Positions 1 through 64,000 of a stretch of DNA of 64,000 nt are shown piece by piece. Location: assembly GCF_000308635.1 (NCBI RefSeq), contig NZ_BAGD01000107.1:1-64000 (forward strand), written 5' to 3'. Made by a program: the position numbers and the translations under genes. The notes under the pieces were generated by a model, which worked only from the letters and a program-made list of their open reading frames with translations, was not told the origin of the DNA and searched no databases. This stretch comes from Nocardia otitidiscaviarum NBRC 14405 (GTDB lineage Bacteria; Actinomycetota; Actinomycetes; Mycobacteriales; Mycobacteriaceae). Each line of letters starts with the position of its first letter. The stretch's first letter is position 1.

Positions 1-1887
1 CTGCCCGTCCTCCCAGCCGGTCACGAAGACCACCGGGAACTCCAGGCCCTTGGCGGTGTGCAGGGTCATGAGGGTGACCACCCCGGTGCCCTCGTCGGGA
101 ATCTGGTCGGTATCGGCCACCAGCGACACCCGCTCCAGGAAGGCCGCCAGCGACCCGGGTTCGGGTTCGCCCTCGGCGGCCTCGGGCAGGATGCCCTCGG
201 CCCGCGCCGCCTCCACGTTGTTGCGCGCCTCGGAACTGAATTCCCGTGCCACGCTGACCAACTCGTTGAGGTTGTCGAGCCGCGCCCCGTCCTGCGGATC
301 GTCGGACGCCTCCAGTTCGGCGCGGTAGCCGGTGCGGTCGAGCACCGCCTCCACCACACTGCCCACATCCGGGAAGTCCAGATCCTCCTGCGCGCCCGCC
401 GCCCGGATCTGCTCGAGCAGGTCCAGGAAACCCGCGATGGCCCGCTGCGAGCGGGTGTTGAGCAGCGCCACCTTGCCGTCGGCCGCATCGCGCAGCGCCT
501 GGGCGAAACCGATGCCGCGCTGTTCGGCGTGGACGGCCACGCAGGCTTCGGCCCGATCGCCGATGCCGCGGCGCGGGGTGTTGAGAATGCGCCGCAGGCT
601 CACCGCGTCGTTCGGATTCTCCAGCACCCGCAGGTACGCGACGATGTCACGCACCTCCTTGCGCTCGTAGAACCGGACGCCGCCGACCACCTTGTAGGGC
701 AGCCCCATGCGGATGAAGATCTCTTCCAGCGCCCGGGAGTTGTTGTTGGTGCGGTAGAACACCGCCACATCGGCGTAGTTGGCATCGCCCTGATCCACCA
801 GCCGGTCGATCTCGCGGGCCACGAAGGACGCCTCGTCGTGCTCGTTGTCGGCGACGTATCCGACGATCAGGTCGCCGTCGCCCCGATCGGTCCACAGCTT
901 CTTCTCGCGCCGGTTCTCGTTGCGGGCGATGACCGCGTTGGCGGCGGCCAGAATATGCTGGGTGGAGCGGTAATTCTGTTCCAGCAGAATGGTTTCCGCA
1001 TCCGGGAAGTCGCGCTCGAACTCCTCGATATTGCGAATGGTGGCACCGCGGAAGGCGTAGATGGACTGATCGGCGTCACCCACCACGCACAATTCGCTGG
1101 GCGGCACCTCGGAGTCGGCGGCGAGATGATGGCCCACCAGCTCGCGCACCAGGATGTACTGCGCGTGGTTGGTGTCCTGGTATTCGTCGACGAGCACGTG
1201 CCGGAACCGCCGCCGGTAGTACTCGGCCACATTGGGATGCTTCTGCAACAGCGCCACGGTCTCGCCGATGAGGTCGTCGAAGTCGAGGGCATTGGCCGCG
1301 CGCAGCCGCCGCTGGTACTCGGCGTAGACGCGGGCGACCACGCGCGGGAACTCGGTGTCGTCGGTCTCGGCGTCGGCGGCGGCCTGATCCGGGTCGATGA
1401 GCTCGTTCTTGAGGTTCGAGATGGCGGTGGCGAGCAGGCGCGGGGTGTACTTCTTGGCGTCGATATCGAAATCGCGCCCGACCATGGCGAGCAGGCGGCG
1501 CGAGTCGTCGGCGTCGTAGATGGAGAAGTTGGAGTTGAGTCCCGGCACCAGTCCGGCCTGGGTGCGCAGGATGCGCACGCAGCTGGAGTGGAAGGTCGAC
1601 ACCCACATGCTGGCCGCGCGCGGCCCGACCAGACCGGCCACCCGTTCCCGCATCTCGGCGGCGGCCTTGTTGGTGAAGGTGATGGCGAGGATCTGCCCGG
1701 GATGCACGTCCCGCGCGGCGAGCAGATAGGCGATACGCCGGGTGAGCACCGCGGTTTTGCCCGAGCCCGCACCCGCCACGATCAGCAGGGGCGACCCGGT
1801 GTGCATCACCGCGGCGCGCTGTTGCGGGTTCAACCCCTCGAGCAACCGCTCGGTCTTCTGTTCATCCTCAGCCACCGTCGCGTTCAT
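1..1887 (-). CDS. uvrD: UvrD/PcrA-type ATP-dependent DNA helicase (3' part outside window)
   Basis: Superfamily 1A 3'-to-5' DNA helicase that unwinds DNA during nucleotide excision repair and removes bound proteins. The first 629 codons are present and the frame is still open at base 1, so roughly the last fifth is missing. Visible in order: LNPQQRAAV Q-motif (about residue 19), Walker A GAGSGKT (about 39-45), VDEYQDTNHAQY motif II, VGDADQSIYAFRGA motif III, LEQNYRS, VRFYERKEVRD, and VTLMTLHTAKGLEFP near the truncated end. The ATG at 1887 gives the N-terminus expected for UvrD1. A TAGCGT box lies 9 nt upstream. The neighbourhood (chorismate mutase and pgi on the opposite strand) matches mycobacterial uvrD1. 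Function is certain at family level; UvrD1 rather than another paralogue is inferred from synteny. Confidence 0.96.
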   Translation of the reverse strand, partial: MNATVAEDEQKTERLLEGLNPQQRAAVMHTGSPLLIVAGAGSGKTAVLTRRIAYLLAARDVHPGQILAITFTNKAAAEMRERVAGLVGPRAASMWVSTFHSSCVRILRTQAGLVPGLNSNFSIYDADDSRRLLAMVGRDFDIDAKKYTPRLLATAISNLKNELIDPDQAAADAETDDTEFPRVVARVYAEYQRRLRAANALDFDDLIGETVALLQKHPNVAEYYRRRFRHVLVDEYQDTNHAQYILVRELVGHHLAADSEVPPSELCVVGDADQSIYAFRGATIRNIEEFERDFPDAETILLEQNYRSTQHILAAANAVIARNENRREKKLWTDRGDGDLIVGYVADNEHDEASFVAREIDRLVDQGDANYADVAVFYRTNNNSRALEEIFIRMGLPYKVVGGVRFYERKEVRDIVAYLRVLENPNDAVSLRRILNTPRRGIGDRAEACVAVHAEQRGIGFAQALRDAADGKVALLNTRSQRAIAGFLDLLEQIRAAGAQEDLDFPDVGSVVEAVLDRTGYRAELEASDDPQDGARLDNLNELVSVAREFSSEARNNVEAARAEGILPEAAEGEPEPGSLAAFLERVSLVADTDQIPDEGTGVVTLMTLHTAKGLEFPVVFVTGWEDGQ

Positions 1888-1974
1888 CGTCTGTCCACGC
1901 TACCGGCGGGCACCGACACCACGACATCCCGCTGGCCCAGGTGTCCGAATAATGCCGGTAGCGTGCGCGTCCGC

Positions 1975-2871
1975 TCAGGTGGCGGCGCGGACCTCCGAAC
2001 CCGCGTCCGCCCCGGCCCGCGCGCTCCGGCGGGCGAGCAGCCAGGCCGCCACCGCCGCCGGGCCGAACATGACGATCCCGTACATCGCCCCGGGGATCGC
2101 CATGGTCTCGTCCTCCAGCACCGAGACCGCCACCGCGATGGCGAGTGTCGCGTTGTGGATGCCGATTTCCATTGCGGAGGCGATGGATTGGCGCGCGTCC
2201 ACCCGGAACAGGCGTGGCACGAAGTAGCCGATGAGCAGGCTCAGGATCGACAGCAGCAGGGTGATCGCGCCGAGACGGCCGATGTTGTCGGTGAAGGTGC
2301 CGAACTCGCTGATCGCCGCGACCACGATGACCAGCACCAGCACCACGATCGACGTGATCTTGACCGGTCGGCGCATGCGCTCGGCCCAGGCGGTGAAGCG
2401 GCGGCGCACCACCATGCCGATGGCGACCGGGATCAGCACGATGGCGATCACCTGGAGGAACTTGTCCGGTTGCAGCCCGATGCCGCTGTCGTCGTCGAGG
2501 AAGGCCGCCAGCGACAGCGTCACCACCACCGGCATGGTGAACACCGCCAGCACGGAATTGATGGCGGTGAGGGTGATGTTCAACGCCACGTCGCCGCCGG
2601 CCACATGGCTGAACAGATTCGCCGAGGTGCCGCCGGGCGAGGCGGCCAGCAGCATCATGCCCACCGCGAGCGCGCCGGTGAGCCCGAACAGGTACACCAT
2701 CCCCAGGCACAGCAGGGGCAGCACCACGATCTGGCAGACCAGGGCGATGGCGGCGGCCTTCGGATAGCGCAGCACCCGGGCGAAGTCGTCGACGGTCAAG
2801 GTGAGACCGAGACCGAACATGACCAGGGCGAGAGCGAGCGGTAGGAATACCGCGAAAATCGAGGATCCCAA
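1975..2871 (-). CDS. BASS-family (bile acid:sodium symporter-like) transporter
   Basis: A 298-residue polytopic membrane protein of the bile acid:sodium symporter superfamily, the usual length for bacterial members. It has nine to ten hydrophobic segments. The family-typical crossover region reads LLAASPGGTSANLFSHVAGG (about residues 78-97), and a second conserved stretch EIGIHNATLAIAVA lies near residue 240. The frame extends upstream to 3030, but the N-terminal extension is arginine-rich and not membrane-like. TTG at 2871 is preferred because AGGAG sits about five bases upstream and the first membrane helix follows at once. Substrate is unknown; relatives move bile acids, pantoate or organic anions with sodium. 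It is divergent from a PucR-type regulator, which may control it (inference). Confidence 0.85.
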   Translation of the reverse strand: MGSSIFAVFLPLALALVMFGLGLTLTVDDFARVLRYPKAAAIALVCQIVVLPLLCLGMVYLFGLTGALAVGMMLLAASPGGTSANLFSHVAGGDVALNITLTAINSVLAVFTMPVVVTLSLAAFLDDDSGIGLQPDKFLQVIAIVLIPVAIGMVVRRRFTAWAERMRRPVKITSIVVLVLVIVVAAISEFGTFTDNIGRLGAITLLLSILSLLIGYFVPRLFRVDARQSIASAMEIGIHNATLAIAVAVSVLEDETMAIPGAMYGIVMFGPAAVAAWLLARRSARAGADAGSEVRAAT

Positions 2872-3053
2872 GGGTATCTCCTGACAACAGCATGTCCCGG
2901 CCGACCGGATGGCACCGGGATACGCCGAATACTGACGGATGCGCGCCCGCCGCGAACTGTGTTCTCCGACGAAGAACCCCGCCCGTATTGTGCCCGGCGA
3001 CAACCGCGCCGTGGGACAGTGGGCGAACACGGCAACGAGACCGAGGGGTGCGC

Positions 3054-4289
3054 TTGAACAGGCAACCGGTAGCCGATCCCGTGATCATCGACGGCAGGCC
3101 GCTGGCCGACCAGCTGGCGCAGCGCACGCACGCCATCGTGACCGCGACCGTCGAGCACGTCCGCGGGCAGGTGGCGTTCTACCGCACGCTGCCGACCGAG
3201 GTGATCCGCCGCGACGTCACCGCGATCGTGCGGCGCAATCTCGAACTCTTCGTCACGACGCTGCACGAGAACCGCGATCCGGAGCCGCACGAACTGCTGC
3301 CCATCGAGCAGTCCGCCCGGCGGCGGGCCGAGGAGCGGGTGCCGCTCACCGATGTGATCAGCGCCTACCACCTCGGGGTGCAGCTGTGGTGGCGGACCAT
3401 CGCCGAATTGGCCGGGCCGGACGACGCCGACGCGCTCGCGCGGGCGGGCGTGCTGCTGCAACGGCACCTGCAATCGGCGACCCGGGCGGTACTGGCCGGA
3501 TACGGCGCGGATCAGGCCCCGATTCCGCCGCAGGACCACGACCGCCGCCGTCTCTACCGGGCGCTCACCTCGGGTGAGGACGTGGCCGAGGCGGCGCGGT
3601 CGGTGGGCCGCACGCTCGCGCCGCGGTACTGGGTGGTGGCGCTGCGGGTGGCCGCGCATCCCGACGAGCGGGTCGAGGGCATCGACGCCACGGTGGCCTC
3701 CCGGCGCAAACTGCGGCGGCTGGAGTACGCGCTGGACCGGCTCGGTCGCGGCGAGACACTGCACATGGTCACCGAGCAGGGCGGCGGCGCGCTGGTCCCG
3801 GCCCCGGAGGTCGATCCGGAATCGCGGTTCGAGGAGTTCGCCGCACACCTGGCCGAGCTGGGTCGAGATATCGGGGCCGAGACCGTGTGCGCGGTGGATT
3901 CGGCTGTACCGCAGGACATTCCGGAGGTCGCCCGGGAGGTGGATGAGCTGCTGGTGGTGGCGCTGCGCTATCACCGGCGCTCGGGTGTGGTGCGTTTCGC
4001 CGATCTGGCGGTGGAATACCAGCTCACCCGCCCCACCCGGGTATCGCGGATCAATGCCGCCGCCCTCGCGCCGCTCGCCGGTGATCCGAGCCTGCGGCTG
4101 ACGCTGGAGACCTACCTGGCCCACGATTCGAGCACCACGGCGACCGCGGCGGCGCTGCACGTGCACTCGAATACCGTGCTCTACCGCTTGCGCAAGATCA
4201 CCGAACTGACCGGTCTGGACACCACCAAGACCCGGGATCTGCTGCGCATGGCGGCGGCGTTGGCCGCCGCGCCGCGGGAGTCGCCGTGA
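3054..4289 (+). CDS. PucR-family transcriptional regulator
   Basis: About 411 residues. The N-terminal half is an RsbR-like helical sensor segment (around HELLPIEQSARRRAEERVPL). The middle resembles the CdaR GGDEF-like domain. The C-terminus is the PucR helix-turn-helix, with TYLAHDSSTTATAAALHVHS followed by TVLYRLRKITELTGLD. PucR proteins are usually local regulators of catabolic or transport genes. The TTG at 3054 has GAGGGG five bases upstream; GTG at 3048 is the alternative. The open frame starting at 2892 has an unlikely arginine-rich N-terminus. The gene is divergent from the BASS transporter with about 180 bp between them, so that transporter is the most likely target. The effector is unknown. 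Confidence 0.85.
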   Translation: MNRQPVADPVIIDGRPLADQLAQRTHAIVTATVEHVRGQVAFYRTLPTEVIRRDVTAIVRRNLELFVTTLHENRDPEPHELLPIEQSARRRAEERVPLTDVISAYHLGVQLWWRTIAELAGPDDADALARAGVLLQRHLQSATRAVLAGYGADQAPIPPQDHDRRRLYRALTSGEDVAEAARSVGRTLAPRYWVVALRVAAHPDERVEGIDATVASRRKLRRLEYALDRLGRGETLHMVTEQGGGALVPAPEVDPESRFEEFAAHLAELGRDIGAETVCAVDSAVPQDIPEVAREVDELLVVALRYHRRSGVVRFADLAVEYQLTRPTRVSRINAAALAPLAGDPSLRLTLETYLAHDSSTTATAAALHVHSNTVLYRLRKITELTGLDTTKTRDLLRMAAALAAAPRESP

Positions 4290-4603
4290 CCGCCGCCGAT
4301 CGCAGTCATCCGGGAGACCGAGGGGTCCGAATACTGCGAGTGGAGCGAACATCCGGAGGATCGGCGTGCGGAGGAAACTCTCAGGAGATTCCAAACGTAT
4401 TCGTTTTGCATGACCCCTGGCCCGTGGCAGACTGGCCAGGTGACCAGCGCTCCACGAAGACCAGTTACCTGAGCGCGCCCATTCGGGGGACAATGTAAGA
4501 CCGACCAGGTCGGCTTTCCACGTTGCAAGTCATGGTGAAGAACCGATCGGTAACGCTGCGGGTCTGCCCGCCGATCGACGTTCTGACCACGAGGAGAAGA
4601 AGT
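4290..4603. other. Intergenic region upstream of chorismate mutase, with two small palindromes
   Basis: I see no convincing gene in these 314 bp. Two short inverted repeats stand out: AAACG-TATT-CGTTT at 4393-4406 and CCGACC-A-GGTCGG at 4501-4513. Either could be an operator or a small RNA stem for the downstream gene. No riboswitch family was recognised. Confidence 0.4.
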
Positions 4604-4909
4604 ATGAGCATCTCGACGACGGGACAAGACAAGCCTGCGACCGGCTCCGACTCCGCGCTGCCCACCGAGGCGGAGATCGACAAGCTCCGCAAGGAGATCG
4701 ACAAACTCGACGCCGAGATCCTGGCGGCCGTCAAACGCCGCACCGAAGTATCCCGCCTCATCGGCCGCACACGCATGGCAAACGGCGGCCCCAAGCTGGT
4801 GCATTCGCGCGAGATGAAGGTGCTCGAGCGCTTCAGCGAACTCGGCCAGGAAGGCCACACCCTCGCCATGCTCCTGCTCCGCCTCGGCCGCGGCCGCCTC
4901 GGACACTGA
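4604..4909 (+). CDS. Chorismate mutase, small AroQ type
   Basis: Converts chorismate to prephenate in phenylalanine and tyrosine synthesis. The 101-residue cytoplasmic protein has the AroQ-delta layout of M. tuberculosis Rv0948c: EIDKLRKEIDKLDAEILAAV helix 1, VKRRTEVSRLIG, VHSREMKVLERF, and the C-terminal LAMLLLRLGRGRLGH. Key arginines and the KRR segment are retained. In mycobacteria the C-terminal arginine-rich tail serves activation by the partner DAHP synthase AroG; the same tail is present here. The start ATG at 4604 has GAGGAG directly upstream; the longer frame from 4523 is less likely. A terminator hairpin follows at 5075. Confidence 0.95.
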   Translation: MSISTTGQDKPATGSDSALPTEAEIDKLRKEIDKLDAEILAAVKRRTEVSRLIGRTRMANGGPKLVHSREMKVLERFSELGQEGHTLAMLLLRLGRGRLGH

Positions 4910-5074
4910 GCTGTGTTTGATTTGCCCTCCGCTTCGCTCCGGGCGGATTCGCGGCGCGAATCGGGAGGGTCGAGGTTAGGGGTCTGGTGGCTGGAGTTGG
5001 GTGCTGGTGAGCGGTAGGTAAGACTTCGCGGCGTTCGACGAGCTCCGGGTTCGACGGGCTCCGCGTTCCCCAGG

Positions 5075-5116
5075 CCGCCCCGGGTGACTATTCACCCCGG
5101 GGCGGTCGATTTTTCT
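5075..5116 (+). terminator. Rho-independent terminator after chorismate mutase
   Basis: A strong stem pairs CCGCCCCGGGTGA (5075-5087) with TCACCCCGGGGCGG (5092-5105), one base bulged, followed by TCGATTTTTC. The T-run lies on the + strand side, so it ends transcription from the chorismate mutase and protects the convergent dehydrogenase gene. Confidence 0.85.
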
Positions 5117-5128
5117 GTGCGCGGCTGT

Positions 5129-6580
5129 CTACGGGAGAGCGATGTACTTGGTGTCGAGGTATTCCTCGATGCCTTCGAAGCCGCCCTCGCGGCCGAAGCC
5201 GGATTGTTTGACGCCGCCGAAGGGGGCGGCGGGGTCGGAGATGACGCCGCGGTTGACGCCGACCATGCCGGTCTGCAGGCCCTCGGCGATGCGGAGGGCG
5301 CGGTCCAGGTCGCGGGTGTAGACGTAGGCGACCAAGCCGTATTCGGTGTCGTTGGCGGCGGCGAGGCCCTCCTCCTCGGTGTCGAAGCCGACGATGGGGG
5401 CGACGGGGCCGAAGACCTCCTCGCTCAGGATGCGGGCGCGCGCGGGGACATCGGTCAGGACGGTGGCCGGGTAGAACCAGCCGGGACCGCCGGGGGCCTT
5501 GCCGCCCAGGGCCACGGTCGCCCCGGCCGCGACGGCGTCGTCGACGAGTTCGGTGACCGTGGTCAACTGATCCTCGTTGATGAGCGGGCCGAGGGTGGTC
5601 GTGTCGTCGGTGCCGGGACCCAGTTTGGCCTCGGCCATGGCGGCGACCAGTTTCTCGGTGAACTCGCGCCGCACCGAGTTCTGCACGTGGAAGCGGTTGG
5701 CCGCGGTGCACGCCTCGCCGCCGTTGCGCAGCTTGGCCAGCAGCGCGCCCTGCACGGCGGCGTCGATATCGGCATCGTCGAACACCACGAAGGGCGCGTT
5801 CCCGCCCAATTCCATGGAGGTGCGCAGCAGGCCGTGCGCGGAGGACTCCACCAGCTTCTTGCCCACCGAGGTGGAGCCGGTGAAGGTGAGCTTGCGAAGG
5901 CGCGGATCCTCCAGCAGCGGCGCGGTGAGGGCGCTGGAGCGGCTGGTGGTGACGACCGACAGCACCCCCTCGGGCAATCCGGCCTCGGCGCACAGCTTGG
6001 CCAGCAGCAGCATGGTGAGCGGGGTCTCGCCCGCCGGTTTCACGATCATGGTGCAGCCCGCCGCCAGTGCGGGACCGATCTTGCGGGTCCCCATGGCGAG
6101 GGGGAAGTTCCACGGCGTGATGGCCAGGCACGGCCCGACCGGCTGCTTGTGCACCATGATGCGGCCGGTACCGGACGGAGCGGTCTGGTAGCGCCCGTGC
6201 ACGCGCGCCGCCTCCTCGCTGAACCACCGGAAGAACTCGGCCCCGTACTTGACCTCGTTGCGGGACTCCGGCAGCGCCTTGCCCATCTCCAGGGTCATGA
6301 GCAGCGCGAACTCCTCGGCCCGCGCGGTAATGGCCTCGAACACCGACCGCAGGATCTCTCCGCGCTGCCGGGCGGGCGTCGCGGCCCAGTCGGCCTGCGC
6401 CGCCACCGCGGCGTCCAGCGCGCGGACCCCGTCTTCGGGCGTGGCATCGGCGATCTCGACGAGGACCTCGCCGGTGGCGGGATTACGCACCGGGAAGGTG
6501 CCGCCACCGGTGGCGTCCACCGGTCCGCCGATCCAGAGCTGGGTGGGAACGGATTGAAGTAGTTCGCTTTCGGACACCAT
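5129..6580 (-). CDS. gabD: NAD(P)-dependent succinate-semialdehyde dehydrogenase family protein
   Basis: Aldehyde dehydrogenase superfamily enzyme of 483 residues, best matching succinate-semialdehyde dehydrogenases (succinate semialdehyde to succinate, in GABA degradation or the GABA-shunt variant of the TCA cycle). Catalytic Glu257 lies in MELGGNAPF and the nucleophile Cys291 in NGGEACTAANRF. The cofactor segment ITPWNFPLAMGTRKIGPALA (about 154-173) and the C-terminal PFGGVKQSGFGREGG are also present. The ATG at 6580 is preceded by TAGGCT six bases upstream (6587-6592), as in leaderless genes. It is divergent from pgi and convergent with the chorismate mutase. Family is certain; substrate is inferred from overall resemblance. 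Confidence 0.88.
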   Translation of the reverse strand: MVSESELLQSVPTQLWIGGPVDATGGGTFPVRNPATGEVLVEIADATPEDGVRALDAAVAAQADWAATPARQRGEILRSVFEAITARAEEFALLMTLEMGKALPESRNEVKYGAEFFRWFSEEAARVHGRYQTAPSGTGRIMVHKQPVGPCLAITPWNFPLAMGTRKIGPALAAGCTMIVKPAGETPLTMLLLAKLCAEAGLPEGVLSVVTTSRSSALTAPLLEDPRLRKLTFTGSTSVGKKLVESSAHGLLRTSMELGGNAPFVVFDDADIDAAVQGALLAKLRNGGEACTAANRFHVQNSVRREFTEKLVAAMAEAKLGPGTDDTTTLGPLINEDQLTTVTELVDDAVAAGATVALGGKAPGGPGWFYPATVLTDVPARARILSEEVFGPVAPIVGFDTEEEGLAAANDTEYGLVAYVYTRDLDRALRIAEGLQTGMVGVNRGVISDPAAPFGGVKQSGFGREGGFEGIEEYLDTKYIALP

Positions 6581-6704
6581 GTCCCCAGCCTAGGCCGGGG
6601 TCGAGGTGCCCCGGCCGTGCTTCGCCGAGTTCATGGTTTCGGATTCGAGTCCGGCGATTCGGCGTTCACCTGGTGTTACCTGCGCGTAGGTGCGGAGGGT
6701 TGTA

Positions 6705-8354
6705 GTGTCGGCGGACGTGAGCAGCGACATCACCGCGACGGCGGCCTGGCGGAAACTGCACGATCATCATGCGGCCCTGGCCGACCGTCACCTTCGTGAG
6801 TTCTTCGCCGACGATCCGGAGCGCGGGCGTGAGCTGATCGTGCGGGTCGCGGACCTGCACATCGACTACTCCAAGCACCGCGTGACCCGCGAAACCGTGG
6901 ACCTGCTGGTCGAATTGGCGCACACCGCCGACGTGGAGCGCCACCGCGACGCCATGTTCGCCGGGCGGCACATCAATACCTCCGAGGACCGCGCGGTCGG
7001 CCACTGGGCACTGCGCGCACCGGCCGGGCGGCGTGCCGAGATCGACGGCGCCGACGCCACCGCCGAGGTGCACGAAGTGCTCGGGCGCATGGGCGAATTC
7101 ACCGATGCGCTGCGTTCGGGGCAGTGGCGCGGCGCGACCGGTGAGCGCATCGACACGGTGGTGAACATCGGCATCGGCGGCTCGGATCTGGGTCCGGCCA
7201 TGGTGTACCGCGCGCTGCGGCATTACGCGGATGCCGGAATCTCGGCCCGGTTCGTCTCCAATGTCGACCCCGCCGATCTGGTGTCCACGCTCGCGGGCCT
7301 GAATCCGGCGACCACGCTGTTCATCGTGGCGTCCAAGACCTTCTCGACGCTGGAGACCCTCACCAACGCCACCGCCGCCCGCCGCTGGCTGACGGCCGCG
7401 CTCGGCGACGACGCGGTGGCCAAGCATTTCGTGGCGGTGTCCACGCACGCCCAGCGGGTGGCGGAGTTCGGCATCGACACCGCGAACATGTTCGGCTTCT
7501 GGGATTGGGTGGGCGGCCGCTATTCGGTGGATTCGGCCATCGGCCTGTCGATCATGGCGGTGATCGGCAAGGAGCGCTTCGCGGAGTTCCTGGACGGCAT
7601 GCACCGGGTGGACGAACACTTCCGCACCGCGCCGCTGGGGCAGAACGCACCGGTGCTGCTGGGCCTGCTCGGCGTCTGGTACTCGAACTTCTTCGGCGCG
7701 CAGTCGCGGGCCGTGCTGCCGTATTCCAATGACCTGGCCCGCTTTCCGGCGTATCTGCAACAGCTGACCATGGAGTCGAACGGCAAGTCCGTGCGCGCGG
7801 ACGGCACGCCGGTGACCACCTCCACCGGAGAGATCTTCTGGGGCGAGCCCGGCACCAACGGCCAGCACGCGTTCTACCAGCTGCTGCATCAGGGCACCCG
7901 GTTGGTGCCCGCCGATTTCATCGGATTCGCCCGTCCCACCGATGATCTGGCGACCATGGACGGCACCGGCAGCATGCACGACATCCTGATGTCGAATCTG
8001 TTCGCCCAGACCAAGGTGCTGGCCTTCGGCAAGACCGCCGCGGAGATCGCCGCCGAGGGCACCGACCCGAACCTGGTGCCGCACAAGGTGATGCCCGGCA
8101 ACCGCCCCACCACCACCATTCTCGCCCCGATGCTGACCCCCTCCGTGCTGGGCCAGCTCATCGCCCTCTACGAGCACCAGGTGTTCACCGAGGGCGCGAT
8201 CTGGGGCATCGACAGCTTCGACCAGTGGGGTGTGGAACTCGGCAAACAACAGGCCCTGGCCCTCGAACCGCTGCTCACCGCGTCGGAAGACCCCGAGCCC
8301 GGCGCGGATTCCTCCACCGACGCCCTGATCGCCTGGTACCGCGCCAACCGCTGA
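6705..8354 (+). CDS. pgi: Glucose-6-phosphate isomerase
   Basis: Interconverts glucose 6-phosphate and fructose 6-phosphate in glycolysis and gluconeogenesis. About 549 residues with the full-length mycobacterial architecture. Signatures include [48 protein letters not shown], and [18 protein letters not shown] with the catalytic Glu and His. The C-terminal [13 protein letters not shown] contains the active-site lysine. GTG at 6705 is chosen because GGAGGG lies five bases upstream and the N-terminus then matches M. tuberculosis Pgi in length. GTG at 6717 is an alternative, with TAGTGT eight bases before it. Synteny with uvrD1 and chorismate mutase supports the assignment. Confidence 0.97.
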
Positions 8355-8438
8355 CGGCACCCGCCGGTCCGCACCGGCCGTGACGTCGCGCGTACACGCT
8401 CCGGGCAGCGCGCCTCCGGGGCTCGCCACCCGTCCGGC

Positions 8439-11327
8439 TCACTCCGACCAGGCGGTGCGCAGTGTCGCGCGGTCGTCCACGCCGAGCTTCCGGCAGGCCG
8501 CGTCCAGGTGGTGCCCAACGGTTCGCACGCTGCGGAACACCTTGGCGGCGATATCCCGTTCCGTGAGTCCGGCGGCGGCCAAGCGCACCACCTGTAGTTC
8601 GAATGTGGTCAGCGGCTCCCCCGGCACGCGGTGTGCCTCGGCGACACGGTGCTCCTCGGCGCGCCGGTCCGCGGCGACGCGCTGTACATCGACGACGCGG
8701 AGCTCCCCCGGTGGCCGAGACTCTCGCGGCGCGCCGGTCTCGGCCCCCTGTTCCACCAGCCCACGCAACTCCGCGCGGGCTCGATCCGCCCACGGCACCG
8801 CCCCGAGCCGCTCGAACGTCTCCAGTGCTTCCACCAGCGCGGCCCGCGCCTGGGCCTCCCTGCCTTCCCTGCGCAGCCATTCCCCATAGAGCAGCCCGGT
8901 GCGCGCATGGTCGTACCAGCGCTGCGCCGCAGCGTGCAGCCCGAGCGCCTTGCCGAACAGCTCCCCGTCACCACTCAGCAGTCCCCGGCACCGCAGGGCG
9001 ATCCCCTCCGCCCACGGCTTGTCCAGGGCCGCCGCCCAGGTGTCGATCTCGGACATGGCGGCGCTGGCCCGATCGGGTCGCCGTGCCCGCACTGCCGCCT
9101 CGATCAGGTCCGCGAGCAGGTCGGTCCAGTGCCCGCGCGCCTGCTTCGGCTGCTCGTACAGTTCCCGCAGCCGGTCGAGCGCCTGCCGGTAGCGTCCGTA
9201 GCCGAGATCCAGCAGCGCCAGTGCCCAGTGCCCGTGGGTGACGTCGATGGCGTTGAAGTCGCCGGGCTCGTGCCGCAGCGTGCGCCCCGCCAGCTCCCGG
9301 CACCGCGCCTCGTCGCCACGCACGGCCGCGATCATGGCGAGCAGCGCCTCCGCCGTCGCCACCCGCCCCGGCTGCCCGGTGTCGGCGGCGACCCGGAGGC
9401 TGTGGGCGGCAATGATTTCCGCCTCCCGGAATCGGCCCAGGATGAGTTCCGCATTGGCCAGGACGCAGCCCACCGACGGGCACCAGGTGATCATGCCGCG
9501 CTCACACACCAGCCCGGCCAGTTCGGTGAGCTGTTCCCGCGCGACCTCCATATCCCCGATGAGCGCCGATTGCGCCGCGAACGCGTGCCGCAGCGAGATC
9601 ATCTCCAGCGGCACCGTCCGCCCGAAGGCCACGTTCGCCCGGATCAGCGCGATCCCGCCGACCGGGTCGCCGGTCTGCATGACCATCGGTCCTCGCAGCG
9701 CGGACAGCAGCGGCTCCCGCATGGGGCCGAGGGCCAGCTCCGCCAGCCGGTGGTACGCCGTCCGGAAATCCGCGAGATCGCCTGCGGTCCACGCGATCCG
9801 GCCCGCGTCGATGAGCAGCCACGCGGCCCGTTGCGGGTCGAGGTCGGCGACGTGTTCGGCGGCGTCGAGCATGATCTGATAGGCCCGGTGCGGTGACCCG
9901 ACCTCGAATTCGATCGTCGCCCGGACACCGAGTATCCGCGCCCGCTCCCCCGGTGCCAGGCAGAGCTGTTCGGCCGTGTCGGCGAGCCGCAGGGCCTGGT
10001 CGGCGCATCCGGCCGCGAGTGCGGTCTCCACGGCGCGGGTGAGCCTGCGGCCCCGTACGACGAGATCGGGCGTGAGCCGGGCGGCCGCTTCGAGGGCGCT
10101 GACGGCGCTGGCGTGCGCGGTGTGCGCGCAAGCGTATTCGGCGGCGGCCTCCAGTGCGGCGGCGACGGTTTCGTCCGGTGTGGTGCGAGCGTGGGCCAGC
10201 TGCCAGGCGTGGCGTACCGGATCGTGACCGAGTTCGGCGGCGAGGGCGAGGTGCACCGCCGTCCGGTGGGCCGTATCCGCCGCCCGGTATGCGGCCGTGC
10301 GCTGGAGCGGATGCCGGAAGGCCACGGTCTGCCCGGATCGGTGCAGCAGGCCGGTGTCCGCCGCGGCGGTGAGCGTGTCCCCGGTGCAGCCGAGGCGACC
10401 CAGGACCCGCTCGATCAGCTCGAGATCGCCGGTCTCCTCCGCGGCGACGACCAGCAGCGCGGTGCGCACGGCCGCGGGGTATCCGGCGATGCGATCCGCG
10501 TAGCCCGCGCACAACCGCCGCGTCAGCTCCTCCGCATCACCTACCTCGGCAGCAGTGTGCGATGAACCTCCGCCCATCCGATCCGCACGCGACAGCCCTC
10601 CGCTCGCCGCATCCCCCTGCGGCAACCCGTCCCCCCGTACCGACCCGTCGGCGGCCATGGCGGGAAATTCCGAGGCCGCCAATGGGTTCCCGGCAGCGGC
10701 CCGCACCACCCGGTCGCGCGCGTCCGGGGTGAGATCCGGGAAGCGGTGTGTGAGGAGAGCGGCGGCGGACTCGTGGTCCAGCGGTGCGAGCCGGAGTTCG
10801 GGCAATCCGTCGGCGCGGAGTTCGGTATCTCCGGCGAAGAGCAGGGCCAGGTGTTCGGCATCGAGGCGGCGGGCGGCGAACAGCAGGGCGTCCAGGCTGG
10901 GGCGGTCCAGCAGGTGGGCGTCGTCGATCAGGCACAGTACCGGAGCGGGCGCGGCGAGTTCGGCCAGCAGCGAGAGCACGGCCAAGCCGACGCAGAAGCG
11001 GTCGGCAGTGTCGCAGACCCGATGGCCGAGTGCGGTATCCAGGGCGAGGCGCTGCGGTGCCGGTAGTGCGTCCAGAGCGTTGTCGGCATTCTCCCCCACA
11101 GCCCCCAGCAACCGGCGCAGGCCCGCGAAGGGCAGGTCGGAGCCGTTCTCGATACCGGTGCAGCGCAGCACCCGCCAGCCCGCGGCGGCGTCCTCGGCCG
11201 CGTCCAACAGCGCGGTTTTGCCCAGGCCCGGGTCGGCGATCACGGTCAGCACACGACCGTGGCCCGCCCGTGCGTCGTCGAGCAGGTTGTGGATGTGCTG
11301 TATTTCTTTGACACGACCGAACAGCAC
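8439..11327 (-). CDS. LAL-type LuxR regulator 1 (ATPase, helical repeats, C-terminal HTH)
   Basis: Large ATP-binding regulator of the LuxR family (about 962 residues). The N-terminus has Walker A DPGLGKTALL (about 32-41) and Walker B PVLCLIDDAHLLD. A long alpha-helical TPR-like middle follows, and a LuxR helix-turn-helix ends the protein (LTTFELQVVRLAAAGLTERD, then VGHHLDAACRKLGV). LAL proteins are ligand- or protein-controlled activators, usually of nearby or pathway genes. GTG at 11327 is preferred over the ATG at 11411: TAGGTT lies seven bases upstream (leaderless pattern), the protein then starts VLFGRVKEIQ like its neighbour's MLYGRATEQ, and the divergent promoter gap becomes 122 bp. It is divergent from two related LAL genes and more diverged in its HTH. 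Target unknown. Confidence 0.88.
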   Translation of the reverse strand: MLFGRVKEIQHIHNLLDDARAGHGRVLTVIADPGLGKTALLDAAEDAAAGWRVLRCTGIENGSDLPFAGLRRLLGAVGENADNALDALPAPQRLALDTALGHRVCDTADRFCVGLAVLSLLAELAAPAPVLCLIDDAHLLDRPSLDALLFAARRLDAEHLALLFAGDTELRADGLPELRLAPLDHESAAALLTHRFPDLTPDARDRVVRAAAGNPLAASEFPAMAADGSVRGDGLPQGDAASGGLSRADRMGGGSSHTAAEVGDAEELTRRLCAGYADRIAGYPAAVRTALLVVAAEETGDLELIERVLGRLGCTGDTLTAAADTGLLHRSGQTVAFRHPLQRTAAYRAADTAHRTAVHLALAAELGHDPVRHAWQLAHARTTPDETVAAALEAAAEYACAHTAHASAVSALEAAARLTPDLVVRGRRLTRAVETALAAGCADQALRLADTAEQLCLAPGERARILGVRATIEFEVGSPHRAYQIMLDAAEHVADLDPQRAAWLLIDAGRIAWTAGDLADFRTAYHRLAELALGPMREPLLSALRGPMVMQTGDPVGGIALIRANVAFGRTVPLEMISLRHAFAAQSALIGDMEVAREQLTELAGLVCERGMITWCPSVGCVLANAELILGRFREAEIIAAHSLRVAADTGQPGRVATAEALLAMIAAVRGDEARCRELAGRTLRHEPGDFNAIDVTHGHWALALLDLGYGRYRQALDRLRELYEQPKQARGHWTDLLADLIEAAVRARRPDRASAAMSEIDTWAAALDKPWAEGIALRCRGLLSGDGELFGKALGLHAAAQRWYDHARTGLLYGEWLRREGREAQARAALVEALETFERLGAVPWADRARAELRGLVEQGAETGAPRESRPPGELRVVDVQRVAADRRAEEHRVAEAHRVPGEPLTTFELQVVRLAAAGLTERDIAAKVFRSVRTVGHHLDAACRKLGVDDRATLRTAWSE

Positions 11328-11449
11328 ATGCGACAACCTATGTCCCGGACCGGGAATCAGCAAATGGTGAACGTTCTGATTTCGCACCGTGCGCGCAGGT
11401 CGGCCGCACATACCGAAACGGTCGGTCGGTCCAAAGAGAATGACCGACT

Positions 11450-14215
11450 ATGACCGCGCGAACACTCGACCCACCGACTCCCGACTCGCCGCGTCCCCCG
11501 GCGCCGTCCCTGGTCGGCCGCACCGCGGAAATGCACCGCATCGCGGCCCTCACCGCGGCGGCCGCCGCGGGTCGCGGTGGCGGACTCGCCGTGCTCGGCG
11601 ATCCGGGCACGGGCAAATCGGCGCTGCTCGAGTACGCGGCAGCGGCGGCCCCCGACTCGGTGCTGGTACTGCGCTGCACCGGAGTCGAGAGCGAGTCCGA
11701 ATTGCCGTTCGCCGGGCTGCAATTGCTCCTCCATCCGTTCCTGCACCGGCTCGATGCCCTCGCCGAACCACATCGCGGCATCCTGCGCCGGGCCTTCGGC
11801 CTGAGCGCCGCCGCGGCGAATCCCTCGAACGACCGCATCGCGGTCGGCCTGGCCACCCTGGAACTGCTGGCCGAGATCGCCGCCGAGCAGCCGCTGCTGT
11901 GCCTGATCGACGATGCGCGGTGGCTGGACTGCCCCTCGGTGGACGCCCTGCACTTCGCCGCGAATCGGCTCGATGCCGAAGCGGTGGCGCTGATCTTCGC
12001 GGCGCGACCGGAGTACCGCACCGCGCTGCCGGTACTGCGATTGGGCCCGCTCGACACCGCGCATTCCCGAACCCTGTTGGATGAGCGGTTTCCGCAGCTC
12101 GCCCCCGAACTGCGCGACCGGGTGCTCGCCGAGGCGGCCGGAATCCCGCTGGCCATCCTGGAATTGCCGCGCATGGATCTCGACGCACTGCCGGTGGAGC
12201 CCCTGCCGCTGCCCGAACGGCTCTATGCGGGTTACTGCGAACATATTGCGGCTCAGCATGACTCGACGCGGCTGGCACTCCTGGTGGTGGCGGCCGACGA
12301 GACCGGGTGCGTCACCGTGGTGCGACGCGCCCTGCGCCGGCTCGGGCTGAGCGATGACGCACTGGTGGCAGCCGAGCACTCCGGCATGGTCGTCGTCTCC
12401 GGTACCCGCGTGACCTTCCGGCATCCGCTCAAGCGCTCCGCCGCCTACCGGTTGGCTCCGTTCACCAGTCGCCAGACCGTGCACGCGGCGCTGGCCGAGG
12501 CACTGGCCGACGATCCGGACCGCAGGGCCTGGCATCTGGCCGCCGCGACCGCCGCACCGGACGAAACCGTCGCCGCCGCAGTGGAAGCCGCGGCGCTGCG
12601 GGCCGCCGACCGCAGCGCCCACGGCGCCGCCGCCACCGCCTTCGAACGCGCGGCGCGACTCACGCCCGATCCGGTGCACGGTGCCCGCCGCCTGATTCGT
12701 GCCATGGCGGCACTGGTGGAGGCGGGACGGCCCGAGCATGCGCTCGTGGTCGCCGACCGGCTGGACCCCGCGGTGCTGGATGCGCCGCGTCGGACCCACC
12801 TGCACGAACTGCGCGCACAGATCGCCGTCGAATCCGATTCGCTCGGCACGGCCTACGATCTGTTCCGCGCGGCCGCGGCGGAATCCGCTGTCGCGCAGCC
12901 CTATCGGGCCGGTCTGCTGCTGCTCGACGCCGCGCGCGCCGCCTGGGTGGCCGGTGATCTGCCGGGCCTGCTCCGCGCCCGAGAGCACCTGGCCGACCTG
13001 GCCCTCGGCACCTCCGCCGCACCGCTGCTGGCCGCCGTGGACGGTCCGATCCAGCTGGCGACCGGCGCCCAGTCCGCCGGTGTCGCGCTCATTCGCGCCG
13101 CGACGAGAACCGGGCGCTCGGCACCGGATCCCACCGCCCGGTTCACGCTGGCCCTGCTGGCCACCCTCGCCTCCGATATCGAGCAGGCGCACGCACTGCT
13201 GACCGATCTGGCCGCCGAGTACAGCACGCTCGGCATGGCCGGGCGGCTGCCCGCGGTGCATGGCGCGCTGGGCACGATCCAGCTGCTGCTCGGTCGTTTT
13301 CGTGATGCCGAGGCCACCTGCCTGGAGGCGGCCCGGTTGGCCGACTGCACGGGCACGCCGAGCCGGGCGCGCCAGGCCCGGTCCATCCTGGCCGTCCTGG
13401 CCGCGGTGCGCGGCGACACCGATCGCTGCCGGGAGCTGGCCGGCCGGCAGCCGCGGCACCCGCGCCGCGCGGTGAACACCATCGACGCCGCGCACACCGA
13501 ATGGGCACTGCTGCACCTGGATCTGGCACAGGGCCGATACGAGGCGGCGGTAGCGCGGGGTGAGGCGCTGGCCAGCAGCCCGCACCGGCCGCTGGCCCAG
13601 TGGCCGCACCTGCTCGCGGACCGGGTGGAGGCGGCCGTGCGCCAGCGACAGCCGGAGCGGGCCGCCGAACCGCTCGCGGCACTCGTCGAATTCGCCGCCG
13701 CGACCAAGAATCCGTGGGTGCGGGGCCTGGCGCTGCGCTGCGGCGCGCTGGTGGACGGCAACGCCGACCGGTACGAGGAAGCGCTGCGCCTGCACGCCAA
13801 GGCAGAGCGCAGGTTCGACCACGCGCGCACCGCACTGCTGTACGGCGAATGGCTGCGGCGGGAGCGCCGGGTGCGGGAGGCACGCACCCGGCTGTCGACG
13901 GCGCTGGCGGACTTCGAACGGCTGGGCGCGCGGCCCTGGGCGGAGCGGGCACGGGCCGAGTCGCGGGCGGCAGGCGGGGCCGAGTCCACCGATACCGCAG
14001 CGCCCGCGCCGAATGATCATCGCGTGGGACTGCTCACTCCGCAGGAACTCCAGGTGGTTCGCCTGGCAGCTCTCGGCGCGACCAACAACGAGATCGGCGC
14101 ACGCCTGTTTCTCAGCCCCAAAACCGTTGGGCACCACCTCTATCGGGCCTTCCCGAAGCTCGGGGTGCGCAGTCGCGTCGAGCTGGCGCGACTGCTGGCC
14201 GACGAACCCTGGTGA
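11450..14215 (+). CDS. LAL-type LuxR regulator 2
   Basis: LAL-type LuxR family ATPase regulator of 921 residues. A proline-rich 20-residue N-terminus precedes LVGRTAEMHRI, then Walker A GDPGTGKSALL (about 50-60) and Walker B PLLCLIDDARWLD. The helical middle contains repeated A-rich TPR-like helices. The C-terminal HTH reads LTPQELQVVRLAALGATNNE and ends with TVGHHLYRAFPKLGV. The ATG at 11450 is the first start in frame. It is followed 24 bp later by a close paralogue on the same strand, so the two are probably one transcript formed by tandem duplication. Function of the target genes cannot be read from the sequence. Confidence 0.9.
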   Translation: MTARTLDPPTPDSPRPPAPSLVGRTAEMHRIAALTAAAAAGRGGGLAVLGDPGTGKSALLEYAAAAAPDSVLVLRCTGVESESELPFAGLQLLLHPFLHRLDALAEPHRGILRRAFGLSAAAANPSNDRIAVGLATLELLAEIAAEQPLLCLIDDARWLDCPSVDALHFAANRLDAEAVALIFAARPEYRTALPVLRLGPLDTAHSRTLLDERFPQLAPELRDRVLAEAAGIPLAILELPRMDLDALPVEPLPLPERLYAGYCEHIAAQHDSTRLALLVVAADETGCVTVVRRALRRLGLSDDALVAAEHSGMVVVSGTRVTFRHPLKRSAAYRLAPFTSRQTVHAALAEALADDPDRRAWHLAAATAAPDETVAAAVEAAALRAADRSAHGAAATAFERAARLTPDPVHGARRLIRAMAALVEAGRPEHALVVADRLDPAVLDAPRRTHLHELRAQIAVESDSLGTAYDLFRAAAAESAVAQPYRAGLLLLDAARAAWVAGDLPGLLRAREHLADLALGTSAAPLLAAVDGPIQLATGAQSAGVALIRAATRTGRSAPDPTARFTLALLATLASDIEQAHALLTDLAAEYSTLGMAGRLPAVHGALGTIQLLLGRFRDAEATCLEAARLADCTGTPSRARQARSILAVLAAVRGDTDRCRELAGRQPRHPRRAVNTIDAAHTEWALLHLDLAQGRYEAAVARGEALASSPHRPLAQWPHLLADRVEAAVRQRQPERAAEPLAALVEFAAATKNPWVRGLALRCGALVDGNADRYEEALRLHAKAERRFDHARTALLYGEWLRRERRVREARTRLSTALADFERLGARPWAERARAESRAAGGAESTDTAAPAPNDHRVGLLTPQELQVVRLAALGATNNEIGARLFLSPKTVGHHLYRAFPKLGVRSRVELARLLADEPW

Positions 14216-14239
14216 GCCGTCGCCGGGCGGAGGAGTGAA

Positions 14240-16948
14240 TTGCGGCCCGATCGCCCGAGCGGCAAAGTGCTGGTAATGCTCTACGGCCGCGCGACCGAAC
14301 AACATCGCATCCGGACGCTGCTCTCGGACGCCCGCGCGGGGCGCAGCGGGGCGCTGGCGGTGCTCGCCGGTCCCGGCGAGGGCAAATCCGCACTGCTGCG
14401 CCGGGCCGCCGAACTCACCGATCCGAGTTGGCGGATCCTGCGCTGCACCGGCATCGAGACCGCGGCCGAACTCCCCTTCACCGCCCTGCGGCAGTTGCTG
14501 CAACCCGCGCTGCCCCACCTGGATGTACTGCCGGAGCCGCAGCGGGAGGCGCTGAGCTGCGCGCTGGGACTGCGGCCGCTGGCGAATCCGGAACGGTTCC
14601 TGGTGGGCCTGGCGACGCTGTCGCTGCTGACGGAACTGGCCACCGACGCCCCCGTGCTGTGCCTGATCGACGACGCGCAGTGGCTGGACCAGTCGTCGCT
14701 GGACGCCCTGCTGTTCACGGCCCGCAGACTGGGCACGGAGAGCGTCGTGCTGCTGTTCGCGGGTCGAGCGCCGTTCCGCGCGCCGGGGCTCGAGCGCCTG
14801 TGTCCGGCCCCGCTGGATTCCGAACAGGCGCGAACGCTGCTGGCGGACCACTTCCCGATGCTGCCGGTCGAGGTGCGTGACCGGGTGCTCGCGGAGGCGG
14901 CGGGCAACCCGCTGGCACTGCTGGAGCTGCCGGGCATGAATCCCGGGATGTCGCAGGTGGGTCCGCTGGCGCTCAGCGATCGGCTGCTGGCCGGATATCA
15001 GCAGCACATCGCGGCCTTGCCGGAGGCGGCGCGGCGGGCCCTGCTGGTGGCCGCCGCCGACGACAACGGTGAGCTGGCCACGGTGCTGCGGGTGCTGGCC
15101 GCGCTCGGGGCCGGACCCGATGCGCTCGCGGCGGCGGAGCACGGCGGCCTCGTCGACGTCTCGGGGCAGCGCGTGCTGTTCCGGCATCCGATCATGCGGG
15201 CCGCGGCGTACCGCAGCGCGCCCGCCGACGCGCGGCGCGCGGTGCACGCGGCACTCGCCACGGCGCTCGCCGACGATCCGGACCGGCAAGCCTGGCACCT
15301 GGCCGAGGCTGCTCGAGAGCCGAACGAAACCGTCGCGGCCGCACTGGAATCGGCTGCGCTGCGGGCGCGGGAGCGCTGTGGGCACGGGGCGGCGGCCAGC
15401 ACGTGGGAGCGCGCCGCACAGCTGTCACCGGCTCCGCGCGAACGCGCCCGGCGTCTGGTCGAAGCCTTGGAGAACGCTGCCGGCGCCGGGCGTTTCGACA
15501 GCGCCGAACGGCTGGCCGACGAGCTCACACCGCTGCCCGTCGATCCGGTGTGGCGCGCCCGGATCGCCAGGGTCCGCGCGTACACGGCGATCGAACGCGG
15601 CGCACCGGAGCGGGCGTATCGACTGCTGCGCGCGGGAGCGGCGGCCGTGGCGGCGACCGATCCCGAGCGTGCGGCGGTACTCCTCCTCGAGGCCGGTCGA
15701 TGCGCCTGGGCCGCAGCCGATCTGGGCGCACTGCGGGAGGCGCGCGACCAGCTGCGGGAGCTGCCGCCGAGCCCGGACCGCGACCGCTTCCTGCTCGCCT
15801 ACGAGGGCGCGTTGGGTCTGTACGCCGACGATCCGACCGATGGCATCGCGCTGTTGCGCCGCAACCGGGCCACCGCATCCGAGCTGCGGCAGCGGGATCC
15901 GGTGGTGCGCCTGGTGCTGTCGACGCAGGCGATCGTGCTCGGCGATACCGACGCCACCCGCGACCTGCTCTCCGAACTGGCCGAGGACTGCCGCGCCCAG
16001 GGTGCGGCGGGCTGGCTGGTCACCGTCGAATCACGCGTGGCCCAGGTGGAATTCATGGCCGGTCGGTTTCGCGAGGCGGAGCTGCTGGCCACCGAGGCCG
16101 CCCAGCTCGGCGACCATGCCGACCAGCCGGTGCGCGGCACCCACGCGGCCGCGGTACTGGCGCTGACCGCCGCCGCGATGGGCGATGCCGCACGCTGCCT
16201 GAAGCTGGTCGAGAGGTACCGGAAGGGGCCACCCATCGCCGCCATGCACCGCACGCAGTTCGATTGGGCGGTGGCAGTACTGGATATGGCCCGCGGAGAT
16301 TTCGAATCCGCACTGGACCGGATGGAGGCCCTGGACCGCACCCCGATGAATCGGCACGGCCAGTGGCTGTCCGTCTACGCCGACCGCATCGAGGCCGCGG
16401 CGCGCACCGGCCGGCCGGAGCGGGCCCGGGAACCGCTGGAAGCCCTACGGATCTGGGCCGCGGCACTGGATGCCCCGTGGGCGCAGGCGCTGCTGCTGCG
16501 CGGGCGGGCGGTACTGACGGGTGACCCGGATGCCTACGCCCGAGCCCTCGAGCTGCATACCGCCGCGGGCCGCTGGTTCGACCGGGCCCGCACCGGGCTG
16601 CTGTACGGCGAATGGCTGCGCCACCAGCACCGCCTCGCCGCCGCGCGCACCGAATTGCACACGGCCGCTGACTCCTTCGACCGGGTGGGCGCGAACTCCT
16701 GGGCGGAGCGGGCGCGCGCGGAGCTGCGTGCCGCGGGTGCGGTGGCGGCCACCGGCCGCGAATCCGTCGCGGCTTTGACACCGCAGGAATTGCAGGTGGC
16801 GCGGCTCGCCGCGACCGGAGGCACCAATCGGGAGATCGCGGCCCGCCTGTTCCTGAGCCCGAAGACGGTGGGGCATCATCTGTCGCGGGTCTTCCGCAAG
16901 CTCGGGGTCGCCAATCGAGTGGAACTGGCCCGCCTGGAGCTGGATTGA
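14240..16948 (+). CDS. LAL-type LuxR regulator 3
   Basis: Third LAL-type regulator, 902 residues. Walker A AGPGEGKSALL lies near residues 43-53 and Walker B PVLCLIDDAQWLDQ further on. The helical sensor middle is followed by the C-terminal LuxR HTH (LTPQELQVARLAATGGTNRE, SPKTVGHHLSRVFRKLGV). The TTG at 14240 has GGAGGAG four bases upstream; ATG at 14276, giving MLYGRATEQHRI, is the main alternative and fits the family's common N-terminus. Its HTH is nearly the same as that of the preceding gene, so both may recognise similar DNA. It is probably translated from the same mRNA as regulator 2. A long hairpin follows at 17054. Confidence 0.9.
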   Translation: MRPDRPSGKVLVMLYGRATEQHRIRTLLSDARAGRSGALAVLAGPGEGKSALLRRAAELTDPSWRILRCTGIETAAELPFTALRQLLQPALPHLDVLPEPQREALSCALGLRPLANPERFLVGLATLSLLTELATDAPVLCLIDDAQWLDQSSLDALLFTARRLGTESVVLLFAGRAPFRAPGLERLCPAPLDSEQARTLLADHFPMLPVEVRDRVLAEAAGNPLALLELPGMNPGMSQVGPLALSDRLLAGYQQHIAALPEAARRALLVAAADDNGELATVLRVLAALGAGPDALAAAEHGGLVDVSGQRVLFRHPIMRAAAYRSAPADARRAVHAALATALADDPDRQAWHLAEAAREPNETVAAALESAALRARERCGHGAAASTWERAAQLSPAPRERARRLVEALENAAGAGRFDSAERLADELTPLPVDPVWRARIARVRAYTAIERGAPERAYRLLRAGAAAVAATDPERAAVLLLEAGRCAWAAADLGALREARDQLRELPPSPDRDRFLLAYEGALGLYADDPTDGIALLRRNRATASELRQRDPVVRLVLSTQAIVLGDTDATRDLLSELAEDCRAQGAAGWLVTVESRVAQVEFMAGRFREAELLATEAAQLGDHADQPVRGTHAAAVLALTAAAMGDAARCLKLVERYRKGPPIAAMHRTQFDWAVAVLDMARGDFESALDRMEALDRTPMNRHGQWLSVYADRIEAAARTGRPERAREPLEALRIWAAALDAPWAQALLLRGRAVLTGDPDAYARALELHTAAGRWFDRARTGLLYGEWLRHQHRLAAARTELHTAADSFDRVGANSWAERARAELRAAGAVAATGRESVAALTPQELQVARLAATGGTNREIAARLFLSPKTVGHHLSRVFRKLGVANRVELARLELD

Positions 16949-17053
16949 GCCCGTGACGGTCCGGACGGAGCCCGTGGTGACGAGGCGGACGTCGAATTCG
17001 GGGGAGGCCGCCTCGCCACACCGGCCGTCCACGACCGGTGACGGTCGCGGACG

Positions 17054-17090
17054 GATCGGCGGTACAGCGAGGGATGCCGTACCGCCGATC
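17054..17090. terminator. Perfect 12-bp hairpin between convergent genes
   Basis: GATCGGCGGTAC (17054-17065) and GTACCGCCGATC (17079-17090) form a perfect 12-bp stem around a 13-nt loop. It lies between LAL regulator 3 and the convergent monooxygenase gene. There is no T-run, but actinobacterial terminators often lack one, so a bidirectional terminator is the likeliest role. Confidence 0.55.
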
Positions 17091-17180
17091 ACCAGACTAG
17101 GAAGACGGCGGTCGCGCCGGTATCGGGCGAATGCCCTAATCGGCTGCGGCGGCAACCGCCCACAGCGGAGTCGGCAACGC

Positions 17181-18320
17181 TCAGCGGGGTGGATGCCAGT
17201 CGAGCGTGGGCGCCAGTGAGTTCAGCATCACCCGGCCCGGGAGCAGCCGCAGTGCCAGATTCCGGGCCGCGACGGCCGGGCGCGAATGCCGGTGCGCGAG
17301 TGCGCCCATGAGATGGGAGCGCTCGGCGATGCCCTGCACGCGGGGACGCCGCGCGCGGTCGTAGGCGGCGAGTGCGGCGGCGGTCTCGGGGTGTGAGTCG
17401 AGCGCGGCCGCCAGCGTGAGGGCGTCCTCCAGGGCCTGATTCGCGCCCTGGCCCAGATTCGGTGTCATGGCGTGCGCCGCATCGCCGAGCAGCGCGATCC
17501 GGCCGTCGGCGAAGCTGTCCAGATGCGGCAGTTCGAGAATGTCGTGCCGCAGCACCGCCGACTCGGTGGCGGCCGCCAACAGTTCGGGAATGGGGTCGTG
17601 CCAGGAACCGAAGCGACGTCGCAGCTCCGCCAGCTCACCCTCGTCGCCGCACTGTCCGGCCGGAACACTCGCGGCGGCATAGAGATAGACCCGCCCGTCC
17701 GGCAGCGGCGCGAGCCCGATCCGTTGGCCTCGCCCCCAGGTCTCCCCGCCGGAGCGCACCGGCCGCGGCGGGGAGACAACCAGCCGCCACGCCGTGTATC
17801 CGACGTAGCGGGGGCGCGGCGCGTCGGGCCACAGACGCGTGCGGACCGGGCTGTGCAGACCGTCGGCGGCGATCACCAGATCGGCCCGCGCGGTACCGCG
17901 GCGGTGCACCACCTCCACTTTGGCTCCGACCGTGCGCACCTCCTCCACCTCGGTGTCCACGTGCAGGGCGTGATCGGGGACGGCGGCCCGCAGGCTGTCC
18001 AGCAGATCGGCCCGATGCAGGACGACGAGGGGACCGAAGCGGCGCTCGAACTCGCGGGTGTCGGTGCGCGACAGCCAGCGGCCCGAGGGGGTGCGGATGC
18101 CCGCCGTGGTCTCCGCCAATGCGCGCGCCCGGACGACAGCGCCGAGCCCGAGGGCGTCCAAGGCGCGCAGACCGTTGGGGCAGATGGAGATTCCCGCACC
18201 GACCGCACCGAAGTCACGGGCCTTCTCCAGCACCGCGACCTCCCACCCTCGCAGCCCCAGCGCGCGGGCCGCCGCCAGCCCCCCGATACCGCCACCGACG
18301 ACGATGGCTTCCCTGCCCAT
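17181..18320 (-). CDS. FAD-dependent monooxygenase (salicylate hydroxylase-like group)
   Basis: Class A flavoprotein monooxygenase of 379 residues. It starts with the FAD dinucleotide motif VVGGGIGGLAAARALGLRGW (about 6-25). A second FAD motif, LLGDAAHAMTPNLGQGANQA, lies near residue 280, and the DG fingerprint appears as ADLVIAADGLHSPVR. These enzymes use NAD(P)H and O2 to hydroxylate aromatic or related compounds; the substrate here is unknown. The ATG at 18320 has GGAGGG upstream and gives the right N-terminus; the frame up to 18347 adds nine unlikely residues. It lies 78 bp downstream of the SRPBCC-SDR gene on the same strand, so both may share a transcript. Confidence 0.88.
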   Translation of the reverse strand: MGREAIVVGGGIGGLAAARALGLRGWEVAVLEKARDFGAVGAGISICPNGLRALDALGLGAVVRARALAETTAGIRTPSGRWLSRTDTREFERRFGPLVVLHRADLLDSLRAAVPDHALHVDTEVEEVRTVGAKVEVVHRRGTARADLVIAADGLHSPVRTRLWPDAPRPRYVGYTAWRLVVSPPRPVRSGGETWGRGQRIGLAPLPDGRVYLYAAASVPAGQCGDEGELAELRRRFGSWHDPIPELLAAATESAVLRHDILELPHLDSFADGRIALLGDAAHAMTPNLGQGANQALEDALTLAAALDSHPETAAALAAYDRARRPRVQGIAERSHLMGALAHRHSRPAVAARNLALRLLPGRVMLNSLAPTLDWHPPR

Positions 18321-18398
18321 TGCGACTCCCTCCGACGAACACACCAACGCTAGGGACGGGTGTGCCGTGGCGCTATCGGGCGATCGCCCGTATCCGGT

Positions 18399-19769
18399 TC
18401 AGCCCGGCAGGATTTCGGCCAGAGCTTCGTCGAGCGTCGGATAGCGGAAGCGGAATCCGGCCTGCCGCAGTACCTCCGAGGTGGCATGGCGGCCGGTGAG
18501 CCCGAGGGCCGCGTCGGTGCGCAGTACCACCGCGCCGATCCGCAGTACGGCCGCCGGGGTGGGCGGTGCGGGCGGCCGGTGCAGGCGACGCCGCAGCGCG
18601 GCCATGAGTTCCCGGTTGCGCACCGGAAAATCGGTGGCGGCCACCAGGATTCCGTCGGGCAGCGTGACCTCCGGGGTCATTCCGAGGGCGGCCCGGACGA
18701 TGGCCAGCCAGTCCTCGCGGTGGATCCAGCTGAACCACTGCTCGCCACTGCCGACCCGGCCGCCCAGCCCCGCCTTGGTCAGCGCCGCCAGCCTGCGCAC
18801 GGCGGGGGCGTCGGGATCCAACACGATGGAGGTGCGCAGAATCGTCCGGTGTTCGGCCGCGGCCCCGTCGAAGGCCCGCTCCCACGGTTCGGCGACGCCC
18901 GTCATCTGCGGCAGGCCGACCGGTAGCGGCGTGCGCTCGGTGCAGCGGGTCTCCCCCGCATCCGACCAGATGGCCGTGGTGCTGGCCTGCACCCAGTAGT
19001 CGAGCGGCCGGTCCAGGGTTTTCGACGCCGCGACCAGTGCGGCCGTGGAATCCACCCGGCTGTCGCGCAGTACGGCGATATTCCGTTCGGTCGGACGGCA
19101 GTCCACCAGCTTGCCCGCCAGGTTCACCAGCGCGGTCCGCCCCGGACCGCGCAGCGCCGCGACCCACTCGCCCTGGCTGCGGCCATCCCACTCCACCTGG
19201 GTGAACGGCGAGCTCGCGTCCGCGCGCCGGGTGAGTACGGTCACCCGCTGCCCCCGGCACACCAGATCCGTGGCCAGGCTCCGGCCCAGCGCACCGCTGC
19301 CCCCGGCGATCACCACCGTGAGCGCGTCCGCGGCGGGTTCCAGTCCGGCGGCCCGAGCCAGGCGCGCGAAACCGACGCGGGCGTCGGCCTCCAGCAGACC
19401 GCCGACCACCGTTCGCGCCACCGCCGCCGACGCGCCGACGAAGGTGATCCGCTGCCCGACCACCGTCCCGCCGGCCCGCGGTGTGAGCGTCCACTCCACC
19501 CGCATGGTCCCGGCGGGTTCGGGCTGCTCGAGCACCAGGCGTCGGCCCGGCACCATCGTGGTGATCGTGAACGGACCGGCGAAGCGTTTGTGCACCGCCT
19601 CGTAGACCGGCCCTCGCGGCAGGTACCCACCTGTCACACCCACCTCGGGCGGCCCCGCCAGCGTCACCGACGTGACCGCCGGATTCCACCGCGGCCACTG
19701 TCTCGGGTCCCCCACCACTTCCCAGAGCCGTTCCGCCGGAAGTGCGATGAACTGCGTGTACTCACCCAT
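18399..19769 (-). CDS. SRPBCC domain fused to TIGR01777/DUF1731 SDR epimerase-like protein
   Basis: A two-domain protein of 456 residues. Residues 1 to about 140 form an SRPBCC (START-like, polyketide cyclase) ligand-binding domain beginning YTQFIALPAERLWEVVGDPR. From about residue 148 an SDR-type NAD(P)-binding domain follows, VVIAGGSGALGRSLATDLVC. It has the TIGR01777 hallmarks LVNLAGKLVDCR, ASTTAIWSDAGE and WFSWIHREDWL, and the C-terminal DUF1731 segment. Stand-alone TIGR01777 proteins are near 300 residues, so the N-terminal part is an extra domain. Enzymatic role is unknown. The ATG at 19769 starts at the SRPBCC domain; the frame to 19850 adds residues with no family match. Confidence 0.82.
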   Translation of the reverse strand: MGEYTQFIALPAERLWEVVGDPRQWPRWNPAVTSVTLAGPPEVGVTGGYLPRGPVYEAVHKRFAGPFTITTMVPGRRLVLEQPEPAGTMRVEWTLTPRAGGTVVGQRITFVGASAAVARTVVGGLLEADARVGFARLARAAGLEPAADALTVVIAGGSGALGRSLATDLVCRGQRVTVLTRRADASSPFTQVEWDGRSQGEWVAALRGPGRTALVNLAGKLVDCRPTERNIAVLRDSRVDSTAALVAASKTLDRPLDYWVQASTTAIWSDAGETRCTERTPLPVGLPQMTGVAEPWERAFDGAAAEHRTILRTSIVLDPDAPAVRRLAALTKAGLGGRVGSGEQWFSWIHREDWLAIVRAALGMTPEVTLPDGILVAATDFPVRNRELMAALRRRLHRPPAPPTPAAVLRIGAVVLRTDAALGLTGRHATSEVLRQAGFRFRYPTLDEALAEILPG

Positions 19770-19957
19770 CGAACGCCGTCCTAACCCCGCATTGCCGCGC
19801 TCCCCGTCGAGCGCGTACCCCCAATCTATTGCCGCCCGCGCGGTCGGCACAGCGCCTACGGGCCGTGCTCTTCCTCACCCGGCGAACCGGCCATCGAGGC
19901 AGTCCGCGAGGTCTTTGTGCCCTGGTCGGACACGACGCCACCGGGGACGATCGGATC

Positions 19958-20554
19958 GTGGACACAGCGCCCCACACCTCGAACTTCGATGTGGTGGCCA
20001 TCGCGTCATCCGCGGGCGGCCCCGCCGCGCTGACCCATGTCATCGGCAGCCTGCCCGCCGACCTGCCGGTGCCGGTGCTGCTGGTGCAGCATCTCGACCC
20101 GCGCCATCCCACCCTGCTCACCGGCATTCTCGCCCGCAGGTCCCGGCTGCCGGTCCGGCTGGTGCGCGGTGGGGAGCGGATCGAGCCGGGCACGGTGTAT
20201 CTGGCTCCGCCCGCTCATCACATGCGGGTGGGGTCGAACGGGGAACTCTCGCTGTCCGACGAGAAACCCGTGCATTTCGTGCGTCCCTCCGCGGATGTGC
20301 TGTTCGAATCCGTCGCGGACCGCTACGGATCCCGGGCCATCGCCTGTGTGCTGACCGGTTCGGGCAGTGATGGCGCGACGGGTGCCAAGGAGGTCCGCAA
20401 CCGCGGCGGCACCGTCATCGTCGAGGATCCGCGCGCAGCGCGCTTTCGCGGAATGCCCGCCGCGACGATCGCGGCGGGCGCGGCCGATCTCGTACTGCCG
20501 CTGGACGAGATCGCCGCCACCATTCGGAGACTTGTCGGGCTGGAGTCCACCTGA
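19958..20554 (+). CDS. Stand-alone CheB-type methylesterase domain protein
   Basis: A 198-residue protein matching only the catalytic domain of CheB, which removes methyl groups from glutamates of chemoreceptors. The catalytic triad is visible: Ser17 or Ser18 in IASSAGGP, His45 in LLVQHLDP and Asp138 in LTGSGSDGA. YLAPPAHHM and the HFVRPSADVLF stretch are also typical. There is no receiver domain and no chemotaxis gene nearby, and Nocardia-like bacteria are non-motile, so the natural substrate is unclear. GTG at 19958 is chosen because upstream codons in the frame from 19829 do not look coding. It is divergent from the SRPBCC-SDR gene. Confidence 0.82.
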   Translation: MDTAPHTSNFDVVAIASSAGGPAALTHVIGSLPADLPVPVLLVQHLDPRHPTLLTGILARRSRLPVRLVRGGERIEPGTVYLAPPAHHMRVGSNGELSLSDEKPVHFVRPSADVLFESVADRYGSRAIACVLTGSGSDGATGAKEVRNRGGTVIVEDPRAARFRGMPAATIAAGAADLVLPLDEIAATIRRLVGLEST

Positions 20555-20618
20555 GCGGAACACCATCGAATCCTGTCCGGCAACGAGAAAGCCGATGCCC
20601 GACCGCCTACCGCCCGGA

Positions 20619-22241
20619 TCAGCTCACGTAGGCGCGTTGCAGGATCGCCTCGGTATCGATGCCGGTCGGCAGGGTGCCGAACGCGACGCCCCAGTCACCG
20701 CCGAATCGGGTGGCGCAGAAGGCGTCCGCGACCGCGGCGTTGCCGTGCCGCACCAACTGCGCGCCCTGGAGCACCAGCGCCATCGACTCCACCACGCGGC
20801 GCGCCCGGTACTCGATATCGGCGAGATCGGTGAGTTCCTTGCCGATTCGGTCGATGGCCGCGTCCAGGTGCGGATTGGCCCCGCGCGCCCGTGACACCTC
20901 GTCGAAATACGCCTCGACCGTTTCGGGCTGACGTCCCATGGCGCGCAGGGCATCCAGGGCCGCCACATTGCCGGAGCCCTCCCAGATGGACATGAGCGGG
21001 GCCTCCCGGTACAGCCGCGGCATCCCGGAATCCTCCACGTAGCCATTGCCGCCCAGGCATTCCAGCGCTTCGGCGGCATGCGCGGGGGCACGCTTGCACA
21101 CCCAGTACTTGGTGACGGCCAGGGAGATCCGGCGCAAGGCGGCCTCGGCGGGATCGGTCGCGGCGCGGTCGGTCGCACCCGCCAGCCGCATCATGACGGT
21201 GGTGGCGGCCTCGGATTCGACCACCAGGTCGGCCAGCACATTGCGCATGGCGGGCTGGTCGATCAGCTTCTTGCCGAAAGCGTCCCGGTGGCGGGCGTGG
21301 TGCACCGCGTGCACCACGCCGGCGCGCATGCCGGTGGCCGAGCCGATCACGCAGTCCAGGCGGGTCATATTGACCATTTCGATAATGGTCTTCACGCCCG
21401 CGCCCTCCGCGCCGACCAGCCAGCCGGTGGCGTTCTCGTACTCGATCTCCGAGGAGGCGTTGGACTTGTTGCCCAGTTTGTCCTTGAGCCGTTGCAGGCG
21501 AAGGGGATTGCGCGAACCGTCCGGCAGCACGCGCGGCAGCAGGAAGCAGGACAGACCGCCGGGGGCCTGCGCGAGGGTCAGGAACATGTCCGACATGGGC
21601 GCGGAGGTGAACCACTTGTGGCCGACGATGCGGTACGTGCCGTCGGATTGCGGTGTGGCCGTGGTGGTGTTGGCGCGGACGTCGGAGCCGCCCTGCTTCT
21701 CGGTCATGGACATGCCCGCGATGAGACCGGCCTTGCCGGACGGCTCCCGCAGGCCGTAGTCGTACACCCGTGACGCCAATAGGGGTTCGTACTTCGCGGC
21801 GAGTTCCGGATTGTGCCGCAGCGCCGGAATCACCGCGTAGGTCATGGAGATCGGGCACATATGGCCCGCGTCGGCCAGACCCCAGGTGTAGAACTTGGCG
21901 GCGCGCGCGACGTGCGCACCGGCGCGGTCGTCCTGCCAGGGCGTGCCGTGCAGGCCGTGTTCCACCGCCACCCGCATCAGATCGTGCCAGTGCGGATGGA
22001 ATTCCACCTCGTCCACCCGGTGGCCGTAGCGGTCGTGGGTGCGCAGCACCGGCGGATAGTCGTTGGCCAGCCGTCCCCACTCCTGCGCCCGCGCGCCCCC
22101 GGCGAGCGCGCCGAGCGCGCGCACCTCGTCCTCGGCCCAGCCCGCGCCCTCGCGGTGCAGGCCCTCGAGCAGCGCGGGATTGCGAGAGTTGTCGAAGGGG
22201 ACGATGTCCGGCACCTGGTTGAACACGTCGTGGGTGTGCAT
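20619..22241 (-). CDS. aidB: AidB-family acyl-CoA dehydrogenase
   Basis: Flavoprotein of 540 residues that closely follows E. coli AidB along its full length. Shared stretches include HxVFNQ at the N-terminus, REGAGW, RLANDYPP, CPISMTYAVIP, GMSMTEKQGGSDVRANT, RLKDKLGNKSNAS, and LYREAPLMSIWEGSGN. AidB binds FAD and DNA and is induced by alkylating agents; its exact chemistry is debated. The ATG at 22241 has GGAG upstream. It begins nine bases after the TetR regulator's stop, so the two form an operon, which suggests regulation by that TetR rather than by Ada. Identity as AidB family is strong; the role in alkylation defence is inherited from the family. Confidence 0.92.
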   Translation of the reverse strand: MHTHDVFNQVPDIVPFDNSRNPALLEGLHREGAGWAEDEVRALGALAGGARAQEWGRLANDYPPVLRTHDRYGHRVDEVEFHPHWHDLMRVAVEHGLHGTPWQDDRAGAHVARAAKFYTWGLADAGHMCPISMTYAVIPALRHNPELAAKYEPLLASRVYDYGLREPSGKAGLIAGMSMTEKQGGSDVRANTTTATPQSDGTYRIVGHKWFTSAPMSDMFLTLAQAPGGLSCFLLPRVLPDGSRNPLRLQRLKDKLGNKSNASSEIEYENATGWLVGAEGAGVKTIIEMVNMTRLDCVIGSATGMRAGVVHAVHHARHRDAFGKKLIDQPAMRNVLADLVVESEAATTVMMRLAGATDRAATDPAEAALRRISLAVTKYWVCKRAPAHAAEALECLGGNGYVEDSGMPRLYREAPLMSIWEGSGNVAALDALRAMGRQPETVEAYFDEVSRARGANPHLDAAIDRIGKELTDLADIEYRARRVVESMALVLQGAQLVRHGNAAVADAFCATRFGGDWGVAFGTLPTGIDTEAILQRAYVS

Positions 22242-22250
22242 GGGTGACTC

Positions 22251-22880
22251 CTATGTCGAGGATGCCCGCACGCCGAGGGCGCGCAGTGCGAAGGCGACGA
22301 GATCGGGCAGCACCGTCTCGCGTGGCAGTTCCTGGGCCAGCGGACCGACCAGCACCTCGCCGATCGCGCCGACCAGTGCGGTGGCGCTGGTGCGTGGATC
22401 CTGCGGTGGCAGTTGGCCATTGGCGACGCCGTCGGCCACGGCGGTTTCGAAGGTGTCGGCGAAGGCCCGGCGGAAACGCAGGCGCTCGGTGTCGACGGCG
22501 GTGTCCACCGGTTCGGCCAGCAGTACGTAGGCGAGTTTGGGATTCTTCAGGGCGCGTCCGGCGAAGGTCTCCACGGCGGCGGTGACCCGCTCCACCACGC
22601 CGCCGTCGGCGCTGGCGTCGGCCACTGCGCTGACCTCGCGGGTGACGACCTCGCGGAAGACGGCGGTCACCAGTTCGGCCTTGCCGCTGAAGTTCTTGTA
22701 GACGGTGCCGGTGGCGACACCGGCCGCGGCGGCGACGGTGGCCATGGACAGTCCGGCGAATCCCTGTTCGGAGAGCACCTTCATGGCGGCCCGCACGATC
22801 GCCCCGGCCTGGGCGTCCAAGCGGGCCTGCACAGCGGGGGTTCTGCGATACGCCACGAAAGAAGTGAAGCACGGATTCAT
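22251..22880 (-). CDS. TetR-family transcriptional regulator, operonic with aidB
   Basis: About 209 residues. The N-terminal HTH reads IVRAAMKVLSEQGFAGLSM and AAAAGVATGTVYKNFSGKAE, a clear TetR signature. The C-terminal ligand domain contains FAGRALKNPKLAYVLLAEPV, as in regulators of acyl-CoA metabolism. It is immediately followed by aidB (nine-base gap) and is divergent from an enoyl-CoA hydratase gene 53 bp away. A palindrome CACGGCCGTG at 22902-22911 in that gap is a good operator candidate and would allow control of both directions. The ATG at 22880 is preferred; a GTG at 22904 would extend it by eight residues. Confidence 0.88.
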   Translation of the reverse strand: MNPCFTSFVAYRRTPAVQARLDAQAGAIVRAAMKVLSEQGFAGLSMATVAAAAGVATGTVYKNFSGKAELVTAVFREVVTREVSAVADASADGGVVERVTAAVETFAGRALKNPKLAYVLLAEPVDTAVDTERLRFRRAFADTFETAVADGVANGQLPPQDPRTSATALVGAIGEVLVGPLAQELPRETVLPDLVAFALRALGVRASST

Positions 22881-22901
22881 TTCTTCGCGCAAGGGTGTGT
22901 G

Positions 22902-22911
22902 CACGGCCGTG
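22902..22911. promoter_or_regulatory. Candidate TetR operator in the divergent promoter
   Basis: Perfect 10-bp palindrome CACGGCCGTG between the tetR-aidB operon and the enoyl-CoA hydratase gene. It sits just upstream of the TATGGT -10 box (22921-22926) of the hydratase, so a bound repressor would block that promoter. Role inferred from position and symmetry. Confidence 0.4.
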
Positions 22912-22933
22912 TGTACGGCGTATGGTCGGTCCC

Positions 22934-23695
22934 GTGAGCGTACGAGTCGAACGCAACGGCCCCGTGACCACCGTGATCCTGCACCGCCCCGAAGCCCGCA
23001 ACGCCGTGGACGGACCCACGGCCGCGGCGCTGGCCGACGCCTTCCGGGAATTCGACGCCGACCCGACCGCCGCCGTGGCGGTGCTGTGGGGCGAGGGCGG
23101 CACCTTCTGCGCCGGGGCGGACCTGAAGGCGCTCGGCACCGAACGGTCCAATCGCGCGGCCGAGGACGGCGACGGACCCATGGGTCCGACCCGCATGCGG
23201 CTGTCCAAGCCCGTCATCGCCGCCGTCTCCGGCTACGCCGTGGCGGGCGGGCTCGAACTCGCGCTCTGGTGCGATCTGCGAATCGCCGAGCAGGACAGCA
23301 CCTTCGGCGTGTTCTGCCGCCGCTGGGGCGTACCCCTCATCGACGGCGGCACGATTCGCCTGCCGCGCATCATCGGCACCGGCCGCGCCATGGACCTCAT
23401 CCTCACCGGCCGGGCCGTCGGTGCGGCGGAGGCCCTGCAGATCGGCCTGGTCACCCAGGTCGTCCCGCCCGGCGAATCCCGCCGCGCCGCAGAGGAACTC
23501 GCCGCCCAGCTCGCCACCCTCCCGCAAACCTGCCTGCGCTCGGACCGCATGTCGGTGCTGGAACAGGACGGCCTCGACGAGACCGCCGCCCTCCGCAACG
23601 AGTTCCGCCACGGCATGACCGCCCTCGCCGACGGCGCGCTCGACGGAGCCCAGCGCTTCGCCGCGGGCGCGGGCCGCGGCGGCCGCCCGGCCTGA
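22934..23695 (+). CDS. Enoyl-CoA hydratase/isomerase (crotonase) family protein
   Basis: Crotonase-fold enzyme of about 253 residues acting on acyl-CoA thioesters. Oxyanion-hole segments are present: FCAGADLKALG and AVSGYAVAGGLELALWCDL, the latter carrying the first catalytic glutamate position. The second catalytic glutamate of true enoyl-CoA hydratases, in PEI/PEL before GGTQRL, aligns here with FCRRWGVPLIDGGTIRL and is not Glu. The reaction may therefore differ from hydration. GTG at 22934 follows TATGGT by seven bases, the leaderless pattern; ATG 22922 in the same frame is possible. It is divergent from tetR-aidB and probably co-regulated. Confidence 0.85.
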   Translation: MSVRVERNGPVTTVILHRPEARNAVDGPTAAALADAFREFDADPTAAVAVLWGEGGTFCAGADLKALGTERSNRAAEDGDGPMGPTRMRLSKPVIAAVSGYAVAGGLELALWCDLRIAEQDSTFGVFCRRWGVPLIDGGTIRLPRIIGTGRAMDLILTGRAVGAAEALQIGLVTQVVPPGESRRAAEELAAQLATLPQTCLRSDRMSVLEQDGLDETAALRNEFRHGMTALADGALDGAQRFAAGAGRGGRPA

Positions 23696-24139
23696 CCGAC
23701 CGCGCCGTGCACCGCCCCGGCCACCACCGACCGACGGCGCCCAGTCCAGGCAAACCGACGCGGACGCGCCGGGCGAGTGCGTGACCGCGAGGCGATCCGA
23801 CACCCTCCGAAGAAGCCATGCACGGCGAACACACCAGCACCACACCCCGGGCGCACGCCGATCCGCTGCGACGGCCCCGCCGACCGATGCGACTACCGAA
23901 CGAACCAGCGCGCGAACCAGCCAACCACCGCACCAACGGGTGCGGCCACCGTGAACCGACGCGCGAACCCACGTGGTCGCCGCGCCAATCGGTGCGGAGA
24001 TCACACCGACAGGCACCGTCGGGCTAGTCGGACACGCCGACGTCATGTGGGCCGGTGCGATCGGGGTTCGGCGGCACCGATCGGCGCGGCCGGAATCGAA
24101 GCTCGCCGGTTGTCGGTACCGGTCGGTACGCTGCCTGCG
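23696..24139. other. Gene-free stretch before the acyltransferase
   Basis: About 440 bp. Reading frames cross it, but their translations are rich in Arg, Pro, His and Thr without any family pattern. Short GCGCGAACC-like words recur around 23910-23970. I see no RNA gene. The last bases hold the likely -10 box TACGCT (24127-24132) of the following gene. Confidence 0.4.
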
Positions 24140-25378
24140 ATGAACCGGCTGACCGTGGTGGACGAGATGTTCCTGCGGGCGCATCGGGGTATGGGTACGC
24201 CGATCGCGCTGCAGGGGATTTGGCGTACCGCCGACCGGGTGGGGTCGGAGTTGCTGCGGGATGTGCACGAGGCGTTGCGGACGGGGCCGCTGGGGCGGCG
24301 GGTGGTGCGGTCGCGGATTCCGGGGGCGCGGCCGCGCTGGCAGGTGACCGGTTGGGCGCATCCGCTGGTGCTGGCCGGGGAGCCGCTGGCCGCGCACACC
24401 CTGCTGGAGTGGGCCGACGGTCAGGGCGCGGACCTCGATCCGGAATTCGGTCCGGGCTGGCGGCTCTCGGCCGCACCGCTCGACGACGGCGGATCCGTTG
24501 TCGCCCTGACGTGTTCACACGCCCTGGCCGACGGCCGCGCCCTCACCCTGGCCGTGGACAACGCGCTGGCGGGCACACCGCTGGCGACACCCGCGGCACC
24601 CCACTCGGATTGGGCGGACGCCCGCCGTCAATGGTCCGTCGTGCTGGGCGGCACCGCCCGCGCACTGCGCCGCGGCATCCCCCGCCGACCACCGTCTCCC
24701 CCGGCGCGAGAAACACCGTCCGACCACCCGGACGCCGCGCCGCGCAGCGCCGTACTCCAGATCCCGGCCCGCGACTGGAACCGCGTTGCCGTCGCCCACG
24801 GCGGCACCGCCAACAGTCTCTTCGTGCACGCGGTGGCGAATATGCTGTGGTCCACGGGCTTTCCCGAGCCCGAGATCGCCGTCAGCCTCCCGGTGGACAC
24901 CCGCGACGAACCCCGGGTGGACAACGACCTCGCCATGACCGAGATCGCCGTGCGCCGCACCGACACTCCGGCCACCATCCGCCACCGCGCCCGCGCCGCC
25001 TACGAACACCGCATGACCAGCCCGGGCGGTATGCCCGAGGAACTGCTCCAGGTGCTCCCGGACCGCTGGGCGCACGCGCTGGCCCGCGGCGCGGGCGAGC
25101 GAGACATCCTGTGCTCCAATATCGGAACCCTCCCGGACTCGCTGCTCACCCTCGGCCCACACCAGTGCACCGGCGTGGCGGCCCGCGCCATCCACCCGGG
25201 CCTGCGCGCCGACGCCTTCCCACGCACCCGCCTCTCCGCCTACTTCACCCGCATCGCCGACACCTACACCCTCGGACTGGTCGGCCTCGACCCCCAACGC
25301 ATCCCCACCGCCGCGGACCTACGCGACCTCGCCGGCACCACTCTCGGCCGACTCGGCCTCACCGCCACACCCTGGTAA
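24140..25378 (+). CDS. Acyltransferase of the condensation / wax ester synthase-like (HxxxDG) fold
   Basis: A 412-residue protein with the HxxxDG active-site motif as SHALADG (His127, Asp131, Gly132), characteristic of chloramphenicol acetyltransferase-like enzymes: wax ester synthase/DGAT, PapA and condensation domains. The N-terminal VDEMFLRAHRGMGTPIALQG resembles the lipid acyltransferase start more than peptide synthetase domains. The later ILCSNIGTLPDSLLTLGP and TRLSAYFTRIADTY fit the second half of the fold. ATG at 24140 is preceded by TACGCT seven bases upstream. Acyl donor and acceptor are unknown. It stands alone between gene-poor gaps. Confidence 0.72.
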   Translation: MNRLTVVDEMFLRAHRGMGTPIALQGIWRTADRVGSELLRDVHEALRTGPLGRRVVRSRIPGARPRWQVTGWAHPLVLAGEPLAAHTLLEWADGQGADLDPEFGPGWRLSAAPLDDGGSVVALTCSHALADGRALTLAVDNALAGTPLATPAAPHSDWADARRQWSVVLGGTARALRRGIPRRPPSPPARETPSDHPDAAPRSAVLQIPARDWNRVAVAHGGTANSLFVHAVANMLWSTGFPEPEIAVSLPVDTRDEPRVDNDLAMTEIAVRRTDTPATIRHRARAAYEHRMTSPGGMPEELLQVLPDRWAHALARGAGERDILCSNIGTLPDSLLTLGPHQCTGVAARAIHPGLRADAFPRTRLSAYFTRIADTYTLGLVGLDPQRIPTAADLRDLAGTTLGRLGLTATPW

Positions 25379-25687
25379 CACCCGACCGAACCCACTGCGT
25401 CCCAGCCCGATTCACCCTGAGCCCCTGTGTCACGGACCGGTCCGCCCCGAACTCGCGCAGCTCGGTCGCATTGGGCTTCGGCTGATCACCTCGGCTCCGC
25501 ACCGCGGCACCTGCCAGCTCTATGACCTCGCCCGCACCACCGCGCGCGGCTCAGCCTCGCCACCACGTCCTTGGCCGCGCGACCGAGCCGACCGGGCCGC
25601 ACCCGGTGCACCGGGCCGATTGCGCCGCAACGCGTTCCAGCGCCCCGGCACGGGTGCGGCGACCCCACGGGGCCGCGCGCCGTGACC
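25379..25687. other. Gene-free stretch between the acyltransferase and a small hypothetical gene
   Basis: Just over 300 bp between convergent genes. No credible frame, RNA or repeat array was seen. Short GC-rich self-complementary patches occur near 25590-25620, too weak to call a terminator. Confidence 0.35.
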
Positions 25688-25993
25688 TCAGCCCACCTCG
25701 TTGATGTAGAGCGAGTACAGGTACTCACCGAACTGCGCGACCGTCCGGATATCGGGCGGGGCGGTGAGGTAGTAGCGCCGCTCGTACTCCGCGACATCGG
25801 CCGCGGTGAGCGGCCGGGTACCCAGATCGAGGGTGAGGTCGTAGGCGGCGCGCAGGGCCTCCAGGCTGAACGGCTCCTTTCCGGAGCCGATTCGGGCCGC
25901 GGCCAGTGCGGCGGCGGACTCGGCCTCCCGCCGCGCTATGAAATCCAGCAGGCGCGTCGGCCCGCCCTCGGCGTCATCGCTATCGGGATCCAT
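25688..25993 (-). CDS. Small conserved-looking hypothetical protein (101 aa)
   Basis: I do not recognise this family. The 101-residue protein is acidic at the start and mostly helical, with a central LRAAYDLTLDLGTRPLTAAD stretch and a C-terminal PPDIRTVAQFGEYLYSLYIN. There is no signal peptide or membrane segment. A good Shine-Dalgarno (GGGAGG) lies just before the ATG at 25993, and codon usage looks genuine. Its stop faces a gene-free gap. About 60 bp upstream on the same strand ends the flavin-binding protein gene, so it could be the second gene of that transcript. Confidence 0.65.
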   Translation of the reverse strand: MDPDSDDAEGGPTRLLDFIARREAESAAALAAARIGSGKEPFSLEALRAAYDLTLDLGTRPLTAADVAEYERRYYLTAPPDIRTVAQFGEYLYSLYINEVG

Positions 25994-26052
25994 GGGGACC
26001 TCCCGGCACTAGATCGAATCACCTTCAGTGTGACCGTGATTCGATCTTTCGG

Positions 26053-26742
26053 CTACCCCGCCACCGGCGACCCCGCGATCCGGGCCAGCACATGGTCGGG
26101 TACCGGCACTCCCGGCTCCAGGTCGTCGGCCGGTACGGGGGCGTCCCACAGCTGCCGCAGCGGCAGCACCCCGGCCCACACCCCGCCGACGGCGACGTCC
26201 TCCGGTTCGTCGATCGGCCCGCCCTCACGCACCTTCACCGACGCCTCGGTGAGGTCGAGCGCCAGCACCAGCGTGCCCGCGAGCTCCTTCTTGGTCGGCT
26301 GCCGCACCGCGGGCCAGGCGCCGGGCGTGACATTGTCGACGACGATCCGCATGGCCCGCAGCTGCTCATCCGGATCGGTGACCGTGGTCGGCCGACCGTG
26401 GATCACGGCCGATCGGAAGTTGATGGACAGGTGCATCGCGGCACGCGCGTACACGATGCCGTCCACATGGGTGACCGATACCGACACCCCACCGGTGCTC
26501 GCGGCGCGCAGATTGCCCGATCCGGTGGAGCCGTGCAGGTAGAGCGTGTCCCCGTCGCGCCCGTAGATGGTGGGCACCACCAGCGGCGCGCCGTCGATCA
26601 CCACGCCGAGATGGCAGAGGAACCCGGCGTCCAGCACGGCGTCCAGGACCGCTCGATCGCTCCGAGCACGGTGCCGGTAGCGCGTCGGAGTGCTGCGCGG
26701 CGTGGGCGACAAGGGGGTCCGATTCGACGCTGTCTGACTCAT
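26053..26742 (-). CDS. Pyridoxamine 5'-phosphate oxidase-like flavin-nucleotide-binding protein
   Basis: A 229-residue split-barrel FMN-binding protein of the COG3467 / NimA-like group. Characteristic order: YRHRARSDRAVLDAVLDAG near the N-terminus, CHLGVVIDGAPLVVPTIYGR, LYLHGSTGSGNL and VSVTHVDGIVYARAAMH, then FRSAVIHGR. Members bind FMN or F420 and are often uncharacterised; a true pyridoxine oxidase role is not implied. ATG at 26742 is the natural start; the longer frame overlaps the divergent regulator. It shares an 84-bp promoter region with a MocR-type regulator, a frequent pairing, so that regulator probably controls it. Confidence 0.8.
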   Translation of the reverse strand: MSQTASNRTPLSPTPRSTPTRYRHRARSDRAVLDAVLDAGFLCHLGVVIDGAPLVVPTIYGRDGDTLYLHGSTGSGNLRAASTGGVSVSVTHVDGIVYARAAMHLSINFRSAVIHGRPTTVTDPDEQLRAMRIVVDNVTPGAWPAVRQPTKKELAGTLVLALDLTEASVKVREGGPIDEPEDVAVGGVWAGVLPLRQLWDAPVPADDLEPGVPVPDHVLARIAGSPVAG

Positions 26743-26763
26743 ATGACCAGCATGGCCGCGCCA

Positions 26764-26792
26764 ATGGACCAGTAGAATATCCATTTCTGGAT
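26764..26792. promoter_or_regulatory. Divergent promoter with MocR-type operator candidate
   Basis: Inverted repeat ATCCA-TTTC-TGGAT at 26779-26792, with a further ATGGACC half-site at 26764-26770 facing TCCAT. A TAGAAT box (26773-26778, + strand) overlaps TATTCT on the - strand, suitable as -10 elements for both directions. Repeated half-sites in such a gap are typical for MocR autoregulation. Confidence 0.45.
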
Positions 26793-26826
26793 GATTTCGA
26801 CAGACCACTTTCGAGGCGGATTCTTG

Positions 26827-28233
26827 ATGGCGACCACACCCGACGGCGCGGCACACCGCCCGACCGCCGCCGACGACCTCCCGATCACGCTCGACCGCGC
26901 GGCATCGACGCCGCTGTCGGCACAGATCGCGGACCGACTGCGCGACGCCGCCGCCACCGGGGTCCTGCACCGCGGCGACCGCCTACCCTCCTCACGGGCA
27001 CTGGCGCTGCGCCTCGGCGTGAGCCGCACCGTGGTCACCGCCGCCTACGACCAACTGCACGCCGAAGGCTGGCTCGGCGGGCGACACGGATCCGGCACCT
27101 ACCTGACCGCCGCCCCACGGCTGGCCCCGGAGTGGTCACCGGCCGCCTCCGATGCGGACGAGGCGACGGATCTGGCCGATCTGGCCCCCGGCGCACCGTG
27201 CGTGGAGGCCATCGACCGCGCGGCGTGGCGACGGGCCTGGCGGGCGGCCGCCGCCCCGATGCCCCTGGTCCGCCGCAACCGCGCCGGTGACCCCGGCTAC
27301 CGCGCGGCGGTGGCCGAACACCTGCTGCGGCATCGGGGATTGGGCGCGTCCGGCGGCAGTGCGGTACTGGCCACGTCGGGCACCAGCGCCGCGGTGAGCG
27401 AACTGGCGGCCGCGGTGCTGCCCCCGGGCGCGGCGGTGGCCATCGAAGACCCGGGTTACCGCCGGGCCGCGGGCGCGTTCCGGGCGGCCGGAATCGAGTT
27501 GGTGCCGATTCCGGTCGATGACCACGGCCTGCGGGTGGACCTGCTGCCGGACGGCGTGAGCGCCATGTATTGCACTCCCGCGCACCAGTTTCCGCTGGGC
27601 GCACGGATGCCCGCCGAGCGGCGGGTGCGGCTCGTCGAATTCGCCCGCCGCACCGGCGCTCTGATCATCGAGGACGACTACGACGGCGAATTGCGTTACG
27701 ACACCGCGCCCTTGCCGCTGCTGGCCACCCTCGCCCCCGATGTGGTGGTGCATCTCGGCACCACCAGCAAGATCCTCACCCCCGCGCTGGGCATCGGCTG
27801 GCTCGTCGCCGCGCCCGCCGTCGCCGACGCGGTGCTCGCCCATCGCGAACACACCGGCACCGGTCCGGCCGCGGCCGGGCAGCTGGTGCTGGCCGAACTG
27901 GCCGCACACGGCGATCTCGCCCGGCATCTGCGCCGACTCCGCCGCGAAATGCAGACGCGGCGCGCCATGGTGGTGGCGGAACTGCGCCGACACGGGCTCG
28001 GGGTGATCGGCGACGCCGCCGGATCACACGTGGTGGTGCCGTTGGCCTCGGCCACCGCCGAGGCGGCCGCGGTGGCGGCGGCGGAGCGGCGCGGCGTGCA
28101 CCTCGGCCGCCTCGACACCCATTACGTCGGGCCGCGACGGCTGTTCGGCGTGGCGCTCGGTTACGCCGCCCTGCCGCGCGCGGACCTGGCGGCGGCGCTG
28201 CGGACCGCCGGGGAGTGCCTGGCCGCGCCGTAG
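26827..28233 (+). CDS. MocR/PdxR-type regulator: GntR HTH fused to aminotransferase fold
   Basis: A 468-residue regulator. Residues about 15-80 form a GntR winged helix (PLSAQIADRLRDAAATGVL, LPSSRALALRLGVSRTVVTA, HAEGWLGGRHGSGTYL). The rest is a fold-type I aminotransferase-like domain. The PLP-binding lysine lies in LGTTSKILTPALGIGWL, and EDDYDGELRYD and YCTPAHQFPLG are conserved neighbours. MocR proteins sense PLP or amine ligands and control vitamin B6, GABA or related genes. ATG at 26827 has GAGGCGG upstream. It is divergent from the flavin-binding protein and probably regulates both. Confidence 0.9.
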   Translation: MATTPDGAAHRPTAADDLPITLDRAASTPLSAQIADRLRDAAATGVLHRGDRLPSSRALALRLGVSRTVVTAAYDQLHAEGWLGGRHGSGTYLTAAPRLAPEWSPAASDADEATDLADLAPGAPCVEAIDRAAWRRAWRAAAAPMPLVRRNRAGDPGYRAAVAEHLLRHRGLGASGGSAVLATSGTSAAVSELAAAVLPPGAAVAIEDPGYRRAAGAFRAAGIELVPIPVDDHGLRVDLLPDGVSAMYCTPAHQFPLGARMPAERRVRLVEFARRTGALIIEDDYDGELRYDTAPLPLLATLAPDVVVHLGTTSKILTPALGIGWLVAAPAVADAVLAHREHTGTGPAAAGQLVLAELAAHGDLARHLRRLRREMQTRRAMVVAELRRHGLGVIGDAAGSHVVVPLASATAEAAAVAAAERRGVHLGRLDTHYVGPRRLFGVALGYAALPRADLAAALRTAGECLAAP

Positions 28234-28242
28234 CATGGACGC

Positions 28243-28293
28243 GTGACCCGGCCCGGGTCGCGCTGCAACCGTCGCGGAGTGGAGGCTTCATGA
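28243..28293 (+). CDS. Possible 16-codon leaderless ORF coupled to the DUF2630 gene
   Basis: A GTG at 28243 lies six bases after TAGCAT (28231-28236, which overlaps the mocR stop codon). It opens a 16-codon frame whose TGA overlaps the ATG of the next gene as ATGA. The arrangement suggests a leaderless leader peptide translationally coupled to DUF2630. Its short peptide (VTRPGSRCNRRGVEAS) has no known family. No direct evidence of expression. Confidence 0.4.
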   Translation: MTRPGSRCNRRGVEAS

Positions 28294-28535
28294 CCGATCA
28301 GGACATTCTCGCGCGTATCAAGACACTGGTGGATCGCGAGCACGAGCTGCGGTCCAAGACCACCGGCGGTGAGCTGGACCCGGAGAGCGAGCGCGCCCAA
28401 CTGGCCGAGCTCGAGGTGCAGCTGGACCAGTGCTGGGATCTGCTGCGGCAGCGCCGGGCCCGGCTCGATCAGGGGCGCGATCCCGATTCGGCCCAGCCGA
28501 ATTCCGCCCAGCAGGTGGAAGGCTATCTCCAGTAG
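28290..28535 (+). CDS. DUF2630 family small protein
   Basis: An 81-residue cytoplasmic protein of the actinobacterial DUF2630 family, function unknown. It starts MTDQDILARIKTLVDREHEL and continues with a long helix-rich stretch, LDQCWDLLRQRRARLDQGRD, typical of the family, probably a coiled-coil. The start at 28290 has GGAGG nearby and overlaps the stop of a possible 16-codon upstream ORF. A strong terminator follows immediately. It could be expressed from its own promoter inside the 3' end of mocR. Confidence 0.85.
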   Translation: MTDQDILARIKTLVDREHELRSKTTGGELDPESERAQLAELEVQLDQCWDLLRQRRARLDQGRDPDSAQPNSAQQVEGYLQ

Positions 28536-28541
28536 GTTTTT

Positions 28542-28570
28542 TCGGCCCCCGATCGGGGGCCGATTTTTTT
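28542..28570 (+). terminator. Strong Rho-independent terminator after DUF2630
   Basis: The 11-base arm TCGGCCCCCGA (28542-28552) is followed directly by its exact complement TCGGGGGCCGA (28553-28563), then seven T residues (28564-28570). It isolates the DUF2630 unit from the magnesium riboswitch transcript just downstream. Confidence 0.93.
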
Positions 28571-28575
28571 GGGAT

Positions 28576-28620
28576 TTGACTTATCCGAATTCGTGCGACA
28601 CCATTGTCGACGTTCATGCA
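28576..28620 (+). promoter_or_regulatory. Probable promoter for the M-box transcript
   Basis: TTGACT at 28576-28581 would serve as a -35 element between the terminator and the riboswitch. The -10 is not clear: CACCAT lies 17 bases later and CATTGT 20 bases later, both poor. Placement is right, the exact start is uncertain. Confidence 0.3.
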
Positions 28621-28790
28621 CCTCGATAGGTGAGGCTCCTACGCGAACACAGGCCACTGATCTGACGACGTCGAGAGACGCCCAAGGTTAGGACAGGTCT
28701 TCCCGGATTAAGGGATGTACCCGAAGTGGCTTCCCGGCTCGATGCCGAGACACGTCGCGTAGTGCCGAAACTCTGACGAGAGGGGTGCTC
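28617..28790 (+). ncRNA. M-box (ykoK leader) magnesium riboswitch
   Basis: The conserved M-box elements appear in order. ATAGGTGAGGCTCCTA is the family hallmark (28626-28641), then GTCGAGAGACGCCCAAGG (about 28670-28687), TTAGGACAGG, GCTCGATGCCGAGAC (about 28737-28751) and GTGCCGAAACTCTGACGAG (28762-28780). The P1 stem pairs GCACCTC (28618-28624) with GAG...GGTGC near 28780-28788. M-box RNAs bind Mg2+ and switch off magnesium transporter genes when Mg2+ is plentiful; here the downstream genes are a small ORF and mgtA. A 7-bp hairpin CCAGGGA/TCCCTGG (28792-28809) follows but has no T-run, so control may be Rho-dependent or translational. Confidence 0.92.
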
Positions 28791-28984
28791 ACCAGGGAAA
28801 CGTCCCTGGCCCGCTCCCTGCTGTGCTTTCGATTCGGCGTCCCCGCACGCCTCGGCCGCAAGGAGGTGAGATCCGCAGGATGACACCCGGTGGAAGTCCG
28901 TATCCGTCTCGATCACTCTGCATTGTCTCGCCCGGTCGCGGCATTCCTTCGAACTGACCGTTCGGCGAATTCAGCGCATTCTCA

Positions 28985-29012
28985 GGCAATTGTCATGTCC
29001 TCGACAATTGTC
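28985..29012. repeat. Paired CAATTGTC palindromes in the mgtA leader
   Basis: GGCAATTGTC at 28985-28994 and the perfect palindrome GACAATTGTC at 29003-29012 lie 18 bases apart in the leader after the riboswitch. They may be operators for a second regulator or alternate RNA pairing partners. Confidence 0.35.
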
Positions 29013-29087
29013 CATCCCAGTGTGCGCGAATTCGGTTGTAAAGAGTTCGAAGCGATGAATCGCGGCCCTGTCACCGAGGAGTTCGCC

Positions 29088-29273
29088 ATGACCTTCATCG
29101 CACGTCGTACCCCATCCCCCCTGACCACCGCCCTGCTCGGCGGCTGCCGCCGCGGCGCGCACCGCCTGTGGGCACGCCGGAATCTCACCCCGCAGGAACG
29201 GGCCAACCTGCTGGCGGGCTACACGCCACCGGCAGTGGTCAGCGCCTCGCTGGGCTGCCACCCGAAGCGGTAG
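29088..29273 (+). CDS. Small ORF (61 aa) between M-box and mgtA
   Basis: A 61-residue basic protein without a clear membrane helix, starting at ATG 29088 with GAGGAG six bases upstream. An in-frame ATG at 29055 is less well placed. The C-terminal part LTPQERANLLAGYTPP is the most protein-like segment. It sits between the magnesium riboswitch and mgtA with a 57-bp gap to mgtA, so it must be transcribed under M-box control. From memory, an M. tuberculosis M-box also precedes a small uncharacterised gene (Rv1535); homology to that is not established here. It could modulate MgtA or act as a leader ORF. I assign no function. Confidence 0.6.
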   Translation: MTFIARRTPSPLTTALLGGCRRGAHRLWARRNLTPQERANLLAGYTPPAVVSASLGCHPKR

Positions 29274-29330
29274 GCGGCCACGCACCGACACCCCACAGTC
29301 CCGATGCGGCTACCGCGCGAGGAGTACCTC

Positions 29331-32039
29331 ATGACCATGTCCACTCCGCTATCCCTCCAGCGGCCGGAACCACCCACCCACCGTCCGTCCCGCCGGGAAC
29401 GCCGAGCCGCCGAGCTGGAGGACCGCACCCGCGCGGTCGGCGCGAAGCTGGTCGGCATCAGTGCCCGACCCGCGAAACAGGTGCTGCACGACCTGGATTC
29501 GGTGCGTGCGGGCCTCGACCACGCCGACGCCGATCAGCGGCTGGCGCAGTACGGCCCGAACAAGATCGCCCACGAATACGTTCCGCACTGGCTGGTGCAG
29601 CTGGTGCGGGCGTTCGGGAATCCGTTCATCCTGGTGCTGGCGGGCCTGGCCGTCGTGCTCTACCTGACCGGCGATGCCGAGGGCGTCATCACCATCGGCA
29701 TCATGATCACGATCAGCACGCTGATCCGGTTCTGGCAGGAGTTCCGTTCCAACCGCGCCGCCGAAGCGCTGACCCGGCTGGTCACCACCACAGCGGCGGT
29801 GGTGCGGCGCGACGCGGGCGCACCGCGCGGCCGTGCCCGGGAGATCCCCATGGCCGAGGTGGTGCCCGGCGATATCGTGCACCTGGCCGCCGGTGACCTG
29901 GTGCCCGCCGATATGCGGCTCATCGCCGCCAAGGACCTCATGGTCGCCCAGGCCGCCCTCACCGGTGAATCGCTGCCGGTGGAGAAGGCCGACACCACCA
30001 CCGGCGACACCCGGCGGCACACCCGCCCCGACCCCGCCGAGGCCGACAACCTGGTGCTGATGGGCACCTCCGTCACCTCCGGCACCGGTACCGGGGTGGT
30101 GGTCGCGACCGGTTCGGACACCTACTTCGGCTCCATGGCCGACATCATGGTCGGCGCGCATCCGGAGACCGCGTTCGACACCGGGGTGAAGCGGGTCGCC
30201 TATCTGCTCATCCGGTTCATGCTGGTCATGGTGCCCGTGGTGTTCGTCGTCAACGGCTGGAATCAGGGCGATTGGACCTCGGCGTTCCTGTTCGCGGTGG
30301 CCGTGGCGGTGGGCCTCACACCGGAGATGCTGCCGGTGGTGGTGACCGCCAATCTGGCCAAGGGCGCGGTCGCCATGAGCAAGCGCAAGGTCGTGGTCAA
30401 GCGGCTGAGCGCGATTCAGAATCTGGGCGGCATGGATGTGCTGTGCACCGACAAGACCGGCACCCTCACCGAGGACCGGGTCGTACTGGACCGATACCTG
30501 GACATGCACGGGCGGCCGAGCGACGAGGTGCTGCGGTTGGCGTATCTGAACAGCCACTTCCAGACCGGATTGCGCAATCTGCTGGACCGCGCCGTCATCG
30601 ACCGAATGGACGAGGCCGAGGAGGTCGTCGTCGACAGCCGCTATCGGCTCGCGGACGAGATCCCCTTCGATTTCGTGCGCCGCCGGATGTCCGTGGTGCT
30701 CAGCGACCGATTGGGCGGCCCCGCGGAGAACCAGCTCGTCTGCAAGGGGGCGGTGGAGGAGGTCGTCGCGCTGTGCCGGTTCGCACGCGACGGCGACCGC
30801 GAGATCGCCATGTCCCCCGAACTGCGCGAACGTGTGATCGACGTGGCCGAGCGGACCAATCGCGAGGGCCTGCGGGTGGTGGCCGTCGCCACCCGGGCGG
30901 TGCCGATTCGCGACCGCTACACGGCGACCGACGAGACCGAATTGACGCTGGTCGGCTTCCTCGCCTTCCTCGATCCGCCCAAGCAGGACGCGGCCGCGGC
31001 GCTGAAAGCCCTGGCGGACAACGGCGTCGAGGTGAAGGTGATCACCGGCGACAGCGAACTGGTGGCGGCGCGGGTGTGCGCGGGCGTCGGCCTCGCGGTG
31101 GGCGAACCGGTCACCGGTACCCGGCTCGAGCTGACCGATGACGCGGATCTGCCCGAATTGGTGGAACGCACCACGCTGTTCGCCAAGATCGACCCGGCGC
31201 AGAAGGCGCGCATCGTACGCACCCTGCACGCGCGCGGCCACACCGTCGGCTTCCTCGGCGACGGCATCAACGACGCGGCGGCGCTGCGTGAGGCCGATGT
31301 GGGCATCTCGGTGGACACCGCGGTCGATATCGCCAGGGAATCCGCGGACATCATCCTGCTGGAGAAGGACCTCATGGTGCTCGAACGCGGCGTCATCGAG
31401 GGCCGCCGCACCTTCGGCAACACCATGAAGTACATCAAGATGACCGCGTCGTCGAATTTCGGCAATGTGTTCTCGGTGCTGGTGGCCTCGGCGTTCCTGC
31501 CCTTCCAGCCCATGCTGGCGGTGCACCTGCTGGTGCAGAACCTGCTCTACGACATCTCACAGCTCAGCATTCCGTGGGATCGCATGGACGAGGAGTATCT
31601 GCGCAAGCCGCAGCAGTGGAACGCCCGGGATCTCGGCCGGTTCATGCTGTGCATCGGCCCGACCAGCTCGATCTTCGATATGAGCACCTTCGCGCTGATG
31701 TGGTTCGTGTTCCAGGCCAACAGTCCCGAACACCAGACGCTGTTCCAATCCGGCTGGTTCATCGAGGGGCTGCTCTCCCAGACCCTCATCGTGCATTTGA
31801 TCCGCACCCGGAAGCTCCCGTTCCTCCAGTCGCGGGCGGCCCTGCCGGTGCTGCTGACCACGGGCACGATCATGGCCGTCGGCATCTGGCTGCCCTTCTC
31901 GCCGCTGGCGGACGTCCTCCGGATGCAGGCCCTGCCGCTGGCGTATTTCCCCTGGCTGGTGCTGACGCTGCTGAGTTACTGCCTGGTGGCGCAGCTGGCG
32001 AAGACGCTGTACATCCGGAAGTTCGGCCGTTGGCTGTGA
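29331..32039 (+). CDS. mgtA: Magnesium-translocating P-type ATPase
   Basis: P-type IIIB ATPase that imports Mg2+ across the cytoplasmic membrane; 902 residues, the usual length. Motifs in order: LTGESLPVEK actuator loop (about 210-219), PEML in the fourth membrane helix region (about 331), the phosphorylated Asp374 in CTDKTGTLTEDRV, VITGDSELVAARVC, and GDGINDAAALREADVGISVD hinge motif. About ten membrane segments are present. The start ATG at 29331 has GAGGAG upstream and the N-terminal cytoplasmic tail is arginine-rich. Control by the M-box riboswitch fits magnesium starvation induction. Confidence 0.96.
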   Translation: MTMSTPLSLQRPEPPTHRPSRRERRAAELEDRTRAVGAKLVGISARPAKQVLHDLDSVRAGLDHADADQRLAQYGPNKIAHEYVPHWLVQLVRAFGNPFILVLAGLAVVLYLTGDAEGVITIGIMITISTLIRFWQEFRSNRAAEALTRLVTTTAAVVRRDAGAPRGRAREIPMAEVVPGDIVHLAAGDLVPADMRLIAAKDLMVAQAALTGESLPVEKADTTTGDTRRHTRPDPAEADNLVLMGTSVTSGTGTGVVVATGSDTYFGSMADIMVGAHPETAFDTGVKRVAYLLIRFMLVMVPVVFVVNGWNQGDWTSAFLFAVAVAVGLTPEMLPVVVTANLAKGAVAMSKRKVVVKRLSAIQNLGGMDVLCTDKTGTLTEDRVVLDRYLDMHGRPSDEVLRLAYLNSHFQTGLRNLLDRAVIDRMDEAEEVVVDSRYRLADEIPFDFVRRRMSVVLSDRLGGPAENQLVCKGAVEEVVALCRFARDGDREIAMSPELRERVIDVAERTNREGLRVVAVATRAVPIRDRYTATDETELTLVGFLAFLDPPKQDAAAALKALADNGVEVKVITGDSELVAARVCAGVGLAVGEPVTGTRLELTDDADLPELVERTTLFAKIDPAQKARIVRTLHARGHTVGFLGDGINDAAALREADVGISVDTAVDIARESADIILLEKDLMVLERGVIEGRRTFGNTMKYIKMTASSNFGNVFSVLVASAFLPFQPMLAVHLLVQNLLYDISQLSIPWDRMDEEYLRKPQQWNARDLGRFMLCIGPTSSIFDMSTFALMWFVFQANSPEHQTLFQSGWFIEGLLSQTLIVHLIRTRKLPFLQSRAALPVLLTTGTIMAVGIWLPFSPLADVLRMQALPLAYFPWLVLTLLSYCLVAQLAKTLYIRKFGRWL

Positions 32040-32118
32040 TCGGTTCGATCCGGCCACGTATTGGCAACAAGTCAGTAGGGTCTAGCGGGCGGGTGGGTCG
32101 CGCCTATACCGTTTTCCA

Positions 32119-33630
32119 ATGGTGGCAACGATCGATATCACTACTGCCGACGGCGTCGTCCGCGGTTCCCGGGGCCGCCGCGTGGCGCGCTGGCGGTCCG
32201 TCCCCTATGCGGCGCCGCCCGTGGGAGAGCTGCGATTCCGGGCGCCGCAGCCGGTGCGGTCCTGGGCCGGGGTGCGCGACGCCCGGGAATTCGGCCTCGC
32301 CGCGATGCAGCATCGCAGCGGCGCTCGCATCGGGCCGCGACAGCAGCAGCCGACCGGCGAGGACTGTCTGACACTCAATATCACCGCGCCCGTTGGGCAT
32401 TCGGCGACGCCGCGCCCGGTCATGGTGTTCATCCACGGCGGCGGATACATGATCGGCACCTCGGCGCTGGGACTGTATTCCGGGGCGCGGCTGGCCGTGC
32501 GCGGTGATGTGATCGTGGTGTCGCTGAACTACCGGCTGGGCGGATTCGGCTATGTGGACTTCAGCGAATATTCCACGCCCGAGCGGCGATTCGATTCGAA
32601 TCTGGGGCTGCGCGACCAGGTGGCGGCGCTGGAGTGGGTGCGGCGCAATATCGCGGCCTTCGGCGGCGATCCGGACAATGTCACGATCTTCGGCGAATCC
32701 GCCGGGGCGCACGCGGTATTGAGCCTGTTCGCGACCCCGGCGGCGGAAGGTCTGTTCCACCGGGGTATCTCGCAGAGCCCGCCCGCGGCGTGGGCGGCCA
32801 GCCCGGACGACGCCAAACTCTTCGCCCGCCGCTGCGTGGAGGGTCTCGGGGCCAGCCCGGAGGAGGCATCGCGTGCGCTGATCTCGGCCGGTGCCAATGA
32901 CATTCGCCGCGCGGTGGACCGGGCCGTCGCCAGGGTGCTGCGGGAGCAGCCGGGACTGTTTCCGGCCGTGCCCATGGTGGACGGCGACTTCCTGCCGCGC
33001 TCCCCGCTGGACGCGCTCACCGAGGGCAGCGCGCACCGGCTGCCGCTCATCATCGGCAGCAATCGCGATGAGGGGACGCTGTTCGCGCGGCTGTCCGATA
33101 CGCTGCCGACCACGCCGGAACGCATTCGCAAGGTGCTCGCGCATTCCGGCGCCGAGGCCGCGGCCCAGGTGGTCGCCGCCTATCCGGGCTTCCCGGACCC
33201 GAAGGTCGCGGTGCGCATGGGTGGGGATTTCGTGCTGTGGCGGTCCACGGTGACGGCCATGGAGGGACACAGCCGCTACGCGCCCACCTACGGCTACCGC
33301 TTCGATTTCGCCCCGCGCGCACTGCATCTCGCCGGATTCGGAGCCACCCACGCCTTCGACCTGATCCCGGTGTTCGGGGCCAGCGACACCCCGTTCGGAC
33401 GCGCGCTCACGGTGGCTGGCGGCCAGCGCGGCATGCGCTCGGTGACCCGGCAGTTCCAGGACAACTGGCTGTCCTTCGCCCGTGACGGCGCACCCCTGCC
33501 GTCCTGGCCGCAGTACACCGAGGACCGGCGCACGACCATGATCATCGACTACCCGCCGCGACTGGAGGACGATCCCGACCGCGCCAAACGCCTCGCCTGG
33601 CAGGGAATTACGGTACCGACCCTGATCTGA
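32119..33630 (+). CDS. Type B carboxylesterase (alpha/beta hydrolase)
   Basis: A 503-residue esterase hydrolysing carboxylic esters. It has the type B signatures EDCLTLNI (about 81-88), the oxyanion FIHGGGYM, and the nucleophile Ser194 in TIFGESAGAHAV. The acid residue is probably the Glu in SNRDEGTLF and the histidine that in GATHAFDL. No signal peptide is visible, so it is probably cytoplasmic. ATG at 32119 lies six bases after TACCGT (32107-32112), again the leaderless arrangement. It stands alone, convergent with the Fpg/Nei gene across a gene-free gap. Natural substrate unknown. Confidence 0.9.
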   Translation: MVATIDITTADGVVRGSRGRRVARWRSVPYAAPPVGELRFRAPQPVRSWAGVRDAREFGLAAMQHRSGARIGPRQQQPTGEDCLTLNITAPVGHSATPRPVMVFIHGGGYMIGTSALGLYSGARLAVRGDVIVVSLNYRLGGFGYVDFSEYSTPERRFDSNLGLRDQVAALEWVRRNIAAFGGDPDNVTIFGESAGAHAVLSLFATPAAEGLFHRGISQSPPAAWAASPDDAKLFARRCVEGLGASPEEASRALISAGANDIRRAVDRAVARVLREQPGLFPAVPMVDGDFLPRSPLDALTEGSAHRLPLIIGSNRDEGTLFARLSDTLPTTPERIRKVLAHSGAEAAAQVVAAYPGFPDPKVAVRMGGDFVLWRSTVTAMEGHSRYAPTYGYRFDFAPRALHLAGFGATHAFDLIPVFGASDTPFGRALTVAGGQRGMRSVTRQFQDNWLSFARDGAPLPSWPQYTEDRRTTMIIDYPPRLEDDPDRAKRLAWQGITVPTLI

Positions 33631-33954
33631 ACCGACCTCAGTGTGCGAGACCGCTCGACCGTGGGCACCTTCGACCGGGCCCGCAACCGCGACCGCCGCC
33701 TGTGCTCGGCCACCAAATCCAACGGCAAGCCGTCATGGGTGCCGAGCCGACCCGGCTGAGCCCAGCCCACGCGAGGTCGCGGATGGCCGCGCCGAGAGCG
33801 ATGGCGGCGGCGAGCACCGACCGGCGCATACGGCCAGCCGCAGCGGTGCGCCAGCGGCGCATTCGCGGCGGACACACCTCCCCACGACGGTCGGCAGCAG
33901 GCCCACCGGCGGGTGCGCGCCCGACACGCCACCGTGGCCCGCAGGGTCGCCGCC
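33631..33954. other. Gene-free stretch between convergent genes
   Basis: About 320 bp between the esterase and the Fpg/Nei gene. Frames exist on both strands, but their translations are arginine-, alanine- and proline-rich without family features. No hairpin with a T-run was seen. Confidence 0.35.
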
Positions 33955-34821
33955 CTACTTCAGCAGGCGCGACATGCGGCGGTCGGCGAGGATCTTGCCG
34001 CCGGTCTGGCAGGTGGGGCAGTACTGGAAGGACTTGTCCGCGAAGGACACCTCGCGGACGGTGTCGCCGCAGACCGGGCACGGCATGCCGGTGCGGCCGT
34101 GCACCCGCATGCCGGAACGCTTCTCGCCCTTGAGCCGCGCGGCGTCCTGACCCACGGACCGCTCGACCGCGTCGCGCAGTTCCGCGCGCATGGCCGCATA
34201 GAGCCGGGACAGCTGCTCCGCGTCCAGAGTTCCGGCATTCGCGAACGGCGACAGCCGCGCGGTGTGCAGGATCTCGTCGGAGTACGCATTGCCGATACCG
34301 GCGATGACGGTCTGATCGGTGAGCGCGTTCTTCACCCGCTGCGAGGTGCCGTGCAGCAGTTCGGCGAATTCGGGCTCGCTCACCGCCAGCGCGTCCGGAC
34401 CGAGGCGGGCGATACTGGGCACCGCGAGCGGATCGGCGGTCAGCCAGACCGCGAGCCGCTTCTTGGTGCCCGCCTCGGTGAGGTCGAAGGCCGGGGTCGC
34501 GCCCTCCGGGGTGAACAGGTGCACGCGCAGGGCGAGCGGCCCCTTCCCCGGTTTGGGCGGGGCGGCGCCGGGCTCGTCGAGCCAGCGCAGCCAGCCCGCC
34601 CGCGACAGGTGCGTGATCAGCCACAGCCCGTCACAGTCGATGCCGAGATGCTTACCCCAGTGCCCCACCCCCGTCACATCACGCCCGGACAGCGCGGTCA
34701 CCGGCGGATCGAAGGTTTTGAGCACGCTCAGCGCCGCCACATCGACCCGACCCACGACCGCGCCCACCGCATGCTCGGCGAGGAATTGCTCCAGCGCCAC
34801 GATTTCGGGTAACTCGGGCAC
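33955..34821 (-). CDS. Fpg/Nei-family DNA glycosylase
   Basis: Base excision repair glycosylase/AP lyase of 288 residues. The catalytic N-terminus is PELPEIVALE after the initiator, with Pro2 and Glu3 as in Fpg and Nei. The H2TH region contains NALTDQTVIAGIGNAYSDEI. The C-terminal zinc finger has Cys248, Cys251, Cys268 and Cys271 (CPVCG...YCPTC). It removes oxidised bases. Whether Fpg-like (8-oxoguanine) or Nei-like (pyrimidines) cannot be settled by eye; DNA-glycosylase family is certain. GTG at 34821 is preceded by TAGGCT six bases upstream. Confidence 0.92.
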   Translation of the reverse strand: MPELPEIVALEQFLAEHAVGAVVGRVDVAALSVLKTFDPPVTALSGRDVTGVGHWGKHLGIDCDGLWLITHLSRAGWLRWLDEPGAAPPKPGKGPLALRVHLFTPEGATPAFDLTEAGTKKRLAVWLTADPLAVPSIARLGPDALAVSEPEFAELLHGTSQRVKNALTDQTVIAGIGNAYSDEILHTARLSPFANAGTLDAEQLSRLYAAMRAELRDAVERSVGQDAARLKGEKRSGMRVHGRTGMPCPVCGDTVREVSFADKSFQYCPTCQTGGKILADRRMSRLLK

Positions 34822-34875
34822 ACCCGCAGCCTACCGGCACCCACCGACATGGCGCCCGATGTGAACACGCCCTGG

Positions 34876-35520
34876 TCAGACAAGCGAGCGGCCCGCCAGC
34901 AACCCCTCGCGCGCCTCGCCGACCAACTCCGCCCACGGCCGCTCCCCGAGTTCGGTCACGCCGGACTCGCCCAGGAAGGCGCTGGAGACCACCACGTCCG
35001 GAGTCAGCTCGGCCAGCACATCCAGGCTGGCGACCAGCGTGTCCTTATCGCTGAAGCCCTCCAGGTAACCGGCCCACCAGCGGCCGTCCTCGCCTCGGAT
35101 GATGGTGTCGCCGGTGAACAGGTAGCGCTTACCCGCGATGGTGGCCAGGTAGTTGGTGCTGCCCACGGTGTGGCCGGGGGTGGGAATGACCTCCAAACCC
35201 TCGAACGCGGTGTGCCGCGTCGTGAACGGATCGTCCACGGTGGTGGCGGTGACCAGGTCCGCCTCCGACTCGTGCAGGTGCAGTCGGGTACCGAACCGCT
35301 CCTTCAGCGTGGCCAGGGTGGAGGTGATCTCGTCCTGGTGGCTGAGGTACTGGTCGGCGACCCCGCCGAGTTCGGCCATGCGGTCGAACTCGCTCTCGAT
35401 GCTGGTGTTGTAGAACAGCACGTTGCCCTCCGGGCGGGTCCACAGGTAGGCGCGGGTGGTCAGGCCAGGCGCCGGGTTCTGGGTTTCGGTGACCCACAGG
35501 TCGGTGGCGATGCGCTCCAT
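34876..35520 (-). CDS. Metallo-beta-lactamase-fold hydrolase with altered metal motif
   Basis: A 214-residue MBL-fold protein. The usual THxHxDH metal motif is replaced by LSHQDEIT (His61, Asp63, Glu64), while PTPGHTVGSTNYL (His117) and FTGDTIIRGEDG (Asp138) are retained. The metal site is therefore reduced or different from classical members. The C-terminal LDVLAELTPDVVVSSAFLGE lacks the last histidine as well. Function unknown; small-molecule thioester or lactone hydrolases have similar size. The ATG at 35520 has GGAG upstream, and repeated AAATGTCA words lie in its promoter region. Confidence 0.78.
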   Translation of the reverse strand: MERIATDLWVTETQNPAPGLTTRAYLWTRPEGNVLFYNTSIESEFDRMAELGGVADQYLSHQDEITSTLATLKERFGTRLHLHESEADLVTATTVDDPFTTRHTAFEGLEVIPTPGHTVGSTNYLATIAGKRYLFTGDTIIRGEDGRWWAGYLEGFSDKDTLVASLDVLAELTPDVVVSSAFLGESGVTELGERPWAELVGEAREGLLAGRSLV

Positions 35521-35868
35521 GATTCGCTCCTTCGGTCCGGGCCGTTCGGCGGCCGTTCGGTGCTTTCACCCGGAAGGCGCGAGACCGAATCCAGCGCCGC
35601 GAGATTCGGCAATTCCCGCGCGACACGGACCGCGAGACAATGTCCGGCACGAAATGTCAGCGGTGCGGGCACAAATGTCATAGTTGTCCAGACGTTTGCC
35701 CCCATAAGGTTTCGCGCTGTCGGCCAATTGCGAACGCCCCCTTTTGTAGGGCCGACAGTGTGGAAGCTCCGCCCGGGTGGCCCACCCCGCTCGGACGGGG
35801 CTTCCAAAAACGGCGGTAGTCGGACCGCGCGGCTAATCGGTACGCAGCGGCTAATCGGCACCCAACGG
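35521..35868. other. Structured intergenic region between the AAA regulator and the MBL gene
   Basis: About 350 bp without a gene. Contents, low to high coordinate: direct repeat GGCAC(G)AAATGTCA at 35646-35659 and 35668-35680; stem A CTGTCGGCC/GGCCGACAG (35717-35758); stem B TGGAAGCTCCG/CGGGGCTTCCA with one G-U pair (35761-35806); and two full copies plus the start of a third of the 18-bp repeat array from 35829. The stems could end transcription of the regulator or fold as a small RNA. Confidence 0.5.
35717..35806. repeat. Two consecutive stem-loops
   Basis: Stem A pairs 35717-35725 with 35750-35758 (9 bp, perfect). Stem B pairs 35761-35771 with 35796-35806 (11 bp, one G-U). They abut each other, and no T-run follows on either strand. 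Confidence 0.5.
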
Positions 35869-35900
35869 CTAGTCGGTACCCAGCGGCCGGTCGGTACCCC
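35829..35900. repeat. Four tandem 18-bp repeats across the AAA regulator's stop codon
   Basis: Consecutive 18-base units: GCGGCTAATCGGTACGCA, GCGGCTAATCGGCACCCA, ACGGCTAGTCGGTACCCA, GCGGCCGGTCGGTACCCC (35829-35846, -35864, -35882, -35900). On the coding strand they encode GTDRPL-like hexapeptides; the stop codon (35869-35871) arises inside the third unit, so two units lie in the gene's 3' region and two beyond. Confidence 0.9.
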
Positions 35901-38900
35901 AGCGGATCTCGCGCTGCGGCTGATAGCGGCAGACCAGGCCGAGGGATACGCAGGCGCGCAGGTGTTCGGCCAGCTCCGGATGCGCGTGGTCCAGGCGGCG
36001 CAGGGCGTCGCGGACGCGGGCGGAGACGGTTTTGCGGGCACGTTCGGCATCATCGCCGAGGCGGCGGGTGCGACCGCCCAGTCCGGCGGCGCGGCGGAGT
36101 TCGTCCAACAGGGCGGCGCGCTCGGTATCCAGTTCAGCAGCGCGATCGTCGTCGGAGCGGGCTGTGGCGCGGTCGATTTCGTCGTCGAGCCGCTCGAGTC
36201 GGCGGCGGAACTCGGCCTTGGCGCGCTCGTCGAGCACGGTGTCGGCGCCCAGTCCGCGGGCGGCCGACGCGGTGGCCGCGGCGGTGCCGGTACCGGTACC
36301 GGTGAGCAGTTCCATCGACGAGATGTCGTGCCCCGGATTCGCGATGAGCGTGTGCAGATCCCGCAGCCCCTTGATATCGGGCAGGTGCGCCGTCTTTCCC
36401 GCGAACCGCAACGTCCAGACCCCGTCGGCGAGCCGGAAGACATTGGTGGCCGGTTCGATCGCGGTATGCGCCCGCAGCACGGCGGCCCGCGTCGGCGCCG
36501 TGCCCAACCGCCGCAATTCTCGCTCCGCCGCCTCCCGCCACGGCACCGACCGCATGCGGCGCGCCGCCGCCGCGGCCGCCTCCAGCTCGACCGCGGCGCT
36601 GTCGCGATCGCCCGCCGCCGCGTCGAGCCGCCCCAGCCAGTAGGCGTACGGCCCGTACACCGCGCCACCCCCAGCGGTCACCGCCCACAGCTCCCGCAGC
36701 GGAGACAGCCGCTCCCGCACCGACTTCCGCAACTCCGCGTCCCCGAGCGCCACCGCCGCCTCCACCAGCGCGATCAGCGCCCCGGCATGGAAGTGCCGTG
36801 GATACGTCTCCAGCAACACCCGCACCTCATCCACCCCGCGCCGCACCGCATCCACCAGCCCGGCCTCGTCCTGCCCCCACCACGGATCACCAGCCCCGGG
36901 AGACGCGGCGTCGGCCCCGGGAGACGTGATGTCGCCCCCGGACCCAGCGGCGACCCCGAAAGAGGCCGTGTCAGTCCCGGATGCAGCACCGGCCCCGAGA
37001 CACGCCGAGTCAGCTTCGAACGCAGCAGCGGCATCGCGAGACATGCCGTCGGCCCCAAACGTGGGGACATCCGAGGGAGACGCCGTGTCAGCCTCGGACA
37101 CAGCACCGGCCCGGAAAGACGCCGAATCAGCCTCGAACGCAGCGGCGGCCCCGGACGACGCCGAGCCCGCCCCGGACCCAGCGGCCGCCCCGGACAACGC
37201 CGAGCCCACCCCGGACCCAGCAGCCGCCAGGCGGCGCGCCGCGGCGAGTAGGAGCGGTGCTACGGCGTAGGCGCTGGGCAGCTGCCGGTAGCGGGCGGTG
37301 AGGCGGGCGATAGCGGGCTCGTCGGCGGCGGTCAGCGCCAGTGCCCAGCGCTGTTCGAGCCACAGTGGCAGGCGGTCGACCTCACCGCTGCGCTCGCCGA
37401 GGGCGTACGCGTCGTCGATGGCCGCCGCGGCGGCGTGGCTGCCGGTGACGGTGGCCAGTGCGCCCGCGCGGGAGCGGGCGATGAAGCGGGGGCGGGGCAG
37501 GCGGGTGCGGTCGGCGTAGGCGGTGAGGGCCGCCTGTTCGGAGTGTGCGCGCGGATCACCGAGTTCCAGCAGGGCCGCGATGCGCAGCACATACCCCTGA
37601 ATCCGCAGGTCCTCATCGCCCACGCAGTCGGCGACGGTATGGATCTCCGCCGCGAGCGCCAACCGTTCGGCGGCCGTCCCCGGCCGCCAGACGGCATCGT
37701 GTCGCGCCAGCAGGCTCGCCCCGATCGTATGGGCATCCCCGCAGGCCCGCGCCAGCCGCAGCGCCCGCGCGCTCATCTCCTCCGTGACCACCTCACCCCG
37801 GCGCGCCCGCCGCGACCACCCCGTATGCACCCGCACCCGCGCCGCCGCCGCCAACACCCGCACCGCCAGCGCATCCCCCTCCGCCCGCTCCCGCACCAGC
37901 CTCCGATGCGCCTCGTCGATGAGCTCGACCTCCCGCGCGGCCGCCCCCTCCGGATCCGTCATCCCGAGCCCCTGCAACCCGAGCACCGCCCGCGCGAACA
38001 ACTCCGCCGCCACCCGTGGCACCGAATTCACCGCATCGGGAACCGAATTCATTGCACCGGGCACCGACCCCACTCCATCGGGAGTGGACTCCATGTCACC
38101 GGGACACCACTCCGCCCGTACATTTGCCGACTCGCCCGCGCCGGGACACGACTGAATCGCTCCTTTTGCCGACTCACCCCCGCCGGGACACGGCTCCACC
38201 CCAGCGGACACCGACTGCGGCCGCATGTCGCCAGTGGTCTCTCGCCTGTCACCCGCGGGTGCCAGCCCCCCGTCAGCCGGAGCATCGTCCGCTCGGTCCG
38301 CGCCGGTACGCGCTCCACCTCCACCGCTCCCGCACACACGCGCGCCGTACCCGAGCTCCGCCGCGCCGCGCCTTCCTGCCGCATCCATCTCAACGTCCGT
38401 ACCCTCGCCGCGACCTCCACCGAACTCGCGGTCCGTGTCCAGCTCTCGCCCGTACCTGAACCCTTTCCGATCGGGCTGGTCAGCCGATTCGCGGTGTGCC
38501 GCACGGGATTCGATGAGGACGGTTTCGTATGCCGCGCGGGCTTCCGGGAGTTCGCCCGCGCGGTGGGCGGCGGCGGCCAGGGCGAGGCCGAGGTGGCCGC
38601 GGCGGGGGAGGTTGTCGGGGGGTAGCAGGGTGAGGGCTCGGCGGTAGTGGTGGGCGGCTTCGCCGGCGGCCGAGCGGGTGTCGGCGTCGGCGGCCGCGCT
38701 GAGCAGGTAGTGCAGGGCGCGGGCGGCCGCGGCGGGGTCGCCGGATCGGGTCAGTTGGTAGGCGTGGTGGGCGAAATCGCTTGCGGTCGCGTCGGTTACA
38801 TCGCGGGGCAGGCGCTCCAGGGCGGCGAGGACGTCGGCGTGCCGCCGGTGCAGGTCCGCCGCGTCCAGCCGCGCCAGCAGGGTTTCGCGAATCAGGTCGT

Positions 38901-40245
38901 GTACGAAGACGAATCGGTCGCCACTCGGCCCGCCGAGCGCGGTGCCGGTGCGGCCGACCAGGCGTGCGCGCACCGCCTGGGCGAGAGTGTCGGCCAGTTC
39001 GGCCGGGGTGGTGTCGAGTGCGGCGGCGACCACGGGAACGGCGAATTCGCGTCCCACCACCGCCGCGACACCGAGCGCCACCACCACTCGCTCCGGGAGC
39101 GGGGCCAGTCGCGCGTCCAGGGTCTGGCGCACGCCCGGAGTCAGGGTGTCGATGGACCCGCCACCGTGCCACAGCCGCGTGGCCTGTTCCGCCAGAAAGG
39201 GATTGCCGCCGCTGGCGCTCGCGATACGCCGCGCGATCTCGGGCGGCGGTGTGCTCCCGGTCAGCCGGGCGGCCAGGGCGGCGGTCTCGGCCCCCGACAG
39301 CCCGGACAACTCCACCGTCTGCGCGGCAGCCCACACCTCCGGGAAAACCTCACGCAGCGGGTGCTTTTCGGCGGCGAGCTCGGTATCGCGCACCGCGGCA
39401 ACCACGGCAATCCGCTCGAACCAGGCATGGCGCGCGAAAAAGGTCAACACCCGCACCGACTCCGGATCGGCATGGTGCAGATCATCGATCACCACGAAGA
39501 CCGGACGCCGCCGCGCCGCGCTCACCAGTGCGGCGGTGACCGCATCACCGATCTCGAACAGCGCCCAATTCCCCTGCACCGCTTGGCCCGAGCGCGTGCC
39601 GCCAAGACCAGCGACATCCGCGGTCACCGCAGTGTCCGAAGCCTCCGTAACCCCCGATCCGGCAACGCCTGAAACTCCGTCGCCCTGAGCAGGTCCCACC
39701 TCGTCCGAGGCTCCTACCACGCCAAAGGCCCCCGCGACGCCCGAGGCTCCCGCCCCCTGCCAGGCCCCCGCATCGCCCGAGTCCGCTGCCCCCTGCGAGG
39801 CCCTCGGAGCGCCCGAGGCTCCCCCAGCCCCTGGCCGCACGGCAGCAACCGGACGGCTCCTGGCACCCGGCTGTCCCCTGACAACATCCGCTCCGGGCGT
39901 CCCCTCCGTCAGCGCGATCAGCGCCGCTCCGGCGGAATCGACGACCGCGGCCCACTCGTCGGCGTCACAACGATCCCGCAGTCGCCGCAGAATCTGCACC
40001 CACGGCCAGTATCCGGGCACGCCGTCCCCGCTCCAGGCAGTGGCCGCCAGCACCAGCGCCGCATCGGTGAACTCCCCCAGCACCTGCGTCATGAGCGCGG
40101 TCTTGCCGATTCCGGCCTCACCGGCGACGAGGATCAGCCCGCCGTGGCTGGTCAGCGTGCGGCGCAGGTGCTCGCGCAGCACCGCCGCCGACTCCTCCCG
40201 GCCGATGAGCGTCACCGGACCCGCACCACCTTCCGATCCCACCAC
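35869..40245 (-). CDS. Giant AAA-type ATPase regulator with three tandem-repeat insertions
   Basis: A 1458-residue regulator-like ATPase. It starts VTLIGREESAAVLREHLRRT. Walker A GEAGIGKTAL lies near residues 42-51, Walker B VFVVIDDLHHAD near 249-260. A TPR-rich helical region spans about 260-1250. The C-terminus (about 1268-1452) is a DNA-binding-like winged segment, VWTLRFAGKTAHLPDIKGLR, common in large actinobacterial ATPase regulators. Three low-complexity inserts interrupt it: residues about 122-225, 590-744 and 1008-1125. The GTG at 40245 or the next GTG at 40242 (seven bases after TAGGCT) is the start. It lies 68 bp downstream of cobF on the same strand. No partner gene is evident. Confidence 0.8.
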   Translation of the reverse strand: MVGSEGGAGPVTLIGREESAAVLREHLRRTLTSHGGLILVAGEAGIGKTALMTQVLGEFTDAALVLAATAWSGDGVPGYWPWVQILRRLRDRCDADEWAAVVDSAGAALIALTEGTPGADVVRGQPGARSRPVAAVRPGAGGASGAPRASQGAADSGDAGAWQGAGASGVAGAFGVVGASDEVGPAQGDGVSGVAGSGVTEASDTAVTADVAGLGGTRSGQAVQGNWALFEIGDAVTAALVSAARRRPVFVVIDDLHHADPESVRVLTFFARHAWFERIAVVAAVRDTELAAEKHPLREVFPEVWAAAQTVELSGLSGAETAALAARLTGSTPPPEIARRIASASGGNPFLAEQATRLWHGGGSIDTLTPGVRQTLDARLAPLPERVVVALGVAAVVGREFAVPVVAAALDTTPAELADTLAQAVRARLVGRTGTALGGPSGDRFVFVHDLIRETLLARLDAADLHRRHADVLAALERLPRDVTDATASDFAHHAYQLTRSGDPAAAARALHYLLSAAADADTRSAAGEAAHHYRRALTLLPPDNLPRRGHLGLALAAAAHRAGELPEARAAYETVLIESRAAHRESADQPDRKGFRYGRELDTDREFGGGRGEGTDVEMDAAGRRGAAELGYGARVCGSGGGGARTGADRADDAPADGGLAPAGDRRETTGDMRPQSVSAGVEPCPGGGESAKGAIQSCPGAGESANVRAEWCPGDMESTPDGVGSVPGAMNSVPDAVNSVPRVAAELFARAVLGLQGLGMTDPEGAAAREVELIDEAHRRLVRERAEGDALAVRVLAAAARVRVHTGWSRRARRGEVVTEEMSARALRLARACGDAHTIGASLLARHDAVWRPGTAAERLALAAEIHTVADCVGDEDLRIQGYVLRIAALLELGDPRAHSEQAALTAYADRTRLPRPRFIARSRAGALATVTGSHAAAAAIDDAYALGERSGEVDRLPLWLEQRWALALTAADEPAIARLTARYRQLPSAYAVAPLLLAAARRLAAAGSGVGSALSGAAAGSGAGSASSGAAAAFEADSASFRAGAVSEADTASPSDVPTFGADGMSRDAAAAFEADSACLGAGAASGTDTASFGVAAGSGGDITSPGADAASPGAGDPWWGQDEAGLVDAVRRGVDEVRVLLETYPRHFHAGALIALVEAAVALGDAELRKSVRERLSPLRELWAVTAGGGAVYGPYAYWLGRLDAAAGDRDSAAVELEAAAAAARRMRSVPWREAAERELRRLGTAPTRAAVLRAHTAIEPATNVFRLADGVWTLRFAGKTAHLPDIKGLRDLHTLIANPGHDISSMELLTGTGTGTAAATASAARGLGADTVLDERAKAEFRRRLERLDDEIDRATARSDDDRAAELDTERAALLDELRRAAGLGGRTRRLGDDAERARKTVSARVRDALRRLDHAHPELAEHLRACVSLGLVCRYQPQREIRWGTDRPLGTD
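36871..37224 (-). repeat. Insert III: nine units of a 13-aa (39-bp) repeat in the AAA regulator
   Basis: Protein residues about 1008-1125 parse into 13-residue units such as [39 protein letters not shown] and AASGTDTASFGVA. The DNA shows matching 39-bp blocks, two pairs of them clearly similar. The unit is Ser-, Ala-, Gly- and Asp-rich and probably disordered. Confidence 0.8.
38014..38478 (-). repeat. Insert II: heptad (21-bp) repeat array in the AAA regulator
   Basis: The array at protein residues about 685-744 is built of 7-residue units: CPGGGES, AKGAIQS, CPGAGES, ANVRAEW, CPGDMES, TPDGVGS, VPGAMNS, VPDAVNS. It is preceded by a Gly- and Asp-rich segment (about 590-684). The unit size differs from the other inserts. 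Confidence 0.75.
39571..39882 (-). repeat. Insert I: about 12-aa repeat array in the ATPase domain
   Basis: Residues about 122-225, between the Walker A and Walker B motifs, contain degenerate roughly 12-residue units such as ASGVAGAFGVVG, ASDEVGPAQGDG and VSGVAGSGVTEA. The insertion sits inside the nucleotide-binding domain, so it probably loops out. Confidence 0.65.
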
Positions 40246-40313
40246 CGGCAGCCTAACCCAGCGGACCGTTCCCGCAGGTCGGGAGCTCGTCGCCGGGCAG
40301 CTCGGCGGATGAT

Positions 40314-41075
40314 TCAGCCGCGGCGCAGCAGATAGATGTCCATGATCCAGCCCTTCGCCGCACGCAGCTCCGCGCGCCGGGTCACGATCTCCTGCTCCAC
40401 TTTTCGCAGCGGCCCCGAGATGAGGGTCTCATCGGGCATACCGAGGTAGGCCCCCCACCAGATGTACACGTCGTCGCCCGGTACGGACGTGAAGGAGCAG
40501 TCGCCGTCGAGCATGACGAGGGTGGATCGGTCAAAGGGCAGGCCCTCCTCGCGCAGCCGACGACCGGTGGTGATCTGCACGGGTGCGCCGATCTCGTGCA
40601 GCACCATGCGATGTCCGGCGGCGAGCGCCTGCGGGCTGGTGATGCCGGGAATGACCGTGTACTCGAACCGCACCCGCCCCCGGTCGAGCACCCGTTCGAC
40701 CATGCGCAGCGTGCTGTCGTAGAGCGAGGGGTCGCCCCAGACCAGGATGCCGCCCACGCCCTCGGTCGCGGCGAAGGCCGCCTCCAGCAGTTCGCTGCGC
40801 CGTTCGTGCCAGTCCGCCACCACCCCGCGATAGGCGTCGTCCGCACCGGCGGCGGGCACCGACCGGTCGCGCGGCGGGTCGGGGATCTCCACGATCCGAT
40901 ACGGCCGTCGCGCGTGTTCTTCGAGGATGGTGGTGCGCACTTCCACCAGTTCCCGCTTCTCGGCTCCCTTGCCGATGACGAAGAACACGTCCACCCGACG
41001 CAGCGCCTTGATGGCCTGCACGGTGACCTGGTCCGGATCCCCGGCGCCGATTCCGATCACATAGAGCTGCCGCAC
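40314..41075 (-). CDS. cobF: Precorrin-6A synthase (deacetylating)
   Basis: SAM-dependent methyltransferase of aerobic cobalamin synthesis that methylates C1 of precorrin-5 and releases acetate. The 253-residue protein begins [20 protein letters not shown] (after the initiator MRQ) and contains the tetrapyrrole methylase motifs [16 protein letters not shown] and [26 protein letters not shown] ends it. GTG at 41075 is the start. The gene stands apart from other cob genes, divergent from thyA. M. tuberculosis lacks cobF, so its presence separates this organism from that group. The rest of the pathway must lie elsewhere. Confidence 0.93.
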
Positions 41076-41095
41076 ACTGCGTAAGCTTGCCAGGC

Positions 41096-41902
41096 GTGGA
41101 CGCTCCCCGAGACACCCAGTACGAGGACCTGCTGCGGCTGGTGCTGGAGCGCGGCACCCCGAAATCGGATCGGACGGGCACCGGCACCCGCAGCATCTTC
41201 GGCCATCAGCTGCGCTACGACCTGTCGCGTGGCTTTCCGCTGGTCACCACGAAGAAGGTGCACCTCAAGTCCATCGTCTACGAGCTGCTGTGGTTCCTGC
41301 GCGGCGACTCCAATGTGCGCTGGCTACAGGAGCACGGCGTCAGCATCTGGGACGAGTGGGCCGATGCGGACGGCGAGCTGGGCCCGGTCTACGGCGTGCA
41401 GTGGCGTTCCTGGCCGACCCCGGACGGCGGCCATATCGACCAGCTCGCGCAGGTGCTCGAGACGCTGCGCACCGATCCGGATTCGCGCCGCATCATCGTC
41501 TCGTCCTGGAACGTGGCGGAGCTGAACCGCATGGCGCTGGCCCCGTGCCACGCCTTCTTCCAGTTCTACGTGGCCGACGGCAAGCTCTCCTGCCAGCTGT
41601 ATCAGCGCAGCGCGGACCTGTTCCTGGGCGTACCGTTCAATATCGCGAGTTACGCCCTGCTCACCCACATGGTGGCGCAGCAGGCCGACCTGGAACCGGG
41701 TGATTTCATCTGGACCGGCGGCGACTGCCATATCTACGACAACCACGTGAACCAGGTGCGCGAGCAGTTGGGCCGGGAACCGTATCCGTTCCCGCGGCTG
41801 CGGCTGCGGCAGGCCCCGACCCTGTTCGAGTACCGCTACCAGGATGTGGAAGTGCTGGACTACCAGCATCATCCGGCCATCAAGGCCCCGGTGGCGGTGT
41901 GA
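41096..41902 (+). CDS. thyA: Thymidylate synthase
   Basis: Makes dTMP from dUMP using methylenetetrahydrofolate. The 268-residue protein has [19 protein letters not shown] near the N-terminus, the nucleophile Cys151 in [11 protein letters not shown], and [20 protein letters not shown] for dUMP binding. GTG at 41096 lies eight bases after TAAGCT (41082-41087), a leaderless start; the frame to 41087 would add three residues. Its stop overlaps the dfrA start by four bases, so the two enzymes are translationally coupled. Confidence 0.97.
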
Positions 41903-42405
41903 GCGCGGACAGCGCGGTGCGGGTGCGGACCGTCGGGCTCATCTGGGCGCAGACCCTGGACGGCGTCATCGGGGTGGACAACACCATTCCCTGGCGAATT
42001 CCGGAGGATATGGCGCATTTCAAGGAGGTGACCTGGGGACACCCGGTGGTCATGGGCCGTCGCACCTGGGATTCGCTGCCCGCGCGCTTCCGCCCGCTGG
42101 CGGGCCGCCGCAATATCGTGGTGACCCGCGATCCGGAGTGGGCGGCGGCGGGCGCCGAGCGCGCTGGGTCGCTGGAGCAGGCGTTCACCCTGGCCGGCGA
42201 CGAGCCGGTGTGGGTGATGGGTGGCGGTGAAATCTACCGTGCCGCACTGCCTTCGGCGACCGAACTGATGGTCACCGAGGTGGATGCGGATATCGCCGGC
42301 GACTGCTACGCCCCCGCCATCGGCCCGGAGTGGTCGGCCGAATCCGAACCGTGGCGCGAATCCACCACGGGTCTGCGGTATCGCTTTCGGCGTTATACGC
42401 GGTAA
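41899..42405 (+). CDS. dfrA: Dihydrofolate reductase
   Basis: Regenerates tetrahydrofolate for thymidylate synthesis; target of trimethoprim-type inhibitors. The 168-residue protein shows [40 protein letters not shown] with the active-site acid in [11 protein letters not shown], and [15 protein letters not shown]. It starts at GTG 41899, four bases inside the end of thyA, and is co-transcribed with it. Length and order are normal for the family. Confidence 0.97.
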
Positions 42406-42522
42406 CACGGATCACGCGAATATCGCGTGTACGGCAATTCCCGCACACGAACCGGCGAAATAGCCGAGCGGTTCGAGGCCGTCGGGCATACTCACGGATA
42501 CCAGCCCGGCGAAAGGCAGTCC

Positions 42523-42849
42523 ATGGACAAGAAATCGCTGACAGCGGTCGCCCGCCAGCAACTGAAGATCGCCGCCACCGCCTCGAGCGGGCGCAGTTCG
42601 CAGACGATCTACGGTGGGCACGCCCACTCGCTGCGCCAGACCGTGATCGCCCTGACGGCCGGTCAGAGCCTGGCCGAGCACGAGAATCCGGGTGAGGCCA
42701 CCATGGTCGTGCTCAGCGGCACCCTGACCCTGATCAGCGGAGCCAACGAGTGGAAGGGTTCGGCCGGTGACCTGCTGGTCATCCCCGACGCCCGGCACAG
42801 TGTGAAGGCCGTGGACGATGTGGCCTTCCTGCTCACTGTGGCGAAGTAG
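42523..42849 (+). CDS. Cupin-domain protein
   Basis: A 108-residue single-domain cupin. The first cupin motif is LAEHENPGEATMVVLSGTLT, with one fewer histidine than the usual HxH, and GDLLVIPDARHSVKAVDD forms the second. It probably binds a metal or small ligand; the reaction is unknown. ATG 42523 has AAAGG upstream. It stands between dfrA and the DyP-encapsulin pair, each with its own promoter-like gap, so no operon partner is obvious. Confidence 0.8.
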   Translation: MDKKSLTAVARQQLKIAATASSGRSSQTIYGGHAHSLRQTVIALTAGQSLAEHENPGEATMVVLSGTLTLISGANEWKGSAGDLLVIPDARHSVKAVDDVAFLLTVAK

Positions 42850-42944
42850 ACGCCAGAGCAAACCTGCTGGTCGGTACAGGCGGCTGGCAGACACGGGGCA
42901 ACCGGAGGACCGCCGCACCCGATCGTGGTTCTAGGCTGGAGCCC

Positions 42945-43949
42945 ATGGGTGAGCCGCAGCCGATACTCGACCCGCTGACACCCGCCGCGATCTTCCTCGT
43001 CGCCACCATCGACGAGGGGGGCGAGGCGGTGGTGCGCGATCTACTCGCAGACCTGCCCGGGTTACGCCGGTCCGTCGGATTCCGGGTACCCGGCTCGGGT
43101 CTGACCTGCGTGGCCGCCATCGGGTCCACCGCCTGGGACCGCCTCTTCGCCGGTCCGAAACCCGCTCGGCTGCACGAATTTCCGGGATACGAGGGCGACA
43201 AGCACCAGGCCCCGGCCACGCCCGGCGATCTACTGTTCCACCTCAAGGCCGAGAATCAGGACGCCTGCTTCGAGCTCGCCATGAAGATCGGGGAACGGCT
43301 CGCCGGGGCGGCCACCATCGTGGACGAGACCCAGGGCTTCCGCTACTTCGAGCAACGCGACCTGCTCGGCTTCGTGGACGGCACCGAGAATCCCGAGGGG
43401 CAGCTGGCCCGCGCCGCCACCCTGGTCGGCGCGGAGGACGCCGAATTCACCGGGGGCAGTTACGTGTACGTGCAGAAGTATCTGCACGACATGGACGCCT
43501 GGCGGGCGCTGTCGGTCCCCGAACAGGAGCGGGTGATCGGCCGTACCAAGGTCGACGACTTCGAACTCGACGACGCCGACAAACCCGCGGATTCCCATAT
43601 CGCCGTGAACGATCAGGACGACCTGGGTCAGATCACCCGGGCCAATATGCCGTTCGGCAGTGTGGCCGCCGGAGAGTTCGGCACCTACTACATCGCCTAC
43701 GCGGCCGACCCGACCGTGATCGAGACCATGCTCGAGCGCATGTTCCTCGGCAGCGACGAGGCCGCCTACGACCGCATTCTCGATTTCTCCACGGCCGTCA
43801 CCGGTACCGCGTTCTTCGCGCCCGCCACAAGCTTTTTCGATGAGCTACCGGACGCACCCGCACCGGCGGAGCGGGAATCTCCGGAGGCGGACGATGTTGA
43901 CATATCCGGTAACGGTTCCCTCGGTATCGGCACGTTGAAAAGGAGCTAA
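42945..43949 (+). CDS. Dye-decolorizing (DyP-type) haem peroxidase with encapsulin-targeting tail
   Basis: Haem peroxidase of 334 residues. The distal GxxDG motif is GFVDGTENP (Asp145), the proximal histidine is in SHIAVND (about 218) and the conserved distal Arg is in ITRANMPFG. The C-terminus ends ...NGSLGIGTLKRS, matching the cargo-loading peptide (SLGIGSLK type) that directs DyP into encapsulin shells. The shell gene follows after three bases, so they are co-expressed. It oxidises dyes and lignin-like phenols in vitro; the physiological substrate is unknown. ATG 42945 lies seven bases after TAGGCT. Confidence 0.95.
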   Translation: MGEPQPILDPLTPAAIFLVATIDEGGEAVVRDLLADLPGLRRSVGFRVPGSGLTCVAAIGSTAWDRLFAGPKPARLHEFPGYEGDKHQAPATPGDLLFHLKAENQDACFELAMKIGERLAGAATIVDETQGFRYFEQRDLLGFVDGTENPEGQLARAATLVGAEDAEFTGGSYVYVQKYLHDMDAWRALSVPEQERVIGRTKVDDFELDDADKPADSHIAVNDQDDLGQITRANMPFGSVAAGEFGTYYIAYAADPTVIETMLERMFLGSDEAAYDRILDFSTAVTGTAFFAPATSFFDELPDAPAPAERESPEADDVDISGNGSLGIGTLKRS

Positions 43950-43952
43950 GGC

Positions 43953-44750
43953 ATGAACAACCTCCATCGCGAACTCGCGCCGATCACCTCCGCGGCCTGG
44001 GCGGCCATCGAGGAGGAGGCGACGCGAACCTTCAAGCGGCACATCGCCGGTCGCCGCGTGGTCGATCTGTCGGGTCCGCACGGGGCCGACTTCAACGCGG
44101 TCGGCCTGGGCCGCACCACCGTCATCAACCCGCCCGACGAGGGTGTGCAGGCGCGGCAGCGGCTGGTGGCTCCGCTGGTGGAGCTGCGCGTGCCGTTCAG
44201 CCTGACCCGCGAGGAACTCGACAATGTGGAACGCGGTGCGAACGACACCGACCTGGACGCGGTGAAGGACGCCGCCAAGAAGATCGCCTTCGCCGAGGAC
44301 CGCGCCATCTTCGAGGGCTACCCGGCCGCCGCCATCACCGGCATCCGATCCGGTACCTCCAATGAGCCGGTGAAGCTGCCCGGCGACCCGCGCCTGGTCC
44401 CGGAGACGATCGCGCAGGCGCTGAGCAAGCTGCGCCTGGGCGGTGTGGACGGCCCGTACTCGGTGCTGCTGTCGGCCGACCTGTACACGGCGGTCAGCGA
44501 GACCTCCGACCACGGCCACCCGATCCGCACCCATATCGAACGCCTCATCGACGGCCAGATCATCTGGGCCCCCGCCATCGACGGCGCTTTCGTCCTGACC
44601 ACCCGCGGCGGCGACTTCGACCTGCAACTGGGCCAAGACCTCTCCATCGGCTACCTGTCCCACGACGCCAATACGGTGGAGCTGTACTTCCAGGAGAGCC
44701 TGACCTTCCTGGTGTACACCGCCGAGGCCGCGGTCCCACTGGAAGCCTGA
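43953..44750 (+). CDS. Encapsulin nanocompartment shell protein (family 1)
   Basis: HK97-fold shell protein of 265 residues, the length of mycobacterial Cfp29. Typical segments: MNNLHRELAPITSAAWAAIE N-terminal cargo-binding helix, AGRRVVDLSGPHG, INPPDEGVQARQRLVAPLVE, YPAAAITGI, and the C-terminal LSIGYLSHDANTVELYFQES. Sixty copies form a shell of about 24 nm in characterised homologues. The start ATG 43953 has AAGGAG upstream, three bases after the DyP stop. The preceding DyP is the cargo. Confidence 0.96.
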   Translation: MNNLHRELAPITSAAWAAIEEEATRTFKRHIAGRRVVDLSGPHGADFNAVGLGRTTVINPPDEGVQARQRLVAPLVELRVPFSLTREELDNVERGANDTDLDAVKDAAKKIAFAEDRAIFEGYPAAAITGIRSGTSNEPVKLPGDPRLVPETIAQALSKLRLGGVDGPYSVLLSADLYTAVSETSDHGHPIRTHIERLIDGQIIWAPAIDGAFVLTTRGGDFDLQLGQDLSIGYLSHDANTVELYFQESLTFLVYTAEAAVPLEA

Positions 44751-44834
44751 GCATCGGGGTACCGCGGAAACCGGTCAGCCGGGTGGGGTGAATACCCGGT
44801 ACGGTGGCGCGGAACGATGGATGCGGGAGGCGCG

Positions 44835-45368
44835 ATGACCACGGTGGTGCGAGCCGGGGTGGTACCGCGTCGGCGCGCGGCGACGTACGGGTCGATGGGT
44901 GCGCTCGCCCTGGTGGCGGTCTGCGGGGCGACGGTGGCGGCGTTCGGGGTGAACCGGGTGTTCACCGGTATCGCGGTGGGAGCCGTCGCGGCCGTCGCCC
45001 TGCTGCTGGCGCTGTTCAAGCGCGACGGGGTGGCGCTCGGCGAGGACGCCATCGTGCGGCGGACGCCGTGGTCGGCGGAGACCATCGCCTGGGATCGGGT
45101 GGTGGCGGGCCGCTTCGCGCTCGACGAGCACGGCCGCTGGGCGCTGGCGCTGGATCTCAACGGGGGTGGGGAGCCGCACGGTGAACTGGTGTTGCTGTCG
45201 ATTCCCCCGGTGGTGCGGCCCATTGCCAACGCCTACGACATGCGCAAGCGCGAGCAGGTCGGCGAGATCCGGACCATGCTGCGGCACAAGCGTATTCCGG
45301 TGACCGTCCTGCCCGAGATCGCCGACGCGCTGACCCGGCACTGGAAGTTGGCCCCGCCCACGCACTGA
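44835..45368 (+). CDS. Small membrane protein with PH-like domain
   Basis: A 177-residue protein. Two hydrophobic helices near the N-terminus (about 20-60: LALVAVCGATVAAFG and IAVGAVAAVALLLALF) are followed by a soluble domain resembling bacterial PH domains (about 65-170), with TIAWDRVVAGRFALDEHGRW. It probably sits in the cytoplasmic membrane with the domain inside. Function unknown. ATG 44835 has GGGAGG four bases upstream; ATG 44817 is the alternative. Confidence 0.7.
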   Translation: MTTVVRAGVVPRRRAATYGSMGALALVAVCGATVAAFGVNRVFTGIAVGAVAAVALLLALFKRDGVALGEDAIVRRTPWSAETIAWDRVVAGRFALDEHGRWALALDLNGGGEPHGELVLLSIPPVVRPIANAYDMRKREQVGEIRTMLRHKRIPVTVLPEIADALTRHWKLAPPTH

Positions 45369-45396
45369 GCCGTCGGCGCTCCCTAAGCTGGTTCGG

Positions 45397-45792
45397 GTGA
45401 TTCGCACCGCTGCCCTGGCTCATATCCGCGATCGCCGTCTCATTCAGGCCCGATCGGTCGGCAAGGACGTCTTCTACATGGCGGGCGGCAAGATCGATCC
45501 GGGCGAGACGCCGGAGGCCGCGCTGCACCGCGAGATCCGCGAGGAACTCGGTGTGGGCGTGACGGCGGTGAACGAACTCGGCGTCTTCCGCGCGGAGGCG
45601 TACGGCCACACCCCGGGCACCCGGCTGCACATGACCTGCTTCACCGCCGAACTCACCGACGATCCGCGGCCCAGCAGCGAAATCGCCGAGATCCGCTACT
45701 TCACGGTCGCCGAATACGCCGCCATGCCGCACGTCGCCCCCGGCTCCCTCATGGTCTTCCACCACCTGCGCGACCTCGACCTCATCGACTGA
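45397..45792 (+). CDS. NUDIX hydrolase
   Basis: A 131-residue protein with an intact Nudix box, GGKIDPGETPEAALHREIRE followed by ELGV (about residues 29-52), for hydrolysis of nucleoside diphosphate derivatives. The substrate cannot be predicted from sequence. GTG 45397 lies seven bases after TAAGCT (45384-45389). Its 3' end overlaps the convergent MFS gene by 11 bp. Confidence 0.92.
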   Translation: MIRTAALAHIRDRRLIQARSVGKDVFYMAGGKIDPGETPEAALHREIREELGVGVTAVNELGVFRAEAYGHTPGTRLHMTCFTAELTDDPRPSSEIAEIRYFTVAEYAAMPHVAPGSLMVFHHLRDLDLID

Positions 45793-47404
45793 CCGGAGTC
45801 TCGGGCGGCCGGTGCGGGATCCGGGTGGCGGCGGCCAGGCCCAGCAGCAGGAAGATCGTGGCGGCCAGCAGGGTGGTGCGGGTGGCGTCGGTGAAGCCTT
45901 GGAGCAGGGCGTTCAGCACCTCGGTGACACCTTCGTGTTCGCGGACGCCCGCGATGGCGCCGCCCGCCGATTCCCGGGTGGCGGTGGCGATCGTGTCGGC
46001 GGCCTCCTCGGGCAGGTTCGGCACCGCGGCCAGCCGTTCGGCCAGATCGTGGCCGAGCGCCACCGACAGCAGACCGCCCACCACGGCCGTGCCGAAGGCC
46101 GAGCCGACCTGGCGCACCGTGCTCTGGGTGGCCGATCCCTGCCCGGAGTTCTCCGGCGGCACCTCCCCCAGCACCGTCCCGGTGAGCTGCGCCGACGCCA
46201 TACCGAGCCCGATGCCGTAGACGGCGAGCATGCCCGCCAGCCACCACGCCGAAATATCCGGCGTCACGAACAACGCGGTCGCCGCCACCGCGACCGCCTC
46301 CAACCCCAGCCCGATCTGCACCACCCGCACCGGTCCGTACCTGCGCACCAGTCCTTCGGCGATCCCGGCGGCCAGGAACGCGCCGGCCGCCATGCCCGCG
46401 AGCACATAACCGGCCTGGAGCGTGGACAGCCCCAGCACATTCACCATGAACAGCGGCAGCACGAACAGCAGACCGAATTCGCCCAGCGCCACCGCGAAGG
46501 CGGCGACATTGCCCCACCGGAAACTCGGAATGCGGAACAGCGCGGGGTCCAGCAGCGCCGAGCGACCGATCAGGATGCGATGCCGCTCCCAGCGCACGAA
46601 GAGCCCCAGCGCCAGCACGCCCAGGGCCAGCAGCACCGGAACCGGTGATATCGGCGCATCGGCCGACCAGGTGAACCCCAGCAGCGGGAACTCTCGCAGC
46701 GGCTGCCACCACCCGTAGCTCTGTCCTTCGATGAGGGCGAACACCACGAGCGCGAAACCCGCTGCGCTGAGCAGGAAGCCATCGACGTCGAGACCGGGCG
46801 CGGCCTTGCCCATCCGGGTCTCGGGAACGAACAGCAGCAGCCCGACCAGCACCACCGCCCCGAACGGGATGTTGACCAGGAAGATCCACGGCCAGGTGTG
46901 GTCGGTGGTCAGCCAGCCGCCGAGCAGCGGCCCGATGGCGGCCACTCCGGAGATGACCGATCCCCACACCGCGAACGCGATCACGCGATCCCGCCCACGG
47001 AAGATCGCGTTCATGGTGGCGAGGGTTCCAGGCAGCACCGCCGCCGCGCCGACACCCTGCACGATGCGCCCCCAGATGAGCGGCCCGGCGCTGGTCGCGG
47101 CGGCGGCGAGCAGACTGCCCGCCACGAAGATCACCACGCCGAGGGCGAAGAGCCGTCGACGGCCGAGCCGGTCACCGAGCCGTCCGCCGGTGATCAGCAG
47201 CGCGGCCAGCACCACCGCGTAGACGCTGGTGATCCATTGCGCCTGAGTGAAATTCAGGTGCAGATCGGCGATGATCACCGGCAGTGAGACCGCCACGATG
47301 GTGCCGTCCAGCACCACCATGGACAGTCCCAGCGCCAGCACCGCCAGCGCCAGCCATTTCCGCGCACCCGCTGGCGTCGCGGCCTCCAGCTCCACTTCCG
47401 ACAT
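45782..47404 (-). CDS. MFS drug efflux transporter, DHA2 (EmrB/QacA) type, 14 membrane helices
   Basis: A 540-residue proton-coupled exporter. Signatures: VVLDGTIVAVSLPVI in helix 1, GRLGDRLGRRRLFALG between helices 2 and 3 (motif A), GSVISGVAAIGPLLGGWL (motif C, drug antiporter). Fourteen hydrophobic helices fit the DHA2 group. ATG 47404 has GGGGAG upstream; the frame to 47509 adds an unlikely N-terminal tail. Substrates are unknown; family members export antibiotics and dyes. Confidence 0.92.
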   Translation of the reverse strand: MSEVELEAATPAGARKWLALAVLALGLSMVVLDGTIVAVSLPVIIADLHLNFTQAQWITSVYAVVLAALLITGGRLGDRLGRRRLFALGVVIFVAGSLLAAAATSAGPLIWGRIVQGVGAAAVLPGTLATMNAIFRGRDRVIAFAVWGSVISGVAAIGPLLGGWLTTDHTWPWIFLVNIPFGAVVLVGLLLFVPETRMGKAAPGLDVDGFLLSAAGFALVVFALIEGQSYGWWQPLREFPLLGFTWSADAPISPVPVLLALGVLALGLFVRWERHRILIGRSALLDPALFRIPSFRWGNVAAFAVALGEFGLLFVLPLFMVNVLGLSTLQAGYVLAGMAAGAFLAAGIAEGLVRRYGPVRVVQIGLGLEAVAVAATALFVTPDISAWWLAGMLAVYGIGLGMASAQLTGTVLGEVPPENSGQGSATQSTVRQVGSAFGTAVVGGLLSVALGHDLAERLAAVPNLPEEAADTIATATRESAGGAIAGVREHEGVTEVLNALLQGFTDATRTTLLAATIFLLLGLAAATRIPHRPPETPVSR

Positions 47405-47649
47405 TCGTCGCTCCCCAGGGTCGGGCAAGTCGTGTAGTCGTGCTGATGGTTCGCCACTCACTCCAGGCGGCGACGGAACCCGGTCCAGTGTAGCGGCGAA
47501 AAGTCCCATTCAAGAGCTTCGATAACGATTCCGAACACGTTGTGCTGCACATTTGCCAGAACACCCACCGACGGGTCGGAATGATGCCGGGAGGTTGCGC
47601 CCGACTTCTCCAGGGACAGCGCACCCGTCGATCGGATACGTTGAGAGAC

Positions 47650-49368
47650 GTGTCGATGATGAAGGGCGCCAATGTTCCGGTGCCGAGTTCCGCGGTCCGC
47701 GTGGAGTTGGGGTGGCAGTCGGGTCCCGGGGTTCCGGATGCCGACGCATCGGCCCTGCTCCTGATGTCATCGGGCAAGGTGCGCTCCGATGCCGATTTCG
47801 TGTTCTACAACCAGCGGCAGCATCCGTCGGGTGCGGTCAACCACGAGGGCAAGCAGCAGGGGACGCAGGTCACCGATGTGCTCTCGGTGCGGCTGACCCA
47901 GGTGGAGCCGCAGATCGAGAAGATCGTCATCGCCGCCTCCTCCGACGGCGGCACCTTCTCCCAACTGCGCGGCCTGCACGTGCGGGTGGTGGACGCCGAT
48001 TCCGGTGCGGAGGTGGCCCGTTTCGACAGCACCGACGCCACCTCCGAAACCGCCTTCGTCCTCGGCGAGCTCTACCGCCGCCAGGGTGCGTGGAAGTTCC
48101 GCGCGGTCGGCCAGGGTTACGCGTCCGGACTGGCAGGTCTGGCAACGGATTTCGGCATCTCCGTCGACGATGCCCCGGCGCAACCGCAACCGGGCACCCC
48201 GCAGCCGCAACCGACTCCGACACAGCCACCACCGATCCCGACACAACCGCAACCGGACCCGGCATCCCAGTCCGGACTTCCCCCACAGCCGTCCCAGTTC
48301 AACACCCCACCGCCCCAGCCGTTTACGCCCGCCGCGGCTCCGGGCTACCCACCGCCGGGCCAGCAGCCGGTACCGCCTGGCCAGCAGTACCCCCCGCCGC
48401 CCAGCCACGGCCAGCAGTACCCATCGCCTCCGCCACCGGGCTACCCCTCCGACCCGCACGGACAGCCCGGCCAGGCCCCCGGCTATCCGCCGCCCGGCCA
48501 GCCCGGCTACCCCATGCCGCCGGGGCAGCATCAGTCCGGCCCACAGGGCTACCCCGCACCGCCCGGCCAACACCACACCGGCCCACAGGGCTACCCGACA
48601 CCCCCGGGCCAGCAGCAGACCGGCCCGCAGGGCTATCCGGCCCCGCCCGGCCAGTACCCGCCGCCGAATTCCGGCCAGCACCAACCACCGTCGGCACCGG
48701 CCCCCGGTCAGTCCGCGCCCACGCCGCCGGTCAACCTGGGCAAGATCTCGCTGACCAAGGAGGCACCGGCGGTCTCGCTCACCAAGCAGGGTGCGAATTC
48801 CGGTGTGATGCGGGTGAATCTGAACTGGACCGTGCCGAACGCGCCGACCGGGCTGTTCGGCCGTCGTCGCGGCGGCAGCGGCGGCCTGGATCTGGACCTG
48901 TGCTGCTTCTGGGAGCTCACCGACGGTTCCAAGGGCTGCATCAGCCCGCTCGACACCATGGGCAACCTGCACCGCGCGCCGTTCATCGAGCTGGATCAGG
49001 ACGACCGCAGCGGCGCGAGCGCCGGTGGGGAGAACCTGTCCATCAATCTCGACCACACCGCCCAGTTCCGCCGCATTCTGGTGTTCGCCTCGCTCTACGA
49101 GGGCGCGAACGACTTCCGCGGCGTGCACGCCACCGCCACCCTCTACCCGGTCGGCTCCCAGCCGATCGAAATGACGGTGGACGGCTGCGTGGACGATTCC
49201 CGCGAAATGGTGCTCGCTCTGATCGAGAACATCAACGGCGAGTTGGTGGTTCGCCGCGAGGGCGTCTTCGTGCGCCCGCCACAGGGCCGCAAGTACTGGG
49301 GCAAGCTGGCGGTGGATCAGGCCTACCGCTGGGAACTCAAGTGGGGCACCTCCAAGGGCAAGTCCTGA
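47650..49368 (+). CDS. TerD-TerD stress protein with Pro/Gln/Tyr-rich repeat linker
   Basis: About 572 residues: an N-terminal TerD-family domain (about 1-160, with [20 protein letters not shown] and [14 protein letters not shown]), a long low-complexity linker (about 163-380), and a second TerD-like domain (about 385-568). The linker holds three 14-residue repeats of the form GPQGYPxPPGQ (48537-48660). TerD domains bind calcium and mark tellurite or general stress resistance; here no ter operon is nearby. GTG 47650 follows TACGTT (47637-47642) by seven bases; ATG 47656 is close. Confidence 0.85.
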
Positions 49369-49369
49369 G

Positions 49370-50026
49370 TCAGGGCTGCTCGACCAGGTCGATGGCAGCG
49401 GCGCGGATCTCGCCCGCGTCGCCGTGCCAGCCCAGCAGATGCAGGATGGCGTCGGGGATCAACCGCTCGGCGTAGGCGGGTGGCGCTCCTTCGTCGGAGC
49501 GGATATTGATCACCGATTCGACGAGTCGGAAGGGCAGCAGTTCGCTGCCGGGTGCGGCGTCGCCCGATTCCGACACCACGCGCGCCGCCAGTGCCTCGTA
49601 GTGGCGGCGCAGCTCGTCGCGGCGCTCCCGGAAGGCCGCGAACCGAGGCGATCGCAGTTCCGGCAGCAGGTACAGCGCCCCCAGATTCCATCGCGCCGCG
49701 CACAGCTGTCGCACGTCGAACCAGGCCAGCGCGTAGAGCCGCACCACTGCGGGCTCCGGCCGCCGCGCCAATCGGTCCGCGAGTTCCAATGCCGCCGTGA
49801 TGGTTTCGGCCAGCAGAGCGTCGAGGATGTCGTCCTTGGCGGCGAAGTGGTGGTACAGCGACGCCTGCCTGATCCCGACCGCGTCGGCGATACCCCGGGT
49901 GGAGGTGCTGCCGTAGCCGTTGGCGGTGAACAGCTCGGCGGCGGCGTCGAGGATCTCGGCGCGCGGCGTCGTGCCCTGTCGGCGGCGGGGCTCGAGGCGG
50001 GGACGCCCGGGTCCGATATTGGTCAC
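49370..50026 (-). CDS. TetR-family regulator, divergent from the SSS permease operon
   Basis: A 218-residue regulator. Its HTH reads AEILDAAAELFTANGYGSTS and GIADAVGIRQASLYHHFAAK. The C-terminal ligand domain is long and ends near RAAAIDLVEQP. It faces the nitrogen-scavenging operon across 258 bp that contain two palindromes (50063-50073 and 50078-50097), so it probably represses that operon and itself. GTG 50026 has a GAGG upstream. The effector could be guanidine, urea or an intermediate (inference). Confidence 0.86.
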   Translation of the reverse strand: MTNIGPGRPRLEPRRRQGTTPRAEILDAAAELFTANGYGSTSTRGIADAVGIRQASLYHHFAAKDDILDALLAETITAALELADRLARRPEPAVVRLYALAWFDVRQLCAARWNLGALYLLPELRSPRFAAFRERRDELRRHYEALAARVVSESGDAAPGSELLPFRLVESVINIRSDEGAPPAYAERLIPDAILHLLGWHGDAGEIRAAAIDLVEQP

Positions 50027-50062
50027 GACCTCATTCTGTCCTACCCGGACTCATAGCCCATT

Positions 50063-50097
50063 TCACCAGGTGAGAGGTTTCTGTCATTCGATAGAAA
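50063..50097. promoter_or_regulatory. Candidate TetR operators
   Basis: TCACC-A-GGTGA, a perfect inverted repeat at 50063-50073, and the imperfect 20-bp palindrome TTTCTGTCATTCGATAGAAA at 50078-50097. Both lie between the tetR gene and the permease operon. A related TTTCAGTCGATAGG word occurs near 50177-50190. Confidence 0.45.
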
Positions 50098-50284
50098 TAT
50101 GCGCAACGCAGAAGTTACCGGCGGCCACGAGACGGATACACCGCCGTCACCACCGATGCCATCGCACGGCGAAAACTTTCAGTCGATAGGTATTCGCCTC
50201 GATGAAGGACCCGCCGATGGCCGCCCGATCGCTCCCAGAGCCACCCCATCCGTCCTGCGCCCCGTCCACCGGAGGGGGCCGAGC

Positions 50285-51817
50285 ATGATCGTCACCGGTA
50301 TCGCGATCAGCGTGGTCGCCGTCATCGCCATCGGCCTGTTCGTGGCCCGCAAGGTGGACGGCGACAGCACCAACTTCCTGGTCGCCGGACGCTCCCTGGC
50401 ACTGCCCCTGGTGGCGGCCGGCCTGATGGGCCAGGCCGTCGATTCCAATGCGACCCTGGGCAATACCGACCTCACCAGTTCCCTGGGCTTCTGGGCCGGG
50501 GCCTCGCTGCCACTGGGGCTGGGCCTGTGCCTGCTCATCACCGGCATCTTCTTCGCCGCACCGATGAACCGCATGGGCCTGCTCACCCTGCCCGACTTCT
50601 TCCGCATCAAATACGGCCGCGGCATCGAGCTGACCTCGTCGCTGCTGATGATCTTCAGCTTCTGCATTCTGCTGGCGGGCAACCTGGTGGCGGGCGGCTA
50701 CATCTTCGAGCGGTTCCTCGGCATCCCCTACACCGCGGGCGTGCTGCTCATCGTGACCATCGTGCTGTCCTACACCGTGGTCGGCGGCATGTTCAGCGAC
50801 GCCTACACCGCGCTGGCACAGATGCTGATCACCATTTTCGGCTCGCTGGCCCTGCTCATCTGGGTCGGCTCCACCATGGGTATCACCATTCCGGAGGGCA
50901 TGGGCCCCTTCGACTTCGGCCAGCTGACGAACACCTCCGAAGGCGCGCCGATCAACTGGGCGACCCTGATCTCGCTGGGCATCGGCGATATCGTCGCCAT
51001 CGACTTCATGCAGCGCATCTTCTCGGCGCGGTCGCCGCAGATCGCCCGGCGGGCCTGCTTCGTCGCCGCCGCGGGCACCGCCGTCGTCGGCGTGCCGTAC
51101 GCCATTGTGGCCCTGTCCATCTCGGGCGTGGTCGGCGACGGCGACGGGCCAATCCTGCTGCGCCTGCTGGCCGACCAGGCTCCGGCCGGACTCGCCATCC
51201 TGGTGCTGTCGGCCATTGTCGCGGCCTCCTGTTCGACGGCGAACGGGGCCATCCTCGGCACCGCCTCGGTGGCCACCCGCAATGTGGCCGGTCGACGCCG
51301 GGCCACCGACGCGGCCGGACACGACACCCTGCTGCGCCATGTGCGCTTCACCATGATCCCGGTGGTCGCGGTGGCGGTGCTGTTCGCGGTGCAGGTGCCG
51401 CAGACCGGCATTCTGCTGACGCTCGCCTTCGATCTCATGCTGGCCGGACTGATCGTGCCGTTCGTGGCGGCGCACATCACCGATCGGGTGAGCAGCGCGG
51501 CGGCGGCCGCGTCCATCATCGTCGGCCTCGGCACCCGGCTGGTGCTGTTCGTGCTCACCCCGACCGTGTACGGCGCGGAGAACACGCTGTGGCATATCGA
51601 CAACAGTCTCATCACCGCGAGTTTCGACGGCTGGCCGACCTTCATCGCCTTCCTGGCGGCGCTGGTGACCTTCCTGGTAGCCCTGGCGGTCTTCCCAGCC
51701 CGCCGGGAGCCGGTTGCCGCGGCGACCGCACCGCATCCGGCAGACCCGCGACCGGCCGACTCGCCGCCGGTCCCGGCGGACGCGGCCGCGCAGCCCGCCA
51801 CGGTGCCGACGACATGA
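50285..51817 (+). CDS. Sodium:solute symporter (SSS) family permease
   Basis: A 510-residue permease with 13 or so hydrophobic helices. The SSS fold is recognisable in GRSLALPLVAAGLMGQAVDS, IKYGRGIELTSSLLMIFSF and VLSYTVVGGMFSDAYTALAQ. It imports a solute with Na+ at the cytoplasmic membrane. Its operon suggests guanidine, urea or a related nitrogen compound as substrate (inference). GGAGGGGG lies just before ATG 50285. The stop overlaps the next small ORF by four bases. The C-terminal tail is Pro- and Ala-rich. Confidence 0.86.
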   Translation: MIVTGIAISVVAVIAIGLFVARKVDGDSTNFLVAGRSLALPLVAAGLMGQAVDSNATLGNTDLTSSLGFWAGASLPLGLGLCLLITGIFFAAPMNRMGLLTLPDFFRIKYGRGIELTSSLLMIFSFCILLAGNLVAGGYIFERFLGIPYTAGVLLIVTIVLSYTVVGGMFSDAYTALAQMLITIFGSLALLIWVGSTMGITIPEGMGPFDFGQLTNTSEGAPINWATLISLGIGDIVAIDFMQRIFSARSPQIARRACFVAAAGTAVVGVPYAIVALSISGVVGDGDGPILLRLLADQAPAGLAILVLSAIVAASCSTANGAILGTASVATRNVAGRRRATDAAGHDTLLRHVRFTMIPVVAVAVLFAVQVPQTGILLTLAFDLMLAGLIVPFVAAHITDRVSSAAAAASIIVGLGTRLVLFVLTPTVYGAENTLWHIDNSLITASFDGWPTFIAFLAALVTFLVALAVFPARREPVAAATAPHPADPRPADSPPVPADAAAQPATVPTT

Positions 51818-51969
51818 GGCGCGTGAGCACGCCGGACAGCGCCCTGCCGGGCCGCCCCGCCCGCGCCGTCATCATCACCGCGCTGCTGGAGCGGCTGCTC
51901 GTGTGGGCGGTCCACCGGGCGTCGGGCACGCCGCCGTCGGAGCGGCGACATCCCAGACACACCAACTGA
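51814..51969 (+). CDS. Small ORF (51 aa) coupled to the permease
   Basis: ATG 51814 overlaps the permease TGA as ATGA, so translation is coupled. The 51-residue product has an amphipathic hydrophobic stretch (RAVIITALLERLLVWAVHRA) that could attach to the membrane. I know no family. It might be a small subunit of the transporter. A hairpin follows before the next gene. Confidence 0.5.
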   Translation: MRRVSTPDSALPGRPARAVIITALLERLLVWAVHRASGTPPSERRHPRHTN

Positions 51970-51973
51970 TTCC

Positions 51974-52002
51974 GCCCACCCCGGCTGTCGTCCGGGGTGG
52001 GC
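51974..52002 (+). terminator. Intercistronic hairpin inside the operon
   Basis: GCCCACCCCGG (51974-51984) pairs perfectly with CCGGGGTGGGC (51992-52002) around a CTGTCGT loop. No T-run follows. It lies between the permease part and the enzyme part, and may lower readthrough, protect mRNA ends or mark a processing site. Confidence 0.55.
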
Positions 52003-52031
52003 AGCCATCCCGACTTGCGAAGGGAACCGAT

Positions 52032-52784
52032 ATGACAGGCACCGCATCCACCACCGAGGCACGGGCACACGCCAGATCACAGGCGGCGAGCGCGGCCATC
52101 GCCGGACCCGACCTGCCGGAAGGGATCGACGGCAGGACAGTCACCTTCGCCGCGCGTATTCCACCGGGCGGATACGCCACGGCGGTGCTCGGCCGGGGCA
52201 CCCGCCTGCGACTGGCCGATCCGGCGGGCGCGGCCTGTGCGCACCTGTTCCTGCTGCGCGCCGAAGCACCTTGGGAGCGGCTGAATGTCGCGGATACGGT
52301 GAAGGTGCCGTGGCAGGCGTACCTGAGGGCCGGGCATCCCCTGCTGTCGGACCAGGGCCGGGTGCTGGCGACCGTCGTATCCGACAGCTCCGGCCACCAC
52401 GACACCCTGTGCGGACCGAATGACGCGGCGCGGCAGCAACTTCGCCTCGCGGCGGCCAAGCACGGCCTGTCCCCGCGCGATCTCGGCCCCACGGTGTCGT
52501 TCTTCCGGGGCGTGCGTGTGGAAGCGGACGGCGCGTTGACCGCCACCGGCGGCGCGGGCGCGGGCGCGGCCGTCGACCTGCTCGTCCATCTGCCGGTGAC
52601 GCTGTTGATCGCCGCCGCCGCGCATCCGCTGGACGACACCCCGGTCACCGACCTGGATGTCGTCGCCTGGTCGGCCCCCGACGAGCTGACCCGGGTCCAC
52701 AACCCCGACCCGGAATACCGGCGCGCGGTGGAGAACACCGAAACCGCCTGGCGCGCCGCACATCCACGGGAGGCGATCGCATGA
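52032..52784 (+). CDS. DUF1989 protein, urea amidolyase-associated protein 1 (CgdA/CgdB-like)
   Basis: A 250-residue DUF1989 protein of the UAAP1 type. Such proteins, paired with UAAP2, were shown to form a carboxyguanidine deiminase that turns carboxyguanidine into allophanate. Features: YATAVLGRGTRLRLADPAGA, DTVKVPWQAYLRAGHPLLSD, SDSSGHHDTLCGPND, and FFRGVRVEADGAL near the end. ATG 52032 has an AGGGAA upstream. Its stop overlaps a 24-codon ORF leading to the partner subunit. Confidence 0.82.
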   Translation: MTGTASTTEARAHARSQAASAAIAGPDLPEGIDGRTVTFAARIPPGGYATAVLGRGTRLRLADPAGAACAHLFLLRAEAPWERLNVADTVKVPWQAYLRAGHPLLSDQGRVLATVVSDSSGHHDTLCGPNDAARQQLRLAAAKHGLSPRDLGPTVSFFRGVRVEADGALTATGGAGAGAAVDLLVHLPVTLLIAAAAHPLDDTPVTDLDVVAWSAPDELTRVHNPDPEYRRAVENTETAWRAAHPREAIA

Positions 52785-52855
52785 GCGGCCGGGTGAGCAG
52801 CCGACTCGGCGCGACCACACAGCGCCCCGATCATGCGCGAAAGGACACAGCATGA
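52781..52855 (+). CDS. Possible 24-codon bridging ORF
   Basis: ATG 52781 overlaps the UAAP1 stop, and its own TGA (52853-52855) overlaps the UAAP2 ATG, so the frame joins both genes by ATGA-type coupling. The peptide (MSGRVSSRLGATTQRPDHAR... ) has no family. It probably carries the ribosome across the gap rather than making a functional product. UAAP2's own AAAGGA site lies within it. Confidence 0.4.
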   Translation: MSGRVSSRLGATTQRPDHARKDTA

Positions 52856-53469
52856 GCACCCTCGAACGCACCGTCGTCCTGGACGAGACCGTCCCCGCCC
52901 GCGTCGGCTGGTCCACGGTGGTCCGCGCCGGTGACCGGCTCGACATCGTCGACCTGCACGGCAATCAGGCGGTGGACTGCCTGCTGTACTCGGCGTCCGA
53001 TCACACCGAGCGCTACAGCGCCCAGGCCACCCTCGCCGCCCAGCGCAACATCTTCCTCACCACCGGCAGCGCCCTGCGCACCGATTCCGGCACCACGCTC
53101 ATGACCGTCGTCGCCGACGAGGTGGGCAATCACGACACCGTGGCGGGCGCCTGCTCCCAGGAATCAAATACACTGCGCTACGGCCACCACACCCGCCACC
53201 AGCACGCCTGCGTGGAGAACTTCCTCGCCGAGGGCATGAAGTGGGGGCTGGGCAAGCGCGACCTGGTCTCGAATATCAACTGGTTCATGAATGTGCCGGT
53301 GGAGGCCGACGGCACGCTGGGCATCGTGGACGGGCTCTCCGCGCCCGGGAAGAAGATCAGCCTGCGCGCCGAGATCGACACCCTGGTGCTGGTCTCGAAC
53401 TGCCCGCAGATCAACAACCCCTGCAATGGTTTCGACCCCACCCCGGTGCGCATGGTGGTGAGCCGATGA
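52852..53469 (+). CDS. DUF1989 protein, urea amidolyase-associated protein 2 (CgdA/CgdB-like)
   Basis: A 205-residue DUF1989 protein, partner of UAAP1. It contains [40 protein letters not shown] and [20 protein letters not shown] with clustered histidines and cysteine that could bind metal. The last part is [20 protein letters not shown], a family hallmark. With UAAP1 it probably deiminates carboxyguanidine to allophanate. AAAGGA precedes the ATG. Its stop overlaps the next gene by ATGA. Confidence 0.85.
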
Positions 53470-55574
53470 CGGCGGCGGTGACCCACACGACGGCCGCACC
53501 GGCCGCATCCGGTCACCCAGCCGAAACGGCGGCATCCGGTCGCCGGGCCGAAGCGGCGGATTCCTCACCGGTACAGCCGGATTCGTTCATCCCGGGTGCC
53601 GCGACGGTGCTGCGCCCCGGCATGCAGTCCACGGTGCAGGACTGGCCGGGGCGGGTGGGCTACTGGCACGTGGGCGTACCGCCTTCGGGCCCCATGGACG
53701 ATCTGTCGTTCCGCCTGGGCAACCGGGCACTGGGCAATCCCGAGGGTGCGGCCGGACTGGAATGCACACTCGGCGGCCCCGCTCTGCGCTTCGACGCACC
53801 GACCCGAGTGTGCATCACCGGTGCACCGGTGCCGGTGACGGTGAACGGCCAACCGGTCCGGCAGTGGCGCAGCATCCGGGTGCCCGCCGGAGGAGTCCTG
53901 GACATCGGTGCGGTGCGCGGGCCCGGCATGCGCAGCTATCTACTCGTCGCGGGCGGCATCCAGGCGCCCGAATACCTCGGCAGCCGTGCGACCTTCACCC
54001 TCGGCAAGTTCGGCGGACCGCGCGGCCGCGCGCTCGCGGCCGGTGATGTGCTCACCTTCGGCGCACCGACCGGCCGCGGGAGCGCGGGCGTGCCGGGCGA
54101 CGAACAGCCGGTGCTCACCCGCCGCTGGGAACTCGCGGTCACCGAGGGGCCGCACGGTGCGCCGGAGTTCTTCACCCGCGCCGATATCGACGCCATTGTC
54201 GGCACCGACTACGAGGTGCATTTCAACTCCGACCGCACCGGCGTGCGCCTCATCGGCCCCAAGCCGCAATGGGCGCGTCTGGACGGCGGTGAGGCCGGGC
54301 TGCATCCGTCCAACATCCACGACACCGCGTACTCCGTCGGCGCCCTGGATTTCACGGGCGACACCCCGATCCTGCTCGGCCCCGACGGCCCGAGCCTGGG
54401 CGGCTTCGTCTGCCCGGTGACCGTGGTGGCCGCCGACCGCTGGAAGCTGGGCCAGCTCACCCCGGGCGACACCGTGCGCTTCGTTCCGGTACGCGCCGAC
54501 CGGGCCGCCTCGCTGCACGCGATCGGGCCGGGCCGCCGGGCCGACTGGCCCATGGTGCTCTCCGGCGGCGGCGACGGCGATGACGGCGTCCTGGCTCGGC
54601 GGGAGAGCGAGGACGGCACCGCCATCACCTACCGGCGCGCCGGAAACGACGGCGTACTCATCGAATACGGCGAGATGACCCTGGATCTCGGGCTGCGGGC
54701 GCGGGTGCACGCCCTGCACGAACACCTGCTCGAGCGCGCCGAACCCGGCATCACCGAACTCACCCCGGGCATTCGCTCCCTCCAGGTGCGTACCGACCCG
54801 GACCGGCTGCCCACGGCCGCGCTGCTGGACCTGCTCGGCGAGGCCCAGGCGGTGCTGCCGGCCGCCGAGGAACTCGTGGTGTCCAGCCGCACCGTGCACA
54901 TGCCGCTGTCCTGGGACGATCCCGCCACCCGGGAGGCCATCACCCGGTACATGCACGGCGTGCGCGCCGACGCGCCCTGGTGCCCGTGGAATATCGAATT
55001 CATCCGGCGCATGAACGGATTGGCGTCGGTGGACGAGGTTTTCGATACGGTCTTCGCGGCGGAGTATCTGGTGCTCGGCCTGGGTGACGTGTATCTGGGC
55101 GCGCCCGTGGCCACCCCGACCGATCCGCGTCACCGCCTGGTCACCACCAAATACAACCCCGCCCGCACCTGGACACCGGAGAACGCCGTCGGCATCGGCG
55201 GTGCCTACCTGTGTGTCTACGGCATGGAGGGGCCGGGCGGCTACCAGTTCGTCGGCCGCACCACGCAGGTGTGGAATCACGCCTCGTCCGGTATCGGCGA
55301 GGAGCCCTGGCTGCTGCGCTTCTTCGACCGCATTCGCTGGTATCCGGTCTCGGCGGCGGAACTGCTGGACCTGCGCGCGGATTTCGCGGCCGGACGCGGA
55401 GCGCTGCGCACCGAAGCGGGCGAGTTCCGGCTCGCCGACCATCGCGCCTTCCTGGACGAGAACGCCGACTCCATCGCGGATTTCCGGGCGCGTCAGGCGG
55501 AGGCGTTCGCGGCCGAACGCGAATCGTGGCGTGCGGCGGGAGAATTCGCGGAGACGAAGGAGACCACGACATGA
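53466..55574 (+). CDS. Carboxyltransferase-only urea/guanidine carboxylase relative (no biotin carboxylase or carrier domain)
   Basis: A 702-residue protein that matches only the carboxyltransferase part of urea or guanidine carboxylase (KipA-like AHS2 followed by KipI-like AHS1). AHS2 begins near residue 42 with [20 protein letters not shown] and [23 protein letters not shown]1 begins near residue 395 with [20 protein letters not shown]. The usual N-terminal biotin carboxylase and C-terminal biotin-attachment domain (an MKM motif) are absent, and the frame is not broken at either end: the start overlaps UAAP2 and the end overlaps the hydrolase. A short Ala/Thr-rich N-terminal tail replaces the BC domain. 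The missing parts may come from a separate carboxylase subunit. Confidence 0.82.
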
Positions 55575-57184
55575 CGGTGTGGATTCGACGGCGTACCGAG
55601 GTCGAGATCGCCGCCGACCCCGTGCCGGAGGGCCCGCTGCGCGGGCTGCGGCTGGCGGTCAAGGACAATGTCGATGTCGCCGGACTGCCCACCACGGCGG
55701 GCTGCCCCGACTTCGCCTACACGCCCGCCGCCGACGCACCCGCGGTCGCGGCCCTGCGGGCGGCCGGTGCGGTGGTGGTCGGCAAGACCAATCTCGATCA
55801 ATTCGCCACCGGGCTGGTCGGCACCCGCTCCCCCTACGGCGCGGTGCCCAATGCGCTGCGGCCCGAATTCATCTCGGGCGGTTCGAGTTCCGGCTCGGCG
55901 GTGGCCGTGGCCCGAGGTGAGGCGGATATCGCCGTCGGCACCGATACCGCGGGCTCCGGCCGGATTCCCGCCGCGCTCAACGGGATCGTCGGCATCAAAC
56001 CGACCGTGGGCGTGGTGTCCACCGTGGGCGTGGTGCCCGCCTGCCGCTCCTACGATTGCGTGACCGTCTTCGCCGCCGATCTGGACCTGGCGAATCGCGC
56101 CATGGCGGTGATGGCGGCCGATGCACCGGACCGGCCCTGGCCCAGCGATATCCGGCTGGCCGCGCCGCCCGCGCCCGTGGTCGCGGTCTTCAGCGAGCTG
56201 CCGGAACTCGACGAGGTGTGGCTGGCGGCCTTCGCACGCACGGTCGCGGCGCTGCGGGAGCGCGGGGTCACCATTGTCGAGATCGATCCGGCCCCGTTCC
56301 TGGCCGCAGCCCGCCTGCTGTACGACGGTGCGCTGGTGGCCGAAAGATACTCCGCTGTCGGAGAATTCGTGGACACGCACCCCGAGTCGACCGATCCGAC
56401 GGTGGGCTCCATCATTCGCGCCGCCCGCGACCTGCCCGCCCACCGGCTGGTTACCGACCTGGCCGAACTGGAGCGGCTGCGCGGGCTCGCCATGGCGAGT
56501 ATGGCCGGAGCCGATGCCCTGCTCATCCCCACCGCGCCCGACCATCCCAGTATCGCGGAGGTGGCCGCCGACCCGGTCGGCGTGAACTCCCGGCTCGGCA
56601 CGTACACCAACTTCTGCAATCTGTTCGACCTGTGCGCGGTGGCCGTTCCGGCCGGGACGGCGGGCGCGGCCCAGTTCGGCGTATCGGTGGTGGCGCGCGC
56701 CTTCGAGGACGCGGTGGCCCTGGATATCGCCGCCCTGGTGCTGAACCGGCGGCCGCCCGAATCCGCCTGGCCGCTGGCGACCGCGGCCAGCACCGAACTC
56801 GTGGTGTTCGGCGCGCACCTGCGCGGTCAGCCGCTCGCATTCCAGCTCGACGCTCTCGGTGCGCGCTGGGCCGGACCGGTGCGGACCGCCCCGCGCTATC
56901 GACTGGCCGCCCTGGACACCACCCCGCCCAAGCCCGGGGTGACCCGCCTGCCCGAGGGCGAGGCGGGGGTCGCGGTGGCGGGGGAACGGTGGTTGCTCGC
57001 TCCCGCCGCCCTGGGCCGTTTTCTGAGCGCCCTGCCCGCACCCATGCAGCTCGGCGCGGTGGAACTCGAGGACGGTTCCTGGACAACCGGTTTCGGCTGT
57101 GACGCGGCGGCCGCGGCCGACGGCAAGGACATCAGCGAGTACGGGGACTGGCGCGTGGCCCTGCGCGCGGGCGCGGTCGGCTGA
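55571..57184 (+). CDS. atzF: Allophanate hydrolase
   Basis: A 537-residue amidase-signature enzyme that hydrolyses allophanate to ammonia and CO2. The Ser-cisSer-Lys triad is visible: Lys31 in [11 protein letters not shown], cis-Ser near 106 in [12 protein letters not shown], and the nucleophile Ser129 in DTAGSGRIP. The C-terminal domain typical of AtzF follows (about 410-537). ATG 55571 overlaps the carboxyltransferase stop. It ends a coupled series UAAP1, UAAP2, carboxyltransferase, hydrolase. Confidence 0.92.
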
Positions 57185-57195
57185 CTCCGGGCCGC

Positions 57196-58359
57196 TCACC
57201 GCAGGCCGCGGAAGAACTCCCGGATATCGTCGGTCAGCAGTTGCGGTTCCTCCATGGCGGCGAAGTGCCCACCGCGATCGGCGACGTCCACCCAGTGCGT
57301 GATCGTGTGCTCGGCCTCCGCGTACTTGCGGATGCCGATATCGTGCGCGAACACGATCGCGCCGGTGGGCACGCCGGAGTTGACCGGCTGCCGACCCCAC
57401 GCCTGATCCTGCGCGTATCCGACATAGGCGGCCGATCCCGCGGTGCCGGTCAGCCAGTAGATCATCACATTGGTGAGCAGCCGATCCCGGTCGATGATCT
57501 TGTCCGGTGCCACGGCCCGCGGATGCGTCCACTCCCGGAATTTGTCCATGATCCAGGCCAGCTGCCCCACCGGGGAGTCCACCAGCCCGTACGCCAGCGC
57601 CTGCGGGCGCGTGGACTGGATCGCGATATAGCCGAATTCTTCGCGCATGAACGCCTCCACCCGGCGGATGCGATCGCGCTCGAGATCGGTGAGCGCGGCC
57701 ATCTCCGCCTCCGACAGCGGCACCTGCGGGAACGGTCCGGGCCCGTTCATATGCACGCCGATCACATGGTCGGTCGCCACCCGGCCGACCTCCGGGCTCA
57801 CCGCCGCACCGATATCGCCGCCCTGGACGCCGTATCGGTCGTAGCCGAGGCGCCGCATGAGTTCGGCCCAGGTGCGCGCGATGCGCTCCACACTCCACCC
57901 GGAATCGGCCACCGGACCGGAGAATCCGAAACCCGGCAGCGACGGAATCACCAGGTGGAAGGCGTCATTCGGGTCTCCGCCGTGGGCGCGGGGGTCGGTG
58001 AGCGGGCCGATCACCTCGAGGAATTCGACGATCGACCCGGGCCAGCCGTGCGTCATGAGCAGCGGCACCGCATCCGGTTCGGGCGAGCGCACGTGCAGGA
58101 AGTGAATGCGCTGCCCGTCGATCTCGGTGGTGAACTGCGGGTGCCGATTGATCCGGTCTTCGGCGGCGCGCCAGTCGTATTCGGTGCGCCAGTAGTCGAC
58201 CAGTTCGCGCAGCCAGTGCGTGGGTACGCCGGTGTCCCAGTCGTCGCCGGGCAGCGGCGCGGGCAGGCGGGCGGCGTCGAGTCGGGCGCGCAGATCGTCG
58301 AGTTGCCGTTGCGGAATCTCGATCCGGAAGGGGGTGATTTCGGTGCTGTGGAGGCTCAT
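57196..58359 (-). CDS. Epoxide hydrolase (EHN / alpha-beta hydrolase family)
   Basis: A 387-residue alpha/beta hydrolase with the N-terminal epoxide hydrolase segment (about 8-110, [20 protein letters not shown]). The oxyanion HGWP lies near 104-107, the nucleophile Asp182 in [12 protein letters not shown], and the charge-relay histidine near 365 in [12 protein letters not shown]. Opens epoxides to diols; the substrate is not predictable. ATG 58359 lies seven bases after TAACGT (58367-58372). It is divergent from a WYL regulator. Confidence 0.92.
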
Positions 58360-58385
58360 GAGAACTACGTTATGAGCCACCTAGG

Positions 58386-58405
58386 ACAGCTTCCGCCCTA
58401 GCTGT
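58386..58405. promoter_or_regulatory. Candidate operator between epoxide hydrolase and WYL regulator
   Basis: ACAGCT (58386-58391) and AGCTGT (58400-58405) form an inverted repeat with an 8-base spacer in the 63-bp divergent gap. Position suits autoregulation by the WYL protein. Confidence 0.35.
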
Positions 58406-58422
58406 ACGGCAGACTTCGGATT

Positions 58423-59373
58423 GTGTTGGAAACTTCCGCGCGACTGCTGCGACTGCTGTCGCTGCTCCAGACACCGCGCGACTGGACAGGTTCCGAGCTG
58501 GCGGAACGCCTCGAGGTGGACGTGCGCACGGTCCGCCGCGACATCGACAAACTGCGCACCCTCGGCTACCCGGTGGACGCTGTCGCGGGCGCGGCCGGAT
58601 ATCGGCTGGGCGCGGGCGCGAAGCTGCCGCCCCTGCTGCTCGACGACGACGAGGCCATCGCCGTGGCCGTCGGGCTCCGCACCGCGGCGGGCGGCACCAT
58701 CGCCGGTATCGAGGAGAGTTCGCTGCGCGCCCTCGCCAAACTCGAACGGGTGCTGCCGTCGCGATTGCGGCATCGGGTGGCGGCGCTGGAGGCAGCCACG
58801 GTCACCGTGCCCGCCGGAGCCGCCCGCGTCGACCCGGATGTGCTCACCACACTGGCCGCCGTCATCCGCGATCACGAGCGCCTGCGCTTCGACTACCGCA
58901 CCCATCAGGGCACCGAGAGCCGCCGCACCGTCGAACCGCACCGGCTGGTCCACACCGGGCGGCACTGGTATCTGCTCGGCTGGGATGTCGACCGCGACGA
59001 CTGGCGCACCTACCGCGTGGACCGCCTCACCCCGCGCATCCCGACCGGCCCGCGCTTCACCCCGCGCGACGCGCCGGAGATCGATCCGGCAGGGTTCGTC
59101 TCGCGCGGCGTGAGCACCGCGCCGTATCGCTACCAGGCGCGGATCACGCTGTTCGCGCCCGCGGCGGTGGCCACCGACCGCATCGCGCCGACGGTCGGCG
59201 TGATCGAGGCGGTCGACGCGGACACCTGTGTGTTGCACACCGGTTCCGACTCCCTCGACGAATTAGCCGTCTATGTGGGCATTTTCGGTTTCGACTGCCG
59301 CATCCACGAACCACCGGAACTCGTCGACCACATCCGCACCCTCACCGCCCGGCTCGCGGCGGCCGCCGGCTAG
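58423..59373 (+). CDS. WYL-domain transcriptional regulator
   Basis: A 316-residue regulator. Its N-terminal HTH (about 3-60) reads SARLLRLLSLLQTPRDWTGS and ERLEVDVRTVRRDIDKLR, the DeoR-like winged helix. A WYL ligand-binding domain follows (about 140-215; RFDYRTHQGTESRRTVEPHR, TGRHWYLLGWDVDRDDWRTY). Such regulators often sense nucleotides or small ligands. GTG 58423 is the start. It faces the epoxide hydrolase and probably controls it. Its stop overlaps the MarR gene's stop as CTAG. Confidence 0.88.
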   Translation: MLETSARLLRLLSLLQTPRDWTGSELAERLEVDVRTVRRDIDKLRTLGYPVDAVAGAAGYRLGAGAKLPPLLLDDDEAIAVAVGLRTAAGGTIAGIEESSLRALAKLERVLPSRLRHRVAALEAATVTVPAGAARVDPDVLTTLAAVIRDHERLRFDYRTHQGTESRRTVEPHRLVHTGRHWYLLGWDVDRDDWRTYRVDRLTPRIPTGPRFTPRDAPEIDPAGFVSRGVSTAPYRYQARITLFAPAAVATDRIAPTVGVIEAVDADTCVLHTGSDSLDELAVYVGIFGFDCRIHEPPELVDHIRTLTARLAAAAG

Positions 59374-59852
59374 CACGAGCCGTCCGAAGTCCGCACAGCG
59401 TCGGGTTGCACCGCGTCCCGGATCACCCGCAACCCGGCCACCATGGCATCGAGTTGCTCGGCACTGAGCCGCCCGATGAACCACTCGTCCACCGCGTCGA
59501 GGTACGCGGGCAGCACCCGGGCCACCCGTGTCGCCCCGGCGGCGGTCAGCACCGCGAAGAAGCTGCGCCGATCGCCCGGCGCGGATTCCCGCCGCACGAA
59601 TCCATTCCGCTCCAACCGGTCCACGAGCCGGGTGACACCACTGGTCGACAGGCCCGTCTGCGCGGCCAGATCGGTCATGCGCAGTTTGCGCCCCGGCGAC
59701 CGGCTCAACCGCATGAGCGCATTGAGATCCAGCCCCGAGAGCCCGTACTCCCGCCAGGTCGGCTCGAGCTTCGCCAGCAGGCCCTCGTGCACCTCCAGGA
59801 ACAGGCCGATGGTGGTGAGCCGAGGATCTTCGAAGAGGCGTTTGGGGTCCAC
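59370..59852 (-). CDS. MarR-family transcriptional regulator
   Basis: A 160-residue regulator with the MarR winged helix (about 45-110): TWREYGLSGLDLNALMRLSR, LAAQTGLSTSGVTRLVDRLE, and RRESAPGDRRSFFAVLTAAG. The GTG at 59852 is eight bases after TAGGCT (59861-59866). It is divergent from an SGNH hydrolase whose promoter carries a marO-like site, the probable target. Ligand unknown. Confidence 0.88.
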   Translation of the reverse strand: MDPKRLFEDPRLTTIGLFLEVHEGLLAKLEPTWREYGLSGLDLNALMRLSRSPGRKLRMTDLAAQTGLSTSGVTRLVDRLERNGFVRRESAPGDRRSFFAVLTAAGATRVARVLPAYLDAVDEWFIGRLSAEQLDAMVAGLRVIRDAVQPDAVRTSDGSC

Positions 59853-59891
59853 GACAGCAGAGCCTAACCGCCTTCGCTGCATCGCGGATAG

Positions 59892-59920
59892 TTGACACGC
59901 GGAACACCTGGAGCTAATAC
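59892..59920 (+). promoter_or_regulatory. Near-consensus sigma-70-type promoter of the SGNH hydrolase gene
   Basis: TTGACA (59892-59897), a 17-base spacer, and TAATAC (59915-59920). It is the only near-perfect -35/-10 pair I noticed in the window, so a strong basal promoter that is kept in check by a repressor fits well. Confidence 0.85.
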
Positions 59921-59936
59921 TTGCATCGGCAATATT
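59917..59936 (+). promoter_or_regulatory. MarR operator candidate, marO-like
   Basis: ATACTTGCATCGGCAATATT. The half-sites TTGC and GCAA, with matching flanks, agree with E. coli marO site I as I remember it (TTGCC-n-GGCAA inside the same ATAC...ATATT frame). It overlaps the -10 box of the consensus promoter, so binding would block transcription of the hydrolase. Confidence 0.7.
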
Positions 59937-59963
59937 CCTCACAACAACTACTTGGAGGTTCCA

Positions 59964-61103
59964 ATGACGACAGGGCAGTGGGTGGCGGGTTTCCGGATGG
60001 CGACGATGAATCCGGCCGAGGCGATCAGACTGGCCGAACCGCGCCGTTTCGCCGACGAGACGGTGCGGCAGGTACTGCATCTGGCCGGTGGCGGAGACCA
60101 GCTCCGGGTGCGGTTGACCAACCGCTACTCCGATCGGGAACTCGTGATCGGTGCCGCGCGTATCGCGGCGCGCGCGCACGGCGCGGAGATCGCGTGGGAG
60201 ACCGACCGGGCCGTGCGCTTCGGAGGAACCACGACGGTACGGATTCCCGCTCGCGGCGAGATCGTCAGTGACCCGGTCGCGCTGCCGGTGGCGGCCCGGA
60301 CGGATCTGGTCCTGAGCCTGTACCTGCCCGAGGACACCGGACTCGCCGCGTACGCGCAGTTGCCCGGCGAGTCCGCCTGGGTGACGACCGGTGACCACAC
60401 CGCGGCCCCCGCCCTCCCCGACGCGCACGAGGTCACGTCGCAGTTCTTCGTCACCGGGATCGATGTGCTGGCACCGGCGAATACGCCCGTACTCGTGGCG
60501 TTCGGCGACTCTTGGTTCCAGGGCGCCGGCTCGACGCACGGAGCGAACCGCCGGTCTGTGGACGTGCTCAACGAGCGACTGGCACACGGCTGGGTGGTGA
60601 ACCAGGGCATCGGCGGAAATCGCCTGCTCACCGAGCAGATCGGCGAATCCGGACTGGCCCGCTTCGAGCGCGATGTGCTCGCGGTGCCCGGCGTCGCCGG
60701 GGTGCTGGTGAACTTCGGCGTCAACGACCTGATTCTCGATGAGTACACCACCCCGGCGGACGAGCTGATCGCCGGATTCACCGAGCTGGCCCGGCGCTCG
60801 CACGCGGCGGGGCTACCCGTGTACGCCAACACCATCGGCCCGTTCGGCGGGGCCTACTACCCGGGTCTCGCCGTCGCGACCGGGCTGCCCGTACGGCGGC
60901 TGGTGAACGCATGGCTGCGCGGCACGGATGTCTTCGACGGCGTCTTCGATGTCGCCGCGGCAGTGGAGGATCCGGCGCGGCCGGACTTCATCCGGCCCGA
61001 ATTCGACAGTGACGGTATGCATCTCAACGATGCCGGGGCGCGCGCCATGGCCGCGGTCATGGCGGTGCCCACGAATCAGGGCGTTCTGGGACCGGCCGCC
61101 TGA
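59964..61103 (+). CDS. SGNH/GDSL hydrolase
   Basis: A 379-residue hydrolase. The catalytic block I is LVAFGDSWFQGAG (Ser in GDSW), the glycine block is NQGIGGNRLL, Asn lies in VNFGVNDL, and the Asp-His pair in DGMHLND near the C-terminus. The N-terminal half (about 1-165) is a beta-rich region seen in some secreted SGNH esterases, but no signal peptide is visible. Probably an esterase or lipase; substrate unknown. ATG 59964 has GGAGG upstream. The 3' end overlaps the convergent gene by 28 bp. Confidence 0.88.
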   Translation: MTTGQWVAGFRMATMNPAEAIRLAEPRRFADETVRQVLHLAGGGDQLRVRLTNRYSDRELVIGAARIAARAHGAEIAWETDRAVRFGGTTTVRIPARGEIVSDPVALPVAARTDLVLSLYLPEDTGLAAYAQLPGESAWVTTGDHTAAPALPDAHEVTSQFFVTGIDVLAPANTPVLVAFGDSWFQGAGSTHGANRRSVDVLNERLAHGWVVNQGIGGNRLLTEQIGESGLARFERDVLAVPGVAGVLVNFGVNDLILDEYTTPADELIAGFTELARRSHAAGLPVYANTIGPFGGAYYPGLAVATGLPVRRLVNAWLRGTDVFDGVFDVAAAVEDPARPDFIRPEFDSDGMHLNDAGARAMAAVMAVPTNQGVLGPAA

Positions 61104-62494
61104 CACTGTTTCAGGCCGCCCGCCCACAGGTCGTCGGCGATATCGCGGCCGAGTCGCACGCCGCCGATATTCTGGGACAGGTCCATGCCGCCGTCGGGCC
61201 CGGTGACGAAGGCGTCGAAGGACCAGTGCACACCGAGGTAGACGCGGCTGCGGCCGTTCTCCTCCATCATCTGCCAGAGGCCGCCCGGGAAGCGGCGGAT
61301 GTGCCGGGGGCGGACCACGCCGTCGTTGTCGGTGGTGTGACCGTCGAGTTCCCCGGAGACGAAACCCATTCCGTCGGTGAGGGTGTCGGGGCCGTCGGCA
61401 TCGACGCCGTAGAAGCGGCGGGCCATCTGGAAGGCGGCCGCGCCGAAGGTGGCGTGTCCGGAGGGGTAGGCCGGGAACGGCGGGCTGAAGTTGAAGGCGA
61501 CCACATTGCTGCGCGGTGCGCCGTAGGGCCGCCAGCAGGGGTCGCAGTCGGCGGCCAGGGCGTCTCCCGCGGTGCCGTCCGGCCCCATGGACGGATCGAA
61601 CTCGCGGATGCCGAGAATCGGACGCCAGAGGTTGTGCCGGTACTTGTCGTCCCAGGCCAGAATTCCGGCATCGGCGAGCGCGGTGTTGACCAGCGCGAAC
61701 AGCCGGGCGTTCTGATCGGGCGTATTGTTCCGCGCCGCCGCGAGGTCGCGCACGATTTGATTGAAGAAGCGGGGTGGGGTGCCGAGCCCCTTGGCTCCGT
61801 CGTAGGCCCAGAACAGTCCCACCAGGGTTTCGGCGGCCGTCCGCGGGGCGATGCCGGGCGGCAGTGTGGCGGCGGCCTCGGGCGCGATGCCCTTCCCGCG
61901 CACCTCGCGCAGCGCCTCGAGGTAGCGCGGATCGTTCCCCTTCGGCGGCGGGTCCAGGGTGTAGCGGGTGGTCACCGCGAAACACCGCGAACGAGCGCCG
62001 TAGGCGGGCGCGTAATACCCCTGGGCCGGATTCACCGGGTCCGGGCGGTGATTGGGCGGAGCGGTATCGGGCACGTAGTTCTTGTCGTCGGTACCCGGAT
62101 CGCCCTTGCGGGCCCGCAGCACCGCGCGGGCGACGGCCTGCCCGTGTGCGGTGCCGCGCCCGACGCCGGGTCCGGGCAGTTCGGCCTCCCGCAGCGCCCG
62201 GTCCAGACGAGGTGTCTGCGCCGGATACAGCGCCGTGAGGGTGGTGTGGGCGGCCAGCGCCACCGCCGCCGCCACCGATGATCCATTGGCCGCCACCGGC
62301 GGCGCGGTGAGCCAGGTGCCGTGCGGCGCACCGACGATGGAGAAGTACGCGTCGTGCATGGCCAGGTGCACGATGGCGAAGGCCCGTGAACTGCCGATCG
62401 GGCCGCGCACTCCGCGTTCGGCCTGCTTCGGCTCGGTGTGCGCGATCCGATCCGATTCGAGCGCCACCGCATTCCAATACAGAATCTGGTCCAC
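61076..62494 (-). CDS. Vanadium-dependent haloperoxidase-like / PAP2-family protein
   Basis: A 472-residue protein with the vanadate-binding pattern of VHPO and PAP2 phosphatases: KYRHNLWRPI (Lys284, Arg291), AYPSGHATFG (Ser345, His347), and RSRVYLGVHWSFDAF (Arg417, His423). No signal peptide is obvious. Either halide oxidation or phosphate ester hydrolysis is possible; family membership is strong, the activity is not settled. GTG 62494 has GGGAGG upstream. Confidence 0.85.
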   Translation of the reverse strand: MDQILYWNAVALESDRIAHTEPKQAERGVRGPIGSSRAFAIVHLAMHDAYFSIVGAPHGTWLTAPPVAANGSSVAAAVALAAHTTLTALYPAQTPRLDRALREAELPGPGVGRGTAHGQAVARAVLRARKGDPGTDDKNYVPDTAPPNHRPDPVNPAQGYYAPAYGARSRCFAVTTRYTLDPPPKGNDPRYLEALREVRGKGIAPEAAATLPPGIAPRTAAETLVGLFWAYDGAKGLGTPPRFFNQIVRDLAAARNNTPDQNARLFALVNTALADAGILAWDDKYRHNLWRPILGIREFDPSMGPDGTAGDALAADCDPCWRPYGAPRSNVVAFNFSPPFPAYPSGHATFGAAAFQMARRFYGVDADGPDTLTDGMGFVSGELDGHTTDNDGVVRPRHIRRFPGGLWQMMEENGRSRVYLGVHWSFDAFVTGPDGGMDLSQNIGGVRLGRDIADDLWAGGLKQCQAAGPRTP

Positions 62495-62680
62495 TTGTCC
62501 TGCCTCCCAGGGGAATCGACTGCGACGGGCGGACAGAGATCGACATCTCTCGCCCGGCGCTGTCAGCATGCGCTGGTTTCCTGCGAGTCTCGGCAGTAGT
62601 CGGCTACCCGAATTCGCGGGGGCGATGGGACGGCATCCGAGTAGCCCGCGTGTTCCGCGTCCCCGGCGTTTCGGGTGGGG

Positions 62681-64000
62681 TCAGCGGGGTTTGACCTCGG
62701 CGAGCAGCTCCGGCCCGCGAGCCTCCAGCCGCTTGGTCGCCAGCGAGACGCCCAGCAGCCCGAACCCGATCCCGACCGCGACCCCCACCGGCAGAGCCGA
62801 CCACAGCAGGAACGAATTATCCAGGCTCGCACCGATTCCCAGCAGGGCGATGACGGGAAGCGATGCCACCAGCTGCCCCAGCCCCACCGCCAACTGCATG
62901 AGAATCTTCGCGCAGCCCGGATTGCCCGAGGACGCGAAGGGATTGCCGCGGTTCGGCGGCATCGGATAGGGGGCATAGACCGACAGGAAGATCACCGCAG
63001 CCGCGCCCACCCCGAGCAGGACCGGCAGCGTGGACAGCGCCCACGGGTACATTTTCGTTTGCCCGACCGCGCCCGGCAGCACCACGGCGGCGATCACGGC
63101 GACCGGCGCGACCAGCAACAACCACGCCAGCACCCGGCCGCGCACATCCGCGCGCGCCGCATCCGGTGTGACCAGTGTCTGCCAGAGGGCGGTGCCGTCG
63201 AAGCCGTACAGGTTGGTGGCCGACATGGCGGCCAGCCACACCACGAACGCGCCCGCGAACGGCAGGAAAGTGGTGCTCCCGTTCTGGATGGCCAGGAAGA
63301 CCGGCAGCGCGAAACCGATGAGCAGCAGCGGAAGCAGGGTGGCCCGGCGGCGGCCGTCGCGCCACCAGGTGCGCAGTTCCTTGCGAACAACGGCGCCGGT
63401 CGGACTGATGGGTACGAGGCGGTCCAGCACCCCGGTGCGCCCGCTCGCGCGCACCTCCTCGGCGGGTGCGGGCGGGGTGGTGAGGCGGCGGCCGAGCAGC
63501 CACGCCCACGCCTCCCAGAGCAGCAGCGACAGCGCGACCAGCCCGGCCAGCGGCAGCAGGGCCCGCAACCAGTGGCCGGAGGCGGCAGACTCCACCGCGT
63601 AGGCGGCCCATCCGGACGGGACCGCGCGCAGCAGGTTGCCCACGCCCTCCGGGGCGTCACGCAGCTTCGGGCCGAGACTGCCGACGATCAGATTGAGCGG
63701 GTAGTAGGCCAGCCCGAGCAGTCCGGCCAGCAGCACACCGAGATCGCGGCCGCGGCGGGACCGCATGGCCGCGCCGATCCAGCCGGTGAGCGCCCGCGAC
63801 AGCAACACCACGAAGGTCAACTGCAATACCGCCCCGACCACGGCCACCAGCACCGCGCCGACGCTGTATCTCGCTGCGATCAGCACCAATCCGGAGAAGG
63901 CGAGCAGATTCACCAGCACCGCCGGGCCGACGAAGGCGGCGGCCGCCAGACCGTAGGCGAGTTGCCGATTGCTCAGCGGCAGCAGGCGGAAGTGCTCGGG
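62681..64000 (-). CDS. ABC-2-type transporter permease (5' part outside window)
   Basis: A polytopic membrane protein, at least 439 residues, whose 5' end lies beyond the window. Ten or so hydrophobic helices alternate with short soluble loops; KELRTWWRDGRRRATLLPLL in the middle is typical of long ABC-2 permeases of the actinobacterial half-exporter type. Its ATPase partner should lie just outside. Substrate unknown. The frame continues open to base 64000. Confidence 0.72.
   Translation of the reverse strand, partial: PEHFRLLPLSNRQLAYGLAAAAFVGPAVLVNLLAFSGLVLIAARYSVGAVLVAVVGAVLQLTFVVLLSRALTGWIGAAMRSRRGRDLGVLLAGLLGLAYYPLNLIVGSLGPKLRDAPEGVGNLLRAVPSGWAAYAVESAASGHWLRALLPLAGLVALSLLLWEAWAWLLGRRLTTPPAPAEEVRASGRTGVLDRLVPISPTGAVVRKELRTWWRDGRRRATLLPLLLIGFALPVFLAIQNGSTTFLPFAGAFVVWLAAMSATNLYGFDGTALWQTLVTPDAARADVRGRVLAWLLLVAPVAVIAAVVLPGAVGQTKMYPWALSTLPVLLGVGAAAVIFLSVYAPYPMPPNRGNPFASSGNPGCAKILMQLAVGLGQLVASLPVIALLGIGASLDNSFLLWSALPVGVAVGIGFGLLGVSLATKRLEARGPELLAEVKPR

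What the first reader, a model, noticed from the sequence alone, without database searches (positions are those of the whole stretch)
50285..57184. Nitrogen-scavenging operon whose carboxylase has lost both biotin domains
SSS permease, 51-aa ORF, UAAP1, UAAP2, a carboxyltransferase-only protein and allophanate hydrolase are joined mostly by ATGA overlaps. Known guanidine or urea carboxylases carry biotin carboxylase and carrier domains in one chain; here both ends of the protein are clean and these domains are absent. DUF1989 pairs are carboxyguanidine deiminases, so the operon probably works on guanidine. The carboxyl donor must then be borrowed (for example from an acyl-CoA carboxylase alpha subunit) or the chemistry is new.
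Basis: partly seen in the sequence, partly recalled or inferred. Interest (0 to 1): 0.82.

Follow-up and report, generated by a model that had tools for sequence, protein, structure and literature searches.

The report
Guanidine carboxylase missing its biotin parts
Soil bacteria such as Nocardia carry a nitrogen-scavenging gene set whose key enzyme keeps only the half that hands a carboxyl group to guanidine and has lost the half that loads it, so it probably borrows that half from another enzyme, perhaps one used to build fats.

Summary
The 702-aa protein at 53466-55574 is only the carboxyltransferase (CT) core of a urea/guanidine carboxylase: it matches TIGR02712 positions 448-1118 of 1201, and no biotin carboxylase (BC) or carrier (BCCP) gene was found on its 72-kb contig. 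The genome has no full-length copy. It is no artefact: 129 of 148 same-genus (Nocardia) genomes, this one included, have a best match of E=0, and all 16 such loci opened are CT-only; Rhodococcus and mycobacteria have it too. By the published rule it is a guanidine type (Asp in 111 of 111 sequences of its clade), beside carboxyguanidine-deiminase-type UAAP1/UAAP2, under AmtR-type control. Its clade nests among full-length guanidine carboxylases without any fixed difference. A second CT-only clade has a guanidine-I riboswitch upstream at 7 of 10 loci (an eighth below threshold). So BC and BCCP were probably lost at least twice, and carboxybiotin probably comes in trans, best guess from an acyl-CoA carboxylase alpha subunit such as AccA3. 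The donor is not shown, and one complete genome of the second clade lacks both main candidates. The operon is the published AmtR regulon; I found no description of the missing domains.

The parts
49370..50026 (-). AmtR-type TetR repressor, divergent from the operon
   Evidence: best solved-structure match 5e57 'Transcription regulator AmtR', 232 bits, E 4.4e-68; a related TetR gene lies beside the operon in the 16 Nocardia CT-only loci opened
50081..50094 (.). AmtR-box-like site 1 (CTGT-N6-ATAG)
   Evidence: the two sites here make up 2 of only 3 such sites (at most 1 mismatch) in the 64-kb window; consensus recalled
50176..50189 (.). AmtR-box-like site 2 (CTTT-N6-ATAG), 95 bp from site 1
   Evidence: a site within 300 bp of the TetR start in 57 of 59 loci where the TetR gene was found (63 loci tried), 2.1 expected from shuffles
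50285..51817 (+). SSS-family permease, probable guanidine importer (inferred); most relatives have an APC-family permease here
   Evidence: PF00474; permease types in relatives
51814..51969 (+). 51-aa ORF, not conserved; probably not a functional part
   Evidence: no family hit; match only in the nearest relative
52032..52784 (+). UAAP1 (DUF1989), subunit of a carboxyguanidine-deiminase-type pair
   Evidence: TIGR03425 216.4 bits, cut-off 205.95
52852..53469 (+). UAAP2 (DUF1989), partner subunit
   Evidence: TIGR03424 334 bits, cut-off 284.7
53466..55574 (+). carboxyltransferase-only guanidine carboxylase (Asp295 = K. lactis 1330; Asp541 = K. lactis 1584); no BC, no BCCP
55571..57184 (+). allophanate hydrolase
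   Evidence: TIGR02713 622.8 bits, cut-off 511.05; Amidase + AH_C

Best explanation
The operon imports guanidine and breaks it down for nitrogen. The 53466-55574 protein is a guanidine carboxylase reduced to its carboxyltransferase subunit. It takes the carboxyl group from carboxybiotin carried on a separate protein, loaded with ATP by a separate biotin carboxylase, and makes carboxyguanidine; UAAP1/UAAP2 deiminate that to allophanate, and allophanate hydrolase releases ammonia. In Nocardia the donor is most likely a resident acyl-CoA carboxylase alpha subunit (BC and BCCP in one chain): AccA3-type first (about 0.45 among donors), AccA1/MccA-type second. Shown by sequence: the domain loss, the guanidine signature, the neighbours, AmtR-type sites, purifying selection, a CT1 clade nested in full-length enzymes. 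Inferred: substrate, reaction, and above all the trans donor and its identity.
For: CT-only with complete CT boundaries. Asp at the position that separates guanidine from urea enzymes (rule from PMC11410670): CT1 111/111 Asp, full-length with UAAP genes in the stretch 20/20 Asp, full-length without 7/7 Asn. CT1 keeps 184 of 193 columns invariant in full-length enzymes at over 90%; in the other 9 the commonest residue is the same; there is no class-defining substitution (90%/90%) against full-length guanidine enzymes, so no sign of changed chemistry. CT1 is one clade (SH-aLRT 99, 33 of 111 rows used) inside full-length guanidine carboxylases; one origin for all CT-only forms is rejected, AU p 0.011. 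dN/dS of CT 0.10-0.17. No BC/BCCP gene inside the operon at 112 CT1 loci. AccA3-type alpha subunit in 32 of 32 CT1 genomes tested, 81-100% identical; AccA1-type in 32 of 32 at 62-100%, five of them matched only in part. Two CT2 genomes rated 100 and 99% complete (G175, G384) have two BC genes each, of these two types, besides a BC-N-terminal-like piece beside TB7.3. Precedent: AccA3 is shared by AccD4, AccD5 and AccD6 complexes (passages of PMC4347857, AccD6 there in one direction only; PMC11001197).
Against: No activity or interaction is known. No single donor gene was found in every CT-only genome: of 10 CT2 genomes 7 have AccA3-type (not G197, G282, G324) and 7 AccA1-type (not G197, G292, G324). 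G282, G292 and G324 are incomplete, but G197 is a complete chromosome with only a BC in a 1858-aa frame and a stand-alone AccC in a pxp/allantoin cluster. BCCP similarity does not single out a donor (mean scores 110.8 AccA3, 107.2 the C159 paralogue, 102.4 AccA1), and for the BC part AccA1 is the most urea-carboxylase-like (546 against 477 bits for AccA3). No AmtR-type site lies in front of the candidate donor genes. The window has no guanidine riboswitch. CT2 carries Met, not Asp, at the 1330 position despite its riboswitch.
Confidence: 0.7

Rival explanations
1. The CT-only protein works without biotin, for example by activating bicarbonate or guanidine with ATP, as its cousins PxpB/PxpC (no biotin domain; mechanism recalled) do with 5-oxoproline.
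For: PxpB/PxpC share the CT subdomains and score weakly against it. No donor gene is universal. G197 has few possible donors.
Against: CT1 has no fixed difference from full-length guanidine enzymes. It is far below the PxpC and PxpB cut-offs (121.2/500 and 36.1/145.55). Every genome inventoried for BC (G000; the 5; the 8) has at least one BC match, in G537 only a part at a contig end.
Confidence: 0.07
2. The carrier is the orphan small biotin protein TB7.3 (Rv3221c type; name recalled), loaded by any resident BC.
For: A small-frame copy (75-333 aa) over the family cut-off in 45 of 56 genomes, including G000 and G197; in 6 of 8 CT2/CT3 genomes it is the best carrier match to the urea carboxylase model.
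Against: No copy over cut-off in CT-only genomes G336, G381, G199, G206, G248, G282, G324, G537 (some are incomplete). It occurs in G180, G189 and G198, which had no CT match at the limit.
Confidence: 0.1
3. The operon degrades urea, and the CT protein is a urea carboxylase CT.
For: The AmtR/GlnR papers call it urea carboxylase or urea amidolyase (PMC4222082, PMC3662644, PMC4617892).
Against: Asp, not Asn, at the specificity position; the 7 full-length sequences with Asn all come from loci without UAAP genes in the stretch. UAAP1/UAAP2 neighbours here. The parallel clade has guanidine-I riboswitches.
Confidence: 0.07
4. The CT-only gene is a decaying or non-catalytic remnant.
For: Two domains are gone; AH was not seen in the fetched stretch at 63 of 112 loci.
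Against: dN/dS 0.10-0.17; full-length-invariant columns kept; found in most of the genus.
Confidence: 0.04

Closest known systems
Bacterial guanidine carboxylase (TIGR02712 family, Asp1330 type)
   Same: CT domain, Asp1330/Asp1584 signature, UAAP1/UAAP2 and AH neighbours
   Different: BC and BCCP domains absent from the chain and from the operon
AmtR regulon of Actinobacteria (M. smegmatis msmeg_2184-2189, N. farcinica nfa22180-22230; PMC4222082)
   Same: same operon and AmtR-type repressor; loci of N. farcinica (L205), R. wratislaviensis (L208) and R. opacus (L209) are CT-only
   Different: the paper calls it urea carboxylase and, in the section read, does not mention missing domains or guanidine; here the permease is SSS, not the amino-acid permease
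Mycobacterial acyl-CoA carboxylases with shared alpha subunit AccA3 (PMC4347857, PMC11001197)
   Same: separate CT subunit served by a BC-BCCP chain
   Different: those CT subunits are of the acyl-CoA type; a urea/guanidine-type CT using such a chain is not described in the passages I read
PxpB/PxpC (5-oxoprolinase) CT-like proteins
   Same: same two CT subdomains, no biotin domains in the chain
   Different: scores far below their cut-offs; no pxpA among the operon's genes

Membership tests
guanidine carboxylase | Asp at K. lactis 1330 (TIGR02712 position 701) | tested here: met
   window Asp295; 111 of 111 CT1 rows; rule in PMC11410670
guanidine carboxylase | Asp at K. lactis 1584 (position 956) | tested here: met
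   window Asp541
guanidine carboxylase | BC and BCCP domains in the chain | tested here: not met
   model positions 1-447 and 1119-1201 unmatched
guanidine carboxylase | UAAP1/UAAP2 (CgdAB) and allophanate hydrolase in the operon | tested here: met
guanidine carboxylase | guanidine riboswitch control (frequent, not obligatory) | tested here: not met
   none in the window at gathering score and no guanidine-I match in the genome; AmtR-type sites instead
guanidine carboxylase | ATP- and biotin-dependent carboxylation of guanidine | not testable with these tools
   needs enzyme assay
urea carboxylase | Asn at K. lactis 1330 | tested here: not met
   Asp in the window; Asn in 7 of 7 full-length loci without UAAP genes
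AmtR regulon | AmtR-type repressor and AmtR sites at the promoter | tested here: met
   5e57 match; sites in 57 of 59 loci; the consensus is recalled
PxpABC 5-oxoprolinase | PxpC/PxpB equivalog score | tested here: not met
   121.2/500 and 36.1/145.55
acyl-CoA carboxylase with shared alpha subunit | CT physically served by AccA3 | not testable with these tools
   co-occurrence only: 32 of 32 CT1 genomes tested

The most novel reading that the evidence does not exclude
The CT-only enzymes have dropped biotin altogether and carboxylate guanidine with an activated carboxylate made in the CT site itself, a biotin-free carboxylase derived at least twice from biotin-dependent ones. This is not excluded, since no donor gene is universal among CT-only genomes.
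Probability: 0.07. Interest if true: 0.92.

Novelty: new variant of a known kind. Interest (0 to 1): 0.68.

Why it matters
If right, guanidine carboxylation in Nocardia, Rhodococcus and many mycobacteria runs as a multi-subunit enzyme whose carboxybiotin comes from another pathway, and the same dependency arose at least twice. With AccA3 as donor, nitrogen scavenging and fatty/mycolic acid synthesis would draw on one carboxybiotin pool. It would also explain why an operon described in 2013 as 'urea carboxylase' (PMC4222082) had no clear function there, since the urea reading and the one-chain reading would both fail. It can be tested in M. smegmatis, a laboratory strain with amtR and glnR mutants already made (same paper).

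Tried and rejected
Full-length urea carboxylase elsewhere in the genome as donor: none in G000. Adjacent BC/BCCP: none on C175; in relatives at 2 of 112 CT1 loci, both pyruvate-carboxylase-like. TB7.3 as universal carrier: absent from several CT-only genomes. Choosing the donor by BCCP similarity: inconclusive. AmtR-type sites in front of donor genes: none; the one-mismatch hit in L059 lies inside the gene. Guanidine riboswitch in the window: none. Structure model of the CT protein: mean pLDDT 54.8, too poor to use; fold identity rests on sequence (3va7/5i8i, E about 1e-166). 51-aa and 24-codon ORFs as parts: not conserved.

Rows dropped and limits of counts: one duplicate CT1 sequence before the 151-row alignment (112 loci, 111 rows). 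Tree used 33 of 111 CT1 rows. Tree used 19 of 111 CT1 rows and left out L254, L281, L283, L284 and L286 (long branches). Both trees are quick searches without bootstrap. L254 was left out of the CT3 column counts. Full-length enzymes were sorted into 'guanidine' and 'urea' by presence or absence of UAAP genes in the fetched stretch. Donor counts used 48 chosen genomes, not all that had hits. The genome-contig scan kept the best 80 of 572 relatives. The AmtR-site test was made after seeing an inverted repeat in the window, with a recalled consensus. The riboswitch search over 58 genomes ran with stricter filters that lose weak matches.
Full report
What is there. The window lies at C175:1-64000 of a 7.48-Mb, 280-contig genome rated 100% complete. 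The nearest named match to the CT protein is from Nocardia sp. CC227C (90%), so I take the genus to be Nocardia. The operon runs SSS permease (50285-51817), a 51-aa ORF, UAAP1 (52032-52784), UAAP2 (52852-53469), CT protein (53466-55574), allophanate hydrolase (55571-57184), with a divergent TetR gene at 49370-50026. The CT protein has CT_A_B and CT_C_D and nothing else in Pfam. It matches the urea carboxylase model from position 448 to 1118 of 1201, so the N-terminal BC and C-terminal BCCP are missing. Its best solved relatives are the K. lactis protein 3va7 and the urea amidolyase 5i8i.

It is not an accident of this genome. Of 148 genomes of the genus searched with the CT protein, 139 have a match at 1e-60; 129 of these (G000 included) have a best match reported as E = 0, and the listed rows of that kind are 73-90% identical apart from the window itself. 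Of the other ten, G129 has a partial copy at 83%; most of the rest score like the full-length copies, which are 57-61% identical where listed. Sixteen CT-only loci of the genus were opened and none has BC or BCCP beside the CT gene. A named-genome scan, capped at 80 loci, gave Nocardia, Skermania, Prescottella, Rhodococcus, Rhodococcoides, Mycolicibacterium and Mycobacterium. Together, 112 loci of this clade (CT1) were classified: 2 of 112 hold a BC/BCCP gene anywhere in the fetched stretch (L132, L140), in both a 1132-1134-aa pyruvate-carboxylase-like gene. Between the window and three relatives the CT gene has dN/dS of 0.167, 0.099 and 0.155.

Substrate. A 2024 paper (PMC11410670, passages) sets the rule: Asp at K. 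lactis 1584 in all, and Asp at 1330 marking guanidine enzymes; a review (PMC12186494, passages) adds Asn for urea. On 151 distinct sequences, CT1 has Asp in 111 of 111, full-length enzymes with UAAP genes in the stretch Asp in 20 of 20, and full-length enzymes without them Asn in 7 of 7. In the window the residues are Asp295 and Asp541. UAAP1 and UAAP2 both pass their family cut-offs; that this pair is a carboxyguanidine deiminase I take from papers citing Schneider et al. 2020, which I could not read. The window has no guanidine riboswitch at Rfam's threshold and its genome no guanidine-I match.

A second CT-only clade. Ten loci from other families of the order (CT2, L118-L127, 51-53% identical to the window) have UAAP-type and AH genes and no BC/BCCP in the stretch; 7 of 10 also show an APC permease. 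In a search of 58 genomes with the guanidine-I model, 8 pass the gathering score, and all 8 are genomes of this clade. At 7 of the 10 loci a passing riboswitch lies 1.3-2.9 kb upstream of the CT gene on the same strand; at an eighth, G197, there is one of 50.6 bits (below the 63-bit threshold) about 3.1 kb upstream. G324's riboswitches lie on other contigs and G292 has none. Six further genomes have sub-threshold matches, none near the CT gene. So the CT-only arrangement is tied to guanidine by independent evidence. Against a simple story, this clade has Met at position 1330 in 10 of 10 and does not keep 26 of the 193 full-length-invariant columns. A third small set (CT3, from elsewhere in the phylum) has Ile in two and Ala in one.

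History. In a 73-row tree CT1 is one clade (SH-aLRT 99) inside full-length guanidine carboxylases, near full-length copies from the same family and order. CT2 (100) lies elsewhere, joined to two CT3 rows; that join may be long-branch attraction, as the program warned. Holding all CT-only rows together is rejected (p-AU 0.011; CT1 with CT2 alone 0.0099, 54 rows). The simplest reading is at least two losses of BC and BCCP from full-length enzymes. CT1 keeps 184 of 193 full-length-invariant columns at over 90%, in the other nine the commonest residue is the same (once only 42%), and no column is fixed differently (90%/90%) between CT1 and full-length guanidine enzymes. Whatever binds the carboxybiotin is therefore probably still there.

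The donor. The genome has six BC genes: AccA1/MccA-like (C168, beside a carboxyltransferase-like and an acyl-CoA-dehydrogenase-like gene), a paralogue (C159), AccA3-like (C242, 599 aa), a pyruvate-carboxylase-like gene (C185), an 1852-aa gene (C9) and a 1059-aa gene (C212) (names by size, neighbours and recall). AccA3-type is present in 32 of 32 CT1 genomes tested at 81-100% identity; AccA1-type in 32 of 32 at 62-100%, with only partial matches in G019, G038, G094, G110 and G123. Of 10 CT2 genomes, 7 have AccA3-type (not G197, G282, G324) and 7 AccA1-type (not G197, G292, G324). G175 and G384, 100 and 99% complete, have two BC genes each, of these types, besides a BC-N-terminal-like piece. G197, a single complete chromosome, has neither type: its two BCs are in a 1858-aa frame and in a stand-alone AccC beside pxpA-pxpB-pxpC in an allantoin cluster. 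The orphan carrier TB7.3 is missing from several CT-only genomes. BCCP similarity ranks AccA3 first but not decisively, the BC part of AccA1 is the more urea-carboxylase-like, and no AmtR-type site precedes the donors. I commit to an acyl-CoA carboxylase alpha subunit, AccA3 first, on its presence in all CT1 genomes tested and on the precedent that AccA3 already serves several CT subunits (PMC4347857 and PMC11001197, passages). This is inference.

Regulation and known work. The TetR protein matches AmtR (5e57) at 232 bits, the next best (5dy1) at 134. Two sites fitting the recalled AmtR consensus CTAT-N6-ATAG with one mismatch lie at 50081 and 50176; of 63 Nocardia loci tried the TetR gene was found in 59, and 57 of these have a site within 300 bp, 2.1 expected from simple shuffles. 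The operon is the published AmtR regulon (PMC4222082, section 10 read whole; passages of it and of PMC3662644 and PMC4617892): N. farcinica nfa22230/22220/22190/22180 and M. smegmatis msmeg_2184-2189, raised by nitrogen starvation through GlnR, the functions of the unknown frames, carboxylase and amidase called 'highly speculative', and AmtR binding unaffected by urea or amino acids. Guanidine is not among the effectors named there. I found no text on a urea or guanidine carboxylase lacking BC and BCCP in searches of the open PubMed Central set; most hits were seen as listings only, passages or sections were read of nine papers, and subscription papers were not covered. PMC3199775 (section 8) notes stand-alone CT-like gene pairs of unknown function, which I take to be the Pxp type.

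Limits. Nothing here shows activity, interaction or even expression. Alignments and trees are automatic; the structure model was too poor to use.

Noticed in passing
L118-L127 (CT2 clade): Met replaces the Asp/Asn specificity residue in 10 of 10, although a guanidine-I riboswitch lies upstream at 7 of the 10 loci (an eighth below threshold); the published rule would not call these guanidine carboxylases.
   Followed up: partly
L129, L130, L132, L135, L140, L142: Minimal UAAP1-UAAP2-CT loci in same-family genus g2 (mycobacterial by tree position) without a permease hit in the stretch; their 6 genomes show no allophanate hydrolase at 1e-80, so allophanate may end as urea.
   Followed up: partly
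L070 (nearest relative, G099): Only a 47-codon match of allophanate hydrolase remains beside CT, while a complete one lies elsewhere in the genome next to a 1206-aa frame with BC and BCCP.
   Followed up: partly
window 50285-51817: SSS permease where most relatives have an APC permease; SSS recurs in L071, L080, L193, L197, L203 and with some full-length guanidine operons (L138, L139, L144, L150, L151).
   Followed up: partly
L258: Allantoinase-allantoicase-pxpA-pxpB-pxpC-accC cluster with no accB seen, in a complete genome; gene names partly by eye.
   Followed up: no
L254 8802-10946: CT-only gene with Glu for Asp1584, lying between rplL-like and rpoB-like genes (names by eye).
   Followed up: no
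G000:C181:15909-16118 (L067) and L270-L272: Orphan biotin carrier of the TB7.3 type near anti-sigma-like, kinase-like or WhiB-like genes; a copy over cut-off in 45 of 56 genomes searched (names by eye and recall).
   Followed up: partly
window 28615-28791: M-box magnesium riboswitch (134 bits) upstream of a P-type-ATPase-like ORF at 29304-32039.
   Followed up: no
L066 (G000:C212): A 1059-aa BC-containing carboxylase is flanked by genes that look like paralogues of the epoxide-hydrolase-like and WYL-like genes downstream of the window operon (by eye).
   Followed up: no
L150: A full-length guanidine-type enzyme whose BCCP match lies in a separate frame; frameshift or natural split not resolved.
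   Followed up: no
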